The notes beneath the pieces are model-generated. The model saw only the letters and a list, made by a program, of their open reading frames with translations, ran no database searches and was not told the origin of the DNA. Of a stretch of DNA of 64,000 bases, positions 1 to 64,000 are shown piece by piece. A program made the position numbers and the translations under genes. Positions within the stretch are counted from its first letter, which is position 1; each line of letters starts with the position of its first letter. Origin of the DNA: Planctomycetaceae bacterium (lineage in GTDB: Bacteria; Planctomycetota; Planctomycetia; Pirellulales; Pirellulaceae); the NCBI GenBank assembly GCA_005778405.1, contig SXOA01000060.1, positions 1 through 64,000 of the forward strand, given 5' to 3'.

Positions 1-22
1 TCGCTGCTTTCTTCTTGGCCAC
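1..22 (-). CDS. Start of a lysine/alanine-rich protein, probably HU-like DNA-binding protein (partial)
   Basis: Only the first seven codons lie in the window. On the minus strand a consensus AGGAGG (30-35) sits 7 nt upstream of a GTG, and the codons that follow read M-A-K-K-K-A-A. An M-A-K-K-K start with further Lys/Ala is what planctomycetal HU/IHF-type nucleoid proteins with basic tails look like, but ribosomal proteins or other basic proteins could begin the same way. The start itself is well supported; the identity is a guess from seven residues. Confidence 0.45.
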
Positions 23-473
23 AGTACGTCCTCCTAAAAAAATTGGGCGAAACCTAACTAGAGTCTTTTGTCAAACTCTTCAAAAGATTGTCGCCACTGC
101 CTTATGCCGCATTCCCGAATTTCGGGAGTGTGGGCCGAGGTAACATCCCGTATGTCGCCCCATCCTCACACGCGCGGCCTGAACTCCTTGGCATCAACCT
201 GCGGCTGTCAGAGTTGTTCTTACAACACGCATTGACATCAATCATGCGATTTCCGCGCAAATCGTCAAGAGGAAATGCGCCTGGGCGCGCAATTTTTTCA
301 GAAAAAGTTTGCGGCCCAATTCGCGGGCGAAAACCAGCGCTCGCGCAGAATTTCTTTTGCTCGGCGGAAGAATGATCAAAGTGGGACGCACGATGGCGCG
401 CTTCATCGAGCGCGCGGCGCAGAACGATGTTCGCCATGACTGCTCCGCACTCCGAACAGCAGTGAGGCAAGTC
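23..473. other. Intergenic region, no gene seen
   Basis: This stretch lies between the terminator of the downstream beta-propeller gene and the start of the HU-like gene, so it must hold the promoter of the latter. The ORFs in it have no convincing composition. A small inverted repeat (TCTTTTG at 64-70 and CAAAAGA at 81-87) lies about 40 nt upstream of the GTG start and may affect the 5' leader. I see no RNA gene. Confidence 0.4.
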
Positions 474-506
474 AAAAAAGATGGCCCTCGGTTGCGACCG
501 AGGGCC
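474..506 (-). terminator. Intrinsic terminator, probably bidirectional
   Basis: A perfect 10-bp stem (483-492 with 497-506) has a 4-nt loop. On the minus strand it is followed by a CTTTTTT tract (474-479), ending transcription of the beta-propeller gene at 544. On the plus strand a run of eight T (513-520) follows, so it could work both ways. Confidence 0.8.
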
Positions 507-543
507 AATCAGTTTTTTTTACCACACGTTCCGGACGTACCGT

Positions 544-1566
544 TTACAACTCCGGAGCAATCTTCAGCAGTGCCCCTTCCTTGGGAGCGTTCTCGCTGTC
601 CTTCTTTGGGCCCACGACAGTGATGTAAAGTTCGCCGTCCTTGCCAAAGGCGAGAGCGGTCGGCTTTTCGAGGGCCAGAATCTTGGTCGCCTTGAGACCT
701 TGCTTTCCTCCTTCATTGCTCTTGTCGAGCCGATACAAGCCGCCGTCGCCGGAGGACATCCAGGCGAAGTCGAGGGCATAGAGTTGCTTGGTCTTGGGGC
801 TGTAGGCCAGTCCGGTGATGTCGTACAGGCCGGTCTCCAAGTTGAGGAGTTTCTTGCCGGTCTTGGCGCTGTAGAAAGTCAGCAAGCTGTCCTTGGGCTT
901 GTTGACTTCACCCATCTGGCCGACCACGATGTCGCCATCCGGGCCGATAGCGATGCCGACGGGGGCGTCGACTTCGACCGATTCCTTGGTCGGAATGTAA
1001 CGGGTCAGTTCGCCGAATTTGGTGCCGTTCACATCCGCCTTTAGAACCCACCCCTTGGTGTCGTCCCCATTGCTGGAGATATAGATGGCCGTCTTTCCCA
1101 CTGCCACGCCGTAAAAGTTCCCTTCCGCCTTTAGGCCGTCTTTTTCCGGCAGCGGGCCGAGCTTGGCTCTGGCGTCCTTATCGAAGTTAAGGGCCGGCTT
1201 GCCGGCGGCGGGGACCGTGAAAATACGGACATATTCCTCCCCATCTTTGTAGCTGCCGTCGCCGACAACGAGCGTGTCCTTGTCAATGAACGCCAGGCCG
1301 AGCGGGCCGATGTCATAAAACGGGCCCTTGCCGTACACATCCTTGGGAAAGCCGACAACCACATCCTCGGCTTTGCCATCGACGACGCGGATGATCTTCC
1401 CCGCAGCGCTGTCAGAAACAAAGACGTGCCCGGTTTCCGGCTGAACGGCCAGGCCAGAAGGATTGGAAAGGGCACCGAGCACGGTCTCGGCTTTGGTCTC
1501 GCCGCGGGCGGGCGAGACTGCCAGCGCGACAAGGCCGGCGGCGATCAGGGAAAGCAAATTCTTCAT
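544..1566 (-). CDS. Secreted NHL/SMP-30-like beta-propeller protein
   Basis: The 340-residue product starts with a clear signal peptide (MKNLLSLIAAGLVALAVS..., cleaved near ARG-ETK). The rest is built of repeated beta-propeller blades with phrases such as NPSGLAVQPETGHVFVSD, GVAVGKTAIYIS, GIAIGPDGDIVV and ALAFGKDGELYI, the pattern of NHL/SMP-30/gluconolactonase-like proteins. No catalytic metal site could be assigned, so it may be a binding or scaffold protein of the periplasm. GGAG lies 7 nt before the ATG. It ends at a strong hairpin terminator and lies downstream of a di-haem peroxidase on the same strand, with about 130 nt between them. Confidence 0.75.
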   Translation of the reverse strand: MKNLLSLIAAGLVALAVSPARGETKAETVLGALSNPSGLAVQPETGHVFVSDSAAGKIIRVVDGKAEDVVVGFPKDVYGKGPFYDIGPLGLAFIDKDTLVVGDGSYKDGEEYVRIFTVPAAGKPALNFDKDARAKLGPLPEKDGLKAEGNFYGVAVGKTAIYISSNGDDTKGWVLKADVNGTKFGELTRYIPTKESVEVDAPVGIAIGPDGDIVVGQMGEVNKPKDSLLTFYSAKTGKKLLNLETGLYDITGLAYSPKTKQLYALDFAWMSSGDGGLYRLDKSNEGGKQGLKATKILALEKPTALAFGKDGELYITVVGPKKDSENAPKEGALLKIAPEL

Positions 1567-1698
1567 AAGTCATCTCCAGGAGTGGGGTAGGCTGGCTGTG
1601 GGGGCGCTTCCGTTGGGAAAAAAAGCCCCATGATATTAAACGGTTTATGCGTTACAGGAATCGGCGGCAGTATCCGAGGGCTGACATCCTCCGCACGT

Positions 1699-2706
1699 CT
1701 ATTCCGGCAACTTAGGCGGCTCGACGTCGGGATATTTGGGGCTGCTCAGCCCTTCTTTCAAATACGTAACGAGGTCCGCCTTCTCTTCCGCGGTCAATTT
1801 AAGGGGAAAGATTTCTTCATCAAGAGTAGGGTTGGCAAAGGCTCCCTTGTCGTAATACTCCACAACCTCTTCCAGCGTCTTGAACGTGCCGTTGTGCATA
1901 TAGGGAGCGGTCCGGGCGATTTCGCGGAGTGTCGGCGTTTTGAAGGCCCCGCGGTCCCCCCCTTGCTTACTGAGTTCCTCCCGGCCGATGTCCGGCTTCT
2001 CCGCTTCCATGCCGATACCGATATTGTGAAACGCGCCGTCGGAGAAGTTCGGCCCCACATGGCAGGCGGAGCAGTGCGCCTTGGCAAAAAAGAGCTTCAT
2101 CCCCCTCTGGGCCGGTTCCGAGAGAGCCTTGGTGTCGCCGGCTTTGAAGCGGTCATGCGGGGCACCGCCGGAAAGGACCGTCCGCTCGAACGCGGCAATC
2201 GCTTTGGCGATGCCGTCGGCATTCACGTCGGTCCCAAACACCTTTTGGAACTGCTTCTTGTAGCCTTCAATCTTGTTGAGCTTGGCGACCGCCTCATCGA
2301 GAGTTAAATCCATCTCAATCGGATTTTGAATGGGGCCCAGAGCCTGTCCTTCCAATCCATTGGCCCGGCCATCCCAAAACTGCAAGTCGAAATAAGCAGA
2401 ATTGATGATCGTCGGCGAGCTGCGGCCCCCCTTCTGCCCCCGCACGCCCGTGGCAAACGCCTCGCCGTTGGACCACCCCTTTTTCGGGTCGTGGCAGCTG
2501 GCACAACTGATCGTGTCGTCCCGCGACAGCCGCTTGTCAAAATAAAGTTGCTTGCCAAGCAGAATCTTCTCCGCCGAAGGTTTGTTGTCTTCCGGCCAGA
2601 CGAGCTTCTTGAGGCCCAGGGGGGTATCGTCTTGGGCCTGAATGGAACGGGGCACCAGGCACAAGCAGGCCGCTACGAGAATTGCTGTGGGGAGGAGGTA
2701 GCGCAT
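1699..2706 (-). CDS. Di-haem cytochrome c peroxidase (CCP/MauG family)
   Basis: The start is placed at the internal ATG at 2706 because AAGGAG lies about 8 nt upstream and a signal peptide (MRYLLPTAILVAACLCLVPRSIQAQ) follows at once; the longer frame adds 20 unlikely residues. The mature protein has two haem-attachment motifs, CASCH (residues 68-72) and CSACH (212-216), spaced as in bacterial cytochrome c peroxidases, and the C-terminal APYMHNGTF block that supplies the Met ligand region. At 335 residues it has family length. Such enzymes reduce H2O2 in the periplasm using c-type cytochromes as donors; MauG-like oxidases share the fold, so the substrate is not certain. Confidence 0.88.
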   Translation of the reverse strand: MRYLLPTAILVAACLCLVPRSIQAQDDTPLGLKKLVWPEDNKPSAEKILLGKQLYFDKRLSRDDTISCASCHDPKKGWSNGEAFATGVRGQKGGRSSPTIINSAYFDLQFWDGRANGLEGQALGPIQNPIEMDLTLDEAVAKLNKIEGYKKQFQKVFGTDVNADGIAKAIAAFERTVLSGGAPHDRFKAGDTKALSEPAQRGMKLFFAKAHCSACHVGPNFSDGAFHNIGIGMEAEKPDIGREELSKQGGDRGAFKTPTLREIARTAPYMHNGTFKTLEEVVEYYDKGAFANPTLDEEIFPLKLTAEEKADLVTYLKEGLSSPKYPDVEPPKLPE

Positions 2707-2928
2707 ATAAGATAGCTCCTTGGGTAAGGAGAGAGATTGCAGGCGGGAAAACAGAGGGCGGGACAATCCTCCGCATTCTTGCCGCCACGGGGGACGGGGG
2801 CAAGTAGGGCATTAGCTCGGCTCGCCAGCGAGGGAATTGGATGTCGCGCCGGTGCCGCATGTGGTGGACCACGAAAACTGGACCAGGAAATATCCTAGTG
2901 GCACTAAACCCGATTCAGCCACACTAGC

Positions 2929-3309
2929 TCAGAAGCTGCGACGCACCTGGTCCTGGAGCCAGTTGGAGAACGGGCCTGCGTCGTAGAAGATCTGCGGTGA
3001 ATCGCGGATGATTTGGAAGCAATTAGCGGCCAGAGCCGAAAAGAGGGCGGCAATGACAGTGAGCTCGAACAGGTTGGTGAGGGTAAACTGAAGGATCTTG
3101 TTCGAAAGGGACAGTCCGATAATCACCCGGAACGGAAGTACGAACAGCAGTCCCAGGACAGCTCCTACAAACACGTTATCCGCCCGCGCGATTTCTCGCC
3201 AAGCACCCCCGCTAGGATGCCATCCAACTATCGCACCCCCCAAAACGCCGAAGATGGAAATGGCTGGCAGAAATGCAGCGAGCCCGCGGAGTTTGGTGGG
3301 CTCGCTCAT
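2929..3309 (-). CDS. Small membrane protein of unknown function
   Basis: The 126-residue product has three likely membrane segments (roughly residues 9-30, 47-68 and 75-98) separated by short loops and a soluble C-terminus. An in-frame TAA lies only six bases before the ATG, so the start is fixed to this ATG or a later one. No Shine-Dalgarno site is visible, and I do not recognise a family. Hydrophobic periodicity on the minus strand makes it more believable than the overlapping plus-strand frames. Confidence 0.5.
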   Translation of the reverse strand: MSEPTKLRGLAAFLPAISIFGVLGGAIVGWHPSGGAWREIARADNVFVGAVLGLLFVLPFRVIIGLSLSNKILQFTLTNLFELTVIAALFSALAANCFQIIRDSPQIFYDAGPFSNWLQDQVRRSF

Positions 3310-3315
3310 TTGGAG

Positions 3316-3459
3316 TTACGGCTTGGGTACGAATTCGATGCGAAAGCCCCAGGTATCGCTGCGGCTTTGGAGAGAGTGGGTGTAGCCCCAATCATCTTGC
3401 CGCGGATCGGCCCGCTTGTCCCCGAATCTCCATCGCTTTGTCCAGCCGTTTGGTAACAC
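3316..3459 (-). CDS. Possible 47-residue Trp-rich small protein or gene fragment
   Basis: In the gap between the deiodinase-like gene and the small membrane protein, one minus-strand frame opens with GTG and reads a Trp-rich sequence (W-T-K-R-W-R-F, D-D-W-G-Y, D-T-W-G-F-R-I). It ends in TAA six bases before the next ATG, in the same frame. The composition looks protein-like, and the tail resembles the end of a larger beta-rich domain. There is no strong ribosome site (GGAG about 11 nt upstream). It may be a tiny gene translationally coupled to the next one, or a fragment of a lost gene. Confidence 0.25.
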   Translation of the reverse strand: MLPNGWTKRWRFGDKRADPRQDDWGYTHSLQSRSDTWGFRIEFVPKP

Positions 3460-3504
3460 GTGGAGAGTACTTCTCCGCGGAGTTTACCCCATTGCCGAAG
3501 ACCG

Positions 3505-4788
3505 CTACTTCCCCCCACTTTTGGCCATTTTTTCCTCCAGCAACATCAGCAGCAGGCTTTGCTCTAGCTGCCGTGGTTTGTAAGCGAAGGGACCGCGGCC
3601 CCCCTTGTATGCGACCTTTCCTTGCCGGTCGATTAGATACAGCCGGTCCGGAAAGCCGCTGTAGGCTCGATTCACCTGGTCGTCGATCGTATCCACAAGT
3701 AGCGGCATGGTCAGATGAAGGGCCGTGCAGCATTTACTGGCCGCCAGATTCCTGGCCTCGGCCGTTTTGGGCTGATCGATGGTCACTCCCACCCGAGCAT
3801 TCGAACTCATCTTCCAGCCATCGGCAGGATGGGCTTCACGGATGTAGACGGCATAGACATCGACCTGATCTTTGTAACGGGCAAACAGCTTGTCGAGGAT
3901 CCCAGCCTGGGATCGAAAGGGGCCTCACGTAAAACTGCCGAAAATGAGGATAACCGGTTTCCCTTTGGATTTGGAGAGCGTGAAGGTCTCCTTTCCGTCA
4001 TGGGTGGGGAGCGTGAAATCCGGGGCATCTTCTCCCGGCTTAGGTCCGGCACCCCAGATGCCGAGCTCGCCGCTGAAGAACATCGACAGCATTTTGTCGG
4101 GGCCGGGCATGTCGTCGCTGCCGCTGTTGAGGACCGACATCGCGCTATTGAAGTCGCTGTCCAAGTCGTCCACGGTCAGAAAGCCCGCCTTGTCCTTGTC
4201 CACACCTTTGATCCAGTTCTGGATTTCTTCGGGAGTGATACGCCCATTGGAGTCGGTGTCAATCACCGCCAAAAGAAACCGGCTCATCATTTGGGGAGGG
4301 GTGGGAGGCTGTCGGCTGAAGAAATCGAAGTCGGCCGAGCGGAGCTCGCCGTCGCCATCGCGGTCGAGGCGGGAGTGAAACATTTCCGCGTACGGCAAAT
4401 CCTGGGGCAACTCGCCCTTGGCAATCAGACCGTCCTTATTGGCATCCAGCCTGGTCGAAATCCACTTCCAGTCATACCTGGCGACGCCCGGCTGAAACCA
4501 GCCGACACCCAGATTGATTGGCTCCCGCTTGAGCAATGGAATCAGCATCTCAACCCATTCCGGCCGGCGGTCTTGCCAGTCATTGGCGAGCATTCCCGCG
4601 AAAGTCTTGCGATTCTCGGGAGTGAGCTTGTCCACTATGGCCGCCAGCGAAGCCGGGTCCGCACCGGCTGAGTTGGCTTCGCCTGCGGCGGGTTTGACTT
4701 CCTGAGCGAGCAATGAGGTCGGCATCACGAAAGCGAAGGCTGCGAAAAGCAGTCCGCTCCGCAATAGGTTCAGGCGAAATGAGGACAT
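3505..4788 (-). CDS. EF-hand / iodothyronine deiodinase-like protein with in-frame TGA (likely selenoprotein)
   Basis: Read through a TGA at 3925-3927, this gene gives 427 residues. A signal peptide (residues 1-29; start at ATG 4788, an upstream ATG at 4830 is possible) is followed by four EF-hand loops beginning near residues 115, 142, 177 and 197 (DANKDG, DRDGDG, DTDSNG, DKDKAG). A thioredoxin-fold domain of the type I deiodinase family starts near residue 250. The active site reads FGSFT-U-GPFR with U at residue 288; beyond it come VYIREAHPADGW and a tail (MPLLVDT...RLYLIDRQGKVAYKGGRGPF) that match deiodinases closely. Bacterial members are probably redox enzymes of the periplasm, not hormone deiodinases. 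Without Sec insertion the product would stop after residue 287 and lose its active site. Confidence 0.85.
3898..3914 (-). promoter_or_regulatory. Candidate bacterial SECIS hairpin
   Basis: On the minus strand, 10 nt after the TGA at 3925-3927, the sequence GATCCCA-GGC-TGGGATC forms a perfect 7-bp stem with a 3-nt loop starting with G. The loop begins 17 nt after the TGA (18th nt). My recollection of the bacterial SECIS model is a loop of 3-14 nt with a G in its first two positions, a stem of 4-16 bp, and 16-37 nt from UGA to loop; all are met. It lies within coding sequence, as bacterial SECIS elements must. Confidence 0.75.
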
Positions 4789-4929
4789 GGGTCGATTCGC
4801 AGGGACGGCAAAACAATAGGTGTTGCGCATATCCTTAGTTTAGCTTACGCTGCCTGCAAAATGCACGTTCTGGCCGTCCAATAATTTCCGCCATTTCCCC
4901 TCATTCCACTCATTGGCTACCATAAATCC

Positions 4930-6603
4930 GTGGCAACATCTCCCTCCCTTTCCGAAACTGCAGCCGCCCAGCGCGAGGAGCATTTGGCCCTACTGCTCAC
5001 GGAGCTGACGGACCGGGTGCAGCGCGGCGAGCATGTGGAGCTAGAAGACCAGTGCCGGCAGCAGCCCGAATTCGCCACGGATTTGCGGGAGCTCTGGGGA
5101 GCGGTGATGATTGCCCAGGCGGCGGGGAGCGGCAGCATTGATCAGACGATCCCCTCGCAGAACGACTTTCCCAGTGGGACGCTAACTCTGCCGGCGCGAT
5201 TCGGCGACTACGAGCTGGTGCAGGAACTCGGTCGCGGCGGGATGGGAGTCGTCTATCGGGCCAGGCAACTGAGCCTCAGCCGCGAGGTCGCGCTCAAAAT
5301 GGTGCTGCGGGGAAACCTGGCCTCGAAGGCCGATTTGGAGCGCTTCCAGGCGGAAGCTCAGGCAGCGGCGAAGCTCGATCACCCGGCGATTGTGCCTGTG
5401 TATGAAGTCGGCACGCTCGATGGGCGGCCGTACTTCACGATGAAGCACATTGCCGGAACAACGCTGGCCCAGCGGCTGTTGCCGGGGCCGCTGCCGGCGA
5501 AGGAGGCGGCGACCATTCTGGCGGCTGTCGCCCGCGGCATCCACTTCGCTCACACCCATGGCGTGCTCCACCGGGACATCAAGCCGAGCAACATTCTGCT
5601 GGATGAAAACGGCTGGCCGCACATCACCGATTTTGGCCTCGCGAAGCAGATCAGCGACGCTCCCAGCTTGACCAAAACCGGGGCGGTCCTCGGCACGCCG
5701 GCGTATATGTCCCCTGAGCAGGCGGTGGGAAACCGAGGGCAAGTCGGCCCGGCCAGTGATGTCTACAGCTTGGGGGTCGTTCTCTATCACATGCTCACCG
5801 GCCGTCCGCCATTCCAGGCCGCTTCGCCGGTCGATACGGTGCTGATGGTTTTGGAGCAGGATCCCGTGCCGCCGCGAATGCTGAATCCCAAAGCGGACAG
5901 CGACCTGGAGATGATCGCCCTCCGCTGCTTGCAAAAGCCGATGGACTTGCGGTACGCCTCCGCCGCCGCGCTCGCCGCCGATTTGGAGGCCTATCTCAAC
6001 AACGAAAGCATCTCCGCCCGGAGTGGCCGTTTCACGCAAGTGATTGCCCTCTGGCTGCGCGAGACCCATCATGCCAGTGTGCTGGAAAACTGGGGACTCA
6101 TTTGGATGTGGCACAGCCTGGTGCTGTTCGTGGCTTGCCTGGCGACGAATGTGCTTTTCTGGTTTGAAGTCAAAGAGCGGATGTATTACTTTCTGCTCTG
6201 GACCGCTGGGTTAGGAACCTGGGCCGCTGTGTTCTGGGCACTCCGAAGGCGGATGGGGCCGGTGACGTTCGTCGAGCGGCAGCTAGCCCACGTCTGGGCT
6301 GGCAGCATGGCCTGCGTCGCGCTCCTCTTTCCGCTGGAATACTGGCTCGACCTGCCCGTGCTCAAACTGTCGCCGGTCCTGGGCCTGGTCAACGGCATGG
6401 CCTTCCTGGTGAAAGCCGGTATCCTCTCGGGGCAGTTCTACCTTCAAGCCGTCGCTCTCTTCATAACCGCTGGCCTGATGGCCGTTTTTCCCGACTATGC
6501 CCACCTGATTTTCGGCACGGTCTCCGCGGGCTGCTTTTTCTTTCCTGGACTAAAATACTATCGGCAGCGGTTGCGGGTGATCTTGGAACGGCTGCGGGGG
6601 TAG
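4930..6603 (+). CDS. Membrane Ser/Thr protein kinase (PknB-like) with polytopic C-terminus
   Basis: A full Hanks-type kinase domain occupies about residues 93-360: glycine loop GRGGMGVVY (101-109), catalytic Lys in VALKMV (123), HRDIKPSN (214-221), DFG (234-236) and the APE-like SPEQ segment. An acidic/Gln-rich N-terminal region of about 90 residues precedes it. After the kinase, residues about 384-550 hold a run of hydrophobic segments, probably six membrane helices, in place of the WD40 or TPR tails usual in this phylum. It starts at GTG (4930) without an obvious ribosome site. It is transcribed away from the selenoprotein gene. The ligand or target is unknown. Confidence 0.85.
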   Translation: MATSPSLSETAAAQREEHLALLLTELTDRVQRGEHVELEDQCRQQPEFATDLRELWGAVMIAQAAGSGSIDQTIPSQNDFPSGTLTLPARFGDYELVQELGRGGMGVVYRARQLSLSREVALKMVLRGNLASKADLERFQAEAQAAAKLDHPAIVPVYEVGTLDGRPYFTMKHIAGTTLAQRLLPGPLPAKEAATILAAVARGIHFAHTHGVLHRDIKPSNILLDENGWPHITDFGLAKQISDAPSLTKTGAVLGTPAYMSPEQAVGNRGQVGPASDVYSLGVVLYHMLTGRPPFQAASPVDTVLMVLEQDPVPPRMLNPKADSDLEMIALRCLQKPMDLRYASAAALAADLEAYLNNESISARSGRFTQVIALWLRETHHASVLENWGLIWMWHSLVLFVACLATNVLFWFEVKERMYYFLLWTAGLGTWAAVFWALRRRMGPVTFVERQLAHVWAGSMACVALLFPLEYWLDLPVLKLSPVLGLVNGMAFLVKAGILSGQFYLQAVALFITAGLMAVFPDYAHLIFGTVSAGCFFFPGLKYYRQRLRVILERLRG

Positions 6604-6734
6604 GTCCTTAGAGGCATACAAATAACCGAATGGGTAAGCTGGAAAAGCCGGGGGATTTTTCGTCGCCAGCGAGGTTTTTTGTCGGCCTCTTAGCGAATAA
6701 ATATTGGTCATCAAGCAATCTGGCAAGGCCCGCA

Positions 6735-7586
6735 ATGGAAAGGATCGATCATCGTCACCACGATCTGCCGCAGCGTGAGGGCATTCCGTCCGACGGGGAG
6801 CCGCGGCCATCATTGAGCGCCGTCCCTGAATTTGCGCCAGCGGATAGCGAAGAGTTGCGTTTCACGCTCAAAGAGATGTTCTTGGCCACGACGTTGGCGG
6901 CAGTGATGCTGGCCCTTTTCCGCTCTCTCGGAATCTACGGAGCCGTATTCTCGTTCCTCTCCGCAGCTCTTGCCACGCTGTACATATTCCCTCACATGTT
7001 TCCCCAGGACCGCCCACGCCAGCGTATGTATTTTGACTTTGTCTGGGGCATCGTGATGCCCATTGTCTGCCTGCTGTTTGATCCAATCGTATTCAAGAAT
7101 GGGGATTTCGCTGGCAACGACCCGCTCGTGTTCCCCCCGCAGCAGCCGTTCAGTATCGAGAACCTGTCGCAGATTCACATCAATCCGACCGCGTACTATG
7201 CCTGGCCCATGCTGGCGGGACAAATCGCCACGCTGGAAATGGTGCTCGCCTGGGGCAAATCGTTGCGACCTGTCGCTCCCATCCTCGCGGGATTCTTGGC
7301 AACCGGATTTGTCATCTCACTGTGCCTGAGCGTTTTTCTGGTTCTTCCCGCCGCGCTGGGAACGCTGTTTTTCGGAATCGGCTTGCTTGGCTTCACGCCG
7401 ATCTTCACTTGCTTCGCCTATTTTCGACGGATGCGCTTGATGTGGTTCGTTGCCCGCGGGGAGCGATCCCACGAATGGCAACTGGCCCTGGCGGCGCTGG
7501 GCATCATCCTGTGCCTGGCTCTGGCTTGGGCCATTGGTACGATCGCGCTAAATGCCGTGCCCCCCAAAGCGACCATCAACTGGTGA
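6735..7586 (+). CDS. Polytopic membrane protein of unknown function
   Basis: I start this at ATG 6735, which has AAGG about 6 nt upstream; an ATG at 6630 would add 35 residues with no membrane or signal character. The 283-residue product has a charged N-terminus of about 50 residues, then the phrase LRFTLKEMFLATTLAAVMLALF, seen as a membrane entry motif in many planctomycetal hypothetical proteins. About seven hydrophobic segments follow. It lies 131 nt after the kinase on the same strand, and its last 11 bases overlap the end of the convergent TIM-barrel gene. No catalytic motif was recognised. Confidence 0.6.
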   Translation: MERIDHRHHDLPQREGIPSDGEPRPSLSAVPEFAPADSEELRFTLKEMFLATTLAAVMLALFRSLGIYGAVFSFLSAALATLYIFPHMFPQDRPRQRMYFDFVWGIVMPIVCLLFDPIVFKNGDFAGNDPLVFPPQQPFSIENLSQIHINPTAYYAWPMLAGQIATLEMVLAWGKSLRPVAPILAGFLATGFVISLCLSVFLVLPAALGTLFFGIGLLGFTPIFTCFAYFRRMRLMWFVARGERSHEWQLALAALGIILCLALAWAIGTIALNAVPPKATINW

Positions 7587-8520
7587 ACGCCGTGCGTAGA
7601 AACGCCAGGCTCTTGGGGATGGCAATCTTAGGGTCTTCCTTCCCTTCAAACTCCAGCGACACAAAGCCGCGATAGTTGTGCTTGTGGAAGATCTTGGCGA
7701 TCCGGTCGTAGTCGAGATCGAGCTGATACCAAAGTCCGCCGCCGTAATAGGTCTTGGCTTGCAGCAGGATCGTCCTGGGAGCCAGCAATTCCAGCCGGTC
7801 GTAAGGGTCTTCCAAGAAGTTGCCAGTATCGGCTGTAACCTGCAGCCAAGGTGACTTGATGGCATCCACAATCCTCAGCACTCCTTCCGCGGTAATGCCC
7901 AAACCCCAATGGTTTTCCAGCCCGAGCAGCACGCCGCACTTTTCCGCGGTGGGCAGGATTTTCTCAAAGCTATCGATCACCCACTTGAACCCGTCCTCAT
8001 CGGTATATCCCGGCAGCCGCGGCTCGATCCCCCGGTTCTTCATCAGCTCGTCAAAATCCTTGCTCGTCCCCCAGCGGCCCGTGTTGACCCGCATCGTCGG
8101 AATGCCGAGAGCGTACGCGAGCTCGATGCAGTGAATAGTGTGGTCGATGTTCTTCTTCCGCTCTTCCTCCTTTGGCGAGACAAACCCCTGGTGCGTGGAA
8201 AAGCCCATCAGGGCCAGCCCATTCACAAACGCCCGCTTCTTGAGCTTCTGCAAATAGCCGTTCTCCTCGTTCGTCATCTGCCGGTGCAGAATCTCGACGC
8301 CGTCAAATCCCCACTCCGCCGCCAGGTCGATGCACTTCTCGATGTCGCGATACTCTTCGTGCTCGAATTGCCAGAAGGAGTAGGTGGAGATGCCGATGGG
8401 GTTGGACCGAGGAGTCTCCTTTGCGGCCGCGGCTTGTGGCTTATCATCTGCCCGACCTTGCGCGGCGGAAAGCGACAAGGCTGCGGCACCTGCGAGTAAT
8501 TCGCGACGGCTGAGAGTCAT
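7576..8520 (-). CDS. Exported sugar phosphate isomerase/epimerase-like TIM-barrel protein
   Basis: The 314-residue protein begins with a Tat-type signal (SRRELLAGAAALSLSAAQG) and then a xylose-isomerase-like TIM barrel (AP endonuclease 2 superfamily). Visible barrel landmarks are ISTYSFWQFE, GFDGVEILH, GVLLGLENHWG, LQVTADTGNF and FVSLEFEGKEDP; the Glu/Asp/His residues in these strands are the usual metal ligands. Members act on sugars or inositols; the substrate cannot be told here. AAGGA lies about 9 nt before the ATG. serS lies 33 nt upstream on the same strand. Confidence 0.8.
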   Translation of the reverse strand: MTLSRRELLAGAAALSLSAAQGRADDKPQAAAAKETPRSNPIGISTYSFWQFEHEEYRDIEKCIDLAAEWGFDGVEILHRQMTNEENGYLQKLKKRAFVNGLALMGFSTHQGFVSPKEEERKKNIDHTIHCIELAYALGIPTMRVNTGRWGTSKDFDELMKNRGIEPRLPGYTDEDGFKWVIDSFEKILPTAEKCGVLLGLENHWGLGITAEGVLRIVDAIKSPWLQVTADTGNFLEDPYDRLELLAPRTILLQAKTYYGGGLWYQLDLDYDRIAKIFHKHNYRGFVSLEFEGKEDPKIAIPKSLAFLRTAFTS

Positions 8521-8553
8521 GAGAATGTGTCCTTAAACGATGAAACACCAGCA

Positions 8554-9840
8554 TCAGACTTTGGGCGTCATCTTTTCCTTCCCCATCCACCCTTGCAATG
8601 CCCGCGGCACTTCCACGCTGCCATCCGCCTGTTGATAGTTTTCGAGGACCGCAATCAAGGCCCGGCTGAGGGCGATGGCGGTGCCGTTGAGGGTATGGGC
8701 GAAGCGGGTTCCTTTTTCGTCCTTCCTTTTGGAGCGGATGTTGAGGCGGCGAGCCTGGTAGTCGGTGCAGTTGCTGGTACTGGTGACTTCTCCCCACTCG
8801 CCGCCGGTGCCGCGGCCGGGCATCCAGGCTTCCAGGTCGTACTTACGATAGGCGGGGCCGCCGAGATCGCCGCTGGCGGTGTCGATCACGCGATAGGGTA
8901 TGCCCAGGCCGTCAAAGATGTCGCATTCGATGTCGCGAAGTTGCTCGAGCATGGCATCGCTCTGCTCTGGGAGCGTGAAGGCAAACATCTCCACCTTGGT
9001 GAATTGATGCACGCGATAAATTCCGCGAGTTGCCTTGCCCGCTGCTCCCGCTTCGGTGCGAAAGCAGTGGCTGATGCCGGCCAGTTTGATGGGGAGTTTT
9101 TCGGCGTCGATGGTTTGCTCGGCATACATTCCGCCGAGCGTGATCTCCGCGGTTCCCACCAGGCACAAGTCGCTCCCCGCAATGCTGTAAATCTGTGTCT
9201 CCGGCCCGCGAGGGTTATAGCCGGTCCCCATCAGAACTTCCTGGCGAGCCAGGTCCGGCGTTGTCGTGAGCGTGAAGCCGTGCCGTGAGAGTACATCCAC
9301 GGCATAGCGCTGCAGGGCAAGGTCAAGCAGCACGCAGTCGTTTTTTAGAAAGTAGAAGCCGTGCCCAGTCGTCCGTGCTCCCGCTTCGAAATCGAACAGG
9401 TCGAGCTTCTCCCCCAATTCCACATGGTCGAGTGCTTTGAAATCGAATTTGCGAACCTCAGACTTTCCCCGGCGGACTTCGACGTTGGCATGGTCCCCGC
9501 TGCCGACCGGCGCGGCGGGATGGGTCATGTTGGGAACGAGCAGTTGAACTTCACGGGCCTCGGCATCCAGTTTGTCATGCTCGGCCTGCGCAGCATCCTT
9601 GGCATCCCTCAGCTTGCGGCCTTCTTCCTTCTTGGCATTCCGTTCCGCTTCGTCTTTCGCCTTGCCGATACTTTTGGCAAACTCGTTCGCCTTCCGGTTT
9701 AGCTCTTCGACTTCGAGCAATTTCGCCCGCCGTTGCTCCTCAAGTTGCACTAGCCGGTCCACATCGCAGCTCATCCCGCGGTTCGCACAGTTTTGTTTGA
9801 CGGCAGCAGCGTTCTCAACAATGAATTTGCGTTCGAGCAT
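8554..9840 (-). CDS. serS: Seryl-tRNA synthetase
   Basis: This 428-residue class II aminoacyl-tRNA synthetase charges tRNA-Ser (and tRNA-Sec where present) with serine. The N-terminal long coiled-coil arm that holds the tRNA is visible from about residue 27 to 100 (Lys/Glu/Ala-rich). The catalytic core shows the serine-binding GTAEITLGGM region, motif 2 (HCFRTEAGAAGK...) and motif 3 (NGTAIALSRALIAVLEN) near the C-terminus. Length is normal. The product would also make the Ser-tRNA-Sec needed for the selenoprotein proposed at 3505. It precedes the TIM-barrel gene closely. Confidence 0.97.
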   Translation of the reverse strand: MLERKFIVENAAAVKQNCANRGMSCDVDRLVQLEEQRRAKLLEVEELNRKANEFAKSIGKAKDEAERNAKKEEGRKLRDAKDAAQAEHDKLDAEAREVQLLVPNMTHPAAPVGSGDHANVEVRRGKSEVRKFDFKALDHVELGEKLDLFDFEAGARTTGHGFYFLKNDCVLLDLALQRYAVDVLSRHGFTLTTTPDLARQEVLMGTGYNPRGPETQIYSIAGSDLCLVGTAEITLGGMYAEQTIDAEKLPIKLAGISHCFRTEAGAAGKATRGIYRVHQFTKVEMFAFTLPEQSDAMLEQLRDIECDIFDGLGIPYRVIDTASGDLGGPAYRKYDLEAWMPGRGTGGEWGEVTSTSNCTDYQARRLNIRSKRKDEKGTRFAHTLNGTAIALSRALIAVLENYQQADGSVEVPRALQGWMGKEKMTPKV

Positions 9841-10012
9841 GAGTAAACTTGAAGGTAGGAGATACGGGAGGAAGCGATTCCGTAATGAACCAAGCTATCG
9901 GCTAAGGTTCGCCGCGCGAGCTGATTTTGTCCATTGCCCTAAGCGGCAAAACAGGATCGTTAATCCATCGCGTTGCAATCATGGACGCGACGCTCTATGA
10001 TACAAAACAAGT

Positions 10013-10027
10013 TGAGATTGTGTCTCA
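10013..10027 (+). promoter_or_regulatory. Possible operator of the feo operon
   Basis: A short palindrome, TGAGA-TTGTG-TCTCA, lies 16-30 nt before the first feoA start, where a repressor of iron uptake would bind. It does not match the classical Fur box or IdeR box, so it is only a position-based candidate. Confidence 0.25.
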
Positions 10028-10042
10028 GTTGCTTCCCTTTTC

Positions 10043-10294
10043 ATGGTGAATCCCAGCTTGCCAGACCTCATTCCCCTAGAACTGCTTCCGACGGGCCAAC
10101 GGGCCTACGTCGATCAGCTAGTTGGCGATGATGCCAGCATCCACCGGCTGCATGAGATGGGGCTCCGGCAGGGCATTATTGTCGAAATGGTCCAGCCTGG
10201 CTCGCCGTGCATCGTGAAACTGATGGGGAATAAGCTCTGCATTCGGGACGCCAACCTCTACCAGGTGCTCGTCCGTCCGGGAGCCAACGAGTGA
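10043..10294 (+). CDS. feoA: FeoA-domain protein 1
   Basis: The 83-residue protein is a single SH3-like FeoA domain; the signature runs through H-R-L-H-E-M-G-L-R-Q-G and the later VQPGSPCIVKLMGNKLCIR strand pair. FeoA proteins support ferrous iron uptake by the GTP-driven transporter FeoB at the inner membrane. Its last four bases (GTGA) overlap the start of the next gene, another FeoA domain, so the two are translationally coupled, and feoB follows. No clear ribosome site precedes the ATG. Confidence 0.9.
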   Translation: MVNPSLPDLIPLELLPTGQRAYVDQLVGDDASIHRLHEMGLRQGIIVEMVQPGSPCIVKLMGNKLCIRDANLYQVLVRPGANE

Positions 10295-10518
10295 CCCTCG
10301 CCCAACTCTCCATCGGCAGCCGCGGCCAGGTTGTGCAAGTGGAAGGGGTGGACGAAATCAGCCTGCGCCTGATGGAAATGGGTCTGGTCCCAGGAACGGA
10401 GGTCACCCTGCTCGGAGCCGCTCCGCTGGGTGACCCGTTGGAATTAGAGGTCCGGGGCTATCGACTGAGTCTCCGCAAGAGCGAAGCGGCACGGGTGGAA
10501 GTAATTGTGATTTCGTAA
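10291..10518 (+). CDS. feoA: FeoA-domain protein 2
   Basis: This 75-residue protein is a second FeoA domain (LMEMGLVPGTEVTLLGAAPLGDPLELEVRG), starting at a GTG inside the stop of the first copy. Tandem small FeoA proteins before FeoB occur in several phyla; the two may form a heteromeric partner for FeoB. The final strand (YRLSLRKSEAARVEV) is complete, so it is not a fragment. feoB begins 5 nt after its stop. Confidence 0.92.
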   Translation: MTLAQLSIGSRGQVVQVEGVDEISLRLMEMGLVPGTEVTLLGAAPLGDPLELEVRGYRLSLRKSEAARVEVIVIS

Positions 10519-10523
10519 ACTCC

Positions 10524-12758
10524 ATGTCCCTCTCCGCCTCACCCCGCGTCATCACGATTGCCTTGCTCGGCAATCCCAACACGGGCAAGTCCACGCTCTT
10601 CTCCGCCCTCTGCGGCGTGCGGCAGAGAGTGGCGAACTATCCGGGCGTGACGGTGGAAAAAAAAGTCGGGCGAACGGAAATCGCCGGCATTGCGATGGAT
10701 GTCATCGACCTTCCCGGCACGTACAGTCTGGCCCCCAAGTCGCCGGACGAAATGGTGGCCGTCGATGTCCTTCTCGGCCGCCGCAGCGACGTGCCCCGGC
10801 CAGATGTGGTGCTCGTCATCGTCGATGCCAGCAACCTGGAGCGGAATTTTTACTTGTTTAGCCAGGTGCTGGAACTCGGCCTGCCGACGGTCGTCGCGCT
10901 CAACATGATGGATGTAGTCGCGGCGAAAGGACAAACGCTCGACGTCTCCGCGCTTCGCAAACGATTGCCCATGCCGCTCATCGAGGTGCAAGCCAATCGC
11001 AAGCTCGGCATCCACGAATTGAAAGCGGCTGTCGTGGATGCTGTCGATCGAAAACCGACGACCATCGACAGCCCGTTCCCCGAAAAGTTCCGGATGGAAG
11101 TCGCGCTGCTGGAGGAGCTGATCCGCAAGAGTGACGACAAGCCGCTCCCGCGTTACCTTGTCGAGCGACTGCTGCTCGACACCAGCGGCTATTTGTCGGA
11201 AGCCAGCATAGCCGGCATTACGCCTGAACTACTTCAGGAAGTGTCGGCGGCAAGAGAGCGACTGAAAACTGCCGGCGTTCCCATCCCAGCTGTGGAAGCG
11301 ATGGCCCGTTATCAGTGGGCGGGCACAGTCCTCAAAGACATTGTTACGCGACCCAAAGTGCGGCCGAAAACGCTCAGCGACAAGTTCGACAGACTGCTCA
11401 CGAACCGAATATTTGGCACTTTCTTCTTCCTGGTGCTGATGCTCCTCATGTTCCAGGCGGTGTTTTGGATTAACGACGTGCTGATGATTGGCGACGGCAT
11501 CGATTACGCCGCAGCGTGGCTGCAATCGCTCGTTTCCAGTTACTTGCCAGAAGGTGCTCTCCGCTCCCTCATTAACGACGGCGTCATTGCCGGTGTCGGC
11601 GGCGTGGTGGTCTTTCTGCCGCAGATCCTGACGCTGTTCTGCTTCATCGCCATCCTCGAGGACTGCGGCTATATGGCGCGGGCCGCCTACCTGATGGACA
11701 AGCTCATGTCCAAAATCGGCCTCTCGGGCAAGTCGTTCATCCCGCTCCTCTCGTCGTTCGCCTGCGCGGTCCCCGGCATCATGGCGACCCGTGTCATTGA
11801 AAACCGCCGCGACCGCCTCGTCACCATCCTCGTCGCCCCCCTCATGAGCTGCAGCGCCCGGCTGCCGGTTTACACGCTGTTCATCGGAGCGTTCATCCCC
11901 AACCGCACGCTCGATCTGACCCTGGCCGGCTGGGGAATTCATGTCCCCTGGCTTCGCGGCCTCGTCATGTTCAGCATGTACATGATTGGCATCGTCACCG
12001 GCATTCTCGTCGCCTGGATTCTGAAAAAGACGCTGCTCCGAGGCGCGACTCCGCCGTTTGTGATGGAGCTTCCCAGCTACAAAGTTCCGGGACTGCGTAT
12101 CGTCTGGCATCGGATGACCGAGCAAGGTTGGGCCTTCTTGCAACGAGCCGGCACCCTCATTCTCGCCATTTCCGTGATCGTCTGGGGCCTGGGATACTTT
12201 CCGCACAACTCGGCAAAGATTGCGCCCGTACTCATCGAGCAACAGACAAAACTCGAATCCCAACTGGAGAAACTCAGTCCAGCAGAACTAGAAAATAATA
12301 ATGCAGCCCTGAAGCTCCAGTCGCAGCTTGCCGTCGTGGAAAACCAAATCGCCGGCGAATACCTCAGTACCAGCTACCTCGGCCGGATGGGGCATTTCAT
12401 CGAGCCCGCCGTCCGCCCGCTCGGCTGGGACTGGAAGATCGGCTGTGCGGCCATCGCATCCTTCCCCGCCCGCGAGGTTGTCAACGCTACTCTCGGCGTC
12501 ATCTATAATTTAGGAGAAGGAGCCGAGGAGCAGCAGCTCGAAGAAACCATTAAGGCGGAGAAGAACCTCAACATCCCGGTCGCCCTCTCCATCATGGTGT
12601 TCTTTGCCCTCTGTGCCCAGTGCGTCTCCACTCTCGTCATCATCCGCCGCGAAACCGGCACCTGGCTCTGGCCCCTGTTCACTTTCGTCTACATGACCGC
12701 CCTCGCCTACCTCGGAGCCTTCGCGACCTATCAAATCGGAATGCTCTTCGTGGGGTAG
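10524..12758 (+). CDS. feoB: Ferrous iron transport protein B
   Basis: This 744-residue protein pairs an N-terminal G domain with a polytopic membrane transporter. G1 is GNPNTGKST (residues about 12-20), the effector region VANYPGVTVEK, G3 DLPGTYSL and G4 NMMD. Membrane segments begin near residue 290, with the Gate motifs carrying conserved cysteines (SSFACAVPGIMATR and APLMSCSARLPVYTLFIGAF). An inserted charged stretch near residues 570-615 precedes the last helices. It imports Fe(II) across the inner membrane and is the last gene of the feoA-feoA-feoB operon. The gene converges on glgA with an 18-nt gap. Confidence 0.97.
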   Translation: MSLSASPRVITIALLGNPNTGKSTLFSALCGVRQRVANYPGVTVEKKVGRTEIAGIAMDVIDLPGTYSLAPKSPDEMVAVDVLLGRRSDVPRPDVVLVIVDASNLERNFYLFSQVLELGLPTVVALNMMDVVAAKGQTLDVSALRKRLPMPLIEVQANRKLGIHELKAAVVDAVDRKPTTIDSPFPEKFRMEVALLEELIRKSDDKPLPRYLVERLLLDTSGYLSEASIAGITPELLQEVSAARERLKTAGVPIPAVEAMARYQWAGTVLKDIVTRPKVRPKTLSDKFDRLLTNRIFGTFFFLVLMLLMFQAVFWINDVLMIGDGIDYAAAWLQSLVSSYLPEGALRSLINDGVIAGVGGVVVFLPQILTLFCFIAILEDCGYMARAAYLMDKLMSKIGLSGKSFIPLLSSFACAVPGIMATRVIENRRDRLVTILVAPLMSCSARLPVYTLFIGAFIPNRTLDLTLAGWGIHVPWLRGLVMFSMYMIGIVTGILVAWILKKTLLRGATPPFVMELPSYKVPGLRIVWHRMTEQGWAFLQRAGTLILAISVIVWGLGYFPHNSAKIAPVLIEQQTKLESQLEKLSPAELENNNAALKLQSQLAVVENQIAGEYLSTSYLGRMGHFIEPAVRPLGWDWKIGCAAIASFPAREVVNATLGVIYNLGEGAEEQQLEETIKAEKNLNIPVALSIMVFFALCAQCVSTLVIIRRETGTWLWPLFTFVYMTALAYLGAFATYQIGMLFVG

Positions 12759-12776
12759 GCTGGAAACCTAACACAC

Positions 12777-14282
12777 TCATTTCCCCGCCAGCAGTTTGGC
12801 CCGCGCTTCCGCATGCCGCTGGTGCACCCGTTTATAGACTTCGCCGTACTTCTCCGCGCTTCGTTGCCAGGACCAGTCTTGAGCCATGCCGGTCTCGACG
12901 AGCTTCTGCCAGATGTCCTTGCGATGATGATAGGTGGCGACGGCAGAGCTGAGGGCCGTTTCCAGCGCTTCGGTCGAGTAGGCGTCGAAGGTGAAGCCGG
13001 TCGCTGCGCCGCGCGATAGATTCTCGTCAGTCGCCGGCACCACCGTGTCTGCCAGGCCGCCAACCGAACGGACGACAGGGACCGTGCCATACCGCAAGCT
13101 GTACAGCTGATTGAGGCCGCACGGCTCGTACTGGCTTGGCATCAGGAACATGTCGCTGGCCGCTTCGATGCGGTGGGCAAGCCGCTCGTCGAATTGCAGT
13201 TGGGCGGCCACCTTGTGAGGGGCCTCGCGGCTGAAGTGGCCGAGCAAGTCGTGGTAATGGGGTTCGCCGGTGCCGAGAATGACCCACTGGGCGTCGGTCT
13301 CGCGAACCCACCGCCCCATCACTTCCGCCACCAGGTTCCACCCCTTCTGGTCCGCCAGCCGTCCGATCAGCCCGAGCAAGGGTGTATGGGGCAACTGCGG
13401 CAGCCCAAGCTCCGCCTGGAGCGCGGCCTTGTTTGCGGCCTTCCCCTGCTGCCACGATCTGGCATCGTACTTGTGGTCTAGATACTGGTCGGTGACGGGA
13501 TTCCAAACGTAATAGTCCACGCCGTTGACGATTCCCTCCAGCACATCGGCCCGCTTCTGCAGCACGCCTTCCAGACCGCAGCCCATTTCCGGCGTCTGAA
13601 TCTCCTCGGCATATTTTCGACTGACGGTGCTGATGCCGTCGGCGAAGATCAGGCCAGTCTTGAGCAGATTGAGTTTGCCGTAAAACTCCATCTGGTGCAT
13701 GTTGAAATATTTCCAGTCCAGCCCCGTTACCAGCATGTCCCAGTGCGAGAACAACCCCTGATACGCCAGGTTGTGAATCGTCAACAGCGAGGCAACATTC
13801 TCGTACCCCTGGGCGTGGGCGTATTCAATTTGCAACAGCGCGGGGATCATCCCCGTCTGCCAGTCGTGGCAATGCACGACATCCACCGCCAGCTTCAGCA
13901 TCCGGATCGACTCAAGCACCGCCCGGCTGAAGAAAACGAATCGCTCGCAGTTATCCTTGTAGTCTTCTCCCTTGTGGCGATACAGCTCGTCCCGGTCAAA
14001 ATAGTCATCCTGCTCGACGAAGAAGACTGGCACGCTGGTCCCCGGCAGACTCCCTCGCAAGAGCCGCCCGCGGACGATCTTATTCCCCATCGGAATATCA
14101 AATTTCAGGTTCAGCGGCTCCAGGGAACAACCGCTGCTCTTCACCTGCCGGTACAGGGGCATCACCACGGCGACATTGTGTCCCAGCCGCGTCATTTCCG
14201 CCGGCAGCGCTCCGCAGACGTCGGCGAGCCCGCCGGTCTTGGCAAAAGGAGCAACTTCGCTGCTGGCGAACAGGATATTCAA
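12777..14282 (-). CDS. glgA: Glycogen synthase (ADP-glucose, GT5)
   Basis: The 501-residue protein extends alpha-1,4-glucan chains from ADP-glucose in the cytoplasm. It shows the N-terminal nucleotide-sugar site (ILFASSEVAPFAKTGGLADV, KTGGL near residues 15-19), the CHDWQTGM block, and the C-terminal GT-B site SQYEPCGLNQLYSLRYGT with both glutamates of the E-x7-E type region. The conserved N-terminus fixes the start at a TTG codon, which is rare; no better ATG exists. A 20-bp inverted repeat lies just upstream, so the promoter is within or beyond that repeat. Confidence 0.96.
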   Translation of the reverse strand: MNILFASSEVAPFAKTGGLADVCGALPAEMTRLGHNVAVVMPLYRQVKSSGCSLEPLNLKFDIPMGNKIVRGRLLRGSLPGTSVPVFFVEQDDYFDRDELYRHKGEDYKDNCERFVFFSRAVLESIRMLKLAVDVVHCHDWQTGMIPALLQIEYAHAQGYENVASLLTIHNLAYQGLFSHWDMLVTGLDWKYFNMHQMEFYGKLNLLKTGLIFADGISTVSRKYAEEIQTPEMGCGLEGVLQKRADVLEGIVNGVDYYVWNPVTDQYLDHKYDARSWQQGKAANKAALQAELGLPQLPHTPLLGLIGRLADQKGWNLVAEVMGRWVRETDAQWVILGTGEPHYHDLLGHFSREAPHKVAAQLQFDERLAHRIEAASDMFLMPSQYEPCGLNQLYSLRYGTVPVVRSVGGLADTVVPATDENLSRGAATGFTFDAYSTEALETALSSAVATYHHRKDIWQKLVETGMAQDWSWQRSAEKYGEVYKRVHQRHAEARAKLLAGK

Positions 14283-14297
14283 ATGGATCTCAAAGTT

Positions 14298-14353
14298 GGA
14301 GTCCCGGCTTTAGCCGGTCTTCTGTATAGGAGCCCGGCTAAAGCCGGGACTCC
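14298..14353. repeat. Dispersed palindromic repeat (REP-like), 20-bp perfect arms
   Basis: Arms at 14298-14317 and 14334-14353 are perfect inverted repeats around the core CCGGCTTTAGCCGG, with a 16-nt loop. The same 'pulled apart palindrome' type is familiar from planctomycetal genomes. It sits immediately before the TTG start of glgA and could fold in that leader. Confidence 0.8.
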
Positions 14354-14455
14354 AGCCCTACATCTTTCCCACTCTCTCTATCTTGCGAAACTAGTTTATA
14401 GCTCACGATTCGCAAGCTGGCACCGGCATAGGAGACTTCCGAGCGAATTGGTATC

Positions 14456-15967
14456 TCATTTTTCCCCGCTCCGCTCCACCTGAGCCGCAAAATTGTTCTG
14501 CTCGGCACCGCTGGCGGCGTCAATGCTCGGCTGGCCGGTCCACATATTCCCCGTGAACCAGTTTTCCCGTCCTCCGACGGCTTTCAGCGGGATGCTCGTG
14601 CCGCCGGCCCGGTCGTCCCGAATCATGTTGTCCGCCACGCGACTGTCCGCAAGGTTCAGGAGGAGAATGCCGACTTTGTCGCAGTCGAAGATTGTGTTAC
14701 CCGTGATATGCATCCGCTTGCAGTCCGTGAGCGTCAGCCCCGCCTCGCTGTCTTGCACATAGTGCAATTGCAACCCGCTGATCGTGCAGTCGCGGCAGTT
14801 CTGGAAGACGACGTTATTCTTCGCCTCGTCGGTGTAGCCATACATGGGATTCCGTTCCATCAGGTTCGCCCCGAGGACAATCTGCGACGAATCCTCGACC
14901 AGCAGATTGTGGGCGTATCCCTGCCAGAACGTGTTGCCGGTAATGGTCACGCCGCGGGCTCCCGACAGGTGGATATTGGTCTGAATGTCCGAGAGGACGT
15001 TGTCTCCAATCGTGATGTGGCCGCAGTTCACCTCTTGCTGCTTTCCTTTCGTGGTGAAGACTCCCTTCCCCAGAATGCGGATGTTGGCGGAGTTTCGTGT
15101 TGTGTCCGTCCGAGCGTGCTGAATCGTACAGCCGACGATGGCTCCTTCCGCCATCGAGCCTTCGGTGCTGTCGAACAGGACATTCGCGGTCAGCTCGCCG
15201 GCAAGGTCCATGTTGGCTTCAATGTCGCAGCCGCTGATATGGACGTTTCGCACTTCGCCGCCGCGGACCACCACGCCGCCGCCGCCGTTGTAGCTGATGT
15301 GCGAGCCAACGATGTTGGTCTGATGCAAATTGACGTGGTCCAGAAACACTCCCACGCCTTTGTTGTGATAAATATGGCAGGCCGAGATCAGCACATTCCG
15401 GTTCCGCTTCACCAGCCGCACTCCGTGCCGCAACTCGCGGAGAAGCACGCTCTCGATCGTGATCTGCATCGTGCCGCTGGCTTCAATCCCGTCCGCTTCG
15501 GGATGGCCGCCAACAATTTCGATGCCACTCACCCGCGGCATCCGCTGCTTGTCCCAGACGTTCTCTTTCGCCGACTTGGGATCCGCAGTCCCCTCATGCG
15601 TCCCCACAAAGCGTATCGCCGGCCCCGGACCGGCCATTATCAACCGCGCCGTCCCATCGCCGACAAATGCCGTCCAGCCGACCTTGTCGAGATCAACCTC
15701 GATGGTTTTGGAGAGTTTATAGGTTCCTGAAGGAAGGCGTATCGTTCCGGCTTTGCTCTCCACCGCTGTTTGAATGGCCGCGCTATCATCCGTGATTCCG
15801 TCCCCTCTGGCCCCGAAGGATTTCGCGGTTCCTTCACCCACCGGCACCCTCGGCACTTCATTCTGAGCCGCCACTGGGACACCTGGGAAAATGTGACTGC
15901 CGCCCCAAGCCGCCAGGGCAATTCCCAGCGCCAGCATCACCCATCGGCATACTGAATTTTTGCACAT
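14456..15967 (-). CDS. Secreted right-handed beta-helix protein (pectate-lyase-3-like)
   Basis: The start is put at ATG 15967 because AAGGA lies about 7 nt upstream and a signal peptide follows (membrane segment about residues 9-25). The N-terminal part of the mature protein has the GARGDGITDDSAAIQTAV motif typical of the pectate lyase superfamily / GH28-like N-terminal helix cap. The remainder is a ladder of short parallel beta-helix coils (ISGCDIEAN, ITIGDNVLS, VTITGNTFW, ISGLQLHY, MHITGNTIFD). At 503 residues it is likely an extracellular polysaccharide-binding or cleaving protein; catalytic residues could not be assigned. Confidence 0.8.
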   Translation of the reverse strand: MCKNSVCRWVMLALGIALAAWGGSHIFPGVPVAAQNEVPRVPVGEGTAKSFGARGDGITDDSAAIQTAVESKAGTIRLPSGTYKLSKTIEVDLDKVGWTAFVGDGTARLIMAGPGPAIRFVGTHEGTADPKSAKENVWDKQRMPRVSGIEIVGGHPEADGIEASGTMQITIESVLLRELRHGVRLVKRNRNVLISACHIYHNKGVGVFLDHVNLHQTNIVGSHISYNGGGGVVVRGGEVRNVHISGCDIEANMDLAGELTANVLFDSTEGSMAEGAIVGCTIQHARTDTTRNSANIRILGKGVFTTKGKQQEVNCGHITIGDNVLSDIQTNIHLSGARGVTITGNTFWQGYAHNLLVEDSSQIVLGANLMERNPMYGYTDEAKNNVVFQNCRDCTISGLQLHYVQDSEAGLTLTDCKRMHITGNTIFDCDKVGILLLNLADSRVADNMIRDDRAGGTSIPLKAVGGRENWFTGNMWTGQPSIDAASGAEQNNFAAQVERSGEK

Positions 15968-16899
15968 CGCCATTTCCTTTGCCTGATTCTTGGCCACCAC
16001 TTTCATGCCGCCAACATTGCCTCCCCCGGAGGGGGCGTTTTAATTCATGATTCACGCGCTGTTCTCTCGACTACGCCACGCCTGTTCGTACTTTCGCAAG
16101 CCCTTCTGTATACGCGGGTTATCTCGTCGAAAATTGATTCACTGGGTCGTAAAAGGCGAATGTCTTGATTCATGTAACTGATACGTTACTTATGTGCTTA
16201 CTGTTTAGTCATACTTGACTTGTAAGGAGCAGGCATCCGGCCTTGTTCCTCGCCCCTCCGCACGTGTTCCGGCTGGTCGCACTCCTTTACCTGAACACTT
16301 TTACGCATCCCCTGGTGCCAGCGTCAAGGCAGCGGGAAACGAATTACAGAATGTCGCCACTAACCGTAGCACCGCCGTTACGCCTAATTCCACCCACGGA
16401 TTCTGCCCATGAGCCACTTTTTCCCGGCTGAGCCCTCGCGTCGCAACTGTTCCTGGAAGCCCGCCGGCCGGCGTAGCCGAAACCAAAGGGTGCGGGAACA
16501 GAAGGACTCGGATGGGGAGGGGATGGCCACAAAGAGCCACGAAGAGGTACGAAAAAAGAAAGAGACCGATGGATTTCTATTTGTGACTTTTCGCGCATTT
16601 TTGTGGCATCCCGACGACGTTTTGTCTGAGGCAGCACGCCGGAAATGGAATACCCGCCTTTGCGTTCTTTGCGCCTCTGCGTGATGCCCTCCATTTTCCG
16701 AATGAGCATCACGCAGAGGCGCAAAGGCCGCAGAGGAATGCTACGGTTGAACGAGTTGGCCGCTCATCCCGCGGTGGATATAGAGGGTAGTCTGATTCTC
16801 GCATTTGCCCTACTCCACCGATGTCCTGGTCGCCTATAACCCGTGCAGTGTGCGAAGAAACTCTGCGTTTGGAGAACAGAGTGGGTGTCCTGGCGGAAT
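15968..16899. other. Gene-poor region with degenerate repeats
   Basis: About 930 bases separate two minus-strand genes. ORFs here look random. The stretch 16470-16580 (ccacaaagagccacgaag type) and the inverted repeat at 16667-16726 are repeat-derived. The AT-richer piece at about 16040-16220 may carry the promoter of the beta-helix gene. No RNA gene was recognised. Confidence 0.5.
16667..16726. repeat. Dispersed palindromic repeat, 20-bp perfect arms
   Basis: CTTTGCGCCTCTGCGTGATG at 16667-16686 is repeated inverted and without error at 16707-16726, with a 20-nt loop. This 'ctttgcgcctctgcgtga' word is a very common dispersed repeat in environmental bacterial genomes. It lies downstream of the oxidoreductase gene and may end its transcription. 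Confidence 0.8.
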
Positions 16900-18009
16900 T
16901 TACCCTGCCATCCTTTTGAACGCCCCGGCGCGGCGGCGTTGCCAGTGAGGGCTGACGAGGATGCCACTTTGCTCGTCGTAATGTGGGCCGATGCGGCCGC
17001 TGGTGGAACCGTCCCAGTGGTGGGCGGCGATGCTGGCCAGAATCTGCTCGGCAGTGTCGAGCGCCCGCAGACCGTCGCGACCAGTGACCCGCGGCTGGCG
17101 GAACTCGCGGATGCTGGCGACGAAATCGCGCTGCTCTTCGAGGATCGCATTGGTCTCGACAATCGGCAGCTCCTGCAGCGGCAGATAGTCCTGGAACAAA
17201 TGCTCTTTGATGTGCGCCTGGTCGGCTGGTGAGGCATTCAAAACGTCGATCGGCTCCTCTTGAACCGGGGCGTGTGAAAGGAGGCTCGACTTCTTGGCCG
17301 CAAAGTCGATGTTTGCCGAGCCACCTTGCCAGTGGGCGGCCAGACTCCGCTGCGTCGTCGGGCTGACGCGCGAAGCGGTCAGGTTCGCCACACACCCGCT
17401 CCGAAAAGTGAGCCGGGCCTGCGCCCAGTCTTCGTTCGGTCCAAAGACCGACGAGCCGAGGGCCTCGACCGCGACGACTTCGCTCTTTGCCAGCGTGAGA
17501 ACCAGATCGAGATCGTGGATCATCAGATCGAGCACGACACCCACATCCACCGAGCGGCAGGTATACGGCGCGGTGCGAAAAACTTCGATGTACTTGGGAT
17601 CGGTAATGAACGGCTGGGCGGCGACGAAGGCGGGGTTGAACCGCTCGACATGGCCAACCTGCAAGATGAGCGAATGTTCCTCGGCCAGAGCAACGAGCTC
17701 CTTGGCGTCGGAAACGCTGGGAGTAATCGGCTTTTCGATGAGGACATGGACGCCGCACTGAAGCAGTTCCGCCGCGACGGCGTGATGAAAGCGAGTCGGC
17801 GTGGCGATGATGGCGGCATCGATTTGACCCAGCAGCGGGCGATGGTCCGCATAGGAGGGGGTTTTTAGGTCTGTCGCCACGGCCGTGCGAGCCGCTTCCA
17901 CCGGATCGACGATGGCGACCAGTTCCGCCCCTTCCACCCCTTGGAGCAGCTTGGAGTGGATCTTGCCCAGATGTCCCACGCCAATGACGGCAATACGCAG
18001 GTTGCTCAT
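16900..18009 (-). CDS. Gfo/Idh/MocA family oxidoreductase in the lipid A operon
   Basis: This 369-residue NAD(P)-dependent oxidoreductase begins MSNLRIAVIGVGHLGKIHSK, a Rossmann GxGxxG site, and carries the family's EKP motif (VLIEKPI) and the C-terminal alpha/beta dimer domain with a conserved HD pair (DLMIHDLDLVL). Its ATG overlaps the TGA of lpxA by the ATGA arrangement, so the two are translationally coupled. In other bacteria a Gfo/Idh/MocA enzyme beside lpxA (GnnA type) oxidises UDP-GlcNAc on the way to the diamino sugar of lipid A; that role is possible here, but no GnnB-like aminotransferase is in the window. Confidence 0.88.
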   Translation of the reverse strand: MSNLRIAVIGVGHLGKIHSKLLQGVEGAELVAIVDPVEAARTAVATDLKTPSYADHRPLLGQIDAAIIATPTRFHHAVAAELLQCGVHVLIEKPITPSVSDAKELVALAEEHSLILQVGHVERFNPAFVAAQPFITDPKYIEVFRTAPYTCRSVDVGVVLDLMIHDLDLVLTLAKSEVVAVEALGSSVFGPNEDWAQARLTFRSGCVANLTASRVSPTTQRSLAAHWQGGSANIDFAAKKSSLLSHAPVQEEPIDVLNASPADQAHIKEHLFQDYLPLQELPIVETNAILEEQRDFVASIREFRQPRVTGRDGLRALDTAEQILASIAAHHWDGSTSGRIGPHYDEQSGILVSPHWQRRRAGAFKRMAG

Positions 18010-18809
18010 GCGGCCCTCCGTCGATCCCGGCCGCGGCCATGGCGGCCTTCGTGCTGACATTGGAGAAAGCTGAGCAGGTGGTTGACCGCCGGCAGCAGCA
18101 TGTTCGAGGCCCGCAGCAGCTCGCGAGCGTTGTCGAGGCCCATCTTCGTGCGGAACAACAGGCGATGCGCCTCGGAAAGTGCGGCAATGGCCTCGGTTGA
18201 AAAATTGTTCCGTTTCAGAGCCACAATGTTGATGCAGCGGGCCCTCGAAGGATTCCCCTCGGCCAGCATGTACGGCGGCACATCGTGGAGCACGCGGGAC
18301 AAGGCCCCCGTGAAGCTGAAGCTGCCGATCGAGCTGTAATGATTGACAAGTACGCCTCCCGACAGATTGGCGTCGTCATGCACATGCACGTGGCCCCCCA
18401 GCAGCGTGGCGTTGGCCATGATCACTCGGTCCCCGACGCGGCAGTCGTGGGCAATATGGCAGCCGGCCATGAGGAAGCAGTCGTTGCCGACGGTGGTCAC
18501 CCCGTCTTCCTTTTCCGACGCCCGGTTCATCGTCACCCCTTCACGGATGACGTTCCGGTCCCCCACGATCAGCTCGGTATCGCTCCCGCGAAAGCTGACA
18601 TCCTGCGGATCCCCTCCCAGCACGGCTCCGGGAAAGACGCGGTTTTCTTCTCCCAGCGTCACCCGGTCCAGAATGGTCACATGTCCCACCAGTAGGGTCC
18701 CGCGCCCGATGCGAACCCGCGGACCAATCAGACAGTGCGGGCCGATTTCCACCCCGTCAGCCAGTTCGGCTCGCGGGTCGACGACTGAGGAGGGGTGGAG
18801 GGAAGGCAT
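18006..18809 (-). CDS. lpxA: Acyl-ACP--UDP-N-acetylglucosamine O-acyltransferase
   Basis: LpxA performs the first step of lipid A synthesis, moving a hydroxyacyl chain to UDP-GlcNAc. The 267-residue protein has the hexapeptide-repeat left-handed beta-helix (VVDPRAELADGVEIGPHCLIG...) and an alpha-helical C-terminal domain from about residue 190. The active-site region reads LVNHYSSIG where E. coli has AVHQF, keeping a His candidate. GDPQD, VTMNRAS and PPYMLAEGNPSRARCINIVALKR match LpxA. The C-terminus ends in an Arg-rich tail (HGRGRDRRRAA). It is coupled to the oxidoreductase downstream and follows lpxC. Confidence 0.93.
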   Translation of the reverse strand: MPSLHPSSVVDPRAELADGVEIGPHCLIGPRVRIGRGTLLVGHVTILDRVTLGEENRVFPGAVLGGDPQDVSFRGSDTELIVGDRNVIREGVTMNRASEKEDGVTTVGNDCFLMAGCHIAHDCRVGDRVIMANATLLGGHVHVHDDANLSGGVLVNHYSSIGSFSFTGALSRVLHDVPPYMLAEGNPSRARCINIVALKRNNFSTEAIAALSEAHRLLFRTKMGLDNARELLRASNMLLPAVNHLLSFLQCQHEGRHGRGRDRRRAA

Positions 18810-18817
18810 GGGGAAAT

Positions 18818-18903
18818 GACGAAATCCGAAATCCGAATGACGAATGAAAGGCAGCTATAACTTCGTCCCAAATTCGTCATTCGCCATTCGAATTTCGGAA
18901 TTC
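18818..18903. repeat. Dispersed palindromic repeat between lpxC and lpxA
   Basis: The left part (18818-18847, cgaaatccgaatgacgaat words) and the right part (18872-18903, attcgtcattcg words) are imperfect inverted copies of each other, with internal tandem repeats of the ATTCG/CGAAT unit. It fills the whole gap between two operon genes, so it would be transcribed as a hairpin in the mRNA. Confidence 0.7.
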
Positions 18904-18906
18904 ACG

Positions 18907-19788
18907 TCATCCTGTTCTCCGCAGCCCCTGCCCTTGCTCCATCTGCCCTTCTTTGAGCAGCACCTTGACGAGCTCGGCATTGAGGCGGTGGCCGCTTTTG
19001 TGGGCGATGAACTGGCCCGCGAGATCACAGCCGGCGAGGGACAGGTCGCCGAGCAAGTCGAGGGCCTTATGCCGGACACATTCGTTCTCGAAGCGGAGCT
19101 CGTTGCCCTGCACTCCGTCGGGGCCAAAGATCAGCAGGTCTTGATTGGTCACGCGCGTCCCCAGTCCCCGCTGGCGGAGCCAGTCCGCTTCTTCCTGCAG
19201 GATGAAGGTGCGGGCTGGGGCGAGTTCCTGGCGAAAGCTGGCGGCTGTGATGGCGACTTCGATGGCCTGCTTGCCGATGGGATTGTTCTGGCCGAAATCG
19301 AGCTTGTACTTGAGGGAGAGCCGGCCGGCGGGTAGAGGGCGGGCTTCGATCCAGCAATCGTCGTCCCCCACTCGAGTGATGTCGTTCACCACCAGGCGGC
19401 GGCGGGCGGCGGGCTGTTCCACAATGCCGGCGGCATCAAGCGCCTGCACAAACGGCTGAGCGGAGCCGTCGCAGCCGGGCATTTCCTGTCCATCCACCCA
19501 GATTTCGCAGTTGTCGATGGAGAGTCCGTACAGAGCCGCCAGGATATGTTCCACCATCTCCACCTGGCAGCCGTCGGCGGCCAGAGCGGTGCGGCGGGGA
19601 ACTTCGATCCGGTATTCGACGGCGACAGGAATGCGCCGCGGCCGATCCAGATCTCCTCGGACAAACACAATCCCGCTGTTCGCCGGGGCGGGCCGAAACT
19701 CGACCCGCACGTTTTTTCCGCTCCAGTAACCAAACCCGGTAACTTCGGCAGTACGAGAGATGGTCCGCTGCTTGCGCAAGGTTTTCAT
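18907..19788 (-). CDS. lpxC: UDP-3-O-acyl-N-acetylglucosamine deacetylase
   Basis: LpxC is the committed, zinc-dependent step of lipid A synthesis. The 293-residue protein keeps all expected metal and catalytic residues: VEHILAAL (first Zn His), RHKALDLLGDL (His and Asp ligands) and AHKSGHRLN (catalytic His), plus the PGCDGSAQPF segment. The start is the ATG at 19788 (MKTLRKQRTIS); a TTG one codon upstream is unlikely. It lies between the Skp/OmpH gene and lpxA, as in an outer-membrane biogenesis operon. Confidence 0.95.
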   Translation of the reverse strand: MKTLRKQRTISRTAEVTGFGYWSGKNVRVEFRPAPANSGIVFVRGDLDRPRRIPVAVEYRIEVPRRTALAADGCQVEMVEHILAALYGLSIDNCEIWVDGQEMPGCDGSAQPFVQALDAAGIVEQPAARRRLVVNDITRVGDDDCWIEARPLPAGRLSLKYKLDFGQNNPIGKQAIEVAITAASFRQELAPARTFILQEEADWLRQRGLGTRVTNQDLLIFGPDGVQGNELRFENECVRHKALDLLGDLSLAGCDLAGQFIAHKSGHRLNAELVKVLLKEGQMEQGQGLRRTG

Positions 19789-19900
19789 CAAGCGACTTCA
19801 ATCAAGCGTGGTGTGAAGTTCGAGGTTGCACAGTCTATCCGAGTTCCAAGCCAAGGCTCTCCTCCTTCGCCAGGAAGGAGGATTGCCTTGCCACGAATCC

Positions 19901-20593
19901 CTAGCCCTTCTTTTTGGGCGTCGGACCACTCGCATTGCGCGGAGGAGGACCAACCGTACCAACAGATGGCGGCGGAGCAGTCTGCCCCTTGTTCAGCTCG
20001 GTGAGAATGAAGTTGCTGATGTCCAAACCGGACTGATAGATCACGCTGCGGGCCAGACCGCGCCGAATCGAGATTCCATCGTCCGGCTTGATCGGCTCCC
20101 GGTCGAATTTGATCACGATGCCAATTTTATTTCTCTGCGCGAAATAGGCCACCGTCTTTTCCAGCTCGTTGTACGCCTCGTAATAAATGACCGCTTCTTT
20201 CTGGGTCACTTCCTGCTGCTTGCGGCTGTTTTGCAATTGGAATTCGGTCATTTCGTTGGCAAACTTTTCTTCCGCCTTTTGGAAGTCGGGAGTGCCGGGC
20301 TTGAATTCCTTGAGACCGTCCTTGAGAGCCTGCAACTGCTTTTGGCGAGCTTGCATCTCGCCCTGAACTTCCAGGGCTTCCGTTTCGAGGGCCTTCATTT
20401 GGCCTTTGAAGCGGTAATGGTTATTGAAAATGAAAGCAATGTCGATGACGGCCACGTTGGTCCCATTGGGAACCGACGCGGGCGCGGCGGCTCGGGGAAC
20501 AGAACCGGCAGCCGGTCGCTCCTGGCCAATGCCGACATTCAGACAGACGAGGGTCGCCAGGGCCACCAGCGTGGCGGGGAAGAAAAATCTCAC
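19901..20593 (-). CDS. skp: Skp/OmpH-family periplasmic chaperone
   Basis: The start is the GTG at 20593, 8 nt after AGGAG; the GTG three codons upstream overlaps that site. A signal peptide (RFFFPATLVALATLVCLNVGIGQ) leads to a core with the OmpH pattern: VAVIDIAFIFNNHYRFKGQM, then a long charged coiled coil (about residues 70-150) forming the tentacle arms, and the closing KIGIVIKFD strand. Skp proteins hold unfolded outer-membrane proteins during transit. The Pro-rich tail ends PKKKG. It heads the lpxC-lpxA set and probably shares its promoter. Confidence 0.87.
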   Translation of the reverse strand: MRFFFPATLVALATLVCLNVGIGQERPAAGSVPRAAAPASVPNGTNVAVIDIAFIFNNHYRFKGQMKALETEALEVQGEMQARQKQLQALKDGLKEFKPGTPDFQKAEEKFANEMTEFQLQNSRKQQEVTQKEAVIYYEAYNELEKTVAYFAQRNKIGIVIKFDREPIKPDDGISIRRGLARSVIYQSGLDISNFILTELNKGQTAPPPSVGTVGPPPRNASGPTPKKKG

Positions 20594-20787
20594 GCTCAGC
20601 ACTCCTTGCTTGGTTTTGGTCTTGCGGGGACCGGCGGCAGCCCTTTCCGTGAGCGCCGCGCCGTGTGTAATCCTTGTCCTTTGGGGTTACGGGGGGCCCC
20701 AAAGAGGCCGTATTCTGCCGGGAAGTTCCCGCTGCGTAAAGGTCAGTCGTGAGCCGTTTCCAAAAGAGACAGCCTGCGAATCGCTTT

Positions 20788-20802
20788 GCTAGCAAAGTGC
20801 CA
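20788..20802 (-). promoter_or_regulatory. Candidate sigma-54 promoter upstream of skp-lpxC-lpxA
   Basis: On the minus strand TGGCAC-TTTGC-TAGC matches the -24/-12 consensus TGGCAC-N5-TTGC with one mismatch and exact 10-nt spacing between GG and GC. The predicted start would be near 20776, giving a leader of about 180 nt before the skp GTG. Confidence 0.45.
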
Positions 20803-20887
20803 GAGGAGCAGCGGCTACCAGCGGGGAGAATATCGGCCCGCGCGGGAAGCTAGGTTGAGTTTTCCGGATAAAAAAAGTTTGCGGGGT

Positions 20888-22954
20888 CTACATCCGCCGC
20901 CGGGCCCCCAGTGTCGCTTCCAGTTCCACTTCTTCGGCCCCGCGCTTCGCCTTGAGCTTCACCTTGTCTCCCGGCTTGTGCTTGCGGAGAGCGTTTTCAA
21001 AGTCGTCAATGTTCGAAATCTTGAGCTCGCCGAGCTTGGTCAGCACGTCACCAGCCTTCAAGCCGGCTTTTTCCGCGGCACCCCCCGGCATGATCAATTC
21101 CAGCACCACGCCGTCCACCTTGGTGTTGTAATCCGGCATGGTGCCCAGAGACGCGGCTCGCTCGCCTCCTTCGGCGGCAGGAATGCCTTCGAACTTTTTG
21201 ATCTCCACATATTCCGGCCGAGCATCCGTGGCGTCCGTCCGCTGAATGATCTCGACCAGCATGTCGGCCACACGCCGCATCCCTTCGATGTTAAGCTTGT
21301 CGGAGTCGTCACTGGGGCGGTGATAGTCGGTGTGGGTGCCGGTGAAGAAATGCAGCACGGGGATTTTCCGCCCGTAAAAGGACGAATGGTCGCTGGGGCC
21401 AAAACCCCCTTCATACTTTGTGAGAACGAAGTTCAGTTTCTTGCTAAGCTCTTCGACCATCGCATCGAAGTGCTTGGCAGTGCTGGTTCCGTAGACTGCC
21501 AGCTTATTCTCCTTGAGGCGACCAACCATGTCTAAGTTATACATGGCGATGGTGCTTTCCAGCGGCAGTCGAGGATTCTTCACGTAATGAGCACTGCCGA
21601 GAAGTCCCCGCTCTTCCCCCGTGAAGGCCATGAAAACAATGCGCCGCCGGGGCTTCTTGCCGCTCTGGGCCAGTCGCGTGGCGACTTCGAGCAGGGTGGA
21701 GGTGCCGGAGGCGTTGTCATCGGCCCCATTGTGAATGGTGGTCGTCCAGGGAGCCAAAGAGCCCGCGCCCCCAAAACCGAGATGGTCGTAGTGCGCTCCC
21801 ACGACGATGGTTTCATGGGCCAGTGGGCCATCTCCTTCGAGGACGGCAATTACGTTCTTGACCTCGGCTTCCTTGCGGAGGATGTTTGACTCGCCACTGG
21901 CGCTCCAGCCCACCAACTCTTTGCTTTGTGGCTTGAGGTCGGTGTCGATTTCCTTCTCAATCGTGGCGAGATCTTTGCCAAGCGAAGACTTGACGATGCC
22001 GTCGACAGTTTCCCGCAGGCAGAAATAGACGGGGATTCGTCGCCCCGAGCCATCCTCGCCGCCGCCGTTGAACGGGAGCAGGCTGTCCGCGCCGCTGGTC
22101 AGCATCTTGGCGCTTTCGGCCGCGGAGGTCGCGAGTTTTTCGGCCTGGCTGGCGAAAACGGCGCTTTCATCGGCAGTGGGCTCTTTGACTTCCTTGAATT
22201 TTGTTTGCAGTTGGACCAGGGCGTCGAGCGCATCGGAGAGTTGCTTTTTGGCAAGCTGCGTTCGCTGTTTGAGCTCGGTGCTATCGTTGACAAAGATGAC
22301 TCCGACAGCGCCCTGCTCGGTGGCATTCGTGACTTTCTGCACGAATGGAGCGTGCCGCGACGGGGCCACGCCGTTGAAAATGCTCGCGGCGTTCTCTTGC
22401 TGTGGCTCCTTGCGAAGGATGACGACGATCTTGCCTTTGACGTCAACCCCTTCATAATCGTCGTAAACAAAGTCCTTCTTCAAATCCTTGGCGGTAATGC
22501 CGTAGCCGACGAAGACCAGCGGAGCACTCACCTTGCCATTTCCACCCATCGCCATGGGAGTAAATGCCTTGCCAAACGCCAAGTCCTGTTTCTTGGGCTC
22601 GGCCCCTTCCTTTTCCGGAGGACCCTGCAGCAACAACTTGTTGGATTCGCTCGGTCCGAGTTCCGCCCCGGTGGTGATTTTGAATTTCTGAAACGGGGTG
22701 CCGTCAAAAAGGTCGGTCTTGAGTCCCAGCTTGCCGAACTCCGCCGCCAAAAAATCAGCCGCCTTGTCGATTCCCTTCGTTCCGACGCCGCGTCCTTCCA
22801 ACTCGTCCGAGGCCAGATACGTGACGGTTTCCTTGAGCCGCTTGTCGGAAGCGTCCGCCGCCTCATCACCGCGCAGGGATGTAAGCAGGAGTGACTGGAA
22901 TGCGAGTAAGGACGCCGCGAACGCGAAGCCGAATCGCTGGATGCAAAGTTTCAT
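20888..22954 (-). CDS. Secreted M28-family zinc aminopeptidase with PA and PDZ domains
   Basis: I use ATG 22954, where the signal peptide starts (MKLCIQRFGFAFAASLLAFQ), instead of the ATG 15 codons upstream. The 688-residue protein has an inserted protease-associated domain (about residues 120-260), then the M28 catalytic core with its zinc ligands: GAHYDHLG, NGADDNASG, TGEERGLLGS (catalytic Glu and ligand Glu), NLDMVG and GTHTDYH. A C-terminal PDZ domain (about residues 600-685, PGGAAEKAGLKAGDVLTKLG) would bind peptides or partners. It should act outside the cytoplasm on peptide N-termini. A charged region of about 70 residues inside the PA domain is unusual in length. Confidence 0.9.
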   Translation of the reverse strand: MKLCIQRFGFAFAASLLAFQSLLLTSLRGDEAADASDKRLKETVTYLASDELEGRGVGTKGIDKAADFLAAEFGKLGLKTDLFDGTPFQKFKITTGAELGPSESNKLLLQGPPEKEGAEPKKQDLAFGKAFTPMAMGGNGKVSAPLVFVGYGITAKDLKKDFVYDDYEGVDVKGKIVVILRKEPQQENAASIFNGVAPSRHAPFVQKVTNATEQGAVGVIFVNDSTELKQRTQLAKKQLSDALDALVQLQTKFKEVKEPTADESAVFASQAEKLATSAAESAKMLTSGADSLLPFNGGGEDGSGRRIPVYFCLRETVDGIVKSSLGKDLATIEKEIDTDLKPQSKELVGWSASGESNILRKEAEVKNVIAVLEGDGPLAHETIVVGAHYDHLGFGGAGSLAPWTTTIHNGADDNASGTSTLLEVATRLAQSGKKPRRRIVFMAFTGEERGLLGSAHYVKNPRLPLESTIAMYNLDMVGRLKENKLAVYGTSTAKHFDAMVEELSKKLNFVLTKYEGGFGPSDHSSFYGRKIPVLHFFTGTHTDYHRPSDDSDKLNIEGMRRVADMLVEIIQRTDATDARPEYVEIKKFEGIPAAEGGERAASLGTMPDYNTKVDGVVLELIMPGGAAEKAGLKAGDVLTKLGELKISNIDDFENALRKHKPGDKVKLKAKRGAEEVELEATLGARRRM

Positions 22955-23152
22955 GGTTATTGGGCGGAAGGGATAGAGGGGGGCGGGAATCAAGGCCATC
23001 TTTCTGTACGGGCATTGTCGCCGCCTGTTCCGGCGGCTGTCAATCGGCAGCGGTTTGGGTGCTGGAATGGGCCATCAGGGGTAGGTATGCTGGTGGCACA
23101 TCCCTGAATCTCCTGCCCCGCTTTCCCACCTGACGTCTAGAGGAATATTCCC

Positions 23153-23986
23153 ATGAAATTGGCCCTGCATTTCCTGCTCGCCGCGGCAGGAGTTTTGTCC
23201 CTCGCCCTTCCCATTTCCGCCGACGATTTGTTCCCGGACAAGAACCTGGAAGCAGCCGTCCGAAAGCAGGTCTTTGAGAAGCGCAACAACGCGATGCCGC
23301 TGGTGGAAGCGGATGTGGTGAACATTTCGCAGATTGACAGCATCCCCGGCAAGAAAATCGCCAATCTGGCCGGCCTGGAAAAATGCAAGAGCCTGGCCCA
23401 GATCAAGCTATCGGATAATGAGATTGTGGACCTGACGCCGCTCAAGGATCTGAAAATCCTGCAGGCAGTTTACCTCTCGAAGAACAAGATCGAATCCGTT
23501 GTCCCCCTCGCCGAGTTGACGGGCCTGCAGCTTCTGGAGATTAGCGACAACAAGATTGGGGACATTGCGCCGCTGGCCAAGATGACGAATATGCGGGCTC
23601 TCGATCTGTCGAGTAATCAAGTCAAGGACATCGCTCCGCTCGCCGGGATGACGAAGATGAACGCCCTGTATCTCGTGAACAATCCCGTCCAGGACTTCAA
23701 ACCGCTGGCGGCCTGCAAGGGGCTGGAGCGGCTGCACGTTGAAGGGACGGGAATGGCGGATTTGTCGCCGCTAACCGACCTCACGGAATTGACCTGGCTA
23801 TTCTTGCAAGGCAATAAGGTCACGGACCTATCCGTATTGGCGACGATGGCGAAAAAGGATTTCGAGGGTCAAAAGCGGTTTGCTCCTTTCTGGCGGATCT
23901 ATCTCAAGGGAAATCCACTGGCGGATGCGGCCAAAGCCCAAGTAGAAGAACTGAAAAAGTACGGCGGACGAATTTTCCTGGAGTAG
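23153..23986 (+). CDS. Secreted leucine-rich-repeat protein
   Basis: The 277-residue product has a signal peptide (MKLALHFLLAAAGVLSLALPISA) and about seven internalin-type LRRs of 22-23 residues (LAQIKLSDNEIVDLTPLKDLK, LQAVYLSKNKIESVVPLAELT, and so on). It ends with a short cap. LRR solenoids bind proteins; nothing here indicates a partner. A ribosome-site-like AGAGGAA lies about 9 nt before the ATG. It is divergently arranged from the M28 peptidase, so the roughly 200 nt between them holds two promoters. Confidence 0.85.
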   Translation: MKLALHFLLAAAGVLSLALPISADDLFPDKNLEAAVRKQVFEKRNNAMPLVEADVVNISQIDSIPGKKIANLAGLEKCKSLAQIKLSDNEIVDLTPLKDLKILQAVYLSKNKIESVVPLAELTGLQLLEISDNKIGDIAPLAKMTNMRALDLSSNQVKDIAPLAGMTKMNALYLVNNPVQDFKPLAACKGLERLHVEGTGMADLSPLTDLTELTWLFLQGNKVTDLSVLATMAKKDFEGQKRFAPFWRIYLKGNPLADAAKAQVEELKKYGGRIFLE

Positions 23987-24072
23987 CAAAGACACAAGCC
24001 CAAGTTGCAAAGTAGAGACAATACGCAATTCCCTCGCTTGCGCATCGGGTTCGTGAATCTGGAGAGTCAATC

Positions 24073-24915
24073 ATGGAAAAGTGGCCAATCGGCGTGTTCA
24101 CTAGCGTGGACGCAGGACTGGGCGTCAAGCTGGAGGTTGCTCACGACCTGGGCGTCCCTACCATTCAAATCCATGCCCCCCATCAAGCAACACGAACGCA
24201 GGCCAGCGCGGATGCGTTCCTGAAGCGGATTGGCTCATACAACATCCAACTGACCGCGGTGTTCGGCGGGTTTGAAGGGGAAAGCTATGCGGACATCCCC
24301 ACAGTGCTGCGGACGGTCGGCTTGGTACCGCCAGAAACACGTGTCGCTCGCACCCAGGAAATGAAGGAAATCGCCGACTTCGCCAAACTGCTCGGGTGCA
24401 AAGTGGTCGCTTTGCACATTGGGTTTGTGCCGCATGATACGGCGAGTCCCCTCTACAAACAGATTCTCGACGTGGCCCGTGATGTCTGCGACCACTGCGC
24501 CAAAAATGGCCAGGCCCTGCACCTGGAAACCGGCCAAGAGTCGGCCGAGGGTCTGCTGCGTTTCATTGGCGACGTGAAGCGTAACAACCTCTTCATCAAT
24601 TTCGATCCCGCCAACATGATCCTCTATGGCACCGGCGAGCCGATTGCCGCGCTCAAGAAGGTGGGGAAGTTCGTCCGCAGCATCCACTGCAAGGACGGCA
24701 AGTGGGCCAAGAATCCTGGCCAGGAATGGGGTCAGGAAGTGGCCCTCGGCGAAGGGGATGTCGGCATGGAGAATTACCTCCGCACACTTAAGGAAATTGG
24801 CTACTCCGGCCCGCTCACCATTGAGCGCGAAATCTCCCACGAGCCCGAGCGGCAGAAAGCGGAGATCGGCAAAGCCATCAAGCTGTTGACGGAATTGAAG
24901 GTGAAGATTGGGTGA
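24073..24915 (+). CDS. Sugar phosphate isomerase/epimerase (TIM barrel, IolE-like)
   Basis: This 280-residue cytoplasmic protein has the xylose-isomerase-like TIM barrel with the usual metal residues on barrel strands: VVALHIGFVP, LHLETGQES, LFINFDPANM, SIHCKDGKW and LTIEREIS. It lacks the Tat signal found on its relative at 7576, so the two act in different compartments. The exact sugar is not known. It follows the LRR gene on the same strand by about 85 nt and precedes the Sm-like gene by 30 nt, making a short operon likely. Confidence 0.83.
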   Translation: MEKWPIGVFTSVDAGLGVKLEVAHDLGVPTIQIHAPHQATRTQASADAFLKRIGSYNIQLTAVFGGFEGESYADIPTVLRTVGLVPPETRVARTQEMKEIADFAKLLGCKVVALHIGFVPHDTASPLYKQILDVARDVCDHCAKNGQALHLETGQESAEGLLRFIGDVKRNNLFINFDPANMILYGTGEPIAALKKVGKFVRSIHCKDGKWAKNPGQEWGQEVALGEGDVGMENYLRTLKEIGYSGPLTIEREISHEPERQKAEIGKAIKLLTELKVKIG

Positions 24916-24945
24916 GGAAAGTCGCACCTGTTTAGGGGGACCGCC

Positions 24946-25134
24946 ATGAAGAACCTCGTTGCAAAGTGGATTGGCAAACAGGTCTATGTGACTTTGCGGA
25001 CTACATTGCCGACCCCCCTCCAAGGGATTCTCATTAATGCGGATGAGTTCGGCATCATGCTGGAATTGCCAAAGGGGGATACTTTTATTCCAGTAACTTC
25101 CATCTTGCACGTGAGTCTGCTGGCGGGGTCCTAG
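24946..25134 (+). CDS. 62-residue Sm/LSm-like small protein
   Basis: Upstream AGGGGG at 6 nt spacing supports the start. The sequence reads like an Sm fold reduced to its core: a short N-terminal helix (NLVAKWIGK), then VYVTLRTTLPTPLQGILINADEFGIMLELPK in two pieces resembling the Sm1 strands, a turn, and TFIPVTSILHVSL resembling the Sm2 strand pair. Hfq has the same layout but different signature residues (no clear YKHA). A role in RNA binding is therefore an inference from the pattern only; other small beta-barrels (SH3-like) are possible. Confidence 0.6.
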   Translation: MKNLVAKWIGKQVYVTLRTTLPTPLQGILINADEFGIMLELPKGDTFIPVTSILHVSLLAGS

Positions 25135-25158
25135 TGTTGCCAATTGCCTGCGGATTTC

Positions 25159-26127
25159 TTACCGGCATCGCCACAGAATTTCATTGGCTATTCCCAGCCC
25201 CTTCTGAGCAGCGGCGATTTCCCCGTGGAATCGCAGTGCATCTTCGGGATAGCCGGCCGTCGGGCGCAGTCCGGGAATGTGCCGCTGCCAGAATTCGTTG
25301 AAGGGCTTCATGGCAAGTTCCCGCAAGTACTTCGCCAGCATGGACGCCAGTGCGGTCGGCAGCAGCCGCTCCCCTTTCGCCAGGAAGTGTAAGTCCACCT
25401 GCTGGTCCCGATGCGTAAAGCGGTACACGCTTTCGTTCCGCCCTTCGCGGCGGATGCCAACGAGCGAGTCGGGGAAGACGTGCTGGATCAGTGCTGCATA
25501 GCGGTCCCGTCCCCCGTGTTTGTCACAGGAAATCTGCACACTGCCCGGTGGAAGCTGACCCAGCGCTCGCTCAACCAACCGGAGCGTGGTCAGCGAGAGA
25601 ACTTCTCCTTTGCTATCCGTCTGAGCAACCAGCTCGTTGAACTCCTGCGGAAAGACAGCCGCGGCAGACAGCTCGAGGAGGCGGACATTTGCCGTGGCCA
25701 ATCCTTCTTCTAACCGCCGCAGTGCCGAACTAATTGCTTCAAGCGGCGAATCGACCGGCAAATCTACGTCGAATCCCGCATGCCACGGCAGAGAATCGAA
25801 TCGCCGGCAATGCTCGTCATGATGGACGACCGAGTTCCAGAGTTTTCGCCACGTGCGGGCTGGCGAATTCGCTACTGCCAGCGCGGATAGGACGCTCCGC
25901 TCCAGCACCTCCAATCCGTTACCCGCCTTGAAGAGCACCTTGGAATCCGCCATCGGCAGCCGGCAGTCCTCCCGGGCGGAAAGAGCTGGCACTACGACTC
26001 CCTCCAGCCGCTCATAGAGCGAGTCAGCCGTCACTTTTTCCGGAACCTTCCACACGCTCGCGGCAATGACGAGCGGTCCCAGGTTGGGGCCGTATCCCGC
26101 TTCATCCGTGCCAATGAGAAAGGGCAT
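25159..26127 (-). CDS. Ribonuclease HII/HIII-like protein (divergent)
   Basis: The N-terminus IGTDEAGYGPNLGPLVIAAS carries the GxDExGxG site of RNase HII/HIII, with Asp8 and Glu9 as metal ligands, and the MADSKVL block gives the conserved DSK. A third acid lies in QISCDKHGGRDRY. At 322 residues it is longer than typical RNase HII, with an unusual middle region. RNase HII/HIII remove ribonucleotides from DNA duplexes. Planctomycetes have such proteins with little similarity to E. coli RnhB, so I name it by motif only. Confidence 0.65.
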   Translation of the reverse strand: MPFLIGTDEAGYGPNLGPLVIAASVWKVPEKVTADSLYERLEGVVVPALSAREDCRLPMADSKVLFKAGNGLEVLERSVLSALAVANSPARTWRKLWNSVVHHDEHCRRFDSLPWHAGFDVDLPVDSPLEAISSALRRLEEGLATANVRLLELSAAAVFPQEFNELVAQTDSKGEVLSLTTLRLVERALGQLPPGSVQISCDKHGGRDRYAALIQHVFPDSLVGIRREGRNESVYRFTHRDQQVDLHFLAKGERLLPTALASMLAKYLRELAMKPFNEFWQRHIPGLRPTAGYPEDALRFHGEIAAAQKGLGIANEILWRCR

Positions 26128-26175
26128 AGCGGAACATTCTACCCACTTATTCCGCGAGCGTGTCCCCCCGCCGAG

Positions 26176-26712
26176 TTACCGTCGCAAGCTGCGAAGTGAG
26201 TTGGCGGGAGCTTGGGCCTGTTTCGGTTGAGCCAAAATCGTACGGAGTTCGTCGTCCAGCGGCAACTCGGCCGAAGCTTGTGTCGGCATGGGCTGGGGCG
26301 GAACCTGCTTTTCCGCTCCAGGCACGGGGTTTTCCAAGGCAGGAAGCGGCGCGGGAGCGCCAGTATCACCCGTCACGTGGTGGGACCACTGCGAGGTAGG
26401 CTCATGCATCTCCGCATGCCAGGGGTAGTCGAAATAGTTCCGATAGTTGTACGCCTTGCGATAATACGTGCCGTGAAAGGCCGGATAGCGATTGCTCCAC
26501 CGCGACCCGTGGTAGCAGCCATAGGGAGGGTCATAGCAAGTCTGGGGCATGGGGCCCAGACAGCAGCCGTGCAAGGTCGCTCCGTGTAGTTTGCGGGAAT
26601 GACCACTGATGCACTCAGGGCATTCGGCGTAAGCACTGTCGTCCACGGAAGCGATTTGGGCTTCGCCCCCGGTTCCACTCAAAGCCAGAACCGTCAGGAG
26701 AATGACATTCAT
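26176..26712 (-). CDS. Secreted Cys/His/Tyr-rich protein of unknown function
   Basis: I start at ATG 26712 with AGAGGA about 9 nt upstream; a signal-like stretch follows (MNVILLTVLALSGTGGEAQ). The 178-residue product is rich in Cys, His, Tyr and Pro in its first half (CPECISGH, HGCCLGPMPQTCYDPPYGCYHG) and ends in a Pro/Gln/Ala-rich tail. Small secreted proteins with this composition are common and uncharacterised in planctomycetes. Function cannot be stated. Confidence 0.6.
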   Translation of the reverse strand: MNVILLTVLALSGTGGEAQIASVDDSAYAECPECISGHSRKLHGATLHGCCLGPMPQTCYDPPYGCYHGSRWSNRYPAFHGTYYRKAYNYRNYFDYPWHAEMHEPTSQWSHHVTGDTGAPAPLPALENPVPGAEKQVPPQPMPTQASAELPLDDELRTILAQPKQAQAPANSLRSLRR

Positions 26713-27118
26713 GGAGCAGTTCCTCTCGATTTTTCCGGTCATGCCGCGCAGACCAAATGCACGCTAGTTTGCATCGGCGCACTGCGCCTGCGTATCAAGT
26801 TTCCTCGGCAAGAAACGCACAGGGGCCGAATTCGTCAAAGCTTTCCCAAAGGGCCAGGATTGACACGCGCTCCGCACATCGAAGCGACCCTAAGCTAGCG
26901 GTCCGGGCGAGGGCGCGCCGTCAAAGTCGGCAAACTCGTCACTCACCGAATCGGGGAACGTGATTTACGGATGCTAAGCCGGATTTGCAGTTGGTAAAGA
27001 AGATGGCCCAATTAGTTTGGAAATTGTGGGCAAATGACAAGGCTGTTCAAAACCTCGTACAGCCCACCCGCTTGTCTCCAGGCTTTCCCCTCATCCTCGA
27101 TTGGTGTTTGGTGCTCGT
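26713..27118. other. Intergenic region between divergent genes
   Basis: These roughly 400 bases separate the Cys-rich secreted protein and the sigma-54 activator and should contain both promoters. I see no conserved RNA, no clear ORF and no repeat. Confidence 0.4.
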
Positions 27119-28726
27119 ATGACTCAGAGCATTGTCCTGTTCAGCAAAAGCCCCAACCTGCTGGTTGAAATTGACCGTCAACTCGAAGGAAAGCATGAGC
27201 TGATTCCTTGCGAGACCCTGGACGGGTTGCACGAAAAGCTCAGCGGACGGGAAATCAACGCCGTCCTGGTGCATCTCGACCGTAACACTCTCAACGGATA
27301 TTCCCCAGGACGGTTCATCGCGGAGCTGGATGACGCCATCGAGAACGCGCCGATGTACGGCTTGCTCGACGCCGATTGCCCTCCGCGACTGCGCAAGCTG
27401 GCCCATAAGGCCGTCGATGATTGCCTTGACTTTCCGCTCGACTTCACCCGCCTCCGCCGCCTGCTCTCCGATAAGCAGGATCTGGAAGGGGAGCTCGCCG
27501 GCTTCTGGAGCGGCATGCCGCACAAGGAGTTGCACGGCGGCAGCAAATCGCTCGTGACATTCACGCCCGAAATGTTTGAGACGATGGACGAAATCAAGGT
27601 TGCCGCCCGTCACAACGTCACGGTGCTGCTCATTGGCGAAACCGGCAGTGGCAAAACATTTCTAGCTCGCCTGATTCACGAGCTTTCCGATCGTCGCGAG
27701 GACCGCTTTTGCACCGTGGCCTGCGGAGCCTTGCCGCCGGACCTGATTGAGAGCGAGCTTTTTGGCTATGTGAAGGGTGCGTTCACCGGTGCTGACAAGG
27801 ACCGTGAAGGCAAGTTTGCCGCCGCCGGTAGCGGGACCCTGCTGCTCGACGAAATCGACGTGCTTCCCCCCGATCAACAAGCCAAGCTGCTCCGCGTGAT
27901 CGAGACTGGCGAATACGAACCCGTTGGCAGCAATACGACGCAGCATTCCAAGGCCCGGCTCATCGTGGCCTCCAATTACAATCTGGAAGAGCTGGTCCGC
28001 GGCGGCAGCTTTCGCACGGACCTCTATTACCGACTCAATATTCTCAACTTCCGCTTGCTCCCGCTCCGGCAGCGCCCCTGGGACATCGAGTATCTGGCCC
28101 GCAAATTCGCACTGGAACACAGCCGCACTCACAACATTCCGCTCCGCTCGATCGAGCCCGCGTTTCTGGAGACCCTTCGCCAATATCACTGGCCGGGCAA
28201 CATCCGTGAAATGGAGAACGTGATTCGCCGGGCCGTGCTCTATTGCCATCGCGGCATCCTCGCGGTCAACGATTTACCCAGCTCGATCCGAGCTTCCGCG
28301 GGGTCCGGCCATATGCAAGGCGGGGCCGCGCTGCTGCACGACATGCATCCCAGCGCTTCCCATCCGACTCACGACGACCTCGCCAGTCTCTCCTTGCCGG
28401 CTGGCATGGGAGCTCGACTTCGTCCGAGCCCCATCACGCCGCCGACTCGTGCCTTGCCCGGTGGTCCCGCCCACCAGGCGGCGCCAGCGTATGCTCCCAA
28501 CCCAACACTTCCCAGTACGCTCGACAGCGGCGGTGGCACTTCGGCACTTACTGCCACAAACCGGCTGCTGGCCAGTTCGCTCGAGGCCCGCGTGGATGTT
28601 CTGGAACAGCGGATCATTGAAGATTGCCTGAAGCGTAACAACTTCCGCCGCAAGGAAACCGCCGCCGAACTCGGCATCAGCCGCGTCACCCTTTACAACA
28701 AAATGAAGAAGTTTGGGCTTCTGTAA
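27119..28726 (+). CDS. Sigma-54-dependent transcription activator (NtrC-like, degenerate receiver)
   Basis: The start is ATG 27119 (MTQSIVLFSKS). Residues 1-115 have a receiver-like pattern but lack the N-terminal acidic pair and the conserved Lys, while an Asp near the phosphorylation position remains (VHLDRN). An AAA+ domain follows with Walker A GETGSGKT (about 172-179), the sigma-54-contacting GAFTGA loop, Walker B TLLLDEID and the arginine-finger region. A Gly/Pro/Ala-rich linker of about 100 residues leads to a Fis-type HTH (about 490-535, ETAAELGISRVTLYNKMKKFG). It opens sigma-54 promoters by ATP hydrolysis. The signal is probably not ordinary phosphotransfer. Confidence 0.92.
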   Translation: MTQSIVLFSKSPNLLVEIDRQLEGKHELIPCETLDGLHEKLSGREINAVLVHLDRNTLNGYSPGRFIAELDDAIENAPMYGLLDADCPPRLRKLAHKAVDDCLDFPLDFTRLRRLLSDKQDLEGELAGFWSGMPHKELHGGSKSLVTFTPEMFETMDEIKVAARHNVTVLLIGETGSGKTFLARLIHELSDRREDRFCTVACGALPPDLIESELFGYVKGAFTGADKDREGKFAAAGSGTLLLDEIDVLPPDQQAKLLRVIETGEYEPVGSNTTQHSKARLIVASNYNLEELVRGGSFRTDLYYRLNILNFRLLPLRQRPWDIEYLARKFALEHSRTHNIPLRSIEPAFLETLRQYHWPGNIREMENVIRRAVLYCHRGILAVNDLPSSIRASAGSGHMQGGAALLHDMHPSASHPTHDDLASLSLPAGMGARLRPSPITPPTRALPGGPAHQAAPAYAPNPTLPSTLDSGGGTSALTATNRLLASSLEARVDVLEQRIIEDCLKRNNFRRKETAAELGISRVTLYNKMKKFGLL

Positions 28727-28732
28727 GCAACC

Positions 28733-29980
28733 ATGCTCCAGTCCCTCTCACGCATCGCGCTTCCCCCGCTACTGCTGCTGGCGGCCCTGACGGCTTATCG
28801 CTTCGTCAGTGGCGCGCTCGCGCCGCAGTCGCCCGGCCAGGTTGCCGCCCCGCGCAACGAGCCGGCGGTGATCGCGCCAACGTATGACGAGCCTCGCCTT
28901 TGCACCGACAAACAGCTCGCCGAGGTTCTCGACCGCGTCAAGCCGCCGGCGTCTCCCGTGAACACCAACAATTTGGTCCACGCGCTTCGCCTATGGGGAA
29001 AGGACGCGGATTTTGGCGACCCGAAGATTCCCTCTGGCAAAGAAATGCTCGGCTATTTTCTGGACGATGCCATCTTTCAAAAATGGGCCGGCAAGGAAAC
29101 ACCCGCCCTTTTCTTTCAAGGTGAAGACGGCATTCAGCCTCGCATCTTCGATGACGGCGGCAAATACCGCCCCACCTCCAGCTACCATCCGGACGATTTG
29201 TTGGCCACGCTCGCCGAAACCGGCACGCCCCTCGATACCCCCATGCATCTCCGCGGCAGTGACGCCAAAGTTGGCGATTTGCTCGACGACTCCATGCGAA
29301 GGTTCTATCTCGACCGCCTCGAATTTGAATGGTCCACCATTAGCTACATCCGCTACCTCTATCCGCTCAAACAATGGCGGAACAAGTACGGCGAGCGCAT
29401 CAGCGTCGACGGTCTGATCAAGGAGCTTATGGAAAAGGCCCCCGAAGCTGGCCCCTGCGACGGCCTGCATCGGCTGGAAGCCATGGTCCTGCTCTACCGC
29501 GTGGATGAAGCAGTGCAAGCCTCCGGTCAAAAAAGCGCCCTTTCCAAAAACGACCGCCGCAATATGCTCGGCTACATGAAGCGTGTCTCCGAACTGCTGG
29601 TCGCCGCCCAGTCGCCGGAAGGATTTTGGACCCGGCAGTGGTCGAAGGGAACGCCGCCGACGGAAATCAAGCAAGAGCCTGACGCGACGTCGAATACTGC
29701 CGCCAAACCCAAGGCTGATCCGAAAGCTAAAACCGCCGCGATGCACGACAAGCTGCTTGTCACCGGCCATCAATTGGAATGGCTGGCGCTCGCCCCGGAA
29801 CAGGTCCAGCCTCCCCGTGAGAACATCGTCCGCGCGGGCCAGTGGATCACCCGCACCCTCCTGGAAATTGATCAGAAAGAATTAACCGAAACCTACGGAC
29901 CCTACTCCCACGCTGCCCGAGCACTCTGCCTGTGGCGGAACGTTGAGCCGATGGAAGCGTGGGGGAAGGGCAGAAAGTAG
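28733..29980 (+). CDS. Exported or membrane-anchored protein of unknown function
   Basis: The 415-residue protein follows the sigma-54 activator by only 6 nt, so they are probably co-transcribed. It has an N-terminal hydrophobic segment (ALPPLLLLAALTAYRFV) that may be a signal anchor. The rest is mostly helical, with a Lys/Ala/Pro-rich insertion near residues 318-340. Phrases such as QSPEGFWTRQW and LLVTGHQLEWLALAP recall alpha/alpha-toroid proteins (terpenoid-cyclase-like), but no catalytic acid motif is seen. Its last codon lies at the edge of a short palindromic repeat. Confidence 0.65.
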   Translation: MLQSLSRIALPPLLLLAALTAYRFVSGALAPQSPGQVAAPRNEPAVIAPTYDEPRLCTDKQLAEVLDRVKPPASPVNTNNLVHALRLWGKDADFGDPKIPSGKEMLGYFLDDAIFQKWAGKETPALFFQGEDGIQPRIFDDGGKYRPTSSYHPDDLLATLAETGTPLDTPMHLRGSDAKVGDLLDDSMRRFYLDRLEFEWSTISYIRYLYPLKQWRNKYGERISVDGLIKELMEKAPEAGPCDGLHRLEAMVLLYRVDEAVQASGQKSALSKNDRRNMLGYMKRVSELLVAAQSPEGFWTRQWSKGTPPTEIKQEPDATSNTAAKPKADPKAKTAAMHDKLLVTGHQLEWLALAPEQVQPPRENIVRAGQWITRTLLEIDQKELTETYGPYSHAARALCLWRNVEPMEAWGKGRK

Positions 29981-30028
29981 GCAGTCGGCAGTCAATCTGC
30001 CGCATTCTGCCTACTGCTTACTGCCTCC
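29975..30028. repeat. Short dispersed inverted repeat
   Basis: The words agtaggcagtcggcag (left) and ctgcctactgcttactgcc (right) are partly complementary and surround ATCTGCCGCATT. This 'GGCAGT/ACTGCC' word type is common in planctomycetal intergenic DNA. It overlaps the stop codon of the upstream gene. Confidence 0.5.
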
Positions 30029-30135
30029 AGCCTTCTGTATTCACAAGGGGCGCGGGGTGGGAATGCACGTGCGGCCGATGCGAAAGCAGGCGAAAGGCCG
30101 CGCTGGCAAACCCACCCCGCTTTTTTTCAAATACC

Positions 30136-31791
30136 ATGAGCACGACATCCTTTCCCTCACGCGGTGCCACACACTCCGAATCGCTGCCGGATTGTCTCAC
30201 CAGGGACAATCTCACCGGCCCCTATTTCCCGAGCACCAGTGCCGCTGGCCTGTACGCTGTCATCGCGCTGGCCGTGGTCTTCACGCTGACCAGCTTCAAT
30301 CGGCTGAACCATACGGATCTGTGGGGGCATCTCGATTTCGGCCGCTGGATTGTCGAGAACGGCTCGCTGCCGGCGACCGACCCCTTCGCCTTCGCTCCCG
30401 CCGACAAGCCGGTTCTCAACTACGCCTGGCTCTCGCAGGTCATCGGCTATGAATTGCATACTCGCCTAGGCAATGAAGGGCTCGTTTTTGGCCATGCGTT
30501 CTTGATGACGCTCATCGCAGGCGTACTAATGCTTGCGGTCATTCGCAAAGGGGTCTCTCCCCTCTGGGCCTGGGTTGCGGCGGCCGCGTTCTTCGTGCTG
30601 GACCTCCCCATTCTCGGCACCATCCGCCCACAGCTCTTTGGGCAACTAGGTGGAGCTTTCGTCCTGCTGGCTTGCGCCGATTTGCCGAAGAAGTGGCACC
30701 CGGTCATTTGGCTGCCGATGGTTGCCGCCCTCTGGGCCAATCTGCATGGCACCATCTTGATGGGTCTGGCCATGCTCGGCTGCTACGCCGCGGGAATGAC
30801 CTGGACGGTGCTGCTGGAGAGCGGCAATGACATTGCCAAGACCATTCGCGACGCCCGCTTTCAGCGTGCCTGGCTGGCACTGCTCGTCACGATGCTCGGT
30901 GCCTGCCTCAATCCCTATGGACCGACCATCTTTCCAAAAATCATTTTCTTCGGCGAACACGCCACCCTCTCTTTCATTTCCGAATGGCGGGCCCTCTCGC
31001 CCAACAGCCTGACCGGCGGCCTGATGATCGTCTCCTGCCTCATCACGGCCGGACTCATGAAATATGGCGTAAAGAAGTGGGATCTGGGCGAGCTCGCCAT
31101 GCTGGCCCTGTTTGGCCTGGCGACCCTCTCCGCGATTCGCATGCTCGCCTGGTGGGCTCTCGCATGGCCCGTCGTCATCGTCCCCCATGCCGCTGCCGCC
31201 TGGAGCCATTACCGCAAACAACTGAAACCAGCCGCGGCAGAGGAAGGCGATGAAGCAACCTCCATGCGGACACTGCTGGCGATGGGTGTCGTCTTCATGG
31301 CCGCCATCTTTGCTCCCCCCAGCTACAGCCTGGTCACCGGCAACAGCCGCGGCGAGGCCCCCATCACCGTCACGCAGACTCCGGTATACATCGCCGACGA
31401 AGCCCTCCGCCGCAACCTGGCCGGCAACTTTGCCGCCCCCATGGACTGGTCCGATTACCTCGTCTGGAAAACCAAGGCCCGCCTCAAGCCGATGATTTAC
31501 GGCCACATCCACCTGGCCAAGATCGAAACATTCCAGGACTATCAAAAGGTCTTCACTGGCGACGAGTTTTGGCTGCAGACACTCCATAATCAAAAGGTCC
31601 GTTACCTCTTCGTCAGCAAAGAGCGGAACAAGGAGCTCACCAATCGGGTCCTCCTCGAAGAGCGCTCGGGCAGCGGCCGCGCCGCCATCCTCTACCAGGA
31701 CCAGCGCAGCATCCTCGCCGAAATCGCCCCCCCTCGGCCAAAGCCGGCAGCGCCAGCGAAGAAAAAGGCCGCCAAAGGTCAAAAGCAGTAG
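30136..31791 (+). CDS. Polytopic membrane protein, GT-C glycosyltransferase-like
   Basis: I start at ATG 30136, since the longer frame begins in repeat sequence. The 551-residue protein has about ten membrane segments. After the first comes a luminal loop with NHTDLWGHLDFGRWIVENG and LPATDPFAFAPADKPVLNYAWLSQVIG; an acid in such a loop after helix 1 is the hallmark of GT-C enzymes that use lipid-linked sugars. Its C-terminal soluble part (about 440-530) is followed by a Lys/Ala/Pro tail. This points to a role in glycosylation or polysaccharide assembly, with moderate certainty. Confidence 0.62.
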   Translation: MSTTSFPSRGATHSESLPDCLTRDNLTGPYFPSTSAAGLYAVIALAVVFTLTSFNRLNHTDLWGHLDFGRWIVENGSLPATDPFAFAPADKPVLNYAWLSQVIGYELHTRLGNEGLVFGHAFLMTLIAGVLMLAVIRKGVSPLWAWVAAAAFFVLDLPILGTIRPQLFGQLGGAFVLLACADLPKKWHPVIWLPMVAALWANLHGTILMGLAMLGCYAAGMTWTVLLESGNDIAKTIRDARFQRAWLALLVTMLGACLNPYGPTIFPKIIFFGEHATLSFISEWRALSPNSLTGGLMIVSCLITAGLMKYGVKKWDLGELAMLALFGLATLSAIRMLAWWALAWPVVIVPHAAAAWSHYRKQLKPAAAEEGDEATSMRTLLAMGVVFMAAIFAPPSYSLVTGNSRGEAPITVTQTPVYIADEALRRNLAGNFAAPMDWSDYLVWKTKARLKPMIYGHIHLAKIETFQDYQKVFTGDEFWLQTLHNQKVRYLFVSKERNKELTNRVLLEERSGSGRAAILYQDQRSILAEIAPPRPKPAAPAKKKAAKGQKQ

Positions 31792-31876
31792 CAGCTGGCC
31801 GCTACGGCAGGAGAATCTGGCGTGCTAGGGCGCTGACCCTCGACACATCGCGACGCCGGACGAGTACCATGAAGGC

Positions 31877-32104
31877 ATGCCTTCCACGCAGACCATCGAG
31901 GTCGAATGTCCCAAGTGTCACGCCCCGCGGATCGCTTGCCGATACAACTATTTTGACCGGGGAGATCTGCAAATCCACGCCTGGGAGCACAAATGTCCCG
32001 AGTGTGGCTGGCGGGATACCAAGGCGTTCCGCTCGGACGATCCCGCTTCCTCAGCCAGCGTTAACGCCTCCCAATGCCCGTTGTGCGGCAGGGCCGGCGA
32101 TTGA
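31877..32104 (+). CDS. Small zinc-ribbon protein
   Basis: The 75-residue protein carries three CxxC pairs (CPKC, CPEC, CPLC) spaced so that two can bind one zinc in a ribbon and the third is left for another site or partner. It is cytoplasmic by appearance. There is no known family I can name. It converges with the FHA protein gene with 6 nt between them. Confidence 0.6.
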   Translation: MPSTQTIEVECPKCHAPRIACRYNYFDRGDLQIHAWEHKCPECGWRDTKAFRSDDPASSASVNASQCPLCGRAGD

Positions 32105-32110
32105 CCGGCT

Positions 32111-35100
32111 CTACTTCTGGCTGCTTGCCGCAGCGCTGTCCGCGGCTCCCTGGCTTTCGCCGATTTCCTGAGGCTGTGTGAGCCGCATTTGTCGAAAGCC
32201 GCCGGTGATGGCCCGCATGCACATGACGCAGCAAACGGCCACGAAGATTATCGAGCCAATCCAAGCCAAGAACGATCCCGTGACGCAGGCGGCAATGAAC
32301 AGACTTGCCGCGCCAATCAATGAAATCAAGGCGACCAACGACTTTTGCTTGGTATCGCGTTTCTGATGCTGCCGGTCGTGAGTGTGGAGGGCGGAGTTGG
32401 CGGCGGAGTTGGCCAATTCCCGCATTAGCGACATGCGTTCGGACAGCTCAGGGGCCTGCGCGCGGGGGAGGTACTCCTTGGGTTCGGCGGGACTTTCACC
32501 GACCTCGGCGTTCTTGGCCGGCGCAGGCTTGGCGGCTGCGGGCTGGCTCACAACGGGAGCCTGGCTGCCCGCCACAGGCGTGTTCCCTCCGCGAACACGG
32601 TTGAGAAGGCGCGACATGTACTGCTCGATGGAATCTTCGTCGTCGTGATTGCCGGCAGGCGGCGGATTGTAGACTGCGGTTGTTTCCACAGCCTGCTCCG
32701 GGGACGGCTGGACATCGTCCGCCACATCTTCGGCCGGCGCTATCGATCCTTCCTCGAAGTTGCTGTCACTCCCCTTCCACAAACCGGCCTGCTTCAGCCG
32801 ATTCACCACGGAGTCCTCTTCAATTGGATTCGCTTCGCTGACGGGTTCAGGCAAGGCAACTTCGGCCGAGGGCGAAGTTGGCATTTCCTGGGGCTGATTG
32901 ACTGGAGTGCCGGCGGCTTCAACCTGGCGCGCGTCGGCTCGGATGTATGGCTGCTCCGCCGGCTCCACGCCTTCCATCAAGGAGGGGTCATCCAATTTGG
33001 GAATGACGAAAGGCGAGTTGGTAGAGCGGGACTCACTGGCCGTGGTTAACTCCTGTACGCGATCCTCCAGAAACGACATCTGGTGGATGATGGTCGCTTG
33101 CTGGCGGGTATGCGCCGCTTGCTCGGCTTCGAAATGGGCGATTTGCGAGGCGATGAGCTTCGAGCGTTCCTCCAGAGCGACCACTTGCTCACCACGAGCA
33201 ACCTCCCAGGCCGCTTCCCGCTCGCGTAGATCCGCTTCCTTGCGGGCCAACACCTCTTCGCGCGACGAAGCTTCCGTCAATGACTGCTCGTGCTGCGATT
33301 GTTCTGCCTCAAGTATACTGCGGGCTTCCGCCAACTCCTTCCGCTGCAATTCAAGCTGCGTGCTCAAATCCTCGATGCTCTGCTTCTGAGTAGCCTCCAG
33401 GTCCGCCGAGAGGACCACTCCCTTGAGCTCGACAATCTCGTTTTCCAGGATCGCAGATCGCTGTGTCAACTGACTGATCTGACTGGCCCTTTCCTCCGCT
33501 TGCAGTTGCCAATGGTGGGCCTCCGCCTGCCACCGCTCGGCCGCCTCCCTGTCGCTGGCCTGGTCCACGCTGGTCAGGAGCTCATTCCGCGAGTTTTCAA
33601 GTTCCGAATATCGTGATTGCAGGTTGCCGATTTCCACCAGCCTTGAGCTGCATTGAGCTGCCAATTCGTCGCGGCGGATGAGCAGCTCATTCTGCTGCGA
33701 CTCCAGTTCGCTCCGCCGGCCCTCCAGCTCACTGCGCGCCTGTTGCCATGCTTCTCTCTCCGCCTGTTGTGCCAAAGCGGAGTTAGCCAGAGTCTCTTCC
33801 AATTGTTTGACCATCAGGTCGGCAGCGCTCAAATGGGCGGCGCGCTGACGAAGTTCCAACAACTCCTCATCACGATGAGCCAACTCCTTCTCCCTCTCGA
33901 TCAGCCGCGCGGTCAAATCGGCAATCCGCTCTTCGACTTGCGCTCGGGACGCGGCGTACTCTTCTGCGTTCCGGGTCTGCTGACTTTGCAGATCACGAAT
34001 CTCGCTGAGGGCTTCGTCCAAAGAATGAGTCCGTGTGTCGGCGCATTCCACTCCACGCTGCTGGGCCGTTTCCAGTTCGGCCTCGCGATGTCGCAGCTGC
34101 TGCGTGAGTGTGGCCACGACAACCTCAAGTTGGCTGCGAGCGGCAGCGAACTCCTGTTGCTCCCGCAGTTGTTCTTGCTGCCGCTGCTCTTCCAATTGCT
34201 GACGCTCTTGGCCTTTCTGTTTGCCTTCCTGAAGCAGGCAATCCAGCGCTCGCACTTGCTCTGTCGCGTTGGTGCAAGCTTCCCGCTGCGAACTAAGTTC
34301 GCTGGCCGATTGGAGTAAATCGTTCTCAACAGCAGCCAGTTTCTCTTCGAGTTGCTGCCGCTGGGCAGCACTGGTTGCCCGCTCCTGATCGCGCTGCTCG
34401 AGCTCGGCGCGAATTGCTTGTTGCAACGTCTGCACTTCCTGGCACTTGTCTTCCACTTGCTGTTGGGATTCGATTTCCCGCTGGGCCTGGCGAGATTCAA
34501 GCTCCTGGTTGCGTTGCTGCGACTGGCGCAGCTCCGTCTGCAGCCGCTCTTCTCGGGACTGGCTCGCGGCTCGCTCTTCGCGGTGCTGGCGGAGGAGATT
34601 CTCCAGGTCTTGTGCCTGCTGCTCGCGGCGTTGACTCAACGACCGGGTCTGCTCGGTGATCGCCTCCGTGCTTTTCCGCTCCACTTGTTCAAGCTGCTCT
34701 TGCGCCGCACGAAGCACTTCCCCCATCGCCGCCAGTTCCGCCGCCAGCCTGCGCTGGTCTTGCTTGTAGAATCCCAACTCTGTGGACTCCGATACCGGCT
34801 GCGACCGCGGTTGCAATGCCGAAGCAGCTTGGGGACAGGCCACTACGGCCATCTCCATCGAGCCGATTCTGAGCACATCTCCTAGTTTAAGGGCTGCATC
34901 TTCAAACGGACCGCCGTTCAGGTAGGTCCGCGGGGAATTCCGCCGGATGATGGTCCCATTTCGACCCGCCAGGATCAGACAGTGCAAGGGCTCAAAATCG
35001 CCACCCCTAAGGCGCAGTGTGCAGCCCGGTGCCGATCCAATGGTGCACTTAACAGCCGTAATCCGCAGGATACGGCCGTTGTGCTCGCCTCCCTGAATCC

Positions 35101-35176
35101 GAAACTTCAGCTCCGCGGCAGAAGCCCCCAGCAGTCGTGAAGGAGCGGCCGAATCCGGCAATGGCGTGGCAAGCAT
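32111..35176 (-). CDS. Long FHA-domain / coiled-coil membrane protein
   Basis: The 1021-residue protein begins with a forkhead-associated domain (about residues 24-112; CTIGSAPGCTLRL, and RNSPRTYLNGG where NG is the usual turn), which binds phosphothreonine. Residues about 135-690 are a nearly unbroken coiled coil, very rich in Gln, Glu, Arg and Ala. An acidic low-complexity part follows, then two membrane helices near the C-terminus (about 945-990). The layout suggests a large tether that recruits a phosphoprotein to a membrane, fitting the Ser/Thr kinases in this window, but no substrate is known. Codon use is normal. Confidence 0.78.
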   Translation of the reverse strand: MLATPLPDSAAPSRLLGASAAELKFRIQGGEHNGRILRITAVKCTIGSAPGCTLRLRGGDFEPLHCLILAGRNGTIIRRNSPRTYLNGGPFEDAALKLGDVLRIGSMEMAVVACPQAASALQPRSQPVSESTELGFYKQDQRRLAAELAAMGEVLRAAQEQLEQVERKSTEAITEQTRSLSQRREQQAQDLENLLRQHREERAASQSREERLQTELRQSQQRNQELESRQAQREIESQQQVEDKCQEVQTLQQAIRAELEQRDQERATSAAQRQQLEEKLAAVENDLLQSASELSSQREACTNATEQVRALDCLLQEGKQKGQERQQLEEQRQQEQLREQQEFAAARSQLEVVVATLTQQLRHREAELETAQQRGVECADTRTHSLDEALSEIRDLQSQQTRNAEEYAASRAQVEERIADLTARLIEREKELAHRDEELLELRQRAAHLSAADLMVKQLEETLANSALAQQAEREAWQQARSELEGRRSELESQQNELLIRRDELAAQCSSRLVEIGNLQSRYSELENSRNELLTSVDQASDREAAERWQAEAHHWQLQAEERASQISQLTQRSAILENEIVELKGVVLSADLEATQKQSIEDLSTQLELQRKELAEARSILEAEQSQHEQSLTEASSREEVLARKEADLREREAAWEVARGEQVVALEERSKLIASQIAHFEAEQAAHTRQQATIIHQMSFLEDRVQELTTASESRSTNSPFVIPKLDDPSLMEGVEPAEQPYIRADARQVEAAGTPVNQPQEMPTSPSAEVALPEPVSEANPIEEDSVVNRLKQAGLWKGSDSNFEEGSIAPAEDVADDVQPSPEQAVETTAVYNPPPAGNHDDEDSIEQYMSRLLNRVRGGNTPVAGSQAPVVSQPAAAKPAPAKNAEVGESPAEPKEYLPRAQAPELSERMSLMRELANSAANSALHTHDRQHQKRDTKQKSLVALISLIGAASLFIAACVTGSFLAWIGSIIFVAVCCVMCMRAITGGFRQMRLTQPQEIGESQGAADSAAASSQK

Positions 35177-35731
35177 GGCGTTCTCTGACGTTGAGTCTTG
35201 GGGCGGAGGGGCGATACGACCCTTGGGTCATTTAGCTCGCGGACCCTGTCGCGTCAAAGGAACGTACCGTCGGAATAACCCCTTGCCTCCATTCCTCCGG
35301 CACATTCTGCCGATGCTGGCCAGATTCCCTGTATCCGCAGGCACGATTTGCCGATTATCGGTAGGCGGCAAGCGGAAACGACTTTGCCGGTTGCGGCCTA
35401 CCCTGTCGTCACCGAGCGAATTTGTCACGTGTCGTGCGAGAGAACCGGCGAAGGCAATCGCAGCAGGCAATTCGCCCAGTGCGGTGCTGATGGCGGCATC
35501 TCGTTGTCCGGATTGACTTTGCGCCATCGTTCGCAGACGGCGATGCAAGGAATCTGTCAGCAGCCTGGCGCTGCCACGCTCGGTGTGCGTAACATTTCGG
35601 TGCGGCATGTACGCGAACTATCGCCAGCATGACGTATCCTTGACGCTAGCGGCTGGGCGCATCGTCCGGCAGCAGAGCAAGTTACAGCCGGACAAAGGCA
35701 GTGAGACGGAGGCGGCAGCAGCCGGAAAACC
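35177..35731. other. Intergenic region between divergent genes
   Basis: The 555 bases between the FHA gene and the DksA-like gene have no ORF with a natural composition. They must hold promoters for both genes. No repeat or RNA gene was recognised. Confidence 0.4.
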
Positions 35732-36217
35732 ATGAAGAAGCGACCAGAGAAAACTCCTGAAAAAGGCAAACAGATGGCACGCAAAGAGGCTGTCACCAAC
35801 CTCCGGCAAATCCTCATTTGGCGGCGGGACGCCCTCCGCAAGGCGCTGGCCGGCGACCTGAATTCCCTCAGGGAGCTCCGCCAGCAGACATCCGGCGACA
35901 TGCTGGACGCCGCGATGGACACGGCGCAAGACGAAATCAATTCGCAGCTAGCCGAAGTCGAAAGCCGCGAGCTCTCGCATATTGAAGTCGCCCTGGAGCG
36001 GATGCGCGACGGCAACTATGGCCTGTGCGAAGGTTGCAGCGAAGGAATTCCCATGGCCCGGCTGCAGGCTCTGCCTTACGCCACCATGTGCATCCAGTGC
36101 CAGCGCGAAGCCGAGAAGAACGGCAACTCCCTGGGAAGTGGCGCCAACTGGCAGCGGATTCTCGACGTCGGCATGGCGGAAAGCGAAGTAAGCGCCGGCG
36201 ATTTGGAACTCGACTAA
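35732..36217 (+). CDS. dksA: DksA/TraR-family zinc-finger transcription regulator
   Basis: The 161-residue protein has an N-terminal coiled coil (about residues 15-95) and a C4 zinc finger (CEGCSEGIPMARLQALPYAT then CIQC) with the usual spacing of about 17 residues. DksA binds RNA polymerase in its secondary channel and acts with ppGpp. The acidic tip residues of the coiled coil (the DxxA motif of DksA) cannot be assigned with confidence. ATG 35732 is used; ATG 35774 with AAGG 7 nt upstream is an alternative. The start is therefore uncertain by 14 codons. Confidence 0.87.
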   Translation: MKKRPEKTPEKGKQMARKEAVTNLRQILIWRRDALRKALAGDLNSLRELRQQTSGDMLDAAMDTAQDEINSQLAEVESRELSHIEVALERMRDGNYGLCEGCSEGIPMARLQALPYATMCIQCQREAEKNGNSLGSGANWQRILDVGMAESEVSAGDLELD

Positions 36218-36246
36218 AAGTAGTCCTCTCACTTTGTGAGGAGACA

Positions 36247-36270
36247 TGCCTGCGCACGGAGTGTGCAGGC
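36247..36270 (+). repeat. Short GC-rich hairpin between dksA and htrA-like genes
   Basis: GCCTGCGCAC and GTGTGCAGGC form a stem of about 10 bp (one G-U pair) around a GGA loop, 30 nt after the DksA-like stop. No T-run follows, so it may be a dispersed repeat unit or a weak terminator. Confidence 0.4.
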
Positions 36271-36318
36271 TACTTTGCACCGCCGCTCGCCGCTCACGGT
36301 CCACGGAAGGACATCTCC

Positions 36319-37443
36319 ATGAAGCTCAACTGGGCGCTCTGTCTTTCGCTGGCGGCAGCCTGTTCACGCGGAGCTTTTATTTCCGCTTGTTGGGCCGAGG
36401 ATGCTCCCATTACCAACGTGGCCCTCGTCCGAGACCAGCAATACGCCGACTTGGCGGCGGAAGTGGCCTTGCTGGAAAAACAGGGGAATTTGCTTAAAAA
36501 GGTGGTGAAGCTCACGATTCCCACGGTCGTCCACATCGAGGCTCAGCACACCGACGCGGAAGGCAAACTCCAGCATCGGCAGGTCGAGGATGCCGGATCG
36601 GGCGTTATTATCCGCTGGACGGGCAAGTTTTACGTGCTGACCAATCGGCACGTCATCAAGAAATCGACGCTGGAACACATTCGCATCAAGCTCTCGGATG
36701 GTCGGCACATCCATCCCACCCGCATCTGGGAAGACCGCGAAACCGACCTGGCTCTACTCGCCATCGAAGCCAAAGGACTAGTTCCGGCCCGCCTCGGCGA
36801 CAGTAGCAAGCTCGAAATGGGGGACTATGTGGTGGCGCTCGGCAGCCCGTTTGGCCTGTCGCACTCCGTCAGCTATGGCATCATCAGCGCCAAGGGACGC
36901 CGCGACTTGCAACTGGGGGATGACTCCGTCCGTTATCAGGACTTTTTGCAAACCGATGCTGCCATCAACCCCGGCAACAGCGGAGGGCCGCTGGTGAACC
37001 TCCGGGGCGAGATCGTTGGCATCAACACCGCGATTGCGAGCAATACCGGCGTACATGAGGGGATTGGCTTTTCGATTCCCATCAACATGGCCATGGTCGT
37101 CGCCCGCCAACTGATCGAGCAGGGCATCGTCGTCCGGGCCTATCTGGGTGTGCGGCTGGATTCCAAGTTCAAGGGAGAAGAAGCCACCTCCAGCGGCCTG
37201 ACCCGCGTCGAAGGGGCCCGCGTGACCGCCATCACCCCCAAATCTCCGGCCGAAACCGCCGAAATCAAGGTTGGAGATGTCATCCTGCAGTTCGACGGCA
37301 TTCGCATCGAGGATGACAGCCATCTCATTAATCTCGTCAGCCTGACTCCCGTCAACAAGGAAGTCGAGTTGCAACTTGTCCGCGACGGCGAGCGGCAGAC
37401 CCTGAAGGTCAAAGTCGGCAACCGGAGCGAGATTGAACCGTAA
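36319..37443 (+). CDS. HtrA/DegP-like periplasmic serine protease
   Basis: GGAAGGA about 8 nt upstream fixes the start at ATG 36319. The signal peptide (about residues 1-22) is followed by a trypsin-fold protease with the expected triad: His in VLTNRHVI, Asp in RETDLALL and Ser in NPGNSGGPLV. A single PDZ domain ends the protein (about 275-370). At 374 residues it is the DegS-like single-PDZ length, but it lacks a membrane anchor beyond the signal. Such proteases degrade or refold damaged envelope proteins. About 100 nt separate it from the DksA-like gene. Confidence 0.93.
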   Translation: MKLNWALCLSLAAACSRGAFISACWAEDAPITNVALVRDQQYADLAAEVALLEKQGNLLKKVVKLTIPTVVHIEAQHTDAEGKLQHRQVEDAGSGVIIRWTGKFYVLTNRHVIKKSTLEHIRIKLSDGRHIHPTRIWEDRETDLALLAIEAKGLVPARLGDSSKLEMGDYVVALGSPFGLSHSVSYGIISAKGRRDLQLGDDSVRYQDFLQTDAAINPGNSGGPLVNLRGEIVGINTAIASNTGVHEGIGFSIPINMAMVVARQLIEQGIVVRAYLGVRLDSKFKGEEATSSGLTRVEGARVTAITPKSPAETAEIKVGDVILQFDGIRIEDDSHLINLVSLTPVNKEVELQLVRDGERQTLKVKVGNRSEIEP

Positions 37444-37670
37444 TCCTCCCTCTCCCTTGAGGAGCCGGCCGGATTGAGGGTCCAGTCATTCCCCTCCCAC
37501 TTTCGCTAGCACGCATTTCCAGCGCGAATATGCGTCAACTGAGACGATTAAAAAGCGGCCCAGCTTTGCCGTCGAATCCGCCCCGTTTTCTCGCCGATGC
37601 TATTGGTTGTTCCCTGTCAGCGGTGCGCCGCGGCAGCGGATGCTAGCACCTGGTCCGGTGGAGGCTCCTC

Positions 37671-40076
37671 ATGCGGCGATTTTTCTTCGCGCGATCCTGG
37701 CAATTGGCGGCTGGCGTGGCCGGTCTGGGCATTGTCGGGATGGTGGCTCCTCAGATTTTCGGGGTCGATGCCAAACCGGCCAAGAAGCCGACGACCGCCG
37801 ACGGTCTTGCGAAGAGCGACGACCCTCGGGTGGCCGAGCGGATTGGCTTGGACCCCTCCATTCGCGAAACTCCTTCGCTCCCCGCGGAAGACAAGACACC
37901 CGCGCGCGCCCGCATCACCGATGCCGACCCCGCGGAACCCGAGATTTCTCCTGCCCAACCAGAACCGAATAATCGCCTCAAAGCCATTCCCGAGCCGGCA
38001 GCCGGGGAAATTCCCATCAGTCTGGCTTGGCCCGTGCCGGCTTCATTATTCACCCAGCTTGATCGACTGGCGGAAAGCGATCCCGTGGCTGCTGATTGGG
38101 TTGCCAAGGCCAAGGCGGAAGTCACCGCGATCCTGGAGCTGCCGACGCTGGCGGATGCCGCAGTTCTGAAACACTTTGATCGTCTGACCAAACTCGCGGA
38201 AGGTGCCAAACTGCTCTCCCGCAAAAGTGACGACGACGACGCCCGCTCGCGGATTCTCCGCGCCGGCTTCGCCATCGTTCGCCGGCTCGAGATTTGGAAA
38301 CCGTTGCACGAACTGGCCGTACTGGAAGCATCCGGCAAGCGCGCGGAGTCACCGCGCGTTCCCAGCAGCCAGCAGATTCTGGCGGCCGTCCAGCAAGCTC
38401 AGGAAGAGCTCGCCTCCACTCGCGACCTGGTGGCGTGGCGGAAATATCTGATGCTCGACAAACTTCAGGAACTCTGTGCGACGGGAGACGAAGTCACTCC
38501 CGCCGAGCGGAAGCTCGCTCGGGACATCCTCTACCGCTTTCACTCCACGCAGCTTTCGTCGGAGCAGGCCAAGCTGTTTGAAAAGCCCGGTTTGCAGCAA
38601 TTCGCCAGGCAGCTTGCCGCCTGGAGTGCCGAGCCAGTCGATCTGCTGACTTTGGGCACCGCGGTTGAGAAGTACGAAGGCGACGAGGAGAGCGTCAATG
38701 CCAACAACGTCGCGGTAATGTATGACGTGCTCCGCTGGTCAGCGGATGAACCGACCGCCAAGCTGGCCGAAGCCGTCAATTCCTATTATCGCAACGCCAA
38801 CGTCCGGGTCGCAATCTCCGCGGAGCTGGTCAACCGCCTGCTTCCCAAGGAAATGCGGACCGCCGAGCCGGTGCAGGAAACGATTCAAGGTGCCAACGTT
38901 CAGGGGCAAAGCGAAACCAGCACCAAGCTCCGCCTGGTTCTCCTTCCGGACCGCTTTCGCTGGCGGCTAGGGCTGGAAGCCAAGGGGGAAGTCGCCTCGT
39001 CCACGGCATCCACTTCTGGCCCGGCGACCTTTTATCAGGACGGGGCCGCCTCCTACCGCGCCCGCAAACAGCTCACGATTGACCGCAAGAGCATCCGCAC
39101 GCACCAGGCCGAAGCGGAGGCGGCAGCCGAATCGCAGCTCAATGACTTCGAGACGGACTTTGACAACATCTTCATCTTCGGCGCGCTGGCCCGGGTCATC
39201 GCCCGCAACCAGTACGAAATGAAGACTCCGGCCGCCCGACAGGAAGTGGAAACCAAAATCATCAACCGGGCTGCCAGCACGCTCGATCAGCAAGTCGCTG
39301 AGCGGATCGAAAAGGCCAAGGCGGAGTTTCAGAACAAGCTCGTCGCCCAGCTCCAGCAGTTGCAGCTCGATCCGACCGCCGTCGATCTCGAAACCACCCA
39401 GGACCGGCTGATTGCCCGCTATCGGCTGGCGGGCCGCGAGCAACTTTCCGCCCACACCCCACGGCCGCAGGCACCGGGAGACAGCCTCCTCTCGGTGCAG
39501 CTGCACGAGACAGCCTTGAACAATGCCCTCGACCATCTCCATCTCGCTGGCCGCAAGATTGAGCTCCAGGAGCTGTTCAAGGAAATGACAACCCGCTTTG
39601 GGGACCAGCAAGTCCCTGTTCCCGATGACCTGCCTGAAGGCGTGTTCGTCACGTTCGCCAATCACGATCCCGTCCGGATTGACTGTCAGGACGGCCGCCT
39701 GCGGATTCGCATCCACCTCAAGGAACTGACGATTAACACCAACCGGAAGACTTTCAAAAACCTGATCGTCGTCGGCTATTATGTGCCACACCCGGATCAA
39801 TTGGAGGCCAATCTGGTCCGCGACGAGAAGGAGGGCATTCGCCTAAGCGGCACCCCGCTGAAGCTCGGCGACCGTGTCATGCTGGCGGGAATCTTTGACC
39901 GCGTCCTCTCCCGCAACCGCAAGCTCAACCTCGTCAACGAACGGATCTCCAAATCCCCCGAGCTCAAGGACCAGCAGGTCACGCAGTTCGTCATCCACGA
40001 CGGCTGGATCGGCATCGCCCTCGGCCCCAAGCTCCCCAGCCGCACGGCGCTGCAGACCAAGATTCCGTCCCGTTAG
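37671..40076 (+). CDS. Large secreted protein of unknown function
   Basis: GGAGG lies 6 nt before the ATG. The 801-residue protein begins with a signal or Tat-like segment (RRFFFARSWQLAAGVAGLGIVGMV, two Arg, then hydrophobic core). The rest is soluble and mostly helical up to about residue 600, then contains more beta structure (VRIDCQDGRLRIRIHLKEL). Many planctomycetes carry such a protein; I recognise no enzyme motif. It follows the HtrA-like gene by 228 nt, and may be periplasmic. Confidence 0.65.
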   Translation: MRRFFFARSWQLAAGVAGLGIVGMVAPQIFGVDAKPAKKPTTADGLAKSDDPRVAERIGLDPSIRETPSLPAEDKTPARARITDADPAEPEISPAQPEPNNRLKAIPEPAAGEIPISLAWPVPASLFTQLDRLAESDPVAADWVAKAKAEVTAILELPTLADAAVLKHFDRLTKLAEGAKLLSRKSDDDDARSRILRAGFAIVRRLEIWKPLHELAVLEASGKRAESPRVPSSQQILAAVQQAQEELASTRDLVAWRKYLMLDKLQELCATGDEVTPAERKLARDILYRFHSTQLSSEQAKLFEKPGLQQFARQLAAWSAEPVDLLTLGTAVEKYEGDEESVNANNVAVMYDVLRWSADEPTAKLAEAVNSYYRNANVRVAISAELVNRLLPKEMRTAEPVQETIQGANVQGQSETSTKLRLVLLPDRFRWRLGLEAKGEVASSTASTSGPATFYQDGAASYRARKQLTIDRKSIRTHQAEAEAAAESQLNDFETDFDNIFIFGALARVIARNQYEMKTPAARQEVETKIINRAASTLDQQVAERIEKAKAEFQNKLVAQLQQLQLDPTAVDLETTQDRLIARYRLAGREQLSAHTPRPQAPGDSLLSVQLHETALNNALDHLHLAGRKIELQELFKEMTTRFGDQQVPVPDDLPEGVFVTFANHDPVRIDCQDGRLRIRIHLKELTINTNRKTFKNLIVVGYYVPHPDQLEANLVRDEKEGIRLSGTPLKLGDRVMLAGIFDRVLSRNRKLNLVNERISKSPELKDQQVTQFVIHDGWIGIALGPKLPSRTALQTKIPSR

Positions 40077-40191
40077 CGTGTGTCGAAAACGTGATTAGGA
40101 CCGGCCATTTGGGCGGTGCACGCGATATAGAAAGAGTGAGTGCCTGTCAGTTGCAATTCACATCGCCGCGACTGGACGTAAGTGCCGCAAG

Positions 40192-40389
40192 TCAGGTCAT
40201 GTAGCGGGTGGTCAGAAGGACGCACATTACCGCCAGCACGACACCGGTTGAGATGATTCCCAAGAGCAGAACCACGATGGCGGTCCAGGCCTGGCTGTCT
40301 TCTTCCTTCAATTCCTGGCGAGTTTCGGCACTGAAGGAGCTCGTATAGAAATTGGCAGCAGGAGCATGCGGGTCAGGGGTGCTTGTCAC
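40192..40389 (-). CDS. Small single-helix membrane protein
   Basis: The 65-residue product has one strong membrane segment (AWTAIVVLLLGIISTGVVLAVMCVLL) after a charged N-terminus. Its first 17 bases overlap the end of the upstream gene at 40373, so it is probably translated with it. Function unknown. Confidence 0.5.
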   Translation of the reverse strand: MTSTPDPHAPAANFYTSSFSAETRQELKEEDSQAWTAIVVLLLGIISTGVVLAVMCVLLTTRYMT

Positions 40390-40864
40390 GAGGGGGTTCC
40401 TGCTTGATTGTGCGGGTTGCTTTCGCTTCAGGAACAGAATAATCGACCTGGGTGCGAGTGCCTATCCCACTTGCCGGCGTCGATGGACGGGGGGCGGCCT
40501 GGCCTGTCTGGATGGCCTTGGTGACGAGCAGGAAGTTGCTGCCGCGATACTCCGTCAGGGTGCCGCTGATGGTCCACTGGGGACCGGCCGGGTTTTGGAC
40601 CAGAACCTGGGAGATGCGTTCCAGGGCGAGGTTTTCGAGAACCCGCACCGACTCGCCCGAATCGGCCAGCACAAAGCTGACACGCTCGCCAACGGCTTCA
40701 AACCGGCCGGAAGTGTCCTGCAGGCGAGTCCCTTCGCGGAGCATCTGCTTGCCGCGGGGTTCGGCTGGGGAATTCTCGCCCGCAAAGGCCAGGTGTATGA
40801 CCGCAATGATGGCGATGACGGAGGCCAAAAAGGTCATCGGCCGTTTCCAAGCTTGCCACTGCAT
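40373..40864 (-). CDS. Signal-anchored protein of unknown function
   Basis: I start at ATG 40864, where GGAG lies 8 nt upstream and a signal anchor follows (PMTFLASVIAIIAVIHLAFAGE); the longer frame adds 79 unlikely residues. The 163-residue product has a beta-rich middle (GPQWTISGTLTEYRGSNFLLVTKAIQ, resembling an OB-like or lipoprotein domain) and a charged tail. It overlaps the next small gene by 17 nt. No family recognised. Confidence 0.5.
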   Translation of the reverse strand: MQWQAWKRPMTFLASVIAIIAVIHLAFAGENSPAEPRGKQMLREGTRLQDTSGRFEAVGERVSFVLADSGESVRVLENLALERISQVLVQNPAGPQWTISGTLTEYRGSNFLLVTKAIQTGQAAPRPSTPASGIGTRTQVDYSVPEAKATRTIKQEPPRDKHP

Positions 40865-41167
40865 TTCTTCTGCTCCGCTTTGAATCCAAAAAACTGGTAG
40901 CTCCAACCCTGCCAAAGCATAGCCCGCTGCGAGGCCCAAATTCGCCGGAAAGAGAGAAGGTGTTGTCGAAAGGCCCCAGGTTGCGTTTTGGCAACGTTGC
41001 CGTATCGAAAGGGCCACGGCGATCCAGAGGCAGTTGATCGCGAAGTTCCGGCAGCGATTGGGTTTAGGCCGTGTGCGGCGCTCGGCTTTCGAGTGGGGCA
41101 CATCTCTTGCGTTCTCTGACCACCGGCCTGGTTGTGAACATAGCTGCGGATGGAGGAGAGGTCAGAA
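40865..41167. other. Intergenic region between divergent genes
   Basis: This 303-nt stretch lies between divergently transcribed secreted-protein genes and must contain promoters for both. A frame continues through it but has no start or signal of its own, and I see no repeat or RNA. Confidence 0.35.
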
Positions 41168-42004
41168 ATGCGTTCCACAAGACCTTTGATGCGAGCGTGC
41201 ATTCTGGTCGCAGTTTGCTCTCTGGTGTTCGGCCTGAGATTGCCCGCGGAGGAACGGCTGCTCACTGTGAAGTTGGTTAGCGGGCGGGAATTCACAGCGC
41301 ATGTCGATGAACGAACCGAAGAGCTGCTGTGGCTGCGGTTTTCTCACGGAGGAGGGAGCGTCAGCCGGCCGATTGTTTGGGAGCGGGTCGTGTCCGCGCG
41401 ACTGGAGGGAAAGAATGTCGAGTTGGCTGAGCTGCGTGCCGTCTGCGCTTGGGTGAAATCCGCAGCACCTGCTCCGGAAGAACTGCCGCCCCCGATTGCT
41501 GCTGCGAAGGTACAGTCACCTTCGTCACCCGGCGTTACCTTCATCCGCATCGATGCCTGGCTGGCCAATTGGGATGCAGATGTGGAAACCGACGGCATCT
41601 GCGTGCAGCTATCCCCCCTGGATGAAAACGGCCAGACCGTGGCGGTGAATGGCACGGCTGAGATCGAGCTCATTGCGGCTCGCCAGCGGAAATATCACGA
41701 AGCTCCCCAAAGCGGCGGCTGGATGACCGAGCTTGTGCAGCGATGGTCGCAAAGAGTCGAGCCGGAAAAAATCGGCCCCAGCGGAATCCTCCTGCGGCTG
41801 CCGATTGACGCGGTGCATCCGGAATTCAGCAGGGGCGTCGACAACTTTGGGCTAGTTCACGTCCGGCTGATTGTTCCTGGCAACGGCGTGTTTGAGCAAT
41901 CGCAAGATGGGGTGCGGCTGCGAAATTGGTCGCCGGTTCGCGAGGGAATGGTCCCGCAAAATGGCCGCCGTTTTTTCAGCACCGAGCGGACAGAACGAAA
42001 CTAA
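41168..42004 (+). CDS. Secreted protein of unknown function
   Basis: AGGAGAGG lies 6 nt before ATG 41168, and a signal peptide follows (MRACILVAVCSLVFGLRL). The 278-residue protein has a beta-rich N-terminal part (VKLVSGREFTAHVDERTEELLWLRF) that looks like the SH3-like strand pattern used in several planctomycetal secreted proteins, a Pro/Ala linker, and a second beta domain. Function unknown. Confidence 0.6.
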   Translation: MRSTRPLMRACILVAVCSLVFGLRLPAEERLLTVKLVSGREFTAHVDERTEELLWLRFSHGGGSVSRPIVWERVVSARLEGKNVELAELRAVCAWVKSAAPAPEELPPPIAAAKVQSPSSPGVTFIRIDAWLANWDADVETDGICVQLSPLDENGQTVAVNGTAEIELIAARQRKYHEAPQSGGWMTELVQRWSQRVEPEKIGPSGILLRLPIDAVHPEFSRGVDNFGLVHVRLIVPGNGVFEQSQDGVRLRNWSPVREGMVPQNGRRFFSTERTERN

Positions 42005-42009
42005 GCTCG

Positions 42010-42303
42010 CTACGCCCCCGGCTTCTTCATGGCCAGGCTATAGAGCAGCAGCACGCTGCCCGCGGAAACAAGCATACAGCCAATCCAGCGAGGAGGCGTG
42101 ACTGCCTTTTTCGCGACAGGAGCCGACGCCGCGAGCGAAGTTCCCACGTCGTTGCTGGCGACCAGCTCCGCATCCTTCATTTTCTGGGCCAGGAACTGGG
42201 TGGTCCGCTCGTTGAGCACAAAGGTCTCCACGTACCGAAGCTGCAGCCCGAGCAGCAGGACGACAATTCCCGCGAGAAACCACTGATTGCGATTGAATTC
42301 CAT
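42010..42303 (-). CDS. Small membrane protein with two helices
   Basis: GGGGAGG 6 nt before ATG 42303 makes this start clear. The 97-residue protein has two membrane segments (about 7-22 and 73-90) joined by a polar loop rich in Ala, Lys and Thr. No family recognised. It converges with the secreted protein at 41168 with 5 nt between stops. Confidence 0.6.
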   Translation of the reverse strand: MEFNRNQWFLAGIVVLLLGLQLRYVETFVLNERTTQFLAQKMKDAELVASNDVGTSLAASAPVAKKAVTPPRWIGCMLVSAGSVLLLYSLAMKKPGA

Positions 42304-42739
42304 AGTTGCCTCCCCAGTGCGCAGCCCGCATTCAAGAATCATGCGCAGCCAGCTTTCAAGAACGCTGGGCGAGCGCAGCTAGCACTGCACATCGTCCCTC
42401 TATCGAGCCGATTTGGGGGGCGGCTGAAACAGCGGGAAGAAAGTCCGGTTTGTGCCTGACATTGCGCTTGGTTGGGGAATCCGCGGTGACTCTCACACTT
42501 CCCGACACGGCGGAAGATTTCTCGTTTCTCGCCCAATTGCCGTTGACCGGCTGGCCAACCCTCCCTAACATTTGCCCGAAATCTCTTCGGCTGAGTGGTC
42601 GCAAGCGTTGCTTGGCGATCCGGGAGAATTCCGTCTGGAGAATTTGCACCAAAAGTGCGGCTTCTGCCGGCGACGTAAAATCTCCCTTGTCGATATTGGC
42701 CGAAGGAAACCACCAGTCCGTGGAAAGGATGCCGCGAAT
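42304..42739. other. Intergenic region between divergent genes
   Basis: About 436 bases lie between the small membrane protein and the lipoprotein gene. No convincing ORF, repeat or RNA gene is seen; promoters for both neighbours are expected here. Confidence 0.4.
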
Positions 42740-43789
42740 ATGGTCATTGCCGCCTGGCGTCGTGCATTTGTTTGCAGCTTGATGGTCGCGCCCCTGATGT
42801 TGCTTGGCTCTGGTTGTCGAACCGCCAGTGGCTGGCGCACCCCTTGGTCAGCTTGGGGCGGGGCGAGCAGCCCAAGCTCCACCGCCGTGAACATCAGCAA
42901 GCCGAGCACGCAGGCTCCGGCACCCTCGAGCATACCGGGCCAACCAAATCGGAGCGTGGCCGCAAGCGGCGGCGCCAATCCTTCCGGAGTCACCGTGGGA
43001 GGAGGAAGTGCCAACCGCGCCCCCGGCACGAACGCCGTCGCCGGCTATCCCGCTACTTCGCAGGCCTACGACTATCCGTCTGCGGCATCCTCGACCTGGC
43101 AGCCGGCAGCCACAACCGATGGACAGGTCGCTCCCGCCGGCGGAATGCAGGTGGGCCGTTTCAGCATGCAATCGCAACAACCCAGCGGATACGCGGGAAG
43201 TACTCAGCCTCGCGGTCCAGCCGCCAGCGCCGCAAGCTATAGCGGTGCTCCCCGAGGGAATGCTGTCAGCGGCGGTCCGGCCGCTGTCGGTCCGTACGGT
43301 AACACGGAAGACTATCGCACTGCCGACAACCGAGGGGCAACAGGTGGTCAGGCCGGAGCTGCATCCAGCGGTGGAGTTGCCTCCGAAAGTCCTGAAGCCA
43401 GTTCGGCTGGATCCGTCTATGGCGGGAGCGAAGGTGCCGCAACAGCGACCGAGCCCAGCGCCTATGGTTCGGTTGACGAGACATCACCCGCGGTAGGTGG
43501 CAATGAGCCGGAGGCCGGGACCGATTCGAACCCAGAAGCTCCGGCTGAATCGGCCTCGCCGAGATCGTATGGTCCGCCAAACACCGTGGCTCCTAGCGCT
43601 CGTTCCGCGACCGCGCCCGCTGCCTCCAGCGAAACGGGTCGCGTGACGCTTCCCGCATCACTCTCCAGCTCCGGGGGCTATCGGCCCGGCAGCACCGGCG
43701 GTTATGGCACTCGCAATGCCGGCTTTGACCAACCGGAAAATGCCGCCGCACCGGAAAATGAGCCGGCTGGCAGCCCGATGTATCGCTAA
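42740..43789 (+). CDS. Low-complexity lipoprotein (Gly/Ser/Ala/Pro-rich)
   Basis: The start is ATG 42740, before a lipoprotein signal (AFVCSLMVAPLMLLGSGC) with lipobox LGSGC; the upstream frame has no signal. The mature 320 residues are nearly all Gly, Ser, Ala, Pro and Thr in short repeats, and are probably disordered. Such proteins may fill the periplasm or join the cell surface. The stop is directly followed by the stop of the convergent SDR gene, with no base between them. Confidence 0.62.
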   Translation: MVIAAWRRAFVCSLMVAPLMLLGSGCRTASGWRTPWSAWGGASSPSSTAVNISKPSTQAPAPSSIPGQPNRSVAASGGANPSGVTVGGGSANRAPGTNAVAGYPATSQAYDYPSAASSTWQPAATTDGQVAPAGGMQVGRFSMQSQQPSGYAGSTQPRGPAASAASYSGAPRGNAVSGGPAAVGPYGNTEDYRTADNRGATGGQAGAASSGGVASESPEASSAGSVYGGSEGAATATEPSAYGSVDETSPAVGGNEPEAGTDSNPEAPAESASPRSYGPPNTVAPSARSATAPAASSETGRVTLPASLSSSGGYRPGSTGGYGTRNAGFDQPENAAAPENEPAGSPMYR

Positions 43790-44545
43790 TCACCAAGGGG
43801 TCATGCCGCCGTTCACGCACAGCGTCTGACCGGTGACAAAACCGGCTTCCTCGCTCGCCAGAAACAGCACGGCGTCCGCCACATCTTGCGGCACGCCCCA
43901 GCGCTTCATCGGAATGAGCGCCCGATACGCGTCTTTGACCTCTTGCGGGTCGCTTTCGTGCCGCTCGACGGGAATCCACCCTGGAGCGACCATGTTCACC
44001 GTGATCCCAAACGGCGCGAGCTCCTGCGACATGCTCCGCGACCAGCCGATCTGGCCCCCCTTGGCCGCGACATAGGCGCTAAACGGCGAGACGCTGCGGT
44101 GATATACCTCGCTGGTGATGTTGATGATTCGGCCCCACCGCTGCTGCTTTAAGTGCGCGAGCCCCCGCTTCGTCAAAAGGAACGGACTCTTGATGAAGAA
44201 ATCCAGCATCCGCTGGTAGAAGGCCCAGTCGTATTCCTCAATCGGTTTCAGCGGCTGTTCGCAGGTGGCGTTGGGAACAATGATGTCCGGCTTGCCGAGT
44301 TTTTGCTCGGTCTCTCGGAACAGGAACTCCACTCCTTCCTCCGTCGTCACGTCACAGCGGATGAGAGCCGTCCGGATGCCCGCTGCCTGGTACTCTTCCA
44401 GCGCCTTCTTGGCCCGCGCCTCGTTGTTGGCGAAGTTCACCGGTACCTTCGCGCCGGCTTTGCCCAGCGCCAGGCCCATCGCCTTGCCCAGGCCCGTGCT
44501 GTTCCCCGTGATGAGTGCGACGCGGCCGGAGAGGGAAAAGGGCAT
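43790..44545 (-). CDS. Short-chain dehydrogenase/reductase
   Basis: AGGAG about 6 nt before ATG 44545 sets the start. The 251-residue protein has the SDR cofactor site TGNSTGLG (TGxxxGxG), the NATC segment in place of NNAG, the catalytic Ser in ITSEVYH and the YxxxK motif in SAYVAAKGG, and ends with TGQTLCVNGGM. FabG-like enzymes share these features; the substrate is unknown. It is cytoplasmic. Confidence 0.88.
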   Translation of the reverse strand: MPFSLSGRVALITGNSTGLGKAMGLALGKAGAKVPVNFANNEARAKKALEEYQAAGIRTALIRCDVTTEEGVEFLFRETEQKLGKPDIIVPNATCEQPLKPIEEYDWAFYQRMLDFFIKSPFLLTKRGLAHLKQQRWGRIINITSEVYHRSVSPFSAYVAAKGGQIGWSRSMSQELAPFGITVNMVAPGWIPVERHESDPQEVKDAYRALIPMKRWGVPQDVADAVLFLASEEAGFVTGQTLCVNGGMTPW

Positions 44546-44796
44546 GAAAGGCTCCTGGAATGTGTCTTGGAAATTGGCTCGATGGCAGTCCACTCACTCC
44601 GCGAGCAGACGAGCCGAAGATGGGACAGGTCGCTTGTCGCTTCCCTTAGCGTCTCGGAATTGTAATCACTGCCTTGTAGCGCGATAAGCGGCTCCGGCGC
44701 CGGCACCTCGACATTCACATCTTGCATGCGGAAGTCATCGCATCGTCCGCCAAAATCTCCAACGTGAATTGGTAAAGGTGATTTTTTCGCTCTGCT
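44546..44796. other. Intergenic region
   Basis: Between the SDR gene and the end of the giant kinase gene there are about 250 bases with no convincing ORF, and they must contain the SDR promoter. No repeat seen. Confidence 0.35.
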
Positions 44797-47700
44797 TTAG
44801 TCGGCTTTCGGGTTTAACAGTGGCTTTTCGCGATAGGCTTTCCCGGCTCGATAGAGCGTCAGCCGGGCGTCGTGATCCGGGTGTTTGGCAGGGTGCGCAA
44901 GCAAACGGACTTGTTCCTGGTGCTTGATGGCTGTTTCAAAATCGCCGCTCTCGGCATAGGCCGCGGCGAGAGTGTCGAGGAAACCGGAGTTTTTCCATTG
45001 GCTTAGCTCGCAAGCCTTAGTCGCCGCTTCGACAGCCGCCTTGCCGTTACGGACTTTATCATCGGTGCAAGTCGCAAGAACCCAGGCTTTTGAGTTGTAG
45101 CCATTAGCGAGCGTTGGTGTCAGCCGGATTTCCTCGTCGAAGTCCTGAAGTGCCTTGTCGTAATCGCCCTTGCGAAGATGCGCTGCGCCGCGGTGGTTGT
45201 GAGCATGCGAGTTCTCCGGCTCCAGTTCCAGCAGCTTGTCATCGTCGGCAATAGCCTTGTCGTACTCGTGGAAGTCCAACCAGCGATTGGCGCGGTCGCG
45301 ATACGCGTCGGCAGGCTTGGGGAACAGTTGCATATACGACTCATACGCCGTCTTCGCCTGTTCACTCTGGCCCTGCTTCTCCAGAATGTAACCGCGCCAG
45401 AAGTGAATGGCCGCGAGCTTGGGATTCAGACGAAAGGCTTCGTCCAGGTCAGCCAGGGCCTCTTTGTATTGTCCCGCAAGCGCGCGAGCTGCCCCGCGGT
45501 TGTTGAGACCGGCAAAGCCCTTAGGATCCCGTCGGAGGATTTCCTCAAAGTCCGCAAGGGCCTTTGCATATTCTGCTTTTCGCAGCCAGCAGAGACCGCG
45601 AACGCTGTAGCCAGCCGCGTCCTCTGGAGTAAGGCGAATCAACTCCGAGTAGTCCTTGATTGCCAGATCAAATTCCAGCATTCCGCGCCACATATCGCCG
45701 CGGGAACGATAGTACCTCGCCGCCGTGGAGCCGGGGTTCAGCTCAATCGCCCGATCGAGATCTCGGATCGCATCATCGACTTCTCCCTTGATGTTCCGAA
45801 TTTCACCTCGTGCGCTATAAACCCAGCCGTAGTTGGGATTGAGCTCAATCGACTTGTCGAAGTCTTGGAGCGCGGCTTTGATGTCCCCCTTTTGGCGGCG
45901 GGCATGGCCGCGCTCGGAGTAAGTTCGGTCCAGCTTGGCATCCAGGCGGAGCGCTTCGTCGAAATCCTTGATGGCGGCGTCCCAGTCTCCTCCTTTGCGG
46001 CTCCGCCCGACGCCCCGATTGTGGAACGCTTGGGCCAGGTTCGCATCGCGAGCGATGGCTTCGCCCGCGTCTTTAATGACATTCTCCCAATCGCTTTTCT
46101 CGAGCCATAAACTGCTCCGCTGCACGTAGAGGTCCGCCTGGTTGGGCTCGCGTAGAATGGCCGCGTTGAGAGACTCCAAACGCTCGGCAACGGGCAATCG
46201 AACTCGCCGCGACGCGGTATACACTCGCACGTATTCCTCCTCGTCCACGCCGCCGTCGTTATTGCGGTCGAACGGCTTTAAGTTGACCCAAGCAGCGCCG
46301 GATTCATCCGGTCCAACCTTGCCATCGGAGTTTTCATCGAGGCTCGAAAACATCACGTTTGCATAGCGCTCCGGAGAGATCGAGTCGTATACGGCCGCCA
46401 TAGCCTCGGAGGCGACGCCCCGCGGCGAGTCCAGTGACCAGGTGGTGGAGAAGAAATTGGGATCCGCTTTCTCGATCCGGCGGCGCTCTTTCACGGACAT
46501 GCCATAATGCCGAGCGGCTGCGTCGATATCACCGGACTTGTGGCTGGCGAGCGCGAGAAACGACAGCCGCAGCATTTCGGCCGGATAGGGCGTAGCCCCC
46601 GGGGGGGCAGATATCGGCGATGGTGTTTTCGCAAGTGTGGCAAGCGATTCCGCCAGCTTTCCGGTACGGTACTGTGCCGCACCGACGAGAACGGTCGCCA
46701 GCGGATCGTTCGGCTGCAGTTGCTGGTAGAGGAGCGCTAACGCAAGAGCCCTCGCGTACTCGTCACTACTTGCGTCCCGACGAGTGATTACTTGCATACA
46801 GGCTTCCGCGACGAGCTCGGGCCTGTCGCCGCGCTGCCGCGCCAGCGCGACAGCCGCTTCGCGGACATTGGGGCGTAATGCGGCATTGGCCTCCAGAGCG
46901 GCGATCACATCCTTCGCCAGCAATTTGGTTTGGAACATCTCGACGACGAGGGGCCGCGCCACCAGCACGGCATCCTCGGCTTCGCTGAGCGGCGTGGCGT
47001 CATAGGCCACCGCGCCCCAGCCCCCGCCATTGCCAGACGGTTTGGCGAACACGATGGACGTGAAGCGGGCTCCCGTGGGATCAAAGACAATGTCCCAAAG
47101 GTAGTGATTCACGTCGGCGATGGGAATGGTCATCATCTCCCGCCCCGACGTCACGTCCCACAGCCGAACCTCGGGAACGGCACCACCGGACATCGGTCGC
47201 TTGCCGTGGAGCGAGAGCAAGCGGTGGCCGTCGGGACTGAACCGGACCTCATCGGCGCGATTGCCCACCAGGCTGACGGTGGAGAGTTCCCGCCCGGCAG
47301 CCGTATCCCAGAGTTTGATCTGCTCGATTCTGAGAATTGAATTCATAACTGTGCCGCGCAAGCCACTATCGCGGGTTTCAACGGCCGCAGCCCGGCTGCC
47401 ATCAGAGCTAAATACGAGACTGGTACCCACCGCGCCAATCTTCTGCCGTTTTTCCACGAGATCCCAAACCTCCACGCGTTTTGCCGAACCCCGCACCAAG
47501 CCGACGTGCCGACCGTCGGGGGCAATGATGATCTGAGTCACGGGAGGCATTGCAGTCACGTCTTGCTCGGCGATCCGCTCGCCGGTCAGAGCATCCAGCA
47601 GGTGTAGCACTGCCTGATCCTCGGCCTGCCTCATCACTTGTGCAACCACTATGCGACCGGTTGCAGGCTGCAAGGTCAGATCGGACATCGCCGACACGCT

Positions 47701-50700
47701 TTGCGAGTCCACTGGTTTTGGACTGTGAACTACGGTCCCCGTCGCCGAGTCGTAGACATGGATCTGGTTCCCGTGGAGGACCGCCAGGCGGCGGCTGTCC
47801 GCCGAGAAGTGGATGCCTCCCTGGAATCGGACGTTGGTAGAGAGAGCCGCATCCCGCGTGAACATTACGGAAGGGAGTTGAGCGGTCCAGAGTTCCTGGT
47901 TGGAGTCGACGCTATGGATGTAAATGGAGCTGGCAGGTCTGGCCGCCGAAGGCCTGGAAGAAAAGCGATCCCTCAGCGAATGGACGAGCAGTTTGCCGTT
48001 TGGGCTGAAGAGCAAATGGTCCGAGACTCCCACGATGGCGGGATTGTCCGGACGCACGATCGTCTCTTTGCCGTCGCGGCGGCGCAGGCGAATCCCGCCT
48101 TGCTGAGTCGCATAGGCAAGCGACGACATATCGGCGCTCAGCGTGCAGAGAATCCCGTCGATCGGATCAGCCCTCAATCGGAACAGATCCTCGTCCTGAC
48201 TGAGATCCCAAGCCAACACCACCCCCGACGTGCCACAAGCCAGGAGCTGCTTGCCGTCCGCGGAAAATGTGAGAGAACTGATGGTGGTTCCTTCGTTGTG
48301 CAGAGTATTTACGACCGCACCCGTCGTCGTATCGATCAGCCGCACGGTGGAAACGGTGTGTCCGCTGACGGCGAACAGGCTGCCGTCCGGGCTGACTTCC
48401 CCTTGCACATAGTCGGGCATATATTCATTCCCCAGCCGCCGGAGCTCGCCGCCGATGGACCAGCGATACAATTCCTTGCGGTTTCTCCCGCTCCAGCCCA
48501 AGGTGGAAAACAACAGATCCTTTCCATCAGGCAGGAAGTAGATGGTGTCCATGTCGTCGTCGTGGCGGGCCACGCCGAGATTCTTCCCCGAGGCCAAATC
48601 GAACACCACGGCAACGTCTCGGACGATGTTCTTCTGGCGAGCTGTGCTGTGCGACAGGAAAGCCGCGAGCCTGGACCCGTCGGCGTTGAACTGAAGCCGG
48701 TTGAGCTCCCGGGACTCGACCAGGTTTTGCACCAGTTCTCTCGTCTCGTAGTTCCAGGCCAGGATCCGAACTGCCGGTTTCTCCGGTTTGTGTAACGGGT
48801 CGAGTCCAATCGCGGCCACGAAGCGGCCGTCGGGGCTGATTTTCAAGAAACTGACGTGCGTCAGACTGTCGTCTGGGAAATCGAAGGACCGCTTCTCGCC
48901 ATTCACGTCCCAAACCTCAAATCCACGTGTGGGTGTGGGACGGACGCGGGGACCGCGGAAAGTTCCCATGGTGTCGGCATACCCGCTGACCATCCGCCCG
49001 CTGGTATCCAGCGAAGTCCGGTTAGCGCCCCATTCCAATCGGGCCGGAATATTGCGGCGGACCTTACCCGTCGAGATCTCGATGAGATCTGTTTTTCCCC
49101 GCCGCATACAAGCCACGAGCTCTCCTCCCGGGACAATGAAGAGTGCTTCCAGCGCGGCTTCCGAATTGATCTCGTCAAAACGCTGGACGACTTTGGCACG
49201 ATGCAGAAAGCGATACCAGTAGCTCCATTCAAACCCTCGCAGGTCCGCCTGTTCGATGCCAGGCACTTGTCGCAACAGTAATTCCCGCATTCGCGGCAAG
49301 TTGTTGCGCTGGGCCTCGAGGCGCACCAGGTTCATCTCGGCCGCATAGATGGTTTGGCGCTGCTCTTCCATGGCACCGCGAAACTGCGTATTCAGACGTT
49401 CGATTTCCGCCTTTTGCTGTTCGATGTCGCGGCGCTTCTGTTCCGCGGCTGCGCGCAGCTCGGTTTCGGCCATGCGGGCTTTTTCCGCTTCCTTCGCCCG
49501 TTCGTCGGCCAGTCCCTTTTGTCTCGATTCAGCCTTTTCCGCCGCCTTGGCCCGCGCGGCTTCCGCCACGGCTTTCTTGCGGGCAGATTCCGTTTCGGCC
49601 TGCTGTTCATTCAGTGCAACCAGATTTCCCCGCGCCTGGTTTCTTTGGTTGTAAGCGTGAATCGCCAGTACGGTGCTGACGATGGTTCCCAAGAGGAGCG
49701 CTGCGGCAATCGCAGTTCCCGAGGCGACGGCAGCCTTGTTTCGCTGCGCGAATTTCCGCAATTTGTAGAGGGTGGATTGTGGCCTGGCGAGGATTGCTTC
49801 GTGGTTGAGAAACCGCTCGACGTCCTGGGCGAAGCTGTTGGGGGTTTCGTACCGCAGGGTCCGTTCCTTCTCCATCGCCTTCATGATGATCAGGTCCAGA
49901 TCGCCGCGCAGGAGTTGCCGCAACTTGCCCGGGTCGGTGCTGCGGTGATTGGAGACAACGGTCAGAGCCGCCCCCAGCGTGCTGACCCGCGTGCTGGGTC
50001 GAGGGGGCTCTTCCTCACGGATGATCCGCTGCATCTCGACATAGCCGGCCTCGCGGAGCCGTTTGCCGTCAAAGGGAGTCGTGCCGGTGAGCAGCTCGTA
50101 AAGCAGTACGCCGAGAGAATAAATGTCGCTGCGAGTGTCGATATCCAGGCCGCTCATCTCCGCCTGTTCGGGGCTCATGTAAACCGGCGTGCCAATCATT
50201 TGGCCGTAGGCTGTGAACAGGGTCTTCTCCGTGAGCTGCTGGCTGGTCGCTTTGGCCACGCCGAAGTCGATCACCTTGGGGACCGGCTTGCCGTCGTGGA
50301 GCGTGATCATCACGTTGGACGGCTTGATGTCGCGGTGGATAATCCCCTTCTGGTGGGCGTGCTGCACCGCGTGGCAGATCGTGACGAAGAGATCAAGCCG
50401 TTTTTCGGTCGGCAGGTTATTCTTGTCGCAGTACTCCGTGATGGGCACCCCCTTAACCAGCTCCATCACGAAGTAAGGCCGGCCGCTGACGGTGGCACCG
50501 GCATCCAGGACTCGGGCAATATTGGGATGGTCCATCAGGGCGAGGGCTTGCCGCTCGCTTTCGAAGCGGGCGATTACCTCGCGAGTGTCCATGCCCGGTT
50601 TGATGATCTTGAGCGCGACCTTGCGGCGAACGGGTTGCTGCTGCTCGGCCATGTAGACCACGCCAAAGCCCCCTTCGCCGATTTTCTGAAGCAACTTGTA

Positions 50701-50955
50701 GGGACCGATGGTCGTCCCCGCCCCTTCGGTCACCGGTTGATAGGCAATGGTCCCCGGCGGAGCGACTGCGGGCTGTTCGATGAAGCTTCCGGCCTCTTCG
50801 TCGTGCTTGAGCAGCGACTCCACCTCGGCCCGCAGCTCCCGGTCCTGGCCGCAGGCAGCGTCAAGAAATGCCGATCGCTGCGCCGGATCTTCCAATTCCA
50901 GGGCCGCCGTAAAAATGCGTTCTGGGTCGGTTTTGTTGCTGTTTTTCTTCGTCAT
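44797..50955 (-). CDS. Giant Ser/Thr kinase with WD40, EF-hand and TPR domains
   Basis: I start at ATG 50955 (AGGA 8 nt upstream). The 2052-residue protein has a kinase domain (glycine loop GEGGFGVV about 93-100, Lys 116, HRD 207-209, DFG 230-232), a membrane helix (about 408-433), a Glu/Lys/Ala coiled coil (about 445-550), WD40-like propeller repeats (about 570-1300), a pair of EF-hand loops (about 1530-1580, [12 protein letters not shown] and [12 protein letters not shown]) and roughly ten TPRs (about 1610-2040). The kinase faces the cytoplasm and the rest would be outside or periplasmic. It sits after an ECF sigma gene on the same strand, the usual planctomycetal pairing. Confidence 0.9.
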
Positions 50956-51012
50956 GGCATCATTCCTGGTGTTGGTTTCTACCATCAATGCGACGAAACG
51001 AGCCGCCAGGGA

Positions 51013-51621
51013 TCAGTGGGTGTCAAGAATTTCAGGAATTTCTGGACGACTATGCGTGGAACTTTCATCTTCGGCAATGTGCCGATGCAGCCAGGCCCGT
51101 GCATAACGCCAGTAACGCTTGGCAGTTACGGCCGAAATGCCCAAGAGTTCCGCCGCCTCGTCATTTTGCAGGCCGACAAAGAACCGCAGCTCGACGAGTT
51201 TGGCTTTGACAGGGTCTTCCTCGGCCAACCTCATAAGAGCTTCGTCCAGCGCCAACAGTTCCTCCGGCGGCATGGGTATCGCGATTTCCAAATTCTCCAG
51301 GTCCATTCGCGCCTGGCCCCCGCCATGTTTCACGCGGCTTTTCTGGCGGGCGCTTTCAATAAGTATCCGCCGCATCGCCTCCGCTGCTGCCGCAAAGAAA
51401 TGCCCTCGATTATCCCACAACTGCTGGCGTTCCCCACCCACTAGGCGCACATAGGCCTCGTGCACCAGCGCTGTGGCCTGTAACGTCTGCCCCGGCTTTT
51501 CGTTGACCAGCCTGGCCGCCGCCAGCTTCCGCAGTTCCTCATACACCAGCGGCAGCAACTGCTCCGCCGCCGACGGATCGCCGGATTCGATTTGTAGCAG
51601 GATGCGGGTAACGTCGGACAT
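51013..51621 (-). CDS. ECF-type RNA polymerase sigma factor (TIGR02999-like)
   Basis: The 202-residue protein has a sigma-70 region 2 (about 20-95, with LPLVYEELRKLAAARL and LVHEAYVRLVG) and region 4 HTH (about 130-185, with LAEEDPVKAKLVELRFFVGLQNDEAAELLGIS). Planctomycetes have many such factors without an anti-sigma partner, placed beside a Ser/Thr kinase, as here: the giant kinase begins 58 nt downstream on the same strand. The likely control is phosphorylation by that kinase, an inference from context. Confidence 0.9.
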   Translation of the reverse strand: MSDVTRILLQIESGDPSAAEQLLPLVYEELRKLAAARLVNEKPGQTLQATALVHEAYVRLVGGERQQLWDNRGHFFAAAAEAMRRILIESARQKSRVKHGGGQARMDLENLEIAIPMPPEELLALDEALMRLAEEDPVKAKLVELRFFVGLQNDEAAELLGISAVTAKRYWRYARAWLHRHIAEDESSTHSRPEIPEILDTH

Positions 51622-51694
51622 GGAGCAGGGGTTCGCGAACTCAGTTTGAGCACGAAGGGATTATAAGCGTGCATGAAGCGGCTATACTACGCAG

Positions 51695-52174
51695 ATGCCC
51701 ACTGACCTCACTCATTTCGACGACTCCGGTGCCAGCCGCATGGTGGATGTCGGCGAGAAGGCCGTCACCGCGCGCATGGCCCGGGCCAGTGGCAGGGTCA
51801 TCATGCAGCCCGAGACGTTACGGCGAATCCAGGACCGGGGCTTCGCCAAGGGGGACGTCCTGGAAGTCGCCCGACTGGCGGGGATCATGGCGGCGAAGAA
51901 GACCGGCGAGTTGATTCCTCTCTGCCACCCGTTGCCGCTGGACGGAGTGACGCTCGAGTTTTCCTTCCTCGACGCAATGACCGTCGCAATCGCCGCCGAA
52001 GTCCGGGTGACCGCTAAAACGGGGGTCGAAATGGAGGCCCTGACTGCCGTAAGTGTCGCCGCTCTCACCATTTACGACATGTGCAAAGCCATCGACCGGG
52101 GCATTGTCATCTCCAATATCTGCCTGGACGAGAAGTCCGGCGGCCGCAGCGGCCATTTTGTGCGTGAAGGGTAA
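51695..52174 (+). CDS. moaC: Cyclic pyranopterin monophosphate synthase
   Basis: MoaC converts the guanosine-derived intermediate (3',8-cH2GTP) made by MoaA to cyclic pyranopterin monophosphate for molybdenum cofactor. The 159-residue protein has the family core: [34 protein letters not shown], with the catalytic Asp/Lys in YDMCK. Other moa genes are not in the window. It is divergent from the ECF sigma factor; about 75 nt separate the starts. Confidence 0.95.
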
Positions 52175-52195
52175 GCGGAGATTGCGGTTAGATAC

Positions 52196-52273
52196 GTAGC
52201 CACACGCGGCCCCGCGTGTAGGCTTCCGCGTGCGATTTTGAAGAAGCGGACACGCGGGGCCGCGTGTCGCTAC
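52196..52273. repeat. Dispersed palindromic repeat, 24-bp arms with one mismatch
   Basis: Arms at 52196-52219 and 52250-52273 (core ACACGCGGGGCCGCGTGT on the right) form a long stem; pairing extends further inward through GCTTC/GAAG words. It sits between moaC and the polyprenyl synthase gene and is a different family from the repeats at 14298, 16667 and 18818. Confidence 0.8.
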
Positions 52274-52340
52274 GGTTGACCCCGTCCCCGCTTCCGCCGA
52301 CACTTGCATTTTCCCGCGCCAGAAAGGAATCACTCCCATC

Positions 52341-53345
52341 ATGTCCACGACCACGGCTCTGGAAGGTGCGCCGGCTCCTCTTGCGCTTTCGGCTCTCTAC
52401 GCACCAGTGGCCAAGGAAATGGAGGAGGTGGAGCGAATCCTGAGGGACGAGCTTCGCAATCCCCACCCCTTCGTCGATGAGCTTGTCCGCTACGGCTGTC
52501 TGCTCGGCGGCAAACGGCTGCGGCCGGCGCTGCTGCTCCTCACGGCCAAGGCGATCGGCCCGGTGCGGCGGGACCACCTGGTGCTCGCGGCCGTGGTCGA
52601 GATGATCCACACCGCCACGCTCGTGCATGACGACGTGCTCGACGAAGCGGAGATGCGGCGGCACCTGGCCACGGTCAACGCCCGCTGGGACAACGAAGCC
52701 AGCGTCCTCCTCGGCGACTATCTCTTCACCCATGCCTTCTATCTCGCCAGCACGCTCGACACGGTCCTCGGCTGCCGGCTGATTGGCCGGGCGACGAACA
52801 TCGTCTGCGAAGGGGAGCTGCGGCAGAAAGGGAGCCGCGGAAACTTCGAGCTGACGGAACAGGAATACGTGAGCATTATCGAAGGAAAAACCGCCGAGTT
52901 GACTGCCGTCAGTTGCCGGTTGGGAGCCCTGTTCTCCGGAGCCTCCGAAAAACTGGCCGGCGAGATGGATGGCTTTGGGCGTGACCTCGGCATCGCCTTC
53001 CAGATTGCCGACGACCTGCTCGATGTCCTCGGTGAAGAGCGAACCACCGGCAAATCCCTGGGGACCGACCTCGAAAAGCAGAAGCCGACGCTTCCCATCA
53101 TTCGGGCCTTGGAACTGGCGACGCCCGCGGACCGGGAAGAGCTGCTGGAGCTCCTCACCGGCGACCAGCGCCAGCCGCACCTCGTCGCGCCGTATCTCGA
53201 GCGGTACGAGGCGCTGGACTACGCCCGCGACCGCGCCGCCTCCTTCGCCCAGAGCGCCCGCCGCCGGCTCGACCTGCTGCCGGGCAGCCCCGCTCGGAAC
53301 ATTCTCACGCTGATGACCGAGTTCGTCGTCAGCCGGTCGAGTTGA
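52341..53345 (+). CDS. Polyprenyl diphosphate synthase (trans-isoprenyl, IspB-like)
   Basis: The 334-residue enzyme elongates isoprenyl diphosphate with IPP. It shows GGKRLRPAL, the first Asp-rich motif HDDVLDEAEMRR, the second Asp-rich region IADDLLDVLGEE and the QKPTLP block. Small residues before the first Asp-rich motif (HTATLVHDD) fit a long-chain (octa- or nona-prenyl) product for quinone side chains. AAAGGAA lies about 10 nt before the ATG. Confidence 0.92.
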   Translation: MSTTTALEGAPAPLALSALYAPVAKEMEEVERILRDELRNPHPFVDELVRYGCLLGGKRLRPALLLLTAKAIGPVRRDHLVLAAVVEMIHTATLVHDDVLDEAEMRRHLATVNARWDNEASVLLGDYLFTHAFYLASTLDTVLGCRLIGRATNIVCEGELRQKGSRGNFELTEQEYVSIIEGKTAELTAVSCRLGALFSGASEKLAGEMDGFGRDLGIAFQIADDLLDVLGEERTTGKSLGTDLEKQKPTLPIIRALELATPADREELLELLTGDQRQPHLVAPYLERYEALDYARDRAASFAQSARRRLDLLPGSPARNILTLMTEFVVSRSS

Positions 53346-53539
53346 GCCAATTTCAGGTTCTCATTGGAAAGCACTTCGGGTAATTGCCCTCGGCGATTGC
53401 CCCTATCTCAATTAATGCTTGACGGACGACTCGCCAGCAAGCAGACTGTCATGAAACCCGATTTGCCCCGGCTGAACAGCCGCGGATTTGGAAGTAAGTG
53501 CCCCAAGTCTGCTGCGTTTTGTTGTTGGGCCTAGCTAGC
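53346..53539 (+). other. Region before a strong terminator, possible small RNA
   Basis: Between the polyprenyl synthase stop and the intrinsic terminator at 53540 there are 194 bases without a good ORF. They may be a long 3' UTR or carry a small RNA ending at the terminator. I see no match to a known RNA family. Confidence 0.3.
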
Positions 53540-53580
53540 GGCCCAGCTCTGGTCCTTCCAAAGCTGGGCCGTTCTTTTTT
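53540..53580 (+). terminator. Intrinsic terminator
   Basis: GGCCCAGCT (53540-53548) pairs with AGCTGGGCC (53562-53570) across a 13-nt loop, and GTTCTTTTTT follows. It reads on the plus strand after the polyprenyl synthase gene and before the cytochrome gene. Confidence 0.8.
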
Positions 53581-53664
53581 GCGCGGAAGCGGCCTTGAGG
53601 TCCGCGGGAATTCTTGCAGGGAAGTTGCCTCATCCCTAGACTGGGAGCAACTCCTGGAAGGTTT

Positions 53665-56028
53665 ATGTCTCCGCGATGTCTAAAGCCAAGACGAGTGTTT
53701 CCATTCACCTTACGACGACACACGATCGTCGCCGCAAAGGGCGTCCTGATCATGTTCGCGGTGACATTATCGAATTTGGCGCGCGCCGCGGAACCCGCGC
53801 CGCTCGACAAAGATGTCTCCGCACTGCTCGCCCGCAATTGCCTGGAATGTCATAACGGCTCGGACAAAAAGGGGGGCCTGGACTTGAGTCGGCGGGATGG
53901 AGCCCTCGCCGGAGGTGACAGTGGCGCGGCGATTGAAGCCAAGAGTCCAGATGGCAGTCTTCTGCTCCGCCGCATTGAGGCGGCGGAGATGCCGCCGAAG
54001 GGCCGCACGGGACTTTCAGCGAGTGATCGGGCACTCGTCCGCAAGTGGATCACTTCTGGAGCGAACTGGGCGACTGATCCCATCGATCCCTTTCTGTACA
54101 CGACCGAGCGCCGCGCCGGATATGACTGGTGGTCTCTGCAGCCGCTTCACAGAGTCGAACCGCCGGTTGTGAAGGACGCAAAGTGGGGTACGAACCCGAT
54201 TGATCAGTTCATTCTTCAACGATTGGAAGCGGCAGGGCTCGCACCTTCGCCAGCGGCGGATCGGCGGACTTTGATCCGGCGGTTGTCCTTCGATCTGACT
54301 GGCCTGCCACCGACACCGGAAGAGGTTGCCCAGTTCGTCGGCGATGACGATCCTCGCGCTTATGAACGGCTGGTGGACCGGCTGTTGGAGTCTCCGCACT
54401 ACGGCGAACTTTGGGCGAGGCACTGGCTGGATATTGTCCGTTTTGGCGAGAGCCAGGGCTTTGAACGGAACAAGCTCCGGCCCAATACCTGGCGATACCG
54501 GGACTTCGTGGTGGAGGCGTTTAACTCTGACCTGGCTTATGACAAGTTCATCCGCTGGCAAATTGCGGGCGACGTACTCCATCCGGACAATCCGCTGGCG
54601 ACAGTGGCCAGCGGATTCCTGGTCATGGGGCCGTACGACCTGACCTCCTATACCAACGGCACGCCCGATATGCAGGCCGCGGCTCGCGAAGAGGAATTGG
54701 AGGGACTCGTCGCCACGGTCGCGCAGACGTTTCTCGGCCTGACGATCAACTGCAGCCGTTGCCATGACCACAAATTTGACCCGATCACTCAAAAAGAGTT
54801 TTATCAGTTCTCGGCTGCCCTCGGTGGAACATTTCATGGCGAGGAGAGAGAGAGCCTTTCCGACGCCGGCAAGCCTGCTGCCCAGGAACGAATTGCCGCG
54901 CTTCGCACCGAAGTCGCAGCGCTGGCGGCTAGGGAACAGAAGAGCGAAGGCTCCGAAAGAGTCGTGCTCGCCGCCAAACGCTCGCGTTTGGAAAGTGTAG
55001 TGCGACTGCTCGAAGGGGGACCGGCACATTTGAGCGTCCCTCGTCAGCCTGGTCCCTGGCGAATCCTGACCCGCGGAGACTTTCGCCAGCCGGGGCTGGA
55101 AGTAGCCCCTCGTGGAATCGCCTCCGTTTCAACCGTTTCTCCAGATTGGAAGCTGGCAGAGAATTCACCCGAGGGGGACCGGCGCAAAGCCTTGGCCCAA
55201 TGGATTGCGTCGCCAGAGAATCCGCTCACGGGGCGAGTTATCGTCAATCGGCTGTGGGGATATCACTTTGGCGCAGGACTCGTCCGAACTCCCAGCGACT
55301 TTGGCTTTCAAGGAGGAATGCCGTCACACCCCGAACTTCTGGACTGGCTGGCGATTCAGCTTGTGCAGCCGGCTGATGGACCCGTTTGGAGCCTAAAGCG
55401 GTTGCAGAGATTGATCGTGCTTTCCGCCGCGTACCGGCAAAGCTCGCGCTCCAATCCCAAGGCCACCGCCTTGGATGCGGACAACCGGCTCATCTGGCGG
55501 CGGCCCCCACTGCGCCTGGAGGCAGAAACATTTCGCGATAGCGTTCTGGCGGTTTCCGGCGAGCTCGATTCGCGACTAGGCGGACCCGGCTTTCGGGATT
55601 TCAAGGTGTCGAGCGCCGGCAACAATGAGACTTACACCGTCTTCGATGCCGTTGGGCCCGAGTTCAATCGCCGCAGCCTGTATCGCACCTCCTTGCGCAC
55701 TGGGACCAGTCCGCTTCTGGACGTTCTGGATTGTCCGGACCCTTCGGTTGCCACTCCCCGGCGCTCCGTGACCAGCACTCCGCTCCAGGCGCTGGCCTTA
55801 CTCAACAATGCCTTCATGGAGCACTACGCCGAGCGCTTCGCTAAACGGGTCGAGCGGAAAGAGGAAGAAAGCGAGGCCGCGCGGATTCGTCGGGCTTACT
55901 CGCTGGCATTTTCCCGCGAGCCGACCAAGAGTGAAGAGTCCTACGGCACTGATTTCGTTGCCAGGTACGGCCTGACGCAGTACTGTCTGGTGCTACTTAA
56001 TACCAATGAGTTTCTGTACGTCGACTAG
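53665..56028 (+). CDS. Planctomycete-type cytochrome c / DUF1549 / DUF1553 protein
   Basis: The start is set at ATG 53665 before a signal segment (TIVAAKGVLIMFAVTLSNLARA); another start is possible. The 787-residue protein has one haem motif (CLECH, about residue 55) in the Planctomycete cytochrome C domain, with the MPPKG ligand region, then DUF1549 (TLIRRLSFDLTGLPPTPEEV, HWLDIVRFGESQGFERNK) and DUF1553 (RVIVNRLWGYHFGAGLVRTPSDFG and RRSVTSTPLQALALLNNAFM). This family is found in large numbers in planctomycetes and is always paired with a DUF1501 gene, as here, 3 nt downstream. The reaction is unknown; use in polysaccharide breakdown has been suggested from context. Confidence 0.93.
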   Translation: MSPRCLKPRRVFPFTLRRHTIVAAKGVLIMFAVTLSNLARAAEPAPLDKDVSALLARNCLECHNGSDKKGGLDLSRRDGALAGGDSGAAIEAKSPDGSLLLRRIEAAEMPPKGRTGLSASDRALVRKWITSGANWATDPIDPFLYTTERRAGYDWWSLQPLHRVEPPVVKDAKWGTNPIDQFILQRLEAAGLAPSPAADRRTLIRRLSFDLTGLPPTPEEVAQFVGDDDPRAYERLVDRLLESPHYGELWARHWLDIVRFGESQGFERNKLRPNTWRYRDFVVEAFNSDLAYDKFIRWQIAGDVLHPDNPLATVASGFLVMGPYDLTSYTNGTPDMQAAAREEELEGLVATVAQTFLGLTINCSRCHDHKFDPITQKEFYQFSAALGGTFHGEERESLSDAGKPAAQERIAALRTEVAALAAREQKSEGSERVVLAAKRSRLESVVRLLEGGPAHLSVPRQPGPWRILTRGDFRQPGLEVAPRGIASVSTVSPDWKLAENSPEGDRRKALAQWIASPENPLTGRVIVNRLWGYHFGAGLVRTPSDFGFQGGMPSHPELLDWLAIQLVQPADGPVWSLKRLQRLIVLSAAYRQSSRSNPKATALDADNRLIWRRPPLRLEAETFRDSVLAVSGELDSRLGGPGFRDFKVSSAGNNETYTVFDAVGPEFNRRSLYRTSLRTGTSPLLDVLDCPDPSVATPRRSVTSTPLQALALLNNAFMEHYAERFAKRVERKEEESEAARIRRAYSLAFSREPTKSEESYGTDFVARYGLTQYCLVLLNTNEFLYVD

Positions 56029-56031
56029 GAG

Positions 56032-57519
56032 ATGCTCAGGCATTTGAATTTCATGCGCCCCAGTCCTCACGCTGCGCCTGAGAACTCCCCAAACGCCGCG
56101 TCACTTTCACGGCGCGATCTCTTGGGGAGTTTTGCCACTGGATTTGGAGGCATGGCACTGGCCTCTTTGCTGACCAACGCATCGCCGGCGAGTCCAATCC
56201 TGGGCGAAGCGGCTGACCCGCCGCCTCACCATCCGGCCAAGGCCCGCCGGGTCATACAAATCTTTTTGCAAGGCGGCCTCAGCCAGGTCGACACGTTTGA
56301 CTACAAGCCAGAGCTCGAGCGGTTGCACGGCAAGTCGGTTCCCGGCGAGCAAAAGCCGCAGGCCTTCATGGGCAAGGTCGGCCTGCTGCACAAACCGCAT
56401 TTTGCCTTCCAGCAGCGCGGCGAGAGCGGACTGTGGGTGTCCGATCTGTTTCCGCATATCGCCGGTGTTGCCGATGAGCTGACGGTCATCCGCTCGCTGT
56501 GGTCGGGCACCGGCAACCACACCCCCGCCACTTACGAGGCAAACAGCGGCTTTCGCACCTTGGGATTTCCCGCGGCGGGGACATGGATTTCCTACGGCCT
56601 GGGCTGCGAAGTCGATAATCTGCCAACGTTCGTGGTCATTCCCGACAGCCGGTCGCTCCCCACCGGTGCGGCGAACAACTGGTCGAGCGGTTTTCTTCCC
56701 GCGCGGCATCAAGGCGTAGCTCTAAGCACCAGCGGCCCACCCGTTCGCAATCTGAATCCCTCATCTGATGTTGACGGGAAAACGCAAGCCGCCCGGTTCG
56801 CGGCCCTCGCGGAACTCAATCGCCAGCACCTGGCGGAGCGCGGGCCGGATGATGCTCTCCAGAGTCGTATCCGGAGTTATGAGCTGGCGGCCCGTATGCA
56901 ACTGGCGGTTCCCGAGGCGGCCGATCTCGCCAAGGAATCGGCAGCGACACTTGCCATGTATGGCGTCGAAAAGAAGGAATGCGCCGACTTTGCCCGGTCC
57001 TGTTTGCTATCGCGCAGATTGATTGAACGGGGCGTGCGGTTCGTGCAACTCTGGAGCGGTGCCGCCTTTGGCAGCGAAGTGCATTGGGACGCCCACGGCA
57101 GCGTTCCCGATAATCATCGCCGCGAAGCGAGCAAGATCGACCAGCCCGTAGCCGCCCTGCTGCGGGACCTGCGGCAGCGAGGGCTGCTCGACGACACGCT
57201 TGTCATCTTCAACACCGAGTTCGGCCGCACGCCGTACGCCGAAAGTGCGGGTGACAAAGCGGGCCCGGGCCGGGACCACAATCCGGATGTGTTCAGCGTC
57301 TGGCTCGCAGGCGGCGGGCTCAAACACGGAATTGCCTTTGGCCGGTCGGACGATATTGGCTGGAAGGTGGCGGAGAACGCAGTCGACACGCACGACTTCC
57401 ATGCCACGATCCTGCACCTCTTGGGCATCGACCACACGCGGCTGACCTATTATCACAACGGCATCCGCCGCCGGCTGACCAACGTGCATGGCCATGTGGT
57501 GAGCGACCTGCTGGCTTAG
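56032..57519 (+). CDS. DUF1501 family exported protein (sulfatase-like fold)
   Basis: A Tat-type motif (SRRDLLGSFATGFGGMALASLL, about residues 26-47) leads to a 495-residue protein of the DUF1501 family, part of the alkaline-phosphatase/sulfatase superfamily. Landmarks are IFLQGGLSQVDTFD, WSGTGNHTPA, FNTEFGRTPYAE and GRDHNPDVFSVWLAGGG with the metal-binding Asp/His residues. It is exported and paired with the cytochrome protein 3 nt upstream, probably co-translated. Confidence 0.93.
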   Translation: MLRHLNFMRPSPHAAPENSPNAASLSRRDLLGSFATGFGGMALASLLTNASPASPILGEAADPPPHHPAKARRVIQIFLQGGLSQVDTFDYKPELERLHGKSVPGEQKPQAFMGKVGLLHKPHFAFQQRGESGLWVSDLFPHIAGVADELTVIRSLWSGTGNHTPATYEANSGFRTLGFPAAGTWISYGLGCEVDNLPTFVVIPDSRSLPTGAANNWSSGFLPARHQGVALSTSGPPVRNLNPSSDVDGKTQAARFAALAELNRQHLAERGPDDALQSRIRSYELAARMQLAVPEAADLAKESAATLAMYGVEKKECADFARSCLLSRRLIERGVRFVQLWSGAAFGSEVHWDAHGSVPDNHRREASKIDQPVAALLRDLRQRGLLDDTLVIFNTEFGRTPYAESAGDKAGPGRDHNPDVFSVWLAGGGLKHGIAFGRSDDIGWKVAENAVDTHDFHATILHLLGIDHTRLTYYHNGIRRRLTNVHGHVVSDLLA

Positions 57520-57526
57520 CTCGCCG

Positions 57527-58411
57527 CTATTCTCGCAGCACCTTGCCGCTTGTGCTGACGAGCGCGGGGGCGGTGGCTTCGTCGTATTTGCCGCCGAGAA
57601 TCTGCGTGATGGAGAAGCCTTCGGTTCGCACCTGCGCGACTCCATTGCCGCCGGCGTTGCAGCCGTCCAGGCGCACCCGCGAGGCTCCGCCAATGGAGAA
57701 GCCGCTGCGGCCGTTATCCACCGAGGTGACATTAATGAGGTCGATCCGCCTGGCCGTATCGTGGGCATTCACCCCATCGAGCTGAAACCCGCGGACCGTC
57801 AGATTCGAAATGACCAGGTCATGGACTTCGTAGAGGGTGATCCCCGTTTGTAAGCCGCAGCAAGCGGGACGATACGACGAAGGAATGTGGCCCGGTTCGC
57901 AGCGGAAGTAAATCTTGCCTTCCAACAGGCACCACTGCAGCGGCTCGAGCTTGGGCCGAGCGCCGGCCTTCACGGGGACTCGTTGGGCGATCTTGTCGGC
58001 CAGAAATAGTTGTTGGTGCGCCATCAGGCGGGGACGGAGCGAGAAAGTGTCGCTCCCTTCATACTCCCACTCGGCATCGATCAAGGAAGTTGTGCCGTCC
58101 AGCACCGCGCCATTGCCGACAATTTCGACCGCGACATCTTGTTTGCCGCTGCTCGATCCCCCTTGCACGGCGATGCTCTCGCGATACGGTTCATCCGGAT
58201 GCGCCATGATGATGATCCGGTCGCCGGATTTCGCCAGCCGCAAGGCTTTCGTAATCGTTTTCGTCGGCCCATTCGACTTCCCTTGGGCCCGCAGAGTTTC
58301 GCCGTTGTTGCGGTCGTCTCCTCCCAGGTTGTCGACATAGAGATCCCGCGCACTGGCCGATGTGGCGATTGCGAAGACCAGGCAAAGTGTGCCAAAAATG
58401 CGGTGGAACAT
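57527..58411 (-). CDS. Secreted beta-helix protein
   Basis: GGAG lies 8 nt before ATG 58411, and a signal peptide follows (FHRIFGTLCLVFAIATSASARDLYV). The 294-residue protein has the N-terminal DLYVDNLGGDDRNNGET... and ALRLAKSGDRIII start usual for right-handed beta-helix proteins, and later coils (LVISNLTVRG, IDLINVTSVDNGRSGFSIGG). Some members are carbohydrate lyases or phage-tail-like depolymerases; no catalytic residues were identified. It converges with the DUF1501 gene with 7 nt between stops. Confidence 0.78.
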   Translation of the reverse strand: MFHRIFGTLCLVFAIATSASARDLYVDNLGGDDRNNGETLRAQGKSNGPTKTITKALRLAKSGDRIIIMAHPDEPYRESIAVQGGSSSGKQDVAVEIVGNGAVLDGTTSLIDAEWEYEGSDTFSLRPRLMAHQQLFLADKIAQRVPVKAGARPKLEPLQWCLLEGKIYFRCEPGHIPSSYRPACCGLQTGITLYEVHDLVISNLTVRGFQLDGVNAHDTARRIDLINVTSVDNGRSGFSIGGASRVRLDGCNAGGNGVAQVRTEGFSITQILGGKYDEATAPALVSTSGKVLRE

Positions 58412-58481
58412 GCGAAGGCTCCGGAGGAGTTTCCAGCTTCGCAAGTGTAGCACGCGAAAAGCAGCGGAGCGGCCGATCCGC

Positions 58482-59435
58482 TTACCGCTTAGTCTCCAGC
58501 CCTTTCCTCGCCGTCTGCGGAGGAGTTTTGCCGGTGGGATAGCGGAGGTCGAGTCTGTAGTCGACTCCTGGACTTGTCGTAGCCGCCGACTTGTCGAGCG
58601 GGCCATGCTTGACGACATACTGCTCCAACCAGGCAATCTTTTCGCGAGGTGATTGCTCGTCCTTGGCCTCGCTGCCGGGTGCGTGCCCCCAGAGGATGCG
58701 CGTGCCCGCCTTCGTCTCGAGCTTGAACAGCGGTTTGGCGTTGGGATCGCTATCGACCAGCACTCTATACAGCCCCAACTTTTGCCAATGGCCCTGACAA
58801 GTATCGGCCAGCAACGCCGCACCGGCAATCTTTTCGCTCCCCCAGGGTGTGCCGAAGGCGCGGCCGGTCGGAGACACATCGCCGGCAGAGATGCGGAGGA
58901 AGTGCGGCGCTTTCTGCGCGACCTCCTTTTCAAAATCCTCCGACGGCAGCAGCACGCTGGCCGCGTCAATGAAATAGAGCTTGGGTTCTCCCTGCCAGGT
59001 GACTTCGACCATCGCTACGGGCTTGCGGTATTCGAGCTCCACTTCCAAACGAGCCGGATAGTGCTTGCTCACTCTCTTCACACTCGCCACCCAGCTATGA
59101 GCCGCAAAGGCTCGCGAAACCTTGTCCACCAATTGTGGATCCCGCAGCGGCAGGGAAGCCAGGCTGCTGCTCTTGGCGACTTCTCCTTTCACATCGGCGT
59201 GAATCCAACTCGGCGGCGGCGTAATGCTGATGTTCTCTGGCGCGACGATGAAATCACGGCTGACTGTGCCTGCCTCGCCCCAGGTCCGCCAGGCGTAGGT
59301 CCAGCCCCCGACGATCAGCCCAATCAGGATGGCTGCCGCAATCAGTCGCCGCAGGAGCGCGCCAAAAAGTCCCCCTGCCGCAAACTTGCGCAGCACTGTC
59401 GGCGTCCAGTTGCGAACCGGCTTCGGGCTTCCCAT
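58482..59435 (-). CDS. FtsQ/DivIB-like cell division protein
   Basis: Start at ATG 59435, with AAGGA about 10 nt upstream; a TTG start at 59471 is the other choice. The 317-residue protein has one membrane helix (about 31-51), then a POTRA-like domain (ISITPPPSWIHADV, then LPLRDPQLVDKVSRAFAAHSWVASVKRVSKHYPARLEVELEYRKPVAMVEV) in the order and with the W-V-x-x-V-x-V strand pair seen in FtsQ. A second beta domain follows. Its place just after murB agrees with FtsQ in division/cell-wall clusters. FtsQ links division proteins at the septum; here the partners are unknown. Confidence 0.72.
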   Translation of the reverse strand: MGSPKPVRNWTPTVLRKFAAGGLFGALLRRLIAAAILIGLIVGGWTYAWRTWGEAGTVSRDFIVAPENISITPPPSWIHADVKGEVAKSSSLASLPLRDPQLVDKVSRAFAAHSWVASVKRVSKHYPARLEVELEYRKPVAMVEVTWQGEPKLYFIDAASVLLPSEDFEKEVAQKAPHFLRISAGDVSPTGRAFGTPWGSEKIAGAALLADTCQGHWQKLGLYRVLVDSDPNAKPLFKLETKAGTRILWGHAPGSEAKDEQSPREKIAWLEQYVVKHGPLDKSAATTSPGVDYRLDLRYPTGKTPPQTARKGLETKR

Positions 59436-59464
59436 GAGGCTGACATCCTTTTCAGCGATTCGAA

Positions 59465-60343
59465 CTACCAAACCTCAATCGCAATTTCCAGTTCCGTTGC
59501 GGTCTTCTCGGCGACCACGCGGCGGGCATGCTCGATCAGTTCCAGCACGTCGCGGCTTTTGGCTCGGGGCCCGGCGAGAATGAAGTTCGGACTACGGTCG
59601 CAAATCTCGGCATCCCCGACTCGCGCTCCCTTCAGTCCCGCTTCCTCCACCAGACTGGCCGCGCTCACTCCCCCCGGATTTTTGAAAATACATCCCGCGC
59701 CTTCCGCTCCCAGCGGCTGGCTGGCCCGTTTCAGAATCCAGAGCTGCTGCATGTGCTTGGTGAGTTTTGGGGCGTCTCCCTTTTCGAGTTCCAGCGTCGC
59801 TTCCAGCACCACGAGCTCGTCCACGCTGCTGTCGCGATAGCCGAACCGCAATTCTTCCCGCTTGCGACTGACAATATCTCCTTTGCGAGTCATTACCGAA
59901 ACAGACTGAGTCCACTGGCCAATATCGGCGCTGTGCGAACCGGCATTGGTGTGCAGGGCACCGCCGAGAGTGCCGGGAATCCCGACGAGTTGCTCCAGCC
60001 CCGCCAACCCTTCCCGCACCGCCGTCGAAATCACATGCCCCAGTTTGGCCCCGCCGCCGGCGACGACGCGCTTTCCTTGCACGGCAATCGTCCCAAACGC
60101 TGCCGCCGAAAGATGCACGACCAGCCCGCTCACTCCTTCGTCTCGCACCAAGAGGTTCGAGCCACCTCCCAGGATGTGAACCGCCAGGCCGTCCTTCGCC
60201 GCCTGCCGCACCAGTCCTTGCAACTCCGCAACCGAGGTCGGCTCGGCGAAATACTGCGCCTTGCCTCCCAACCGAAACCACGTGTATGGCGCGAGCGGCT
60301 CCTGCTCGCGCGTGATGTGTTCAAATCCAGTGGGGATGGCCAT
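59465..60343 (-). CDS. murB: UDP-N-acetylenolpyruvoylglucosamine reductase
   Basis: MurB makes UDP-MurNAc with NADPH and FAD. The 292-residue protein shows the FAD-binding YTWFRLGGKAQYF and LGGGSNLLVRDEG, the GIPGTLGGALHTNAGSHSADIGQ block, the RYGYRDS-type RFGYRDS (Tyr is part of the active site), and GAGCIFKNPGG with a catalytic Cys where many have Ser. It is type II by length. It lies between the MurE-like and FtsQ-like genes. Confidence 0.95.
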   Translation of the reverse strand: MAIPTGFEHITREQEPLAPYTWFRLGGKAQYFAEPTSVAELQGLVRQAAKDGLAVHILGGGSNLLVRDEGVSGLVVHLSAAAFGTIAVQGKRVVAGGGAKLGHVISTAVREGLAGLEQLVGIPGTLGGALHTNAGSHSADIGQWTQSVSVMTRKGDIVSRKREELRFGYRDSSVDELVVLEATLELEKGDAPKLTKHMQQLWILKRASQPLGAEGAGCIFKNPGGVSAASLVEEAGLKGARVGDAEICDRSPNFILAGPRAKSRDVLELIEHARRVVAEKTATELEIAIEVW

Positions 60344-60504
60344 AACGGATTCGCCGTAAGAGTCGCGTGCTAACTGTCCCTGATTTTACCGATACCAACG
60401 AATCTTTCGTAGGGTGCATGAGCGCAGCGAAATGCACGCGTAATCCGGTCAGCCAACTTTGCACTCGCGTGTATTTCGCTGACGCTCGTACACTCTACAA
60501 TTTG

Positions 60505-62010
60505 CTATCCTACCACCCGCAGCCTCGGCTGCCGCAACTCTTCTCCTCCTTGCCGATAGAGCCAGGCCCTGGCAATCGCCCGGTCATCGTGCATCAGCCG
60601 CCGCTTGCCGACAATCTGCTCTTCGCGGTCCCCTTTGCCGGTAATCACCACGCAGTCTCCCGGCAGGGCCGTGAGCAGTGCATAGCGAATGGCCTCGACC
60701 CGTCCCGGCAGCACGTGCCCCTTGGCGGGGCGCTGAAAGCCGTCCAGGATGTCGTGGGCAATCTTGAGCGGCTCTTCGTGGCGGGGATCGATGCTCGTAA
60801 TGATGGGAAGGTCGCAGCCACGCTCAGCAACCCGGCCAAGTTCGGCCCGGTTCTTCTTGTTTCTACTCCCCGGCGCTCCAAAGACGCAAATCAGGCGGCC
60901 AGCCGTGTTTTTCCGCAGTGTTCGCAGCGTGCAGGCGAGCTGCTCGGGCGTCTGGGCCGAATCGACGAACACGCCAAACTTCTGCCCACATTCCAGCCGC
61001 TCCAACCGGCCGGGAACCCGCTCGACAGCTTCCAACCCGCGAGCGATTGTCGGTGCGTCAATTCCCAATGTCAGTCCCACCGCGGCCGCGGCCAGGCAGT
61101 TGGCCACGTGATGGTCTCCAATCATTTGGGTCCGCACCGGCACGGTCTCATTTCCCGCGGACAACAGAAACGTCTGCTCGCTCCGCTGCCGCTCGATGAT
61201 TTCCCCAGTGACATCGGCTTCGGATTGCAAGCCGAATGTCAGGACCGGCGATTCCAGCCGCGTCAGCAATTCCGCGCTCGCCTCGTCGTCGGCATTCAGC
61301 ACCGCAAAGCCTCCCGGCTTGAGCATCGAGAGGAGCCGCTCCTTCGACCGGCGGTAGTTCTCCTGGCTGCCGTGAAACGACAGATGGGCCTCGCGCAGGT
61401 TCGTTAGCACCGCCGCATCAAAATCCACGCCTGCCGCTCGCCGTTCCGCCAGTGCCCGGCTGGAAAGCTCCAGCACGGCGCTGGTGCAGCCGGCCTCGGT
61501 CATGCGCGAGAGCCACTTGGCGAGCAGCGGCGCGTGCGGCGTCGTGACTTTGGCGGCGACCTGGTCCACCGAGTCGCTGTAGCCCACGCTACTGGTCACT
61601 CCTACTGCTTGCCCCGCGGCTTCGAGCACCGAGGCGATGAGCATCGAGGTGACGGTCTTGCCACTGGTCCCCGTCACGCCGATGGTCCGCAGCGAATCAC
61701 TCGGTCGGCCGACGAGAGCCTGGCAGATCTCGCCGAGCGCCTCTCGCGAGTCCTCCACCACAACCTGCGGCCCCGCGACGGGCAACAGCCGCTCGGCCAA
61801 CACCGCGGCGGCCCCGCGGCGAACTGCTTCGTCGGCCCAGTCGTGGCCATCAGAATCAGCCGCGGTGATCGCGATGAACAAGTCCCCCGGATTCACTTCC
61901 TCGGGGCTGGTGCAGCAGGCAGTGACCCGGACATCCGGGGCCTGCACAAATCGGGCATTGGTCAGCACGTCCCGGAGAGAAATACCGGCACGCTCAAGAT
62001 TGGGCGTCAT
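60505..62010 (-). CDS. MurE-like Mur ligase with altered signature residues
   Basis: AAGGAGG 6 nt before ATG 62010 sets the start. The 501-residue protein has all three Mur ligase domains: N-terminal UDP-binding domain, ATPase domain with P-loop GVTGTSGKTVTSM, and C-terminal ligand domain. Length and overall order match MurE, but residues usually fixed in MurE differ: SSRAL instead of SSHAL, REAHLSFHG instead of a DHLDYHG type, VDSAQTPEQL instead of VDYAHTPDAL, and SIDPRHEEP in the place of DNPRxEDP (the diaminopimelate-binding motif). The carbamylated-Lys region (YRRSKERLL) is kept. It may be an ordinary planctomycetal MurE or a paralogue for a different substrate. Confidence 0.8.
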   Translation of the reverse strand: MTPNLERAGISLRDVLTNARFVQAPDVRVTACCTSPEEVNPGDLFIAITAADSDGHDWADEAVRRGAAAVLAERLLPVAGPQVVVEDSREALGEICQALVGRPSDSLRTIGVTGTSGKTVTSMLIASVLEAAGQAVGVTSSVGYSDSVDQVAAKVTTPHAPLLAKWLSRMTEAGCTSAVLELSSRALAERRAAGVDFDAAVLTNLREAHLSFHGSQENYRRSKERLLSMLKPGGFAVLNADDEASAELLTRLESPVLTFGLQSEADVTGEIIERQRSEQTFLLSAGNETVPVRTQMIGDHHVANCLAAAAVGLTLGIDAPTIARGLEAVERVPGRLERLECGQKFGVFVDSAQTPEQLACTLRTLRKNTAGRLICVFGAPGSRNKKNRAELGRVAERGCDLPIITSIDPRHEEPLKIAHDILDGFQRPAKGHVLPGRVEAIRYALLTALPGDCVVITGKGDREEQIVGKRRLMHDDRAIARAWLYRQGGEELRQPRLRVVG

Positions 62011-62530
62011 CCCAGGCCTCCTTGCCTTTGGGTGATGGGCGAAAAAACCGGTTAGCGGCTCCATCGCAATCCATGCGATGGGCGGGGTGCCGCTGTTTGC
62101 GGGCGACCAGGGCCGCCAGCAGACCTATTACCGGGCAATGAACGAGCCGAAATTGTCAGCATTTGAGCAACGGGGTCAAGACGAAAACCAATCCCGCTCA
62201 AAATCCAGTTTTAAGCGACCTATCTACCCACGAACCGGGTGCCCTTATTCACGTTTTTTCCATGATTCGTGAACGACGTTTACGTCCAGTCGAATCAACT
62301 CAACTCCTTATAGAATATCGTGTTACCGATTCGTGAATCGCCGCAAGTCTGATTCACAGGCGTGTTTTACTGGTGTTTTTGATTCACGAGAAATCCTGGG
62401 ATCCGGCAGCCAATCATAAGCTCTCTTTCAAACACCCAACTCGAGGCATGCTAAAGACCGGCGTGCGAGGCGGAGTGAAACAAGGCCTGCTGATCGGCAA
62501 GCCGGGCTTCGCGGTGAGCGCGGGCAGGCC
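62011..62530. other. Gene-free region with no recognised feature
   Basis: Downstream reading of this region shows no credible ORF. It is AT-richer at about 62240-62400. It must contain the promoter of the murE-like cluster. Confidence 0.35.
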
Positions 62531-62730
62531 ATGAACTCGCTGTACCTCGAATATCGCCACGTAAAGGGGCAGGTCATGCTGACCGAGGGAGCAAACAATC
62601 GAAATGGGTGGGCTGCGAACGAGGGGGCTTGCAGCTGCTGCTCGACGGCAAGGGCCAACCGATTGTGGGCCTGGACGGCACGTTCAACAACGACCTGACG
62701 GCCATGCGATTGTTGCTGCCAACGCGCTAG
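62531..62730 (+). pseudogene. Possible decayed gene fragment
   Basis: The plus strand opens with ATG and reads NSLYLEYRHVKGQVMLTEG; after a probable frame change near 62605-62620 the next frame reads GLQLLLDGKGQPIVGLDGTF and on to a TAG at 62730. The two halves look like one protein interrupted by an indel. There is no identification, and it may be chance. Confidence 0.25.
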
Positions 62731-62747
62731 CGGCCTGAGTCGTGTTC

Positions 62748-62846
62748 GGCGAGCGGCCTGCGTAAGCTGGCCGGTCACTTGGAAGCGCCAAGTGCGGCAC
62801 GCACCGGAGAGCCGACTTACCGGCCAGCTTACGCAGGCCGCTCGCC
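62748..62846. repeat. Perfect 28-bp inverted repeat with a nested hairpin
   Basis: The arms at 62748-62775 and 62819-62846 are exact reverse complements around a 43-nt spacer. Inside the spacer CACTTGG (62776-62782) and CCAAGTG (62788-62794) form a second hairpin. The whole can fold into a branched structure. No ORF lies in it; it looks like a dispersed repeat unit. Confidence 0.75.
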
Positions 62847-62861
62847 ACGGAGAAATGAAGA

Positions 62862-62969
62862 CTAGGAGCCTGTTGAAAAAGGGGTTTGGCTCGGAGCCAA
62901 CGATCAATTCTCCCCGCGAAAACGGGTTGTGGCGACGTGCCTGACCCCTTTTTCAACACGCTGCTAGGG
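62862..62969. mobile_element. MITE-like element of about 108 bp with terminal inverted repeats
   Basis: TGTTGAAAAAGGGGT (62871-62885) is repeated inverted and exact at 62944-62958, and the match extends outward imperfectly (CTAGGAGCC on the left, reverse complement of CGCTGCTAG on the right). The interior of about 58 bp has no ORF. Length and arms fit a miniature inverted-repeat element or a bidirectional hairpin. Its right end holds the stop codon of the next gene. Confidence 0.5.
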
Positions 62970-64000
62970 GAGCATGCGGCGCGTCGTGGAGGAGGGAAGT
63001 TGAGTCTTCCAGTCGATGTGCCCCTCACCGGAGCCGGACTTGTTCAGGCCATGCGGCACGACGGTGATGCGAATTCCGATCAGGCCGGTCTCCGGAAGTT
63101 TGTTCGCGTCCACGTTTCCGCACCACGAGACGATCTCGGTCTTCGGCTCCAGCGTCCCTAGCCCCAGACTCTTCGATCCGACGGCTGCGTCCAGTCCTTC
63201 TGGCAACAGGAAGCCCTCCGTGGAGCCCCCGCCTCCTCCGGCGTACCTGGTTTCAATCCGCCAACTCTTGCGGCCTTCCACCTCGACGGCCCGGCGGGCA
63301 TGTGACCAGAGAAATGACGCTTCCAGAGGCTTGCCCGCGGCCATGACATATCCGCAGTGATTGGGAATCGCCACGGTGGCATTGTCCTGTCGAGTCACGA
63401 TTTCAAAAATCGCCACCTGCCCGGCGGGAACGGTGAAATTCACGCCGATGCCGCTGGTGATGATTCCCAGGGATGGGACTGCGGCGGGATCTTCCACGCT
63501 CGCTGCGTCGTTCCCACTGGGAAGAGACGCTGCGATTCCGACCAGTAGAGCCAGCGGCCCGAAGACGCTCACCACGCCGACCACGGCTCCGGCTGGCGTG
63601 AACAGCCACTCGATGAACCTGCCGTACTTTTCGCCCTGCGATTCAAACGCGGCGATGACGCGGGGCCGCGTGAAATAGATGACTTGCCCAATCAGACACG
63701 CCAGGCCGAAGGCGAGTGACCCGCCGAAGACCAGCAGGAACGTGGCGAGCGTCACGAAGTCGCGCACGTCCCCTTCGACCCCCTCCGCGATCACGGTCTG
63801 CTCAATATCCGTGTAAAGATCGAGGATGGCATAGCGTGCCAGGTACGGCGCGTCGAAGACCAGCGAGGCCAGGCCGAAGATGCACACCCCCAGCGTCAGT
63901 TTCCTCGCCCACGGCTTCCAGAGGAACAGCCCGATGCTGGCGGCAAACATCCCGGCCGCCATGACGAACGCCAGCACCGTATCGACCTGCTCCCACACTT
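62964..64000 (-). CDS. Membrane protein of unknown function (may run off the window edge)
   Basis: The frame is open to the window edge; the first possible start is a GTG at 63998, and the true start may lie beyond. It has about four membrane segments in its first half (FVMAAGMFAASIGLFLW, TLGVCIFGLASLVF, FLLVFGGSLAFGLACLIG, PAGAVVGVVSVFGPLALLVG). The second half is a soluble beta-rich domain (VPAGQVAIFEIVTRQ, YVMAAGKPLEASFLWSHARR). The stop TAG lies inside the MITE-like arm, so the last residues may be derived from the insertion. Function unknown. Confidence 0.55.
   Translation of the reverse strand, partial: VWEQVDTVLAFVMAAGMFAASIGLFLWKPWARKLTLGVCIFGLASLVFDAPYLARYAILDLYTDIEQTVIAEGVEGDVRDFVTLATFLLVFGGSLAFGLACLIGQVIYFTRPRVIAAFESQGEKYGRFIEWLFTPAGAVVGVVSVFGPLALLVGIAASLPSGNDAASVEDPAAVPSLGIITSGIGVNFTVPAGQVAIFEIVTRQDNATVAIPNHCGYVMAAGKPLEASFLWSHARRAVEVEGRKSWRIETRYAGGGGGSTEGFLLPEGLDAAVGSKSLGLGTLEPKTEIVSWCGNVDANKLPETGLIGIRITVVPHGLNKSGSGEGHIDWKTQLPSSTTRRMLP

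Follow-up and report, generated by a model that had tools for sequence, protein, structure and literature searches.

The gene described here lies on the minus strand of a 64,000-nt stretch of planctomycete DNA, which is referred to below as the window. The coding sequence (3505..4788, minus strand) extends from an ATG at 4788 to a TAG stop at 3505-3507, and on translation the frame from 4788 to 3505 contains a single in-frame TGA, at 3925-3927. With this UGA read as selenocysteine (Sec), the product is 427 aa long and carries Sec as residue 288, the position equivalent to Sec170 of mouse Dio3; an in-frame ATG at 4830, upstream of 4788, is also a possible start. A sequence-only reading of the window had described the TGA as standing in the context FGSFT-TGA-GPFR and as being followed by 139 in-frame codons that include the motifs VYIREAHPADGW and VAYKGGRGPF. 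The context is present in the minus frame, both motifs were found, and the 139 codons run up to the TAG. A di-haem cytochrome c peroxidase gene (CCP_MauG, E 1.2e-56) is located downstream at 1702-2766, also on the minus strand, and an operon comprising this gene and the selenoprotein gene is only putative. When a conserved neighbourhood was looked for, few ORFs at the 79 named homologue loci were matched by the flanking genes; the recurrent families at these loci are, in our reading, the deiodinase gene itself, antisense reading frames and prepilin-type proteins.

The protein begins with a likely secretory (Sec-type) signal peptide (residues 1-29, MSSFR...LLAQ; 4702..4788, minus strand), judged by eye from the translation, and the N-terminus of the AlphaFold model is of low confidence. 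An EF-hand pair is matched by PF13499 at residues 140-193 (4210..4371, minus strand; E 1.2e-7, 32.4 bits, cut-off 30). The deiodinase domain PF00837, which has a thioredoxin/peroxiredoxin fold, occupies residues 250-410 (3559..4041, minus strand; E 4.7e-30), and its match spans the TGA in the read-through protein and scores 105.1 bits against a cut-off of 27. The NCBIfam family NF038285 (deiodinase_rel, 'deiodinase family protein') matches residues 70-419 with 396.7 bits (cut-off 250), covering model positions 2-347 of 347. The AlphaFold model was built on a 44-sequence alignment, own protein included, and has a mean pLDDT of 88.7 and a pTM of 0.86. Searched by sequence against the PDB, the protein is closest to mouse Dio3 (4tr3, E 5.7e-21, 31 % identity) and Dio2 (9h48, E 6.9e-20, 30 % identity), compared with an E-value of 2.8e-7 for the best chain outside the deiodinases. 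The same two structures rank first by Foldseek E-value (8.3e-12 for 4tr3 and 9.5e-11 for 9h48), followed by ResA and AhpE-type proteins, and the target-normalised TM-score of ResA (0.82-0.85) is above those of Dio3 and Dio2 (0.73 and 0.77).

A hairpin with the sequence GATCCCA-GGC-TGGGATC is located at 3898..3914 on the minus strand, and has a 7-bp stem, a 3-nt loop and 17 nt from the UGA to the loop. It is the perfect 7-bp hairpin with a GGC loop that had been noticed 10 nt past the TGA and proposed to fit the bacterial SECIS model. In the published bSECIS model the loop has 3-9 nt with a G in the first two loop bases, the stem has 4-16 bp, the distance from the UGA is 16-37 nt and the MFE is at most -7.5 (PMC13188914), and the loop, stem, distance and energy (-10.7 kcal/mol) of the hairpin all fall within these limits. 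The folding energy is unremarkable (z 0.26), with 114 of 200 dinucleotide shuffles folding equally well or better; it gives no support by itself, and hairpin tests based on homologues were therefore used.

The homologue loci included the best 80 of at least 587 confirmed stretches (79 loci), all planctomycete-named by title. A pattern scan that required EAH downstream of the site was applied to 137 of 161 loci, with L030-L053 (sel, elongation-factor and tRNA loci) excluded. Nine loci gave no hit and 6/137 hits were spurious, which left 131 rows (77 Sec and 54 Cys), some of them one gene fetched twice, and these collapse to 66 Sec and 53 Cys distinct 42-mers. The geometry was fixed and ungapped, with the T of the TGA as 0 and pairs from 13-29 to 19-23, and at this geometry at least 6 of the 7 pairs are formed in 44/66 distinct TGA forms vs 0/53 distinct Cys forms. 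The nine missed loci were read separately and comprise five with TGA (two with at least 6/7 pairs) and four with Cys (none), so that the tally with these added is 46/71 TGA vs 0/57 Cys. Common ancestry inflates such pair counts, and a better control is given by the Cys forms, in which much of the peptide is unchanged. Synonymous recoding, in which the peptide was fixed and codons were drawn anew according to local codon usage in these genes, gave a pairing excess of z 17.9 for the TGA forms vs z 2.1 for the Cys forms, and all seven pairs arose in 18 of 20,000 recodings of the peptide of the gene described here. The unslid register has the highest pairing, which falls from 0.79 to at most 0.52 when one arm is slid; with partners swapped between sequences the pairing is 0.64, and z is 9.7 for TGA forms vs 0.9 for Cys forms. 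In the 40 perfect hairpins a single position can show as many as five types of pair. The bare bSECIS rules, with a 4-bp stem, are a weak discriminator, being satisfied by 64/66 TGA forms but also by 29/53 Cys forms, and a model stem of at least 6 bp is found in 56/66 TGA vs 3/53 Cys forms. Fewer than six pairs at the fixed geometry are formed in 22/66 TGA forms, 13 of which have a model stem of at least 6 bp elsewhere and two of which have none. The hairpin at 3898-3914 is the strongest of the local evidence, and is supported by computation as a SECIS element because of where it lies, because it covaries and because the Cys homologues do not have it.

The source genome (6.1 Mb in 203 contigs, 91.65 % complete) was searched for the sel genes, as the sequence-only reading had advised, and all were found: selA (558 bits, cut-off 268), selB (368 bits, cut-off 242), selD (271 bits, cut-off 125) and tRNA-Sec (65.5 bits, cut-off 47; ARAGORN anticodon tca). 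The genome has three PF00837 genes, with one TGA apiece at the same catalytic site, and the two paralogues (L001 and L003, on contigs C146 and C175) are Sec forms with 7-bp hairpins of the same geometry. EF-hand-like acidic repeats were seen by eye upstream in L001 and L003.

The advised comparison of homologues showed TGA or Cys at the site, with TGA accompanying the Sec machinery. Among 60 genomes, own genome included, a PF00837 match is present in 21, of which 14 have a TGA copy and seven have matches without a stop, and the TGA is at the catalytic site in all 21 TGA loci. A selB gene above the cut-off was found in 13/14 TGA genomes vs 1/7 no-stop genomes, the seven including G055 with a sub-cut-off match. 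The TGA genome without a selB hit (G024) is 78 % complete and has a tRNA-Sec of 69.9 bits, and G039 has TGA and selB with no tRNA-Sec hit under strict filters. Among the no-stop genomes, G032 has a tRNA-Sec and G017 has a weak match (50.7 bits, cut-off 47). In a larger set of 392 planctomycete genomes, 96 contain a PF00837 match with TGA, as classed from the matches listed for 116 of the 118 positives. In this set selB is present in 87/96 TGA genomes vs 149/296 others (Fisher p 1e-13), and the genomes are related, so that the p value is only a guide. The 9/96 TGA genomes without a selB hit are 64-90 % complete, and selB is present in 10/20 genomes that have only no-stop PF00837 matches, several of which are partial and may miss the site. 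The TGA is at the catalytic site in all 26 loci inspected across the phylum. One genome, G117, carries five PF00837 matches.

The sequence after the TGA had been claimed to be under protein-level constraint. For 24 listed pairs of TGA forms that are at least 79 % identical, dN/dS past the TGA is 0.11-0.29; values of 0.60-1.17 were obtained for 16 listed pairs at 60 % identity or less, which we attribute to saturation, and these pairs were set aside. The median dN/dS of all 1561 pairs is 0.37 after the TGA and 0.46 before it, and identity to the nearest relative (L054) is 72 % after the TGA vs 52 % before. The constraint claimed is thus seen as purifying selection among close relatives, with no sign of decay. 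Absence of selB/selC, homologues that all carry Cys or are without the downstream part, or missing SECIS support together with clear decay past the TGA had been named as evidence that would speak against a selenoprotein, and none of these occurred, the sel genes being present and the homologues having TGA or Cys.

An in-frame UGA at a position where homologues carry Cys, by which bacterial selenoproteins are recognised, is present in this gene. Because the UGA stands at the Cys/TGA site of the homologues, is followed by the hairpin and occurs in a genome with SelA, SelB, SelD and tRNA-Sec, the UGA at 3925-3927 is, with high confidence, predicted to be decoded as selenocysteine and the gene to encode a functional bacterial selenoprotein. 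Programmed read-through can likewise present as an in-frame stop with a hairpin after it, and the gene might be subject to regulatory stop read-through or early termination without selenocysteine. We consider this very improbable, since Cys occupies the site in every inspected homologue that has no TGA, TGA is found together with selB and tRNA-Sec, and termination at the UGA would delete residues 289-410 of the 250-410 domain. The chance that the gene is a pseudogene, or contains a sequencing error, through a recent nonsense change that truncates a Cys protein is smaller again. A lone TGA in an otherwise normal frame does resemble a single substitution from TGC or TGT, but TGA recurs at the same site in the three genes of this genome, the 21 loci of the 60 genomes and the 26 inspected phylum loci, constraint persists past it, and synonymous codon choice forms the hairpin in TGA forms only. 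These three observations bear out the view, taken from the letters of the window, that a recent nonsense mutation is unlikely. If TGA coded for an amino acid throughout the genome, a TGA read as sense in this deiodinase-like gene would be accounted for; such a reassignment has a negligible probability, as TGA terminates an AP_endonuc_2 gene (7576-8520) and a 428-aa gene (8554-9840) in the same window, 38/77 TGA homologue rows themselves terminate in TGA, and the genome has tRNA-Sec and SelB.

The predicted selenoprotein was compared with the Dio3 active-site residues named in PMC7506546 and PMC11592359. Ten of the Dio3 residues are identical (Ser167, Thr169, Sec170, Tyr197, Glu200, His202, Trp207, Arg225, Arg260 and Arg275), and three are changed (His219 to Pro, Phe258 to Pro and Tyr257 to Phe). 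Across the 77 Sec rows the His219 column is Pro in 64/77 and His in 8/77, and the Phe258 column is Pro in 77/77. The loop signature Y315..E318-A-H320 (3829..3846, minus strand) corresponds to Dio3 Tyr197, Glu200 and His202, with Trp325 (Trp207) next. The loop Tyr, Glu, Ala and His and the Arg225 and Arg260 positions are invariant in 27/27 sequences picked by PF00837, a set that omits L023 and L029, both of them sub-cut-off matches, of which L029 is without EAH; the catalytic site is Cys or TGA in 27/27 of these aligned homologues. The Glu200 and His202 columns of the 77 Sec rows are conserved by construction, as the pattern demanded EAH, and the 27-sequence count is the fair one. A second conserved cysteine, in Cys353-Cys354 (3727..3732, minus strand), is a candidate resolving residue. 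At least 90 % of the sequences in a 44-sequence alignment (A2) have C353, and a rough pattern scored a second Cys in at least 69/77 Sec rows and in 52/53 of the Cys rows scored; L014 and L066, at least, were missed because the pattern picked the wrong Arg. The Dio3 Ser167 column is Ser in 77/77 Sec rows vs Asn in 49/54 Cys rows and, as read from these rows, Ser167 to Asn is a putative active-site change that accompanies Cys in place of Sec.

A quick tree was made from the 131 bacterial rows, with the two mouse enzymes as outgroup and the Sec column masked, and on it the distribution of Sec and Cys needs five changes. One group of 49 Cys forms (SH-aLRT 88) is nested in the Sec forms, and the remaining Cys forms are single, two of them on long branches; the topology favours several apparent losses of Sec. 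In L058 (4042-5157 and 5194-6564) and L067 (two copies) a Cys gene is close beside a Sec (TGA) copy, and the Cys copy could possibly be a selenium-independent backup. L065 and L066 have two Sec copies each. The Cys forms of L006 (829-3318), L010 (883-3348), L077, L118, L127 and L155 are extended by a long stretch at the C-terminus. All six contain the motif CxYCMGHCE, and the extensions of L006 and L010 match the carboxymuconolactone decarboxylase/AhpD-type family PF02627. Extensions of at least 300 residues past the site occur in 5/77 Sec rows and 9/53 untruncated Cys rows.

The protein is probably exported, given the signal peptide recognised by eye, and its EF-hand part may bind Ca2+ and shape or tether the protein. 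The selenolate, held by a Dio-type network of Thr, Tyr, Glu, His and Arg, would attack an electrophilic substrate, and the oxidised selenium might then be resolved by C353 together with either a thiol from outside or a partner of the AhpD type, the participation of C353 being a guess. The candidate substrates are an oxidant of the peroxide type and a phenolic that carries halogen. Peroxide or thiol redox chemistry is suggested because the domain is fused to an AhpD/CMD-type domain in L006 and L010, and dehalogenation is possible because the deiodinase residue network is largely kept. We lean towards a periplasmic selenol oxidoreductase with general selenol redox chemistry. Genuine reductive deiodination or debromination of aromatics, as distinct from the activity of a peroxidase or disulfide-type redox protein, appears unlikely, while having several points in its favour: Dio3 and Dio2 are the nearest solved structures by sequence and by Foldseek E-value, the ten active-site residues are retained, and several of these inactivate Dio when mutated (PMC7506546). 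Against it, the Dio3 His219 and Phe258 positions are Pro in 64/77 and 77/77 Sec rows, the fold is common to ResA and AhpE, with a higher target-normalised TM-score for ResA, and the AhpD/CMD-type fusions suggest peroxide or thiol chemistry. It is quite unlikely that the Planctomycetota are a large, mostly Sec reservoir of extracytoplasmic iodo- or bromophenolic dehalogenases, with animal deiodinase chemistry born in bacteria and the Cys forms secondary; if true, thyroid-hormone deiodinase chemistry would originate in such bacteria. When TGA is treated as a stop in gene calling, the greater part of the catalytic domain is lost from this protein, and such planctomycete genes may often be misannotated as truncated. 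The likeness to thyroid deiodinases, together with the nested Cys forms, makes a pre-thyroid-hormone role of deiodinase-fold selenoenzymes testable, and likewise an advantage of Sec over Cys in an exported enzyme.

The protein type is already known, as bacterial Sec deiodinase-like proteins and an EF-hand fusion are in print. The Sargasso Sea survey of 2005 reported bacterial deiodinase-like proteins with four Sec forms (PMC1088965), and the GOS survey of 2008 reported 22 Sec forms and 21 Cys homologues (PMC2398784). As described there, these proteins resemble the present one in belonging to PF00837, in having Sec/UGA at the deiodinase site and in having Cys homologues too, and those of the Sargasso Sea also share a bacterial SECIS (PMC1088965); unlike the present one, they are metagenomic and without a named organism. 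The GOS survey gives the deiodinase-like proteins no redox motif (PMC2398784), and two later reviews assign UxxC to the bacterial family (PMC9312934, PMC13188914). In contrast to the exemplar of the reviews, the present protein has UGPF and UxxC occurs in 0/77 Sec rows; CxxC is likewise found in none of the bacterial Sec rows. A fusion of an EF-hand with a deiodinase-like selenoprotein was reported in 2021 from marine metagenomes (PMC9402790); its EF-hand belongs to PF13499, as here, and its main text does not contain the string 'planctomycet'. Unlike that metagenomic fusion, the gene described here is in a genome with its own Sec machinery and two paralogues. Sec machinery and selenoproteins are described for two planctomycetes in PMC4807772, from whose main text the word 'deiodinase' is absent, and in PMC6627142 'deiodinase' and 'Planctomycetes' occur only within the reference list. 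No report of a planctomycete deiodinase/EF-hand fusion was found in the open-licence PMC literature, and in the portion of that literature that was accessible no earlier report was found of the occurrence at the scale of the phylum or of the hairpin contrast between Sec and Cys forms. The family NF038285, which covers the protein, is a hypothetical-equivalog family with no function attached in the search output. ResA and AhpE-type proteins have the same overall fold and are weaker by sequence. Mouse Dio3 has the elements FGSxTU, Y..EAHPxDGW, RLY and GGRGP in common with the present protein; Dio3 and Dio2 are membrane enzymes, whereas the present one is probably an exported EF-hand protein that is deiodinase-like by sequence and by model.
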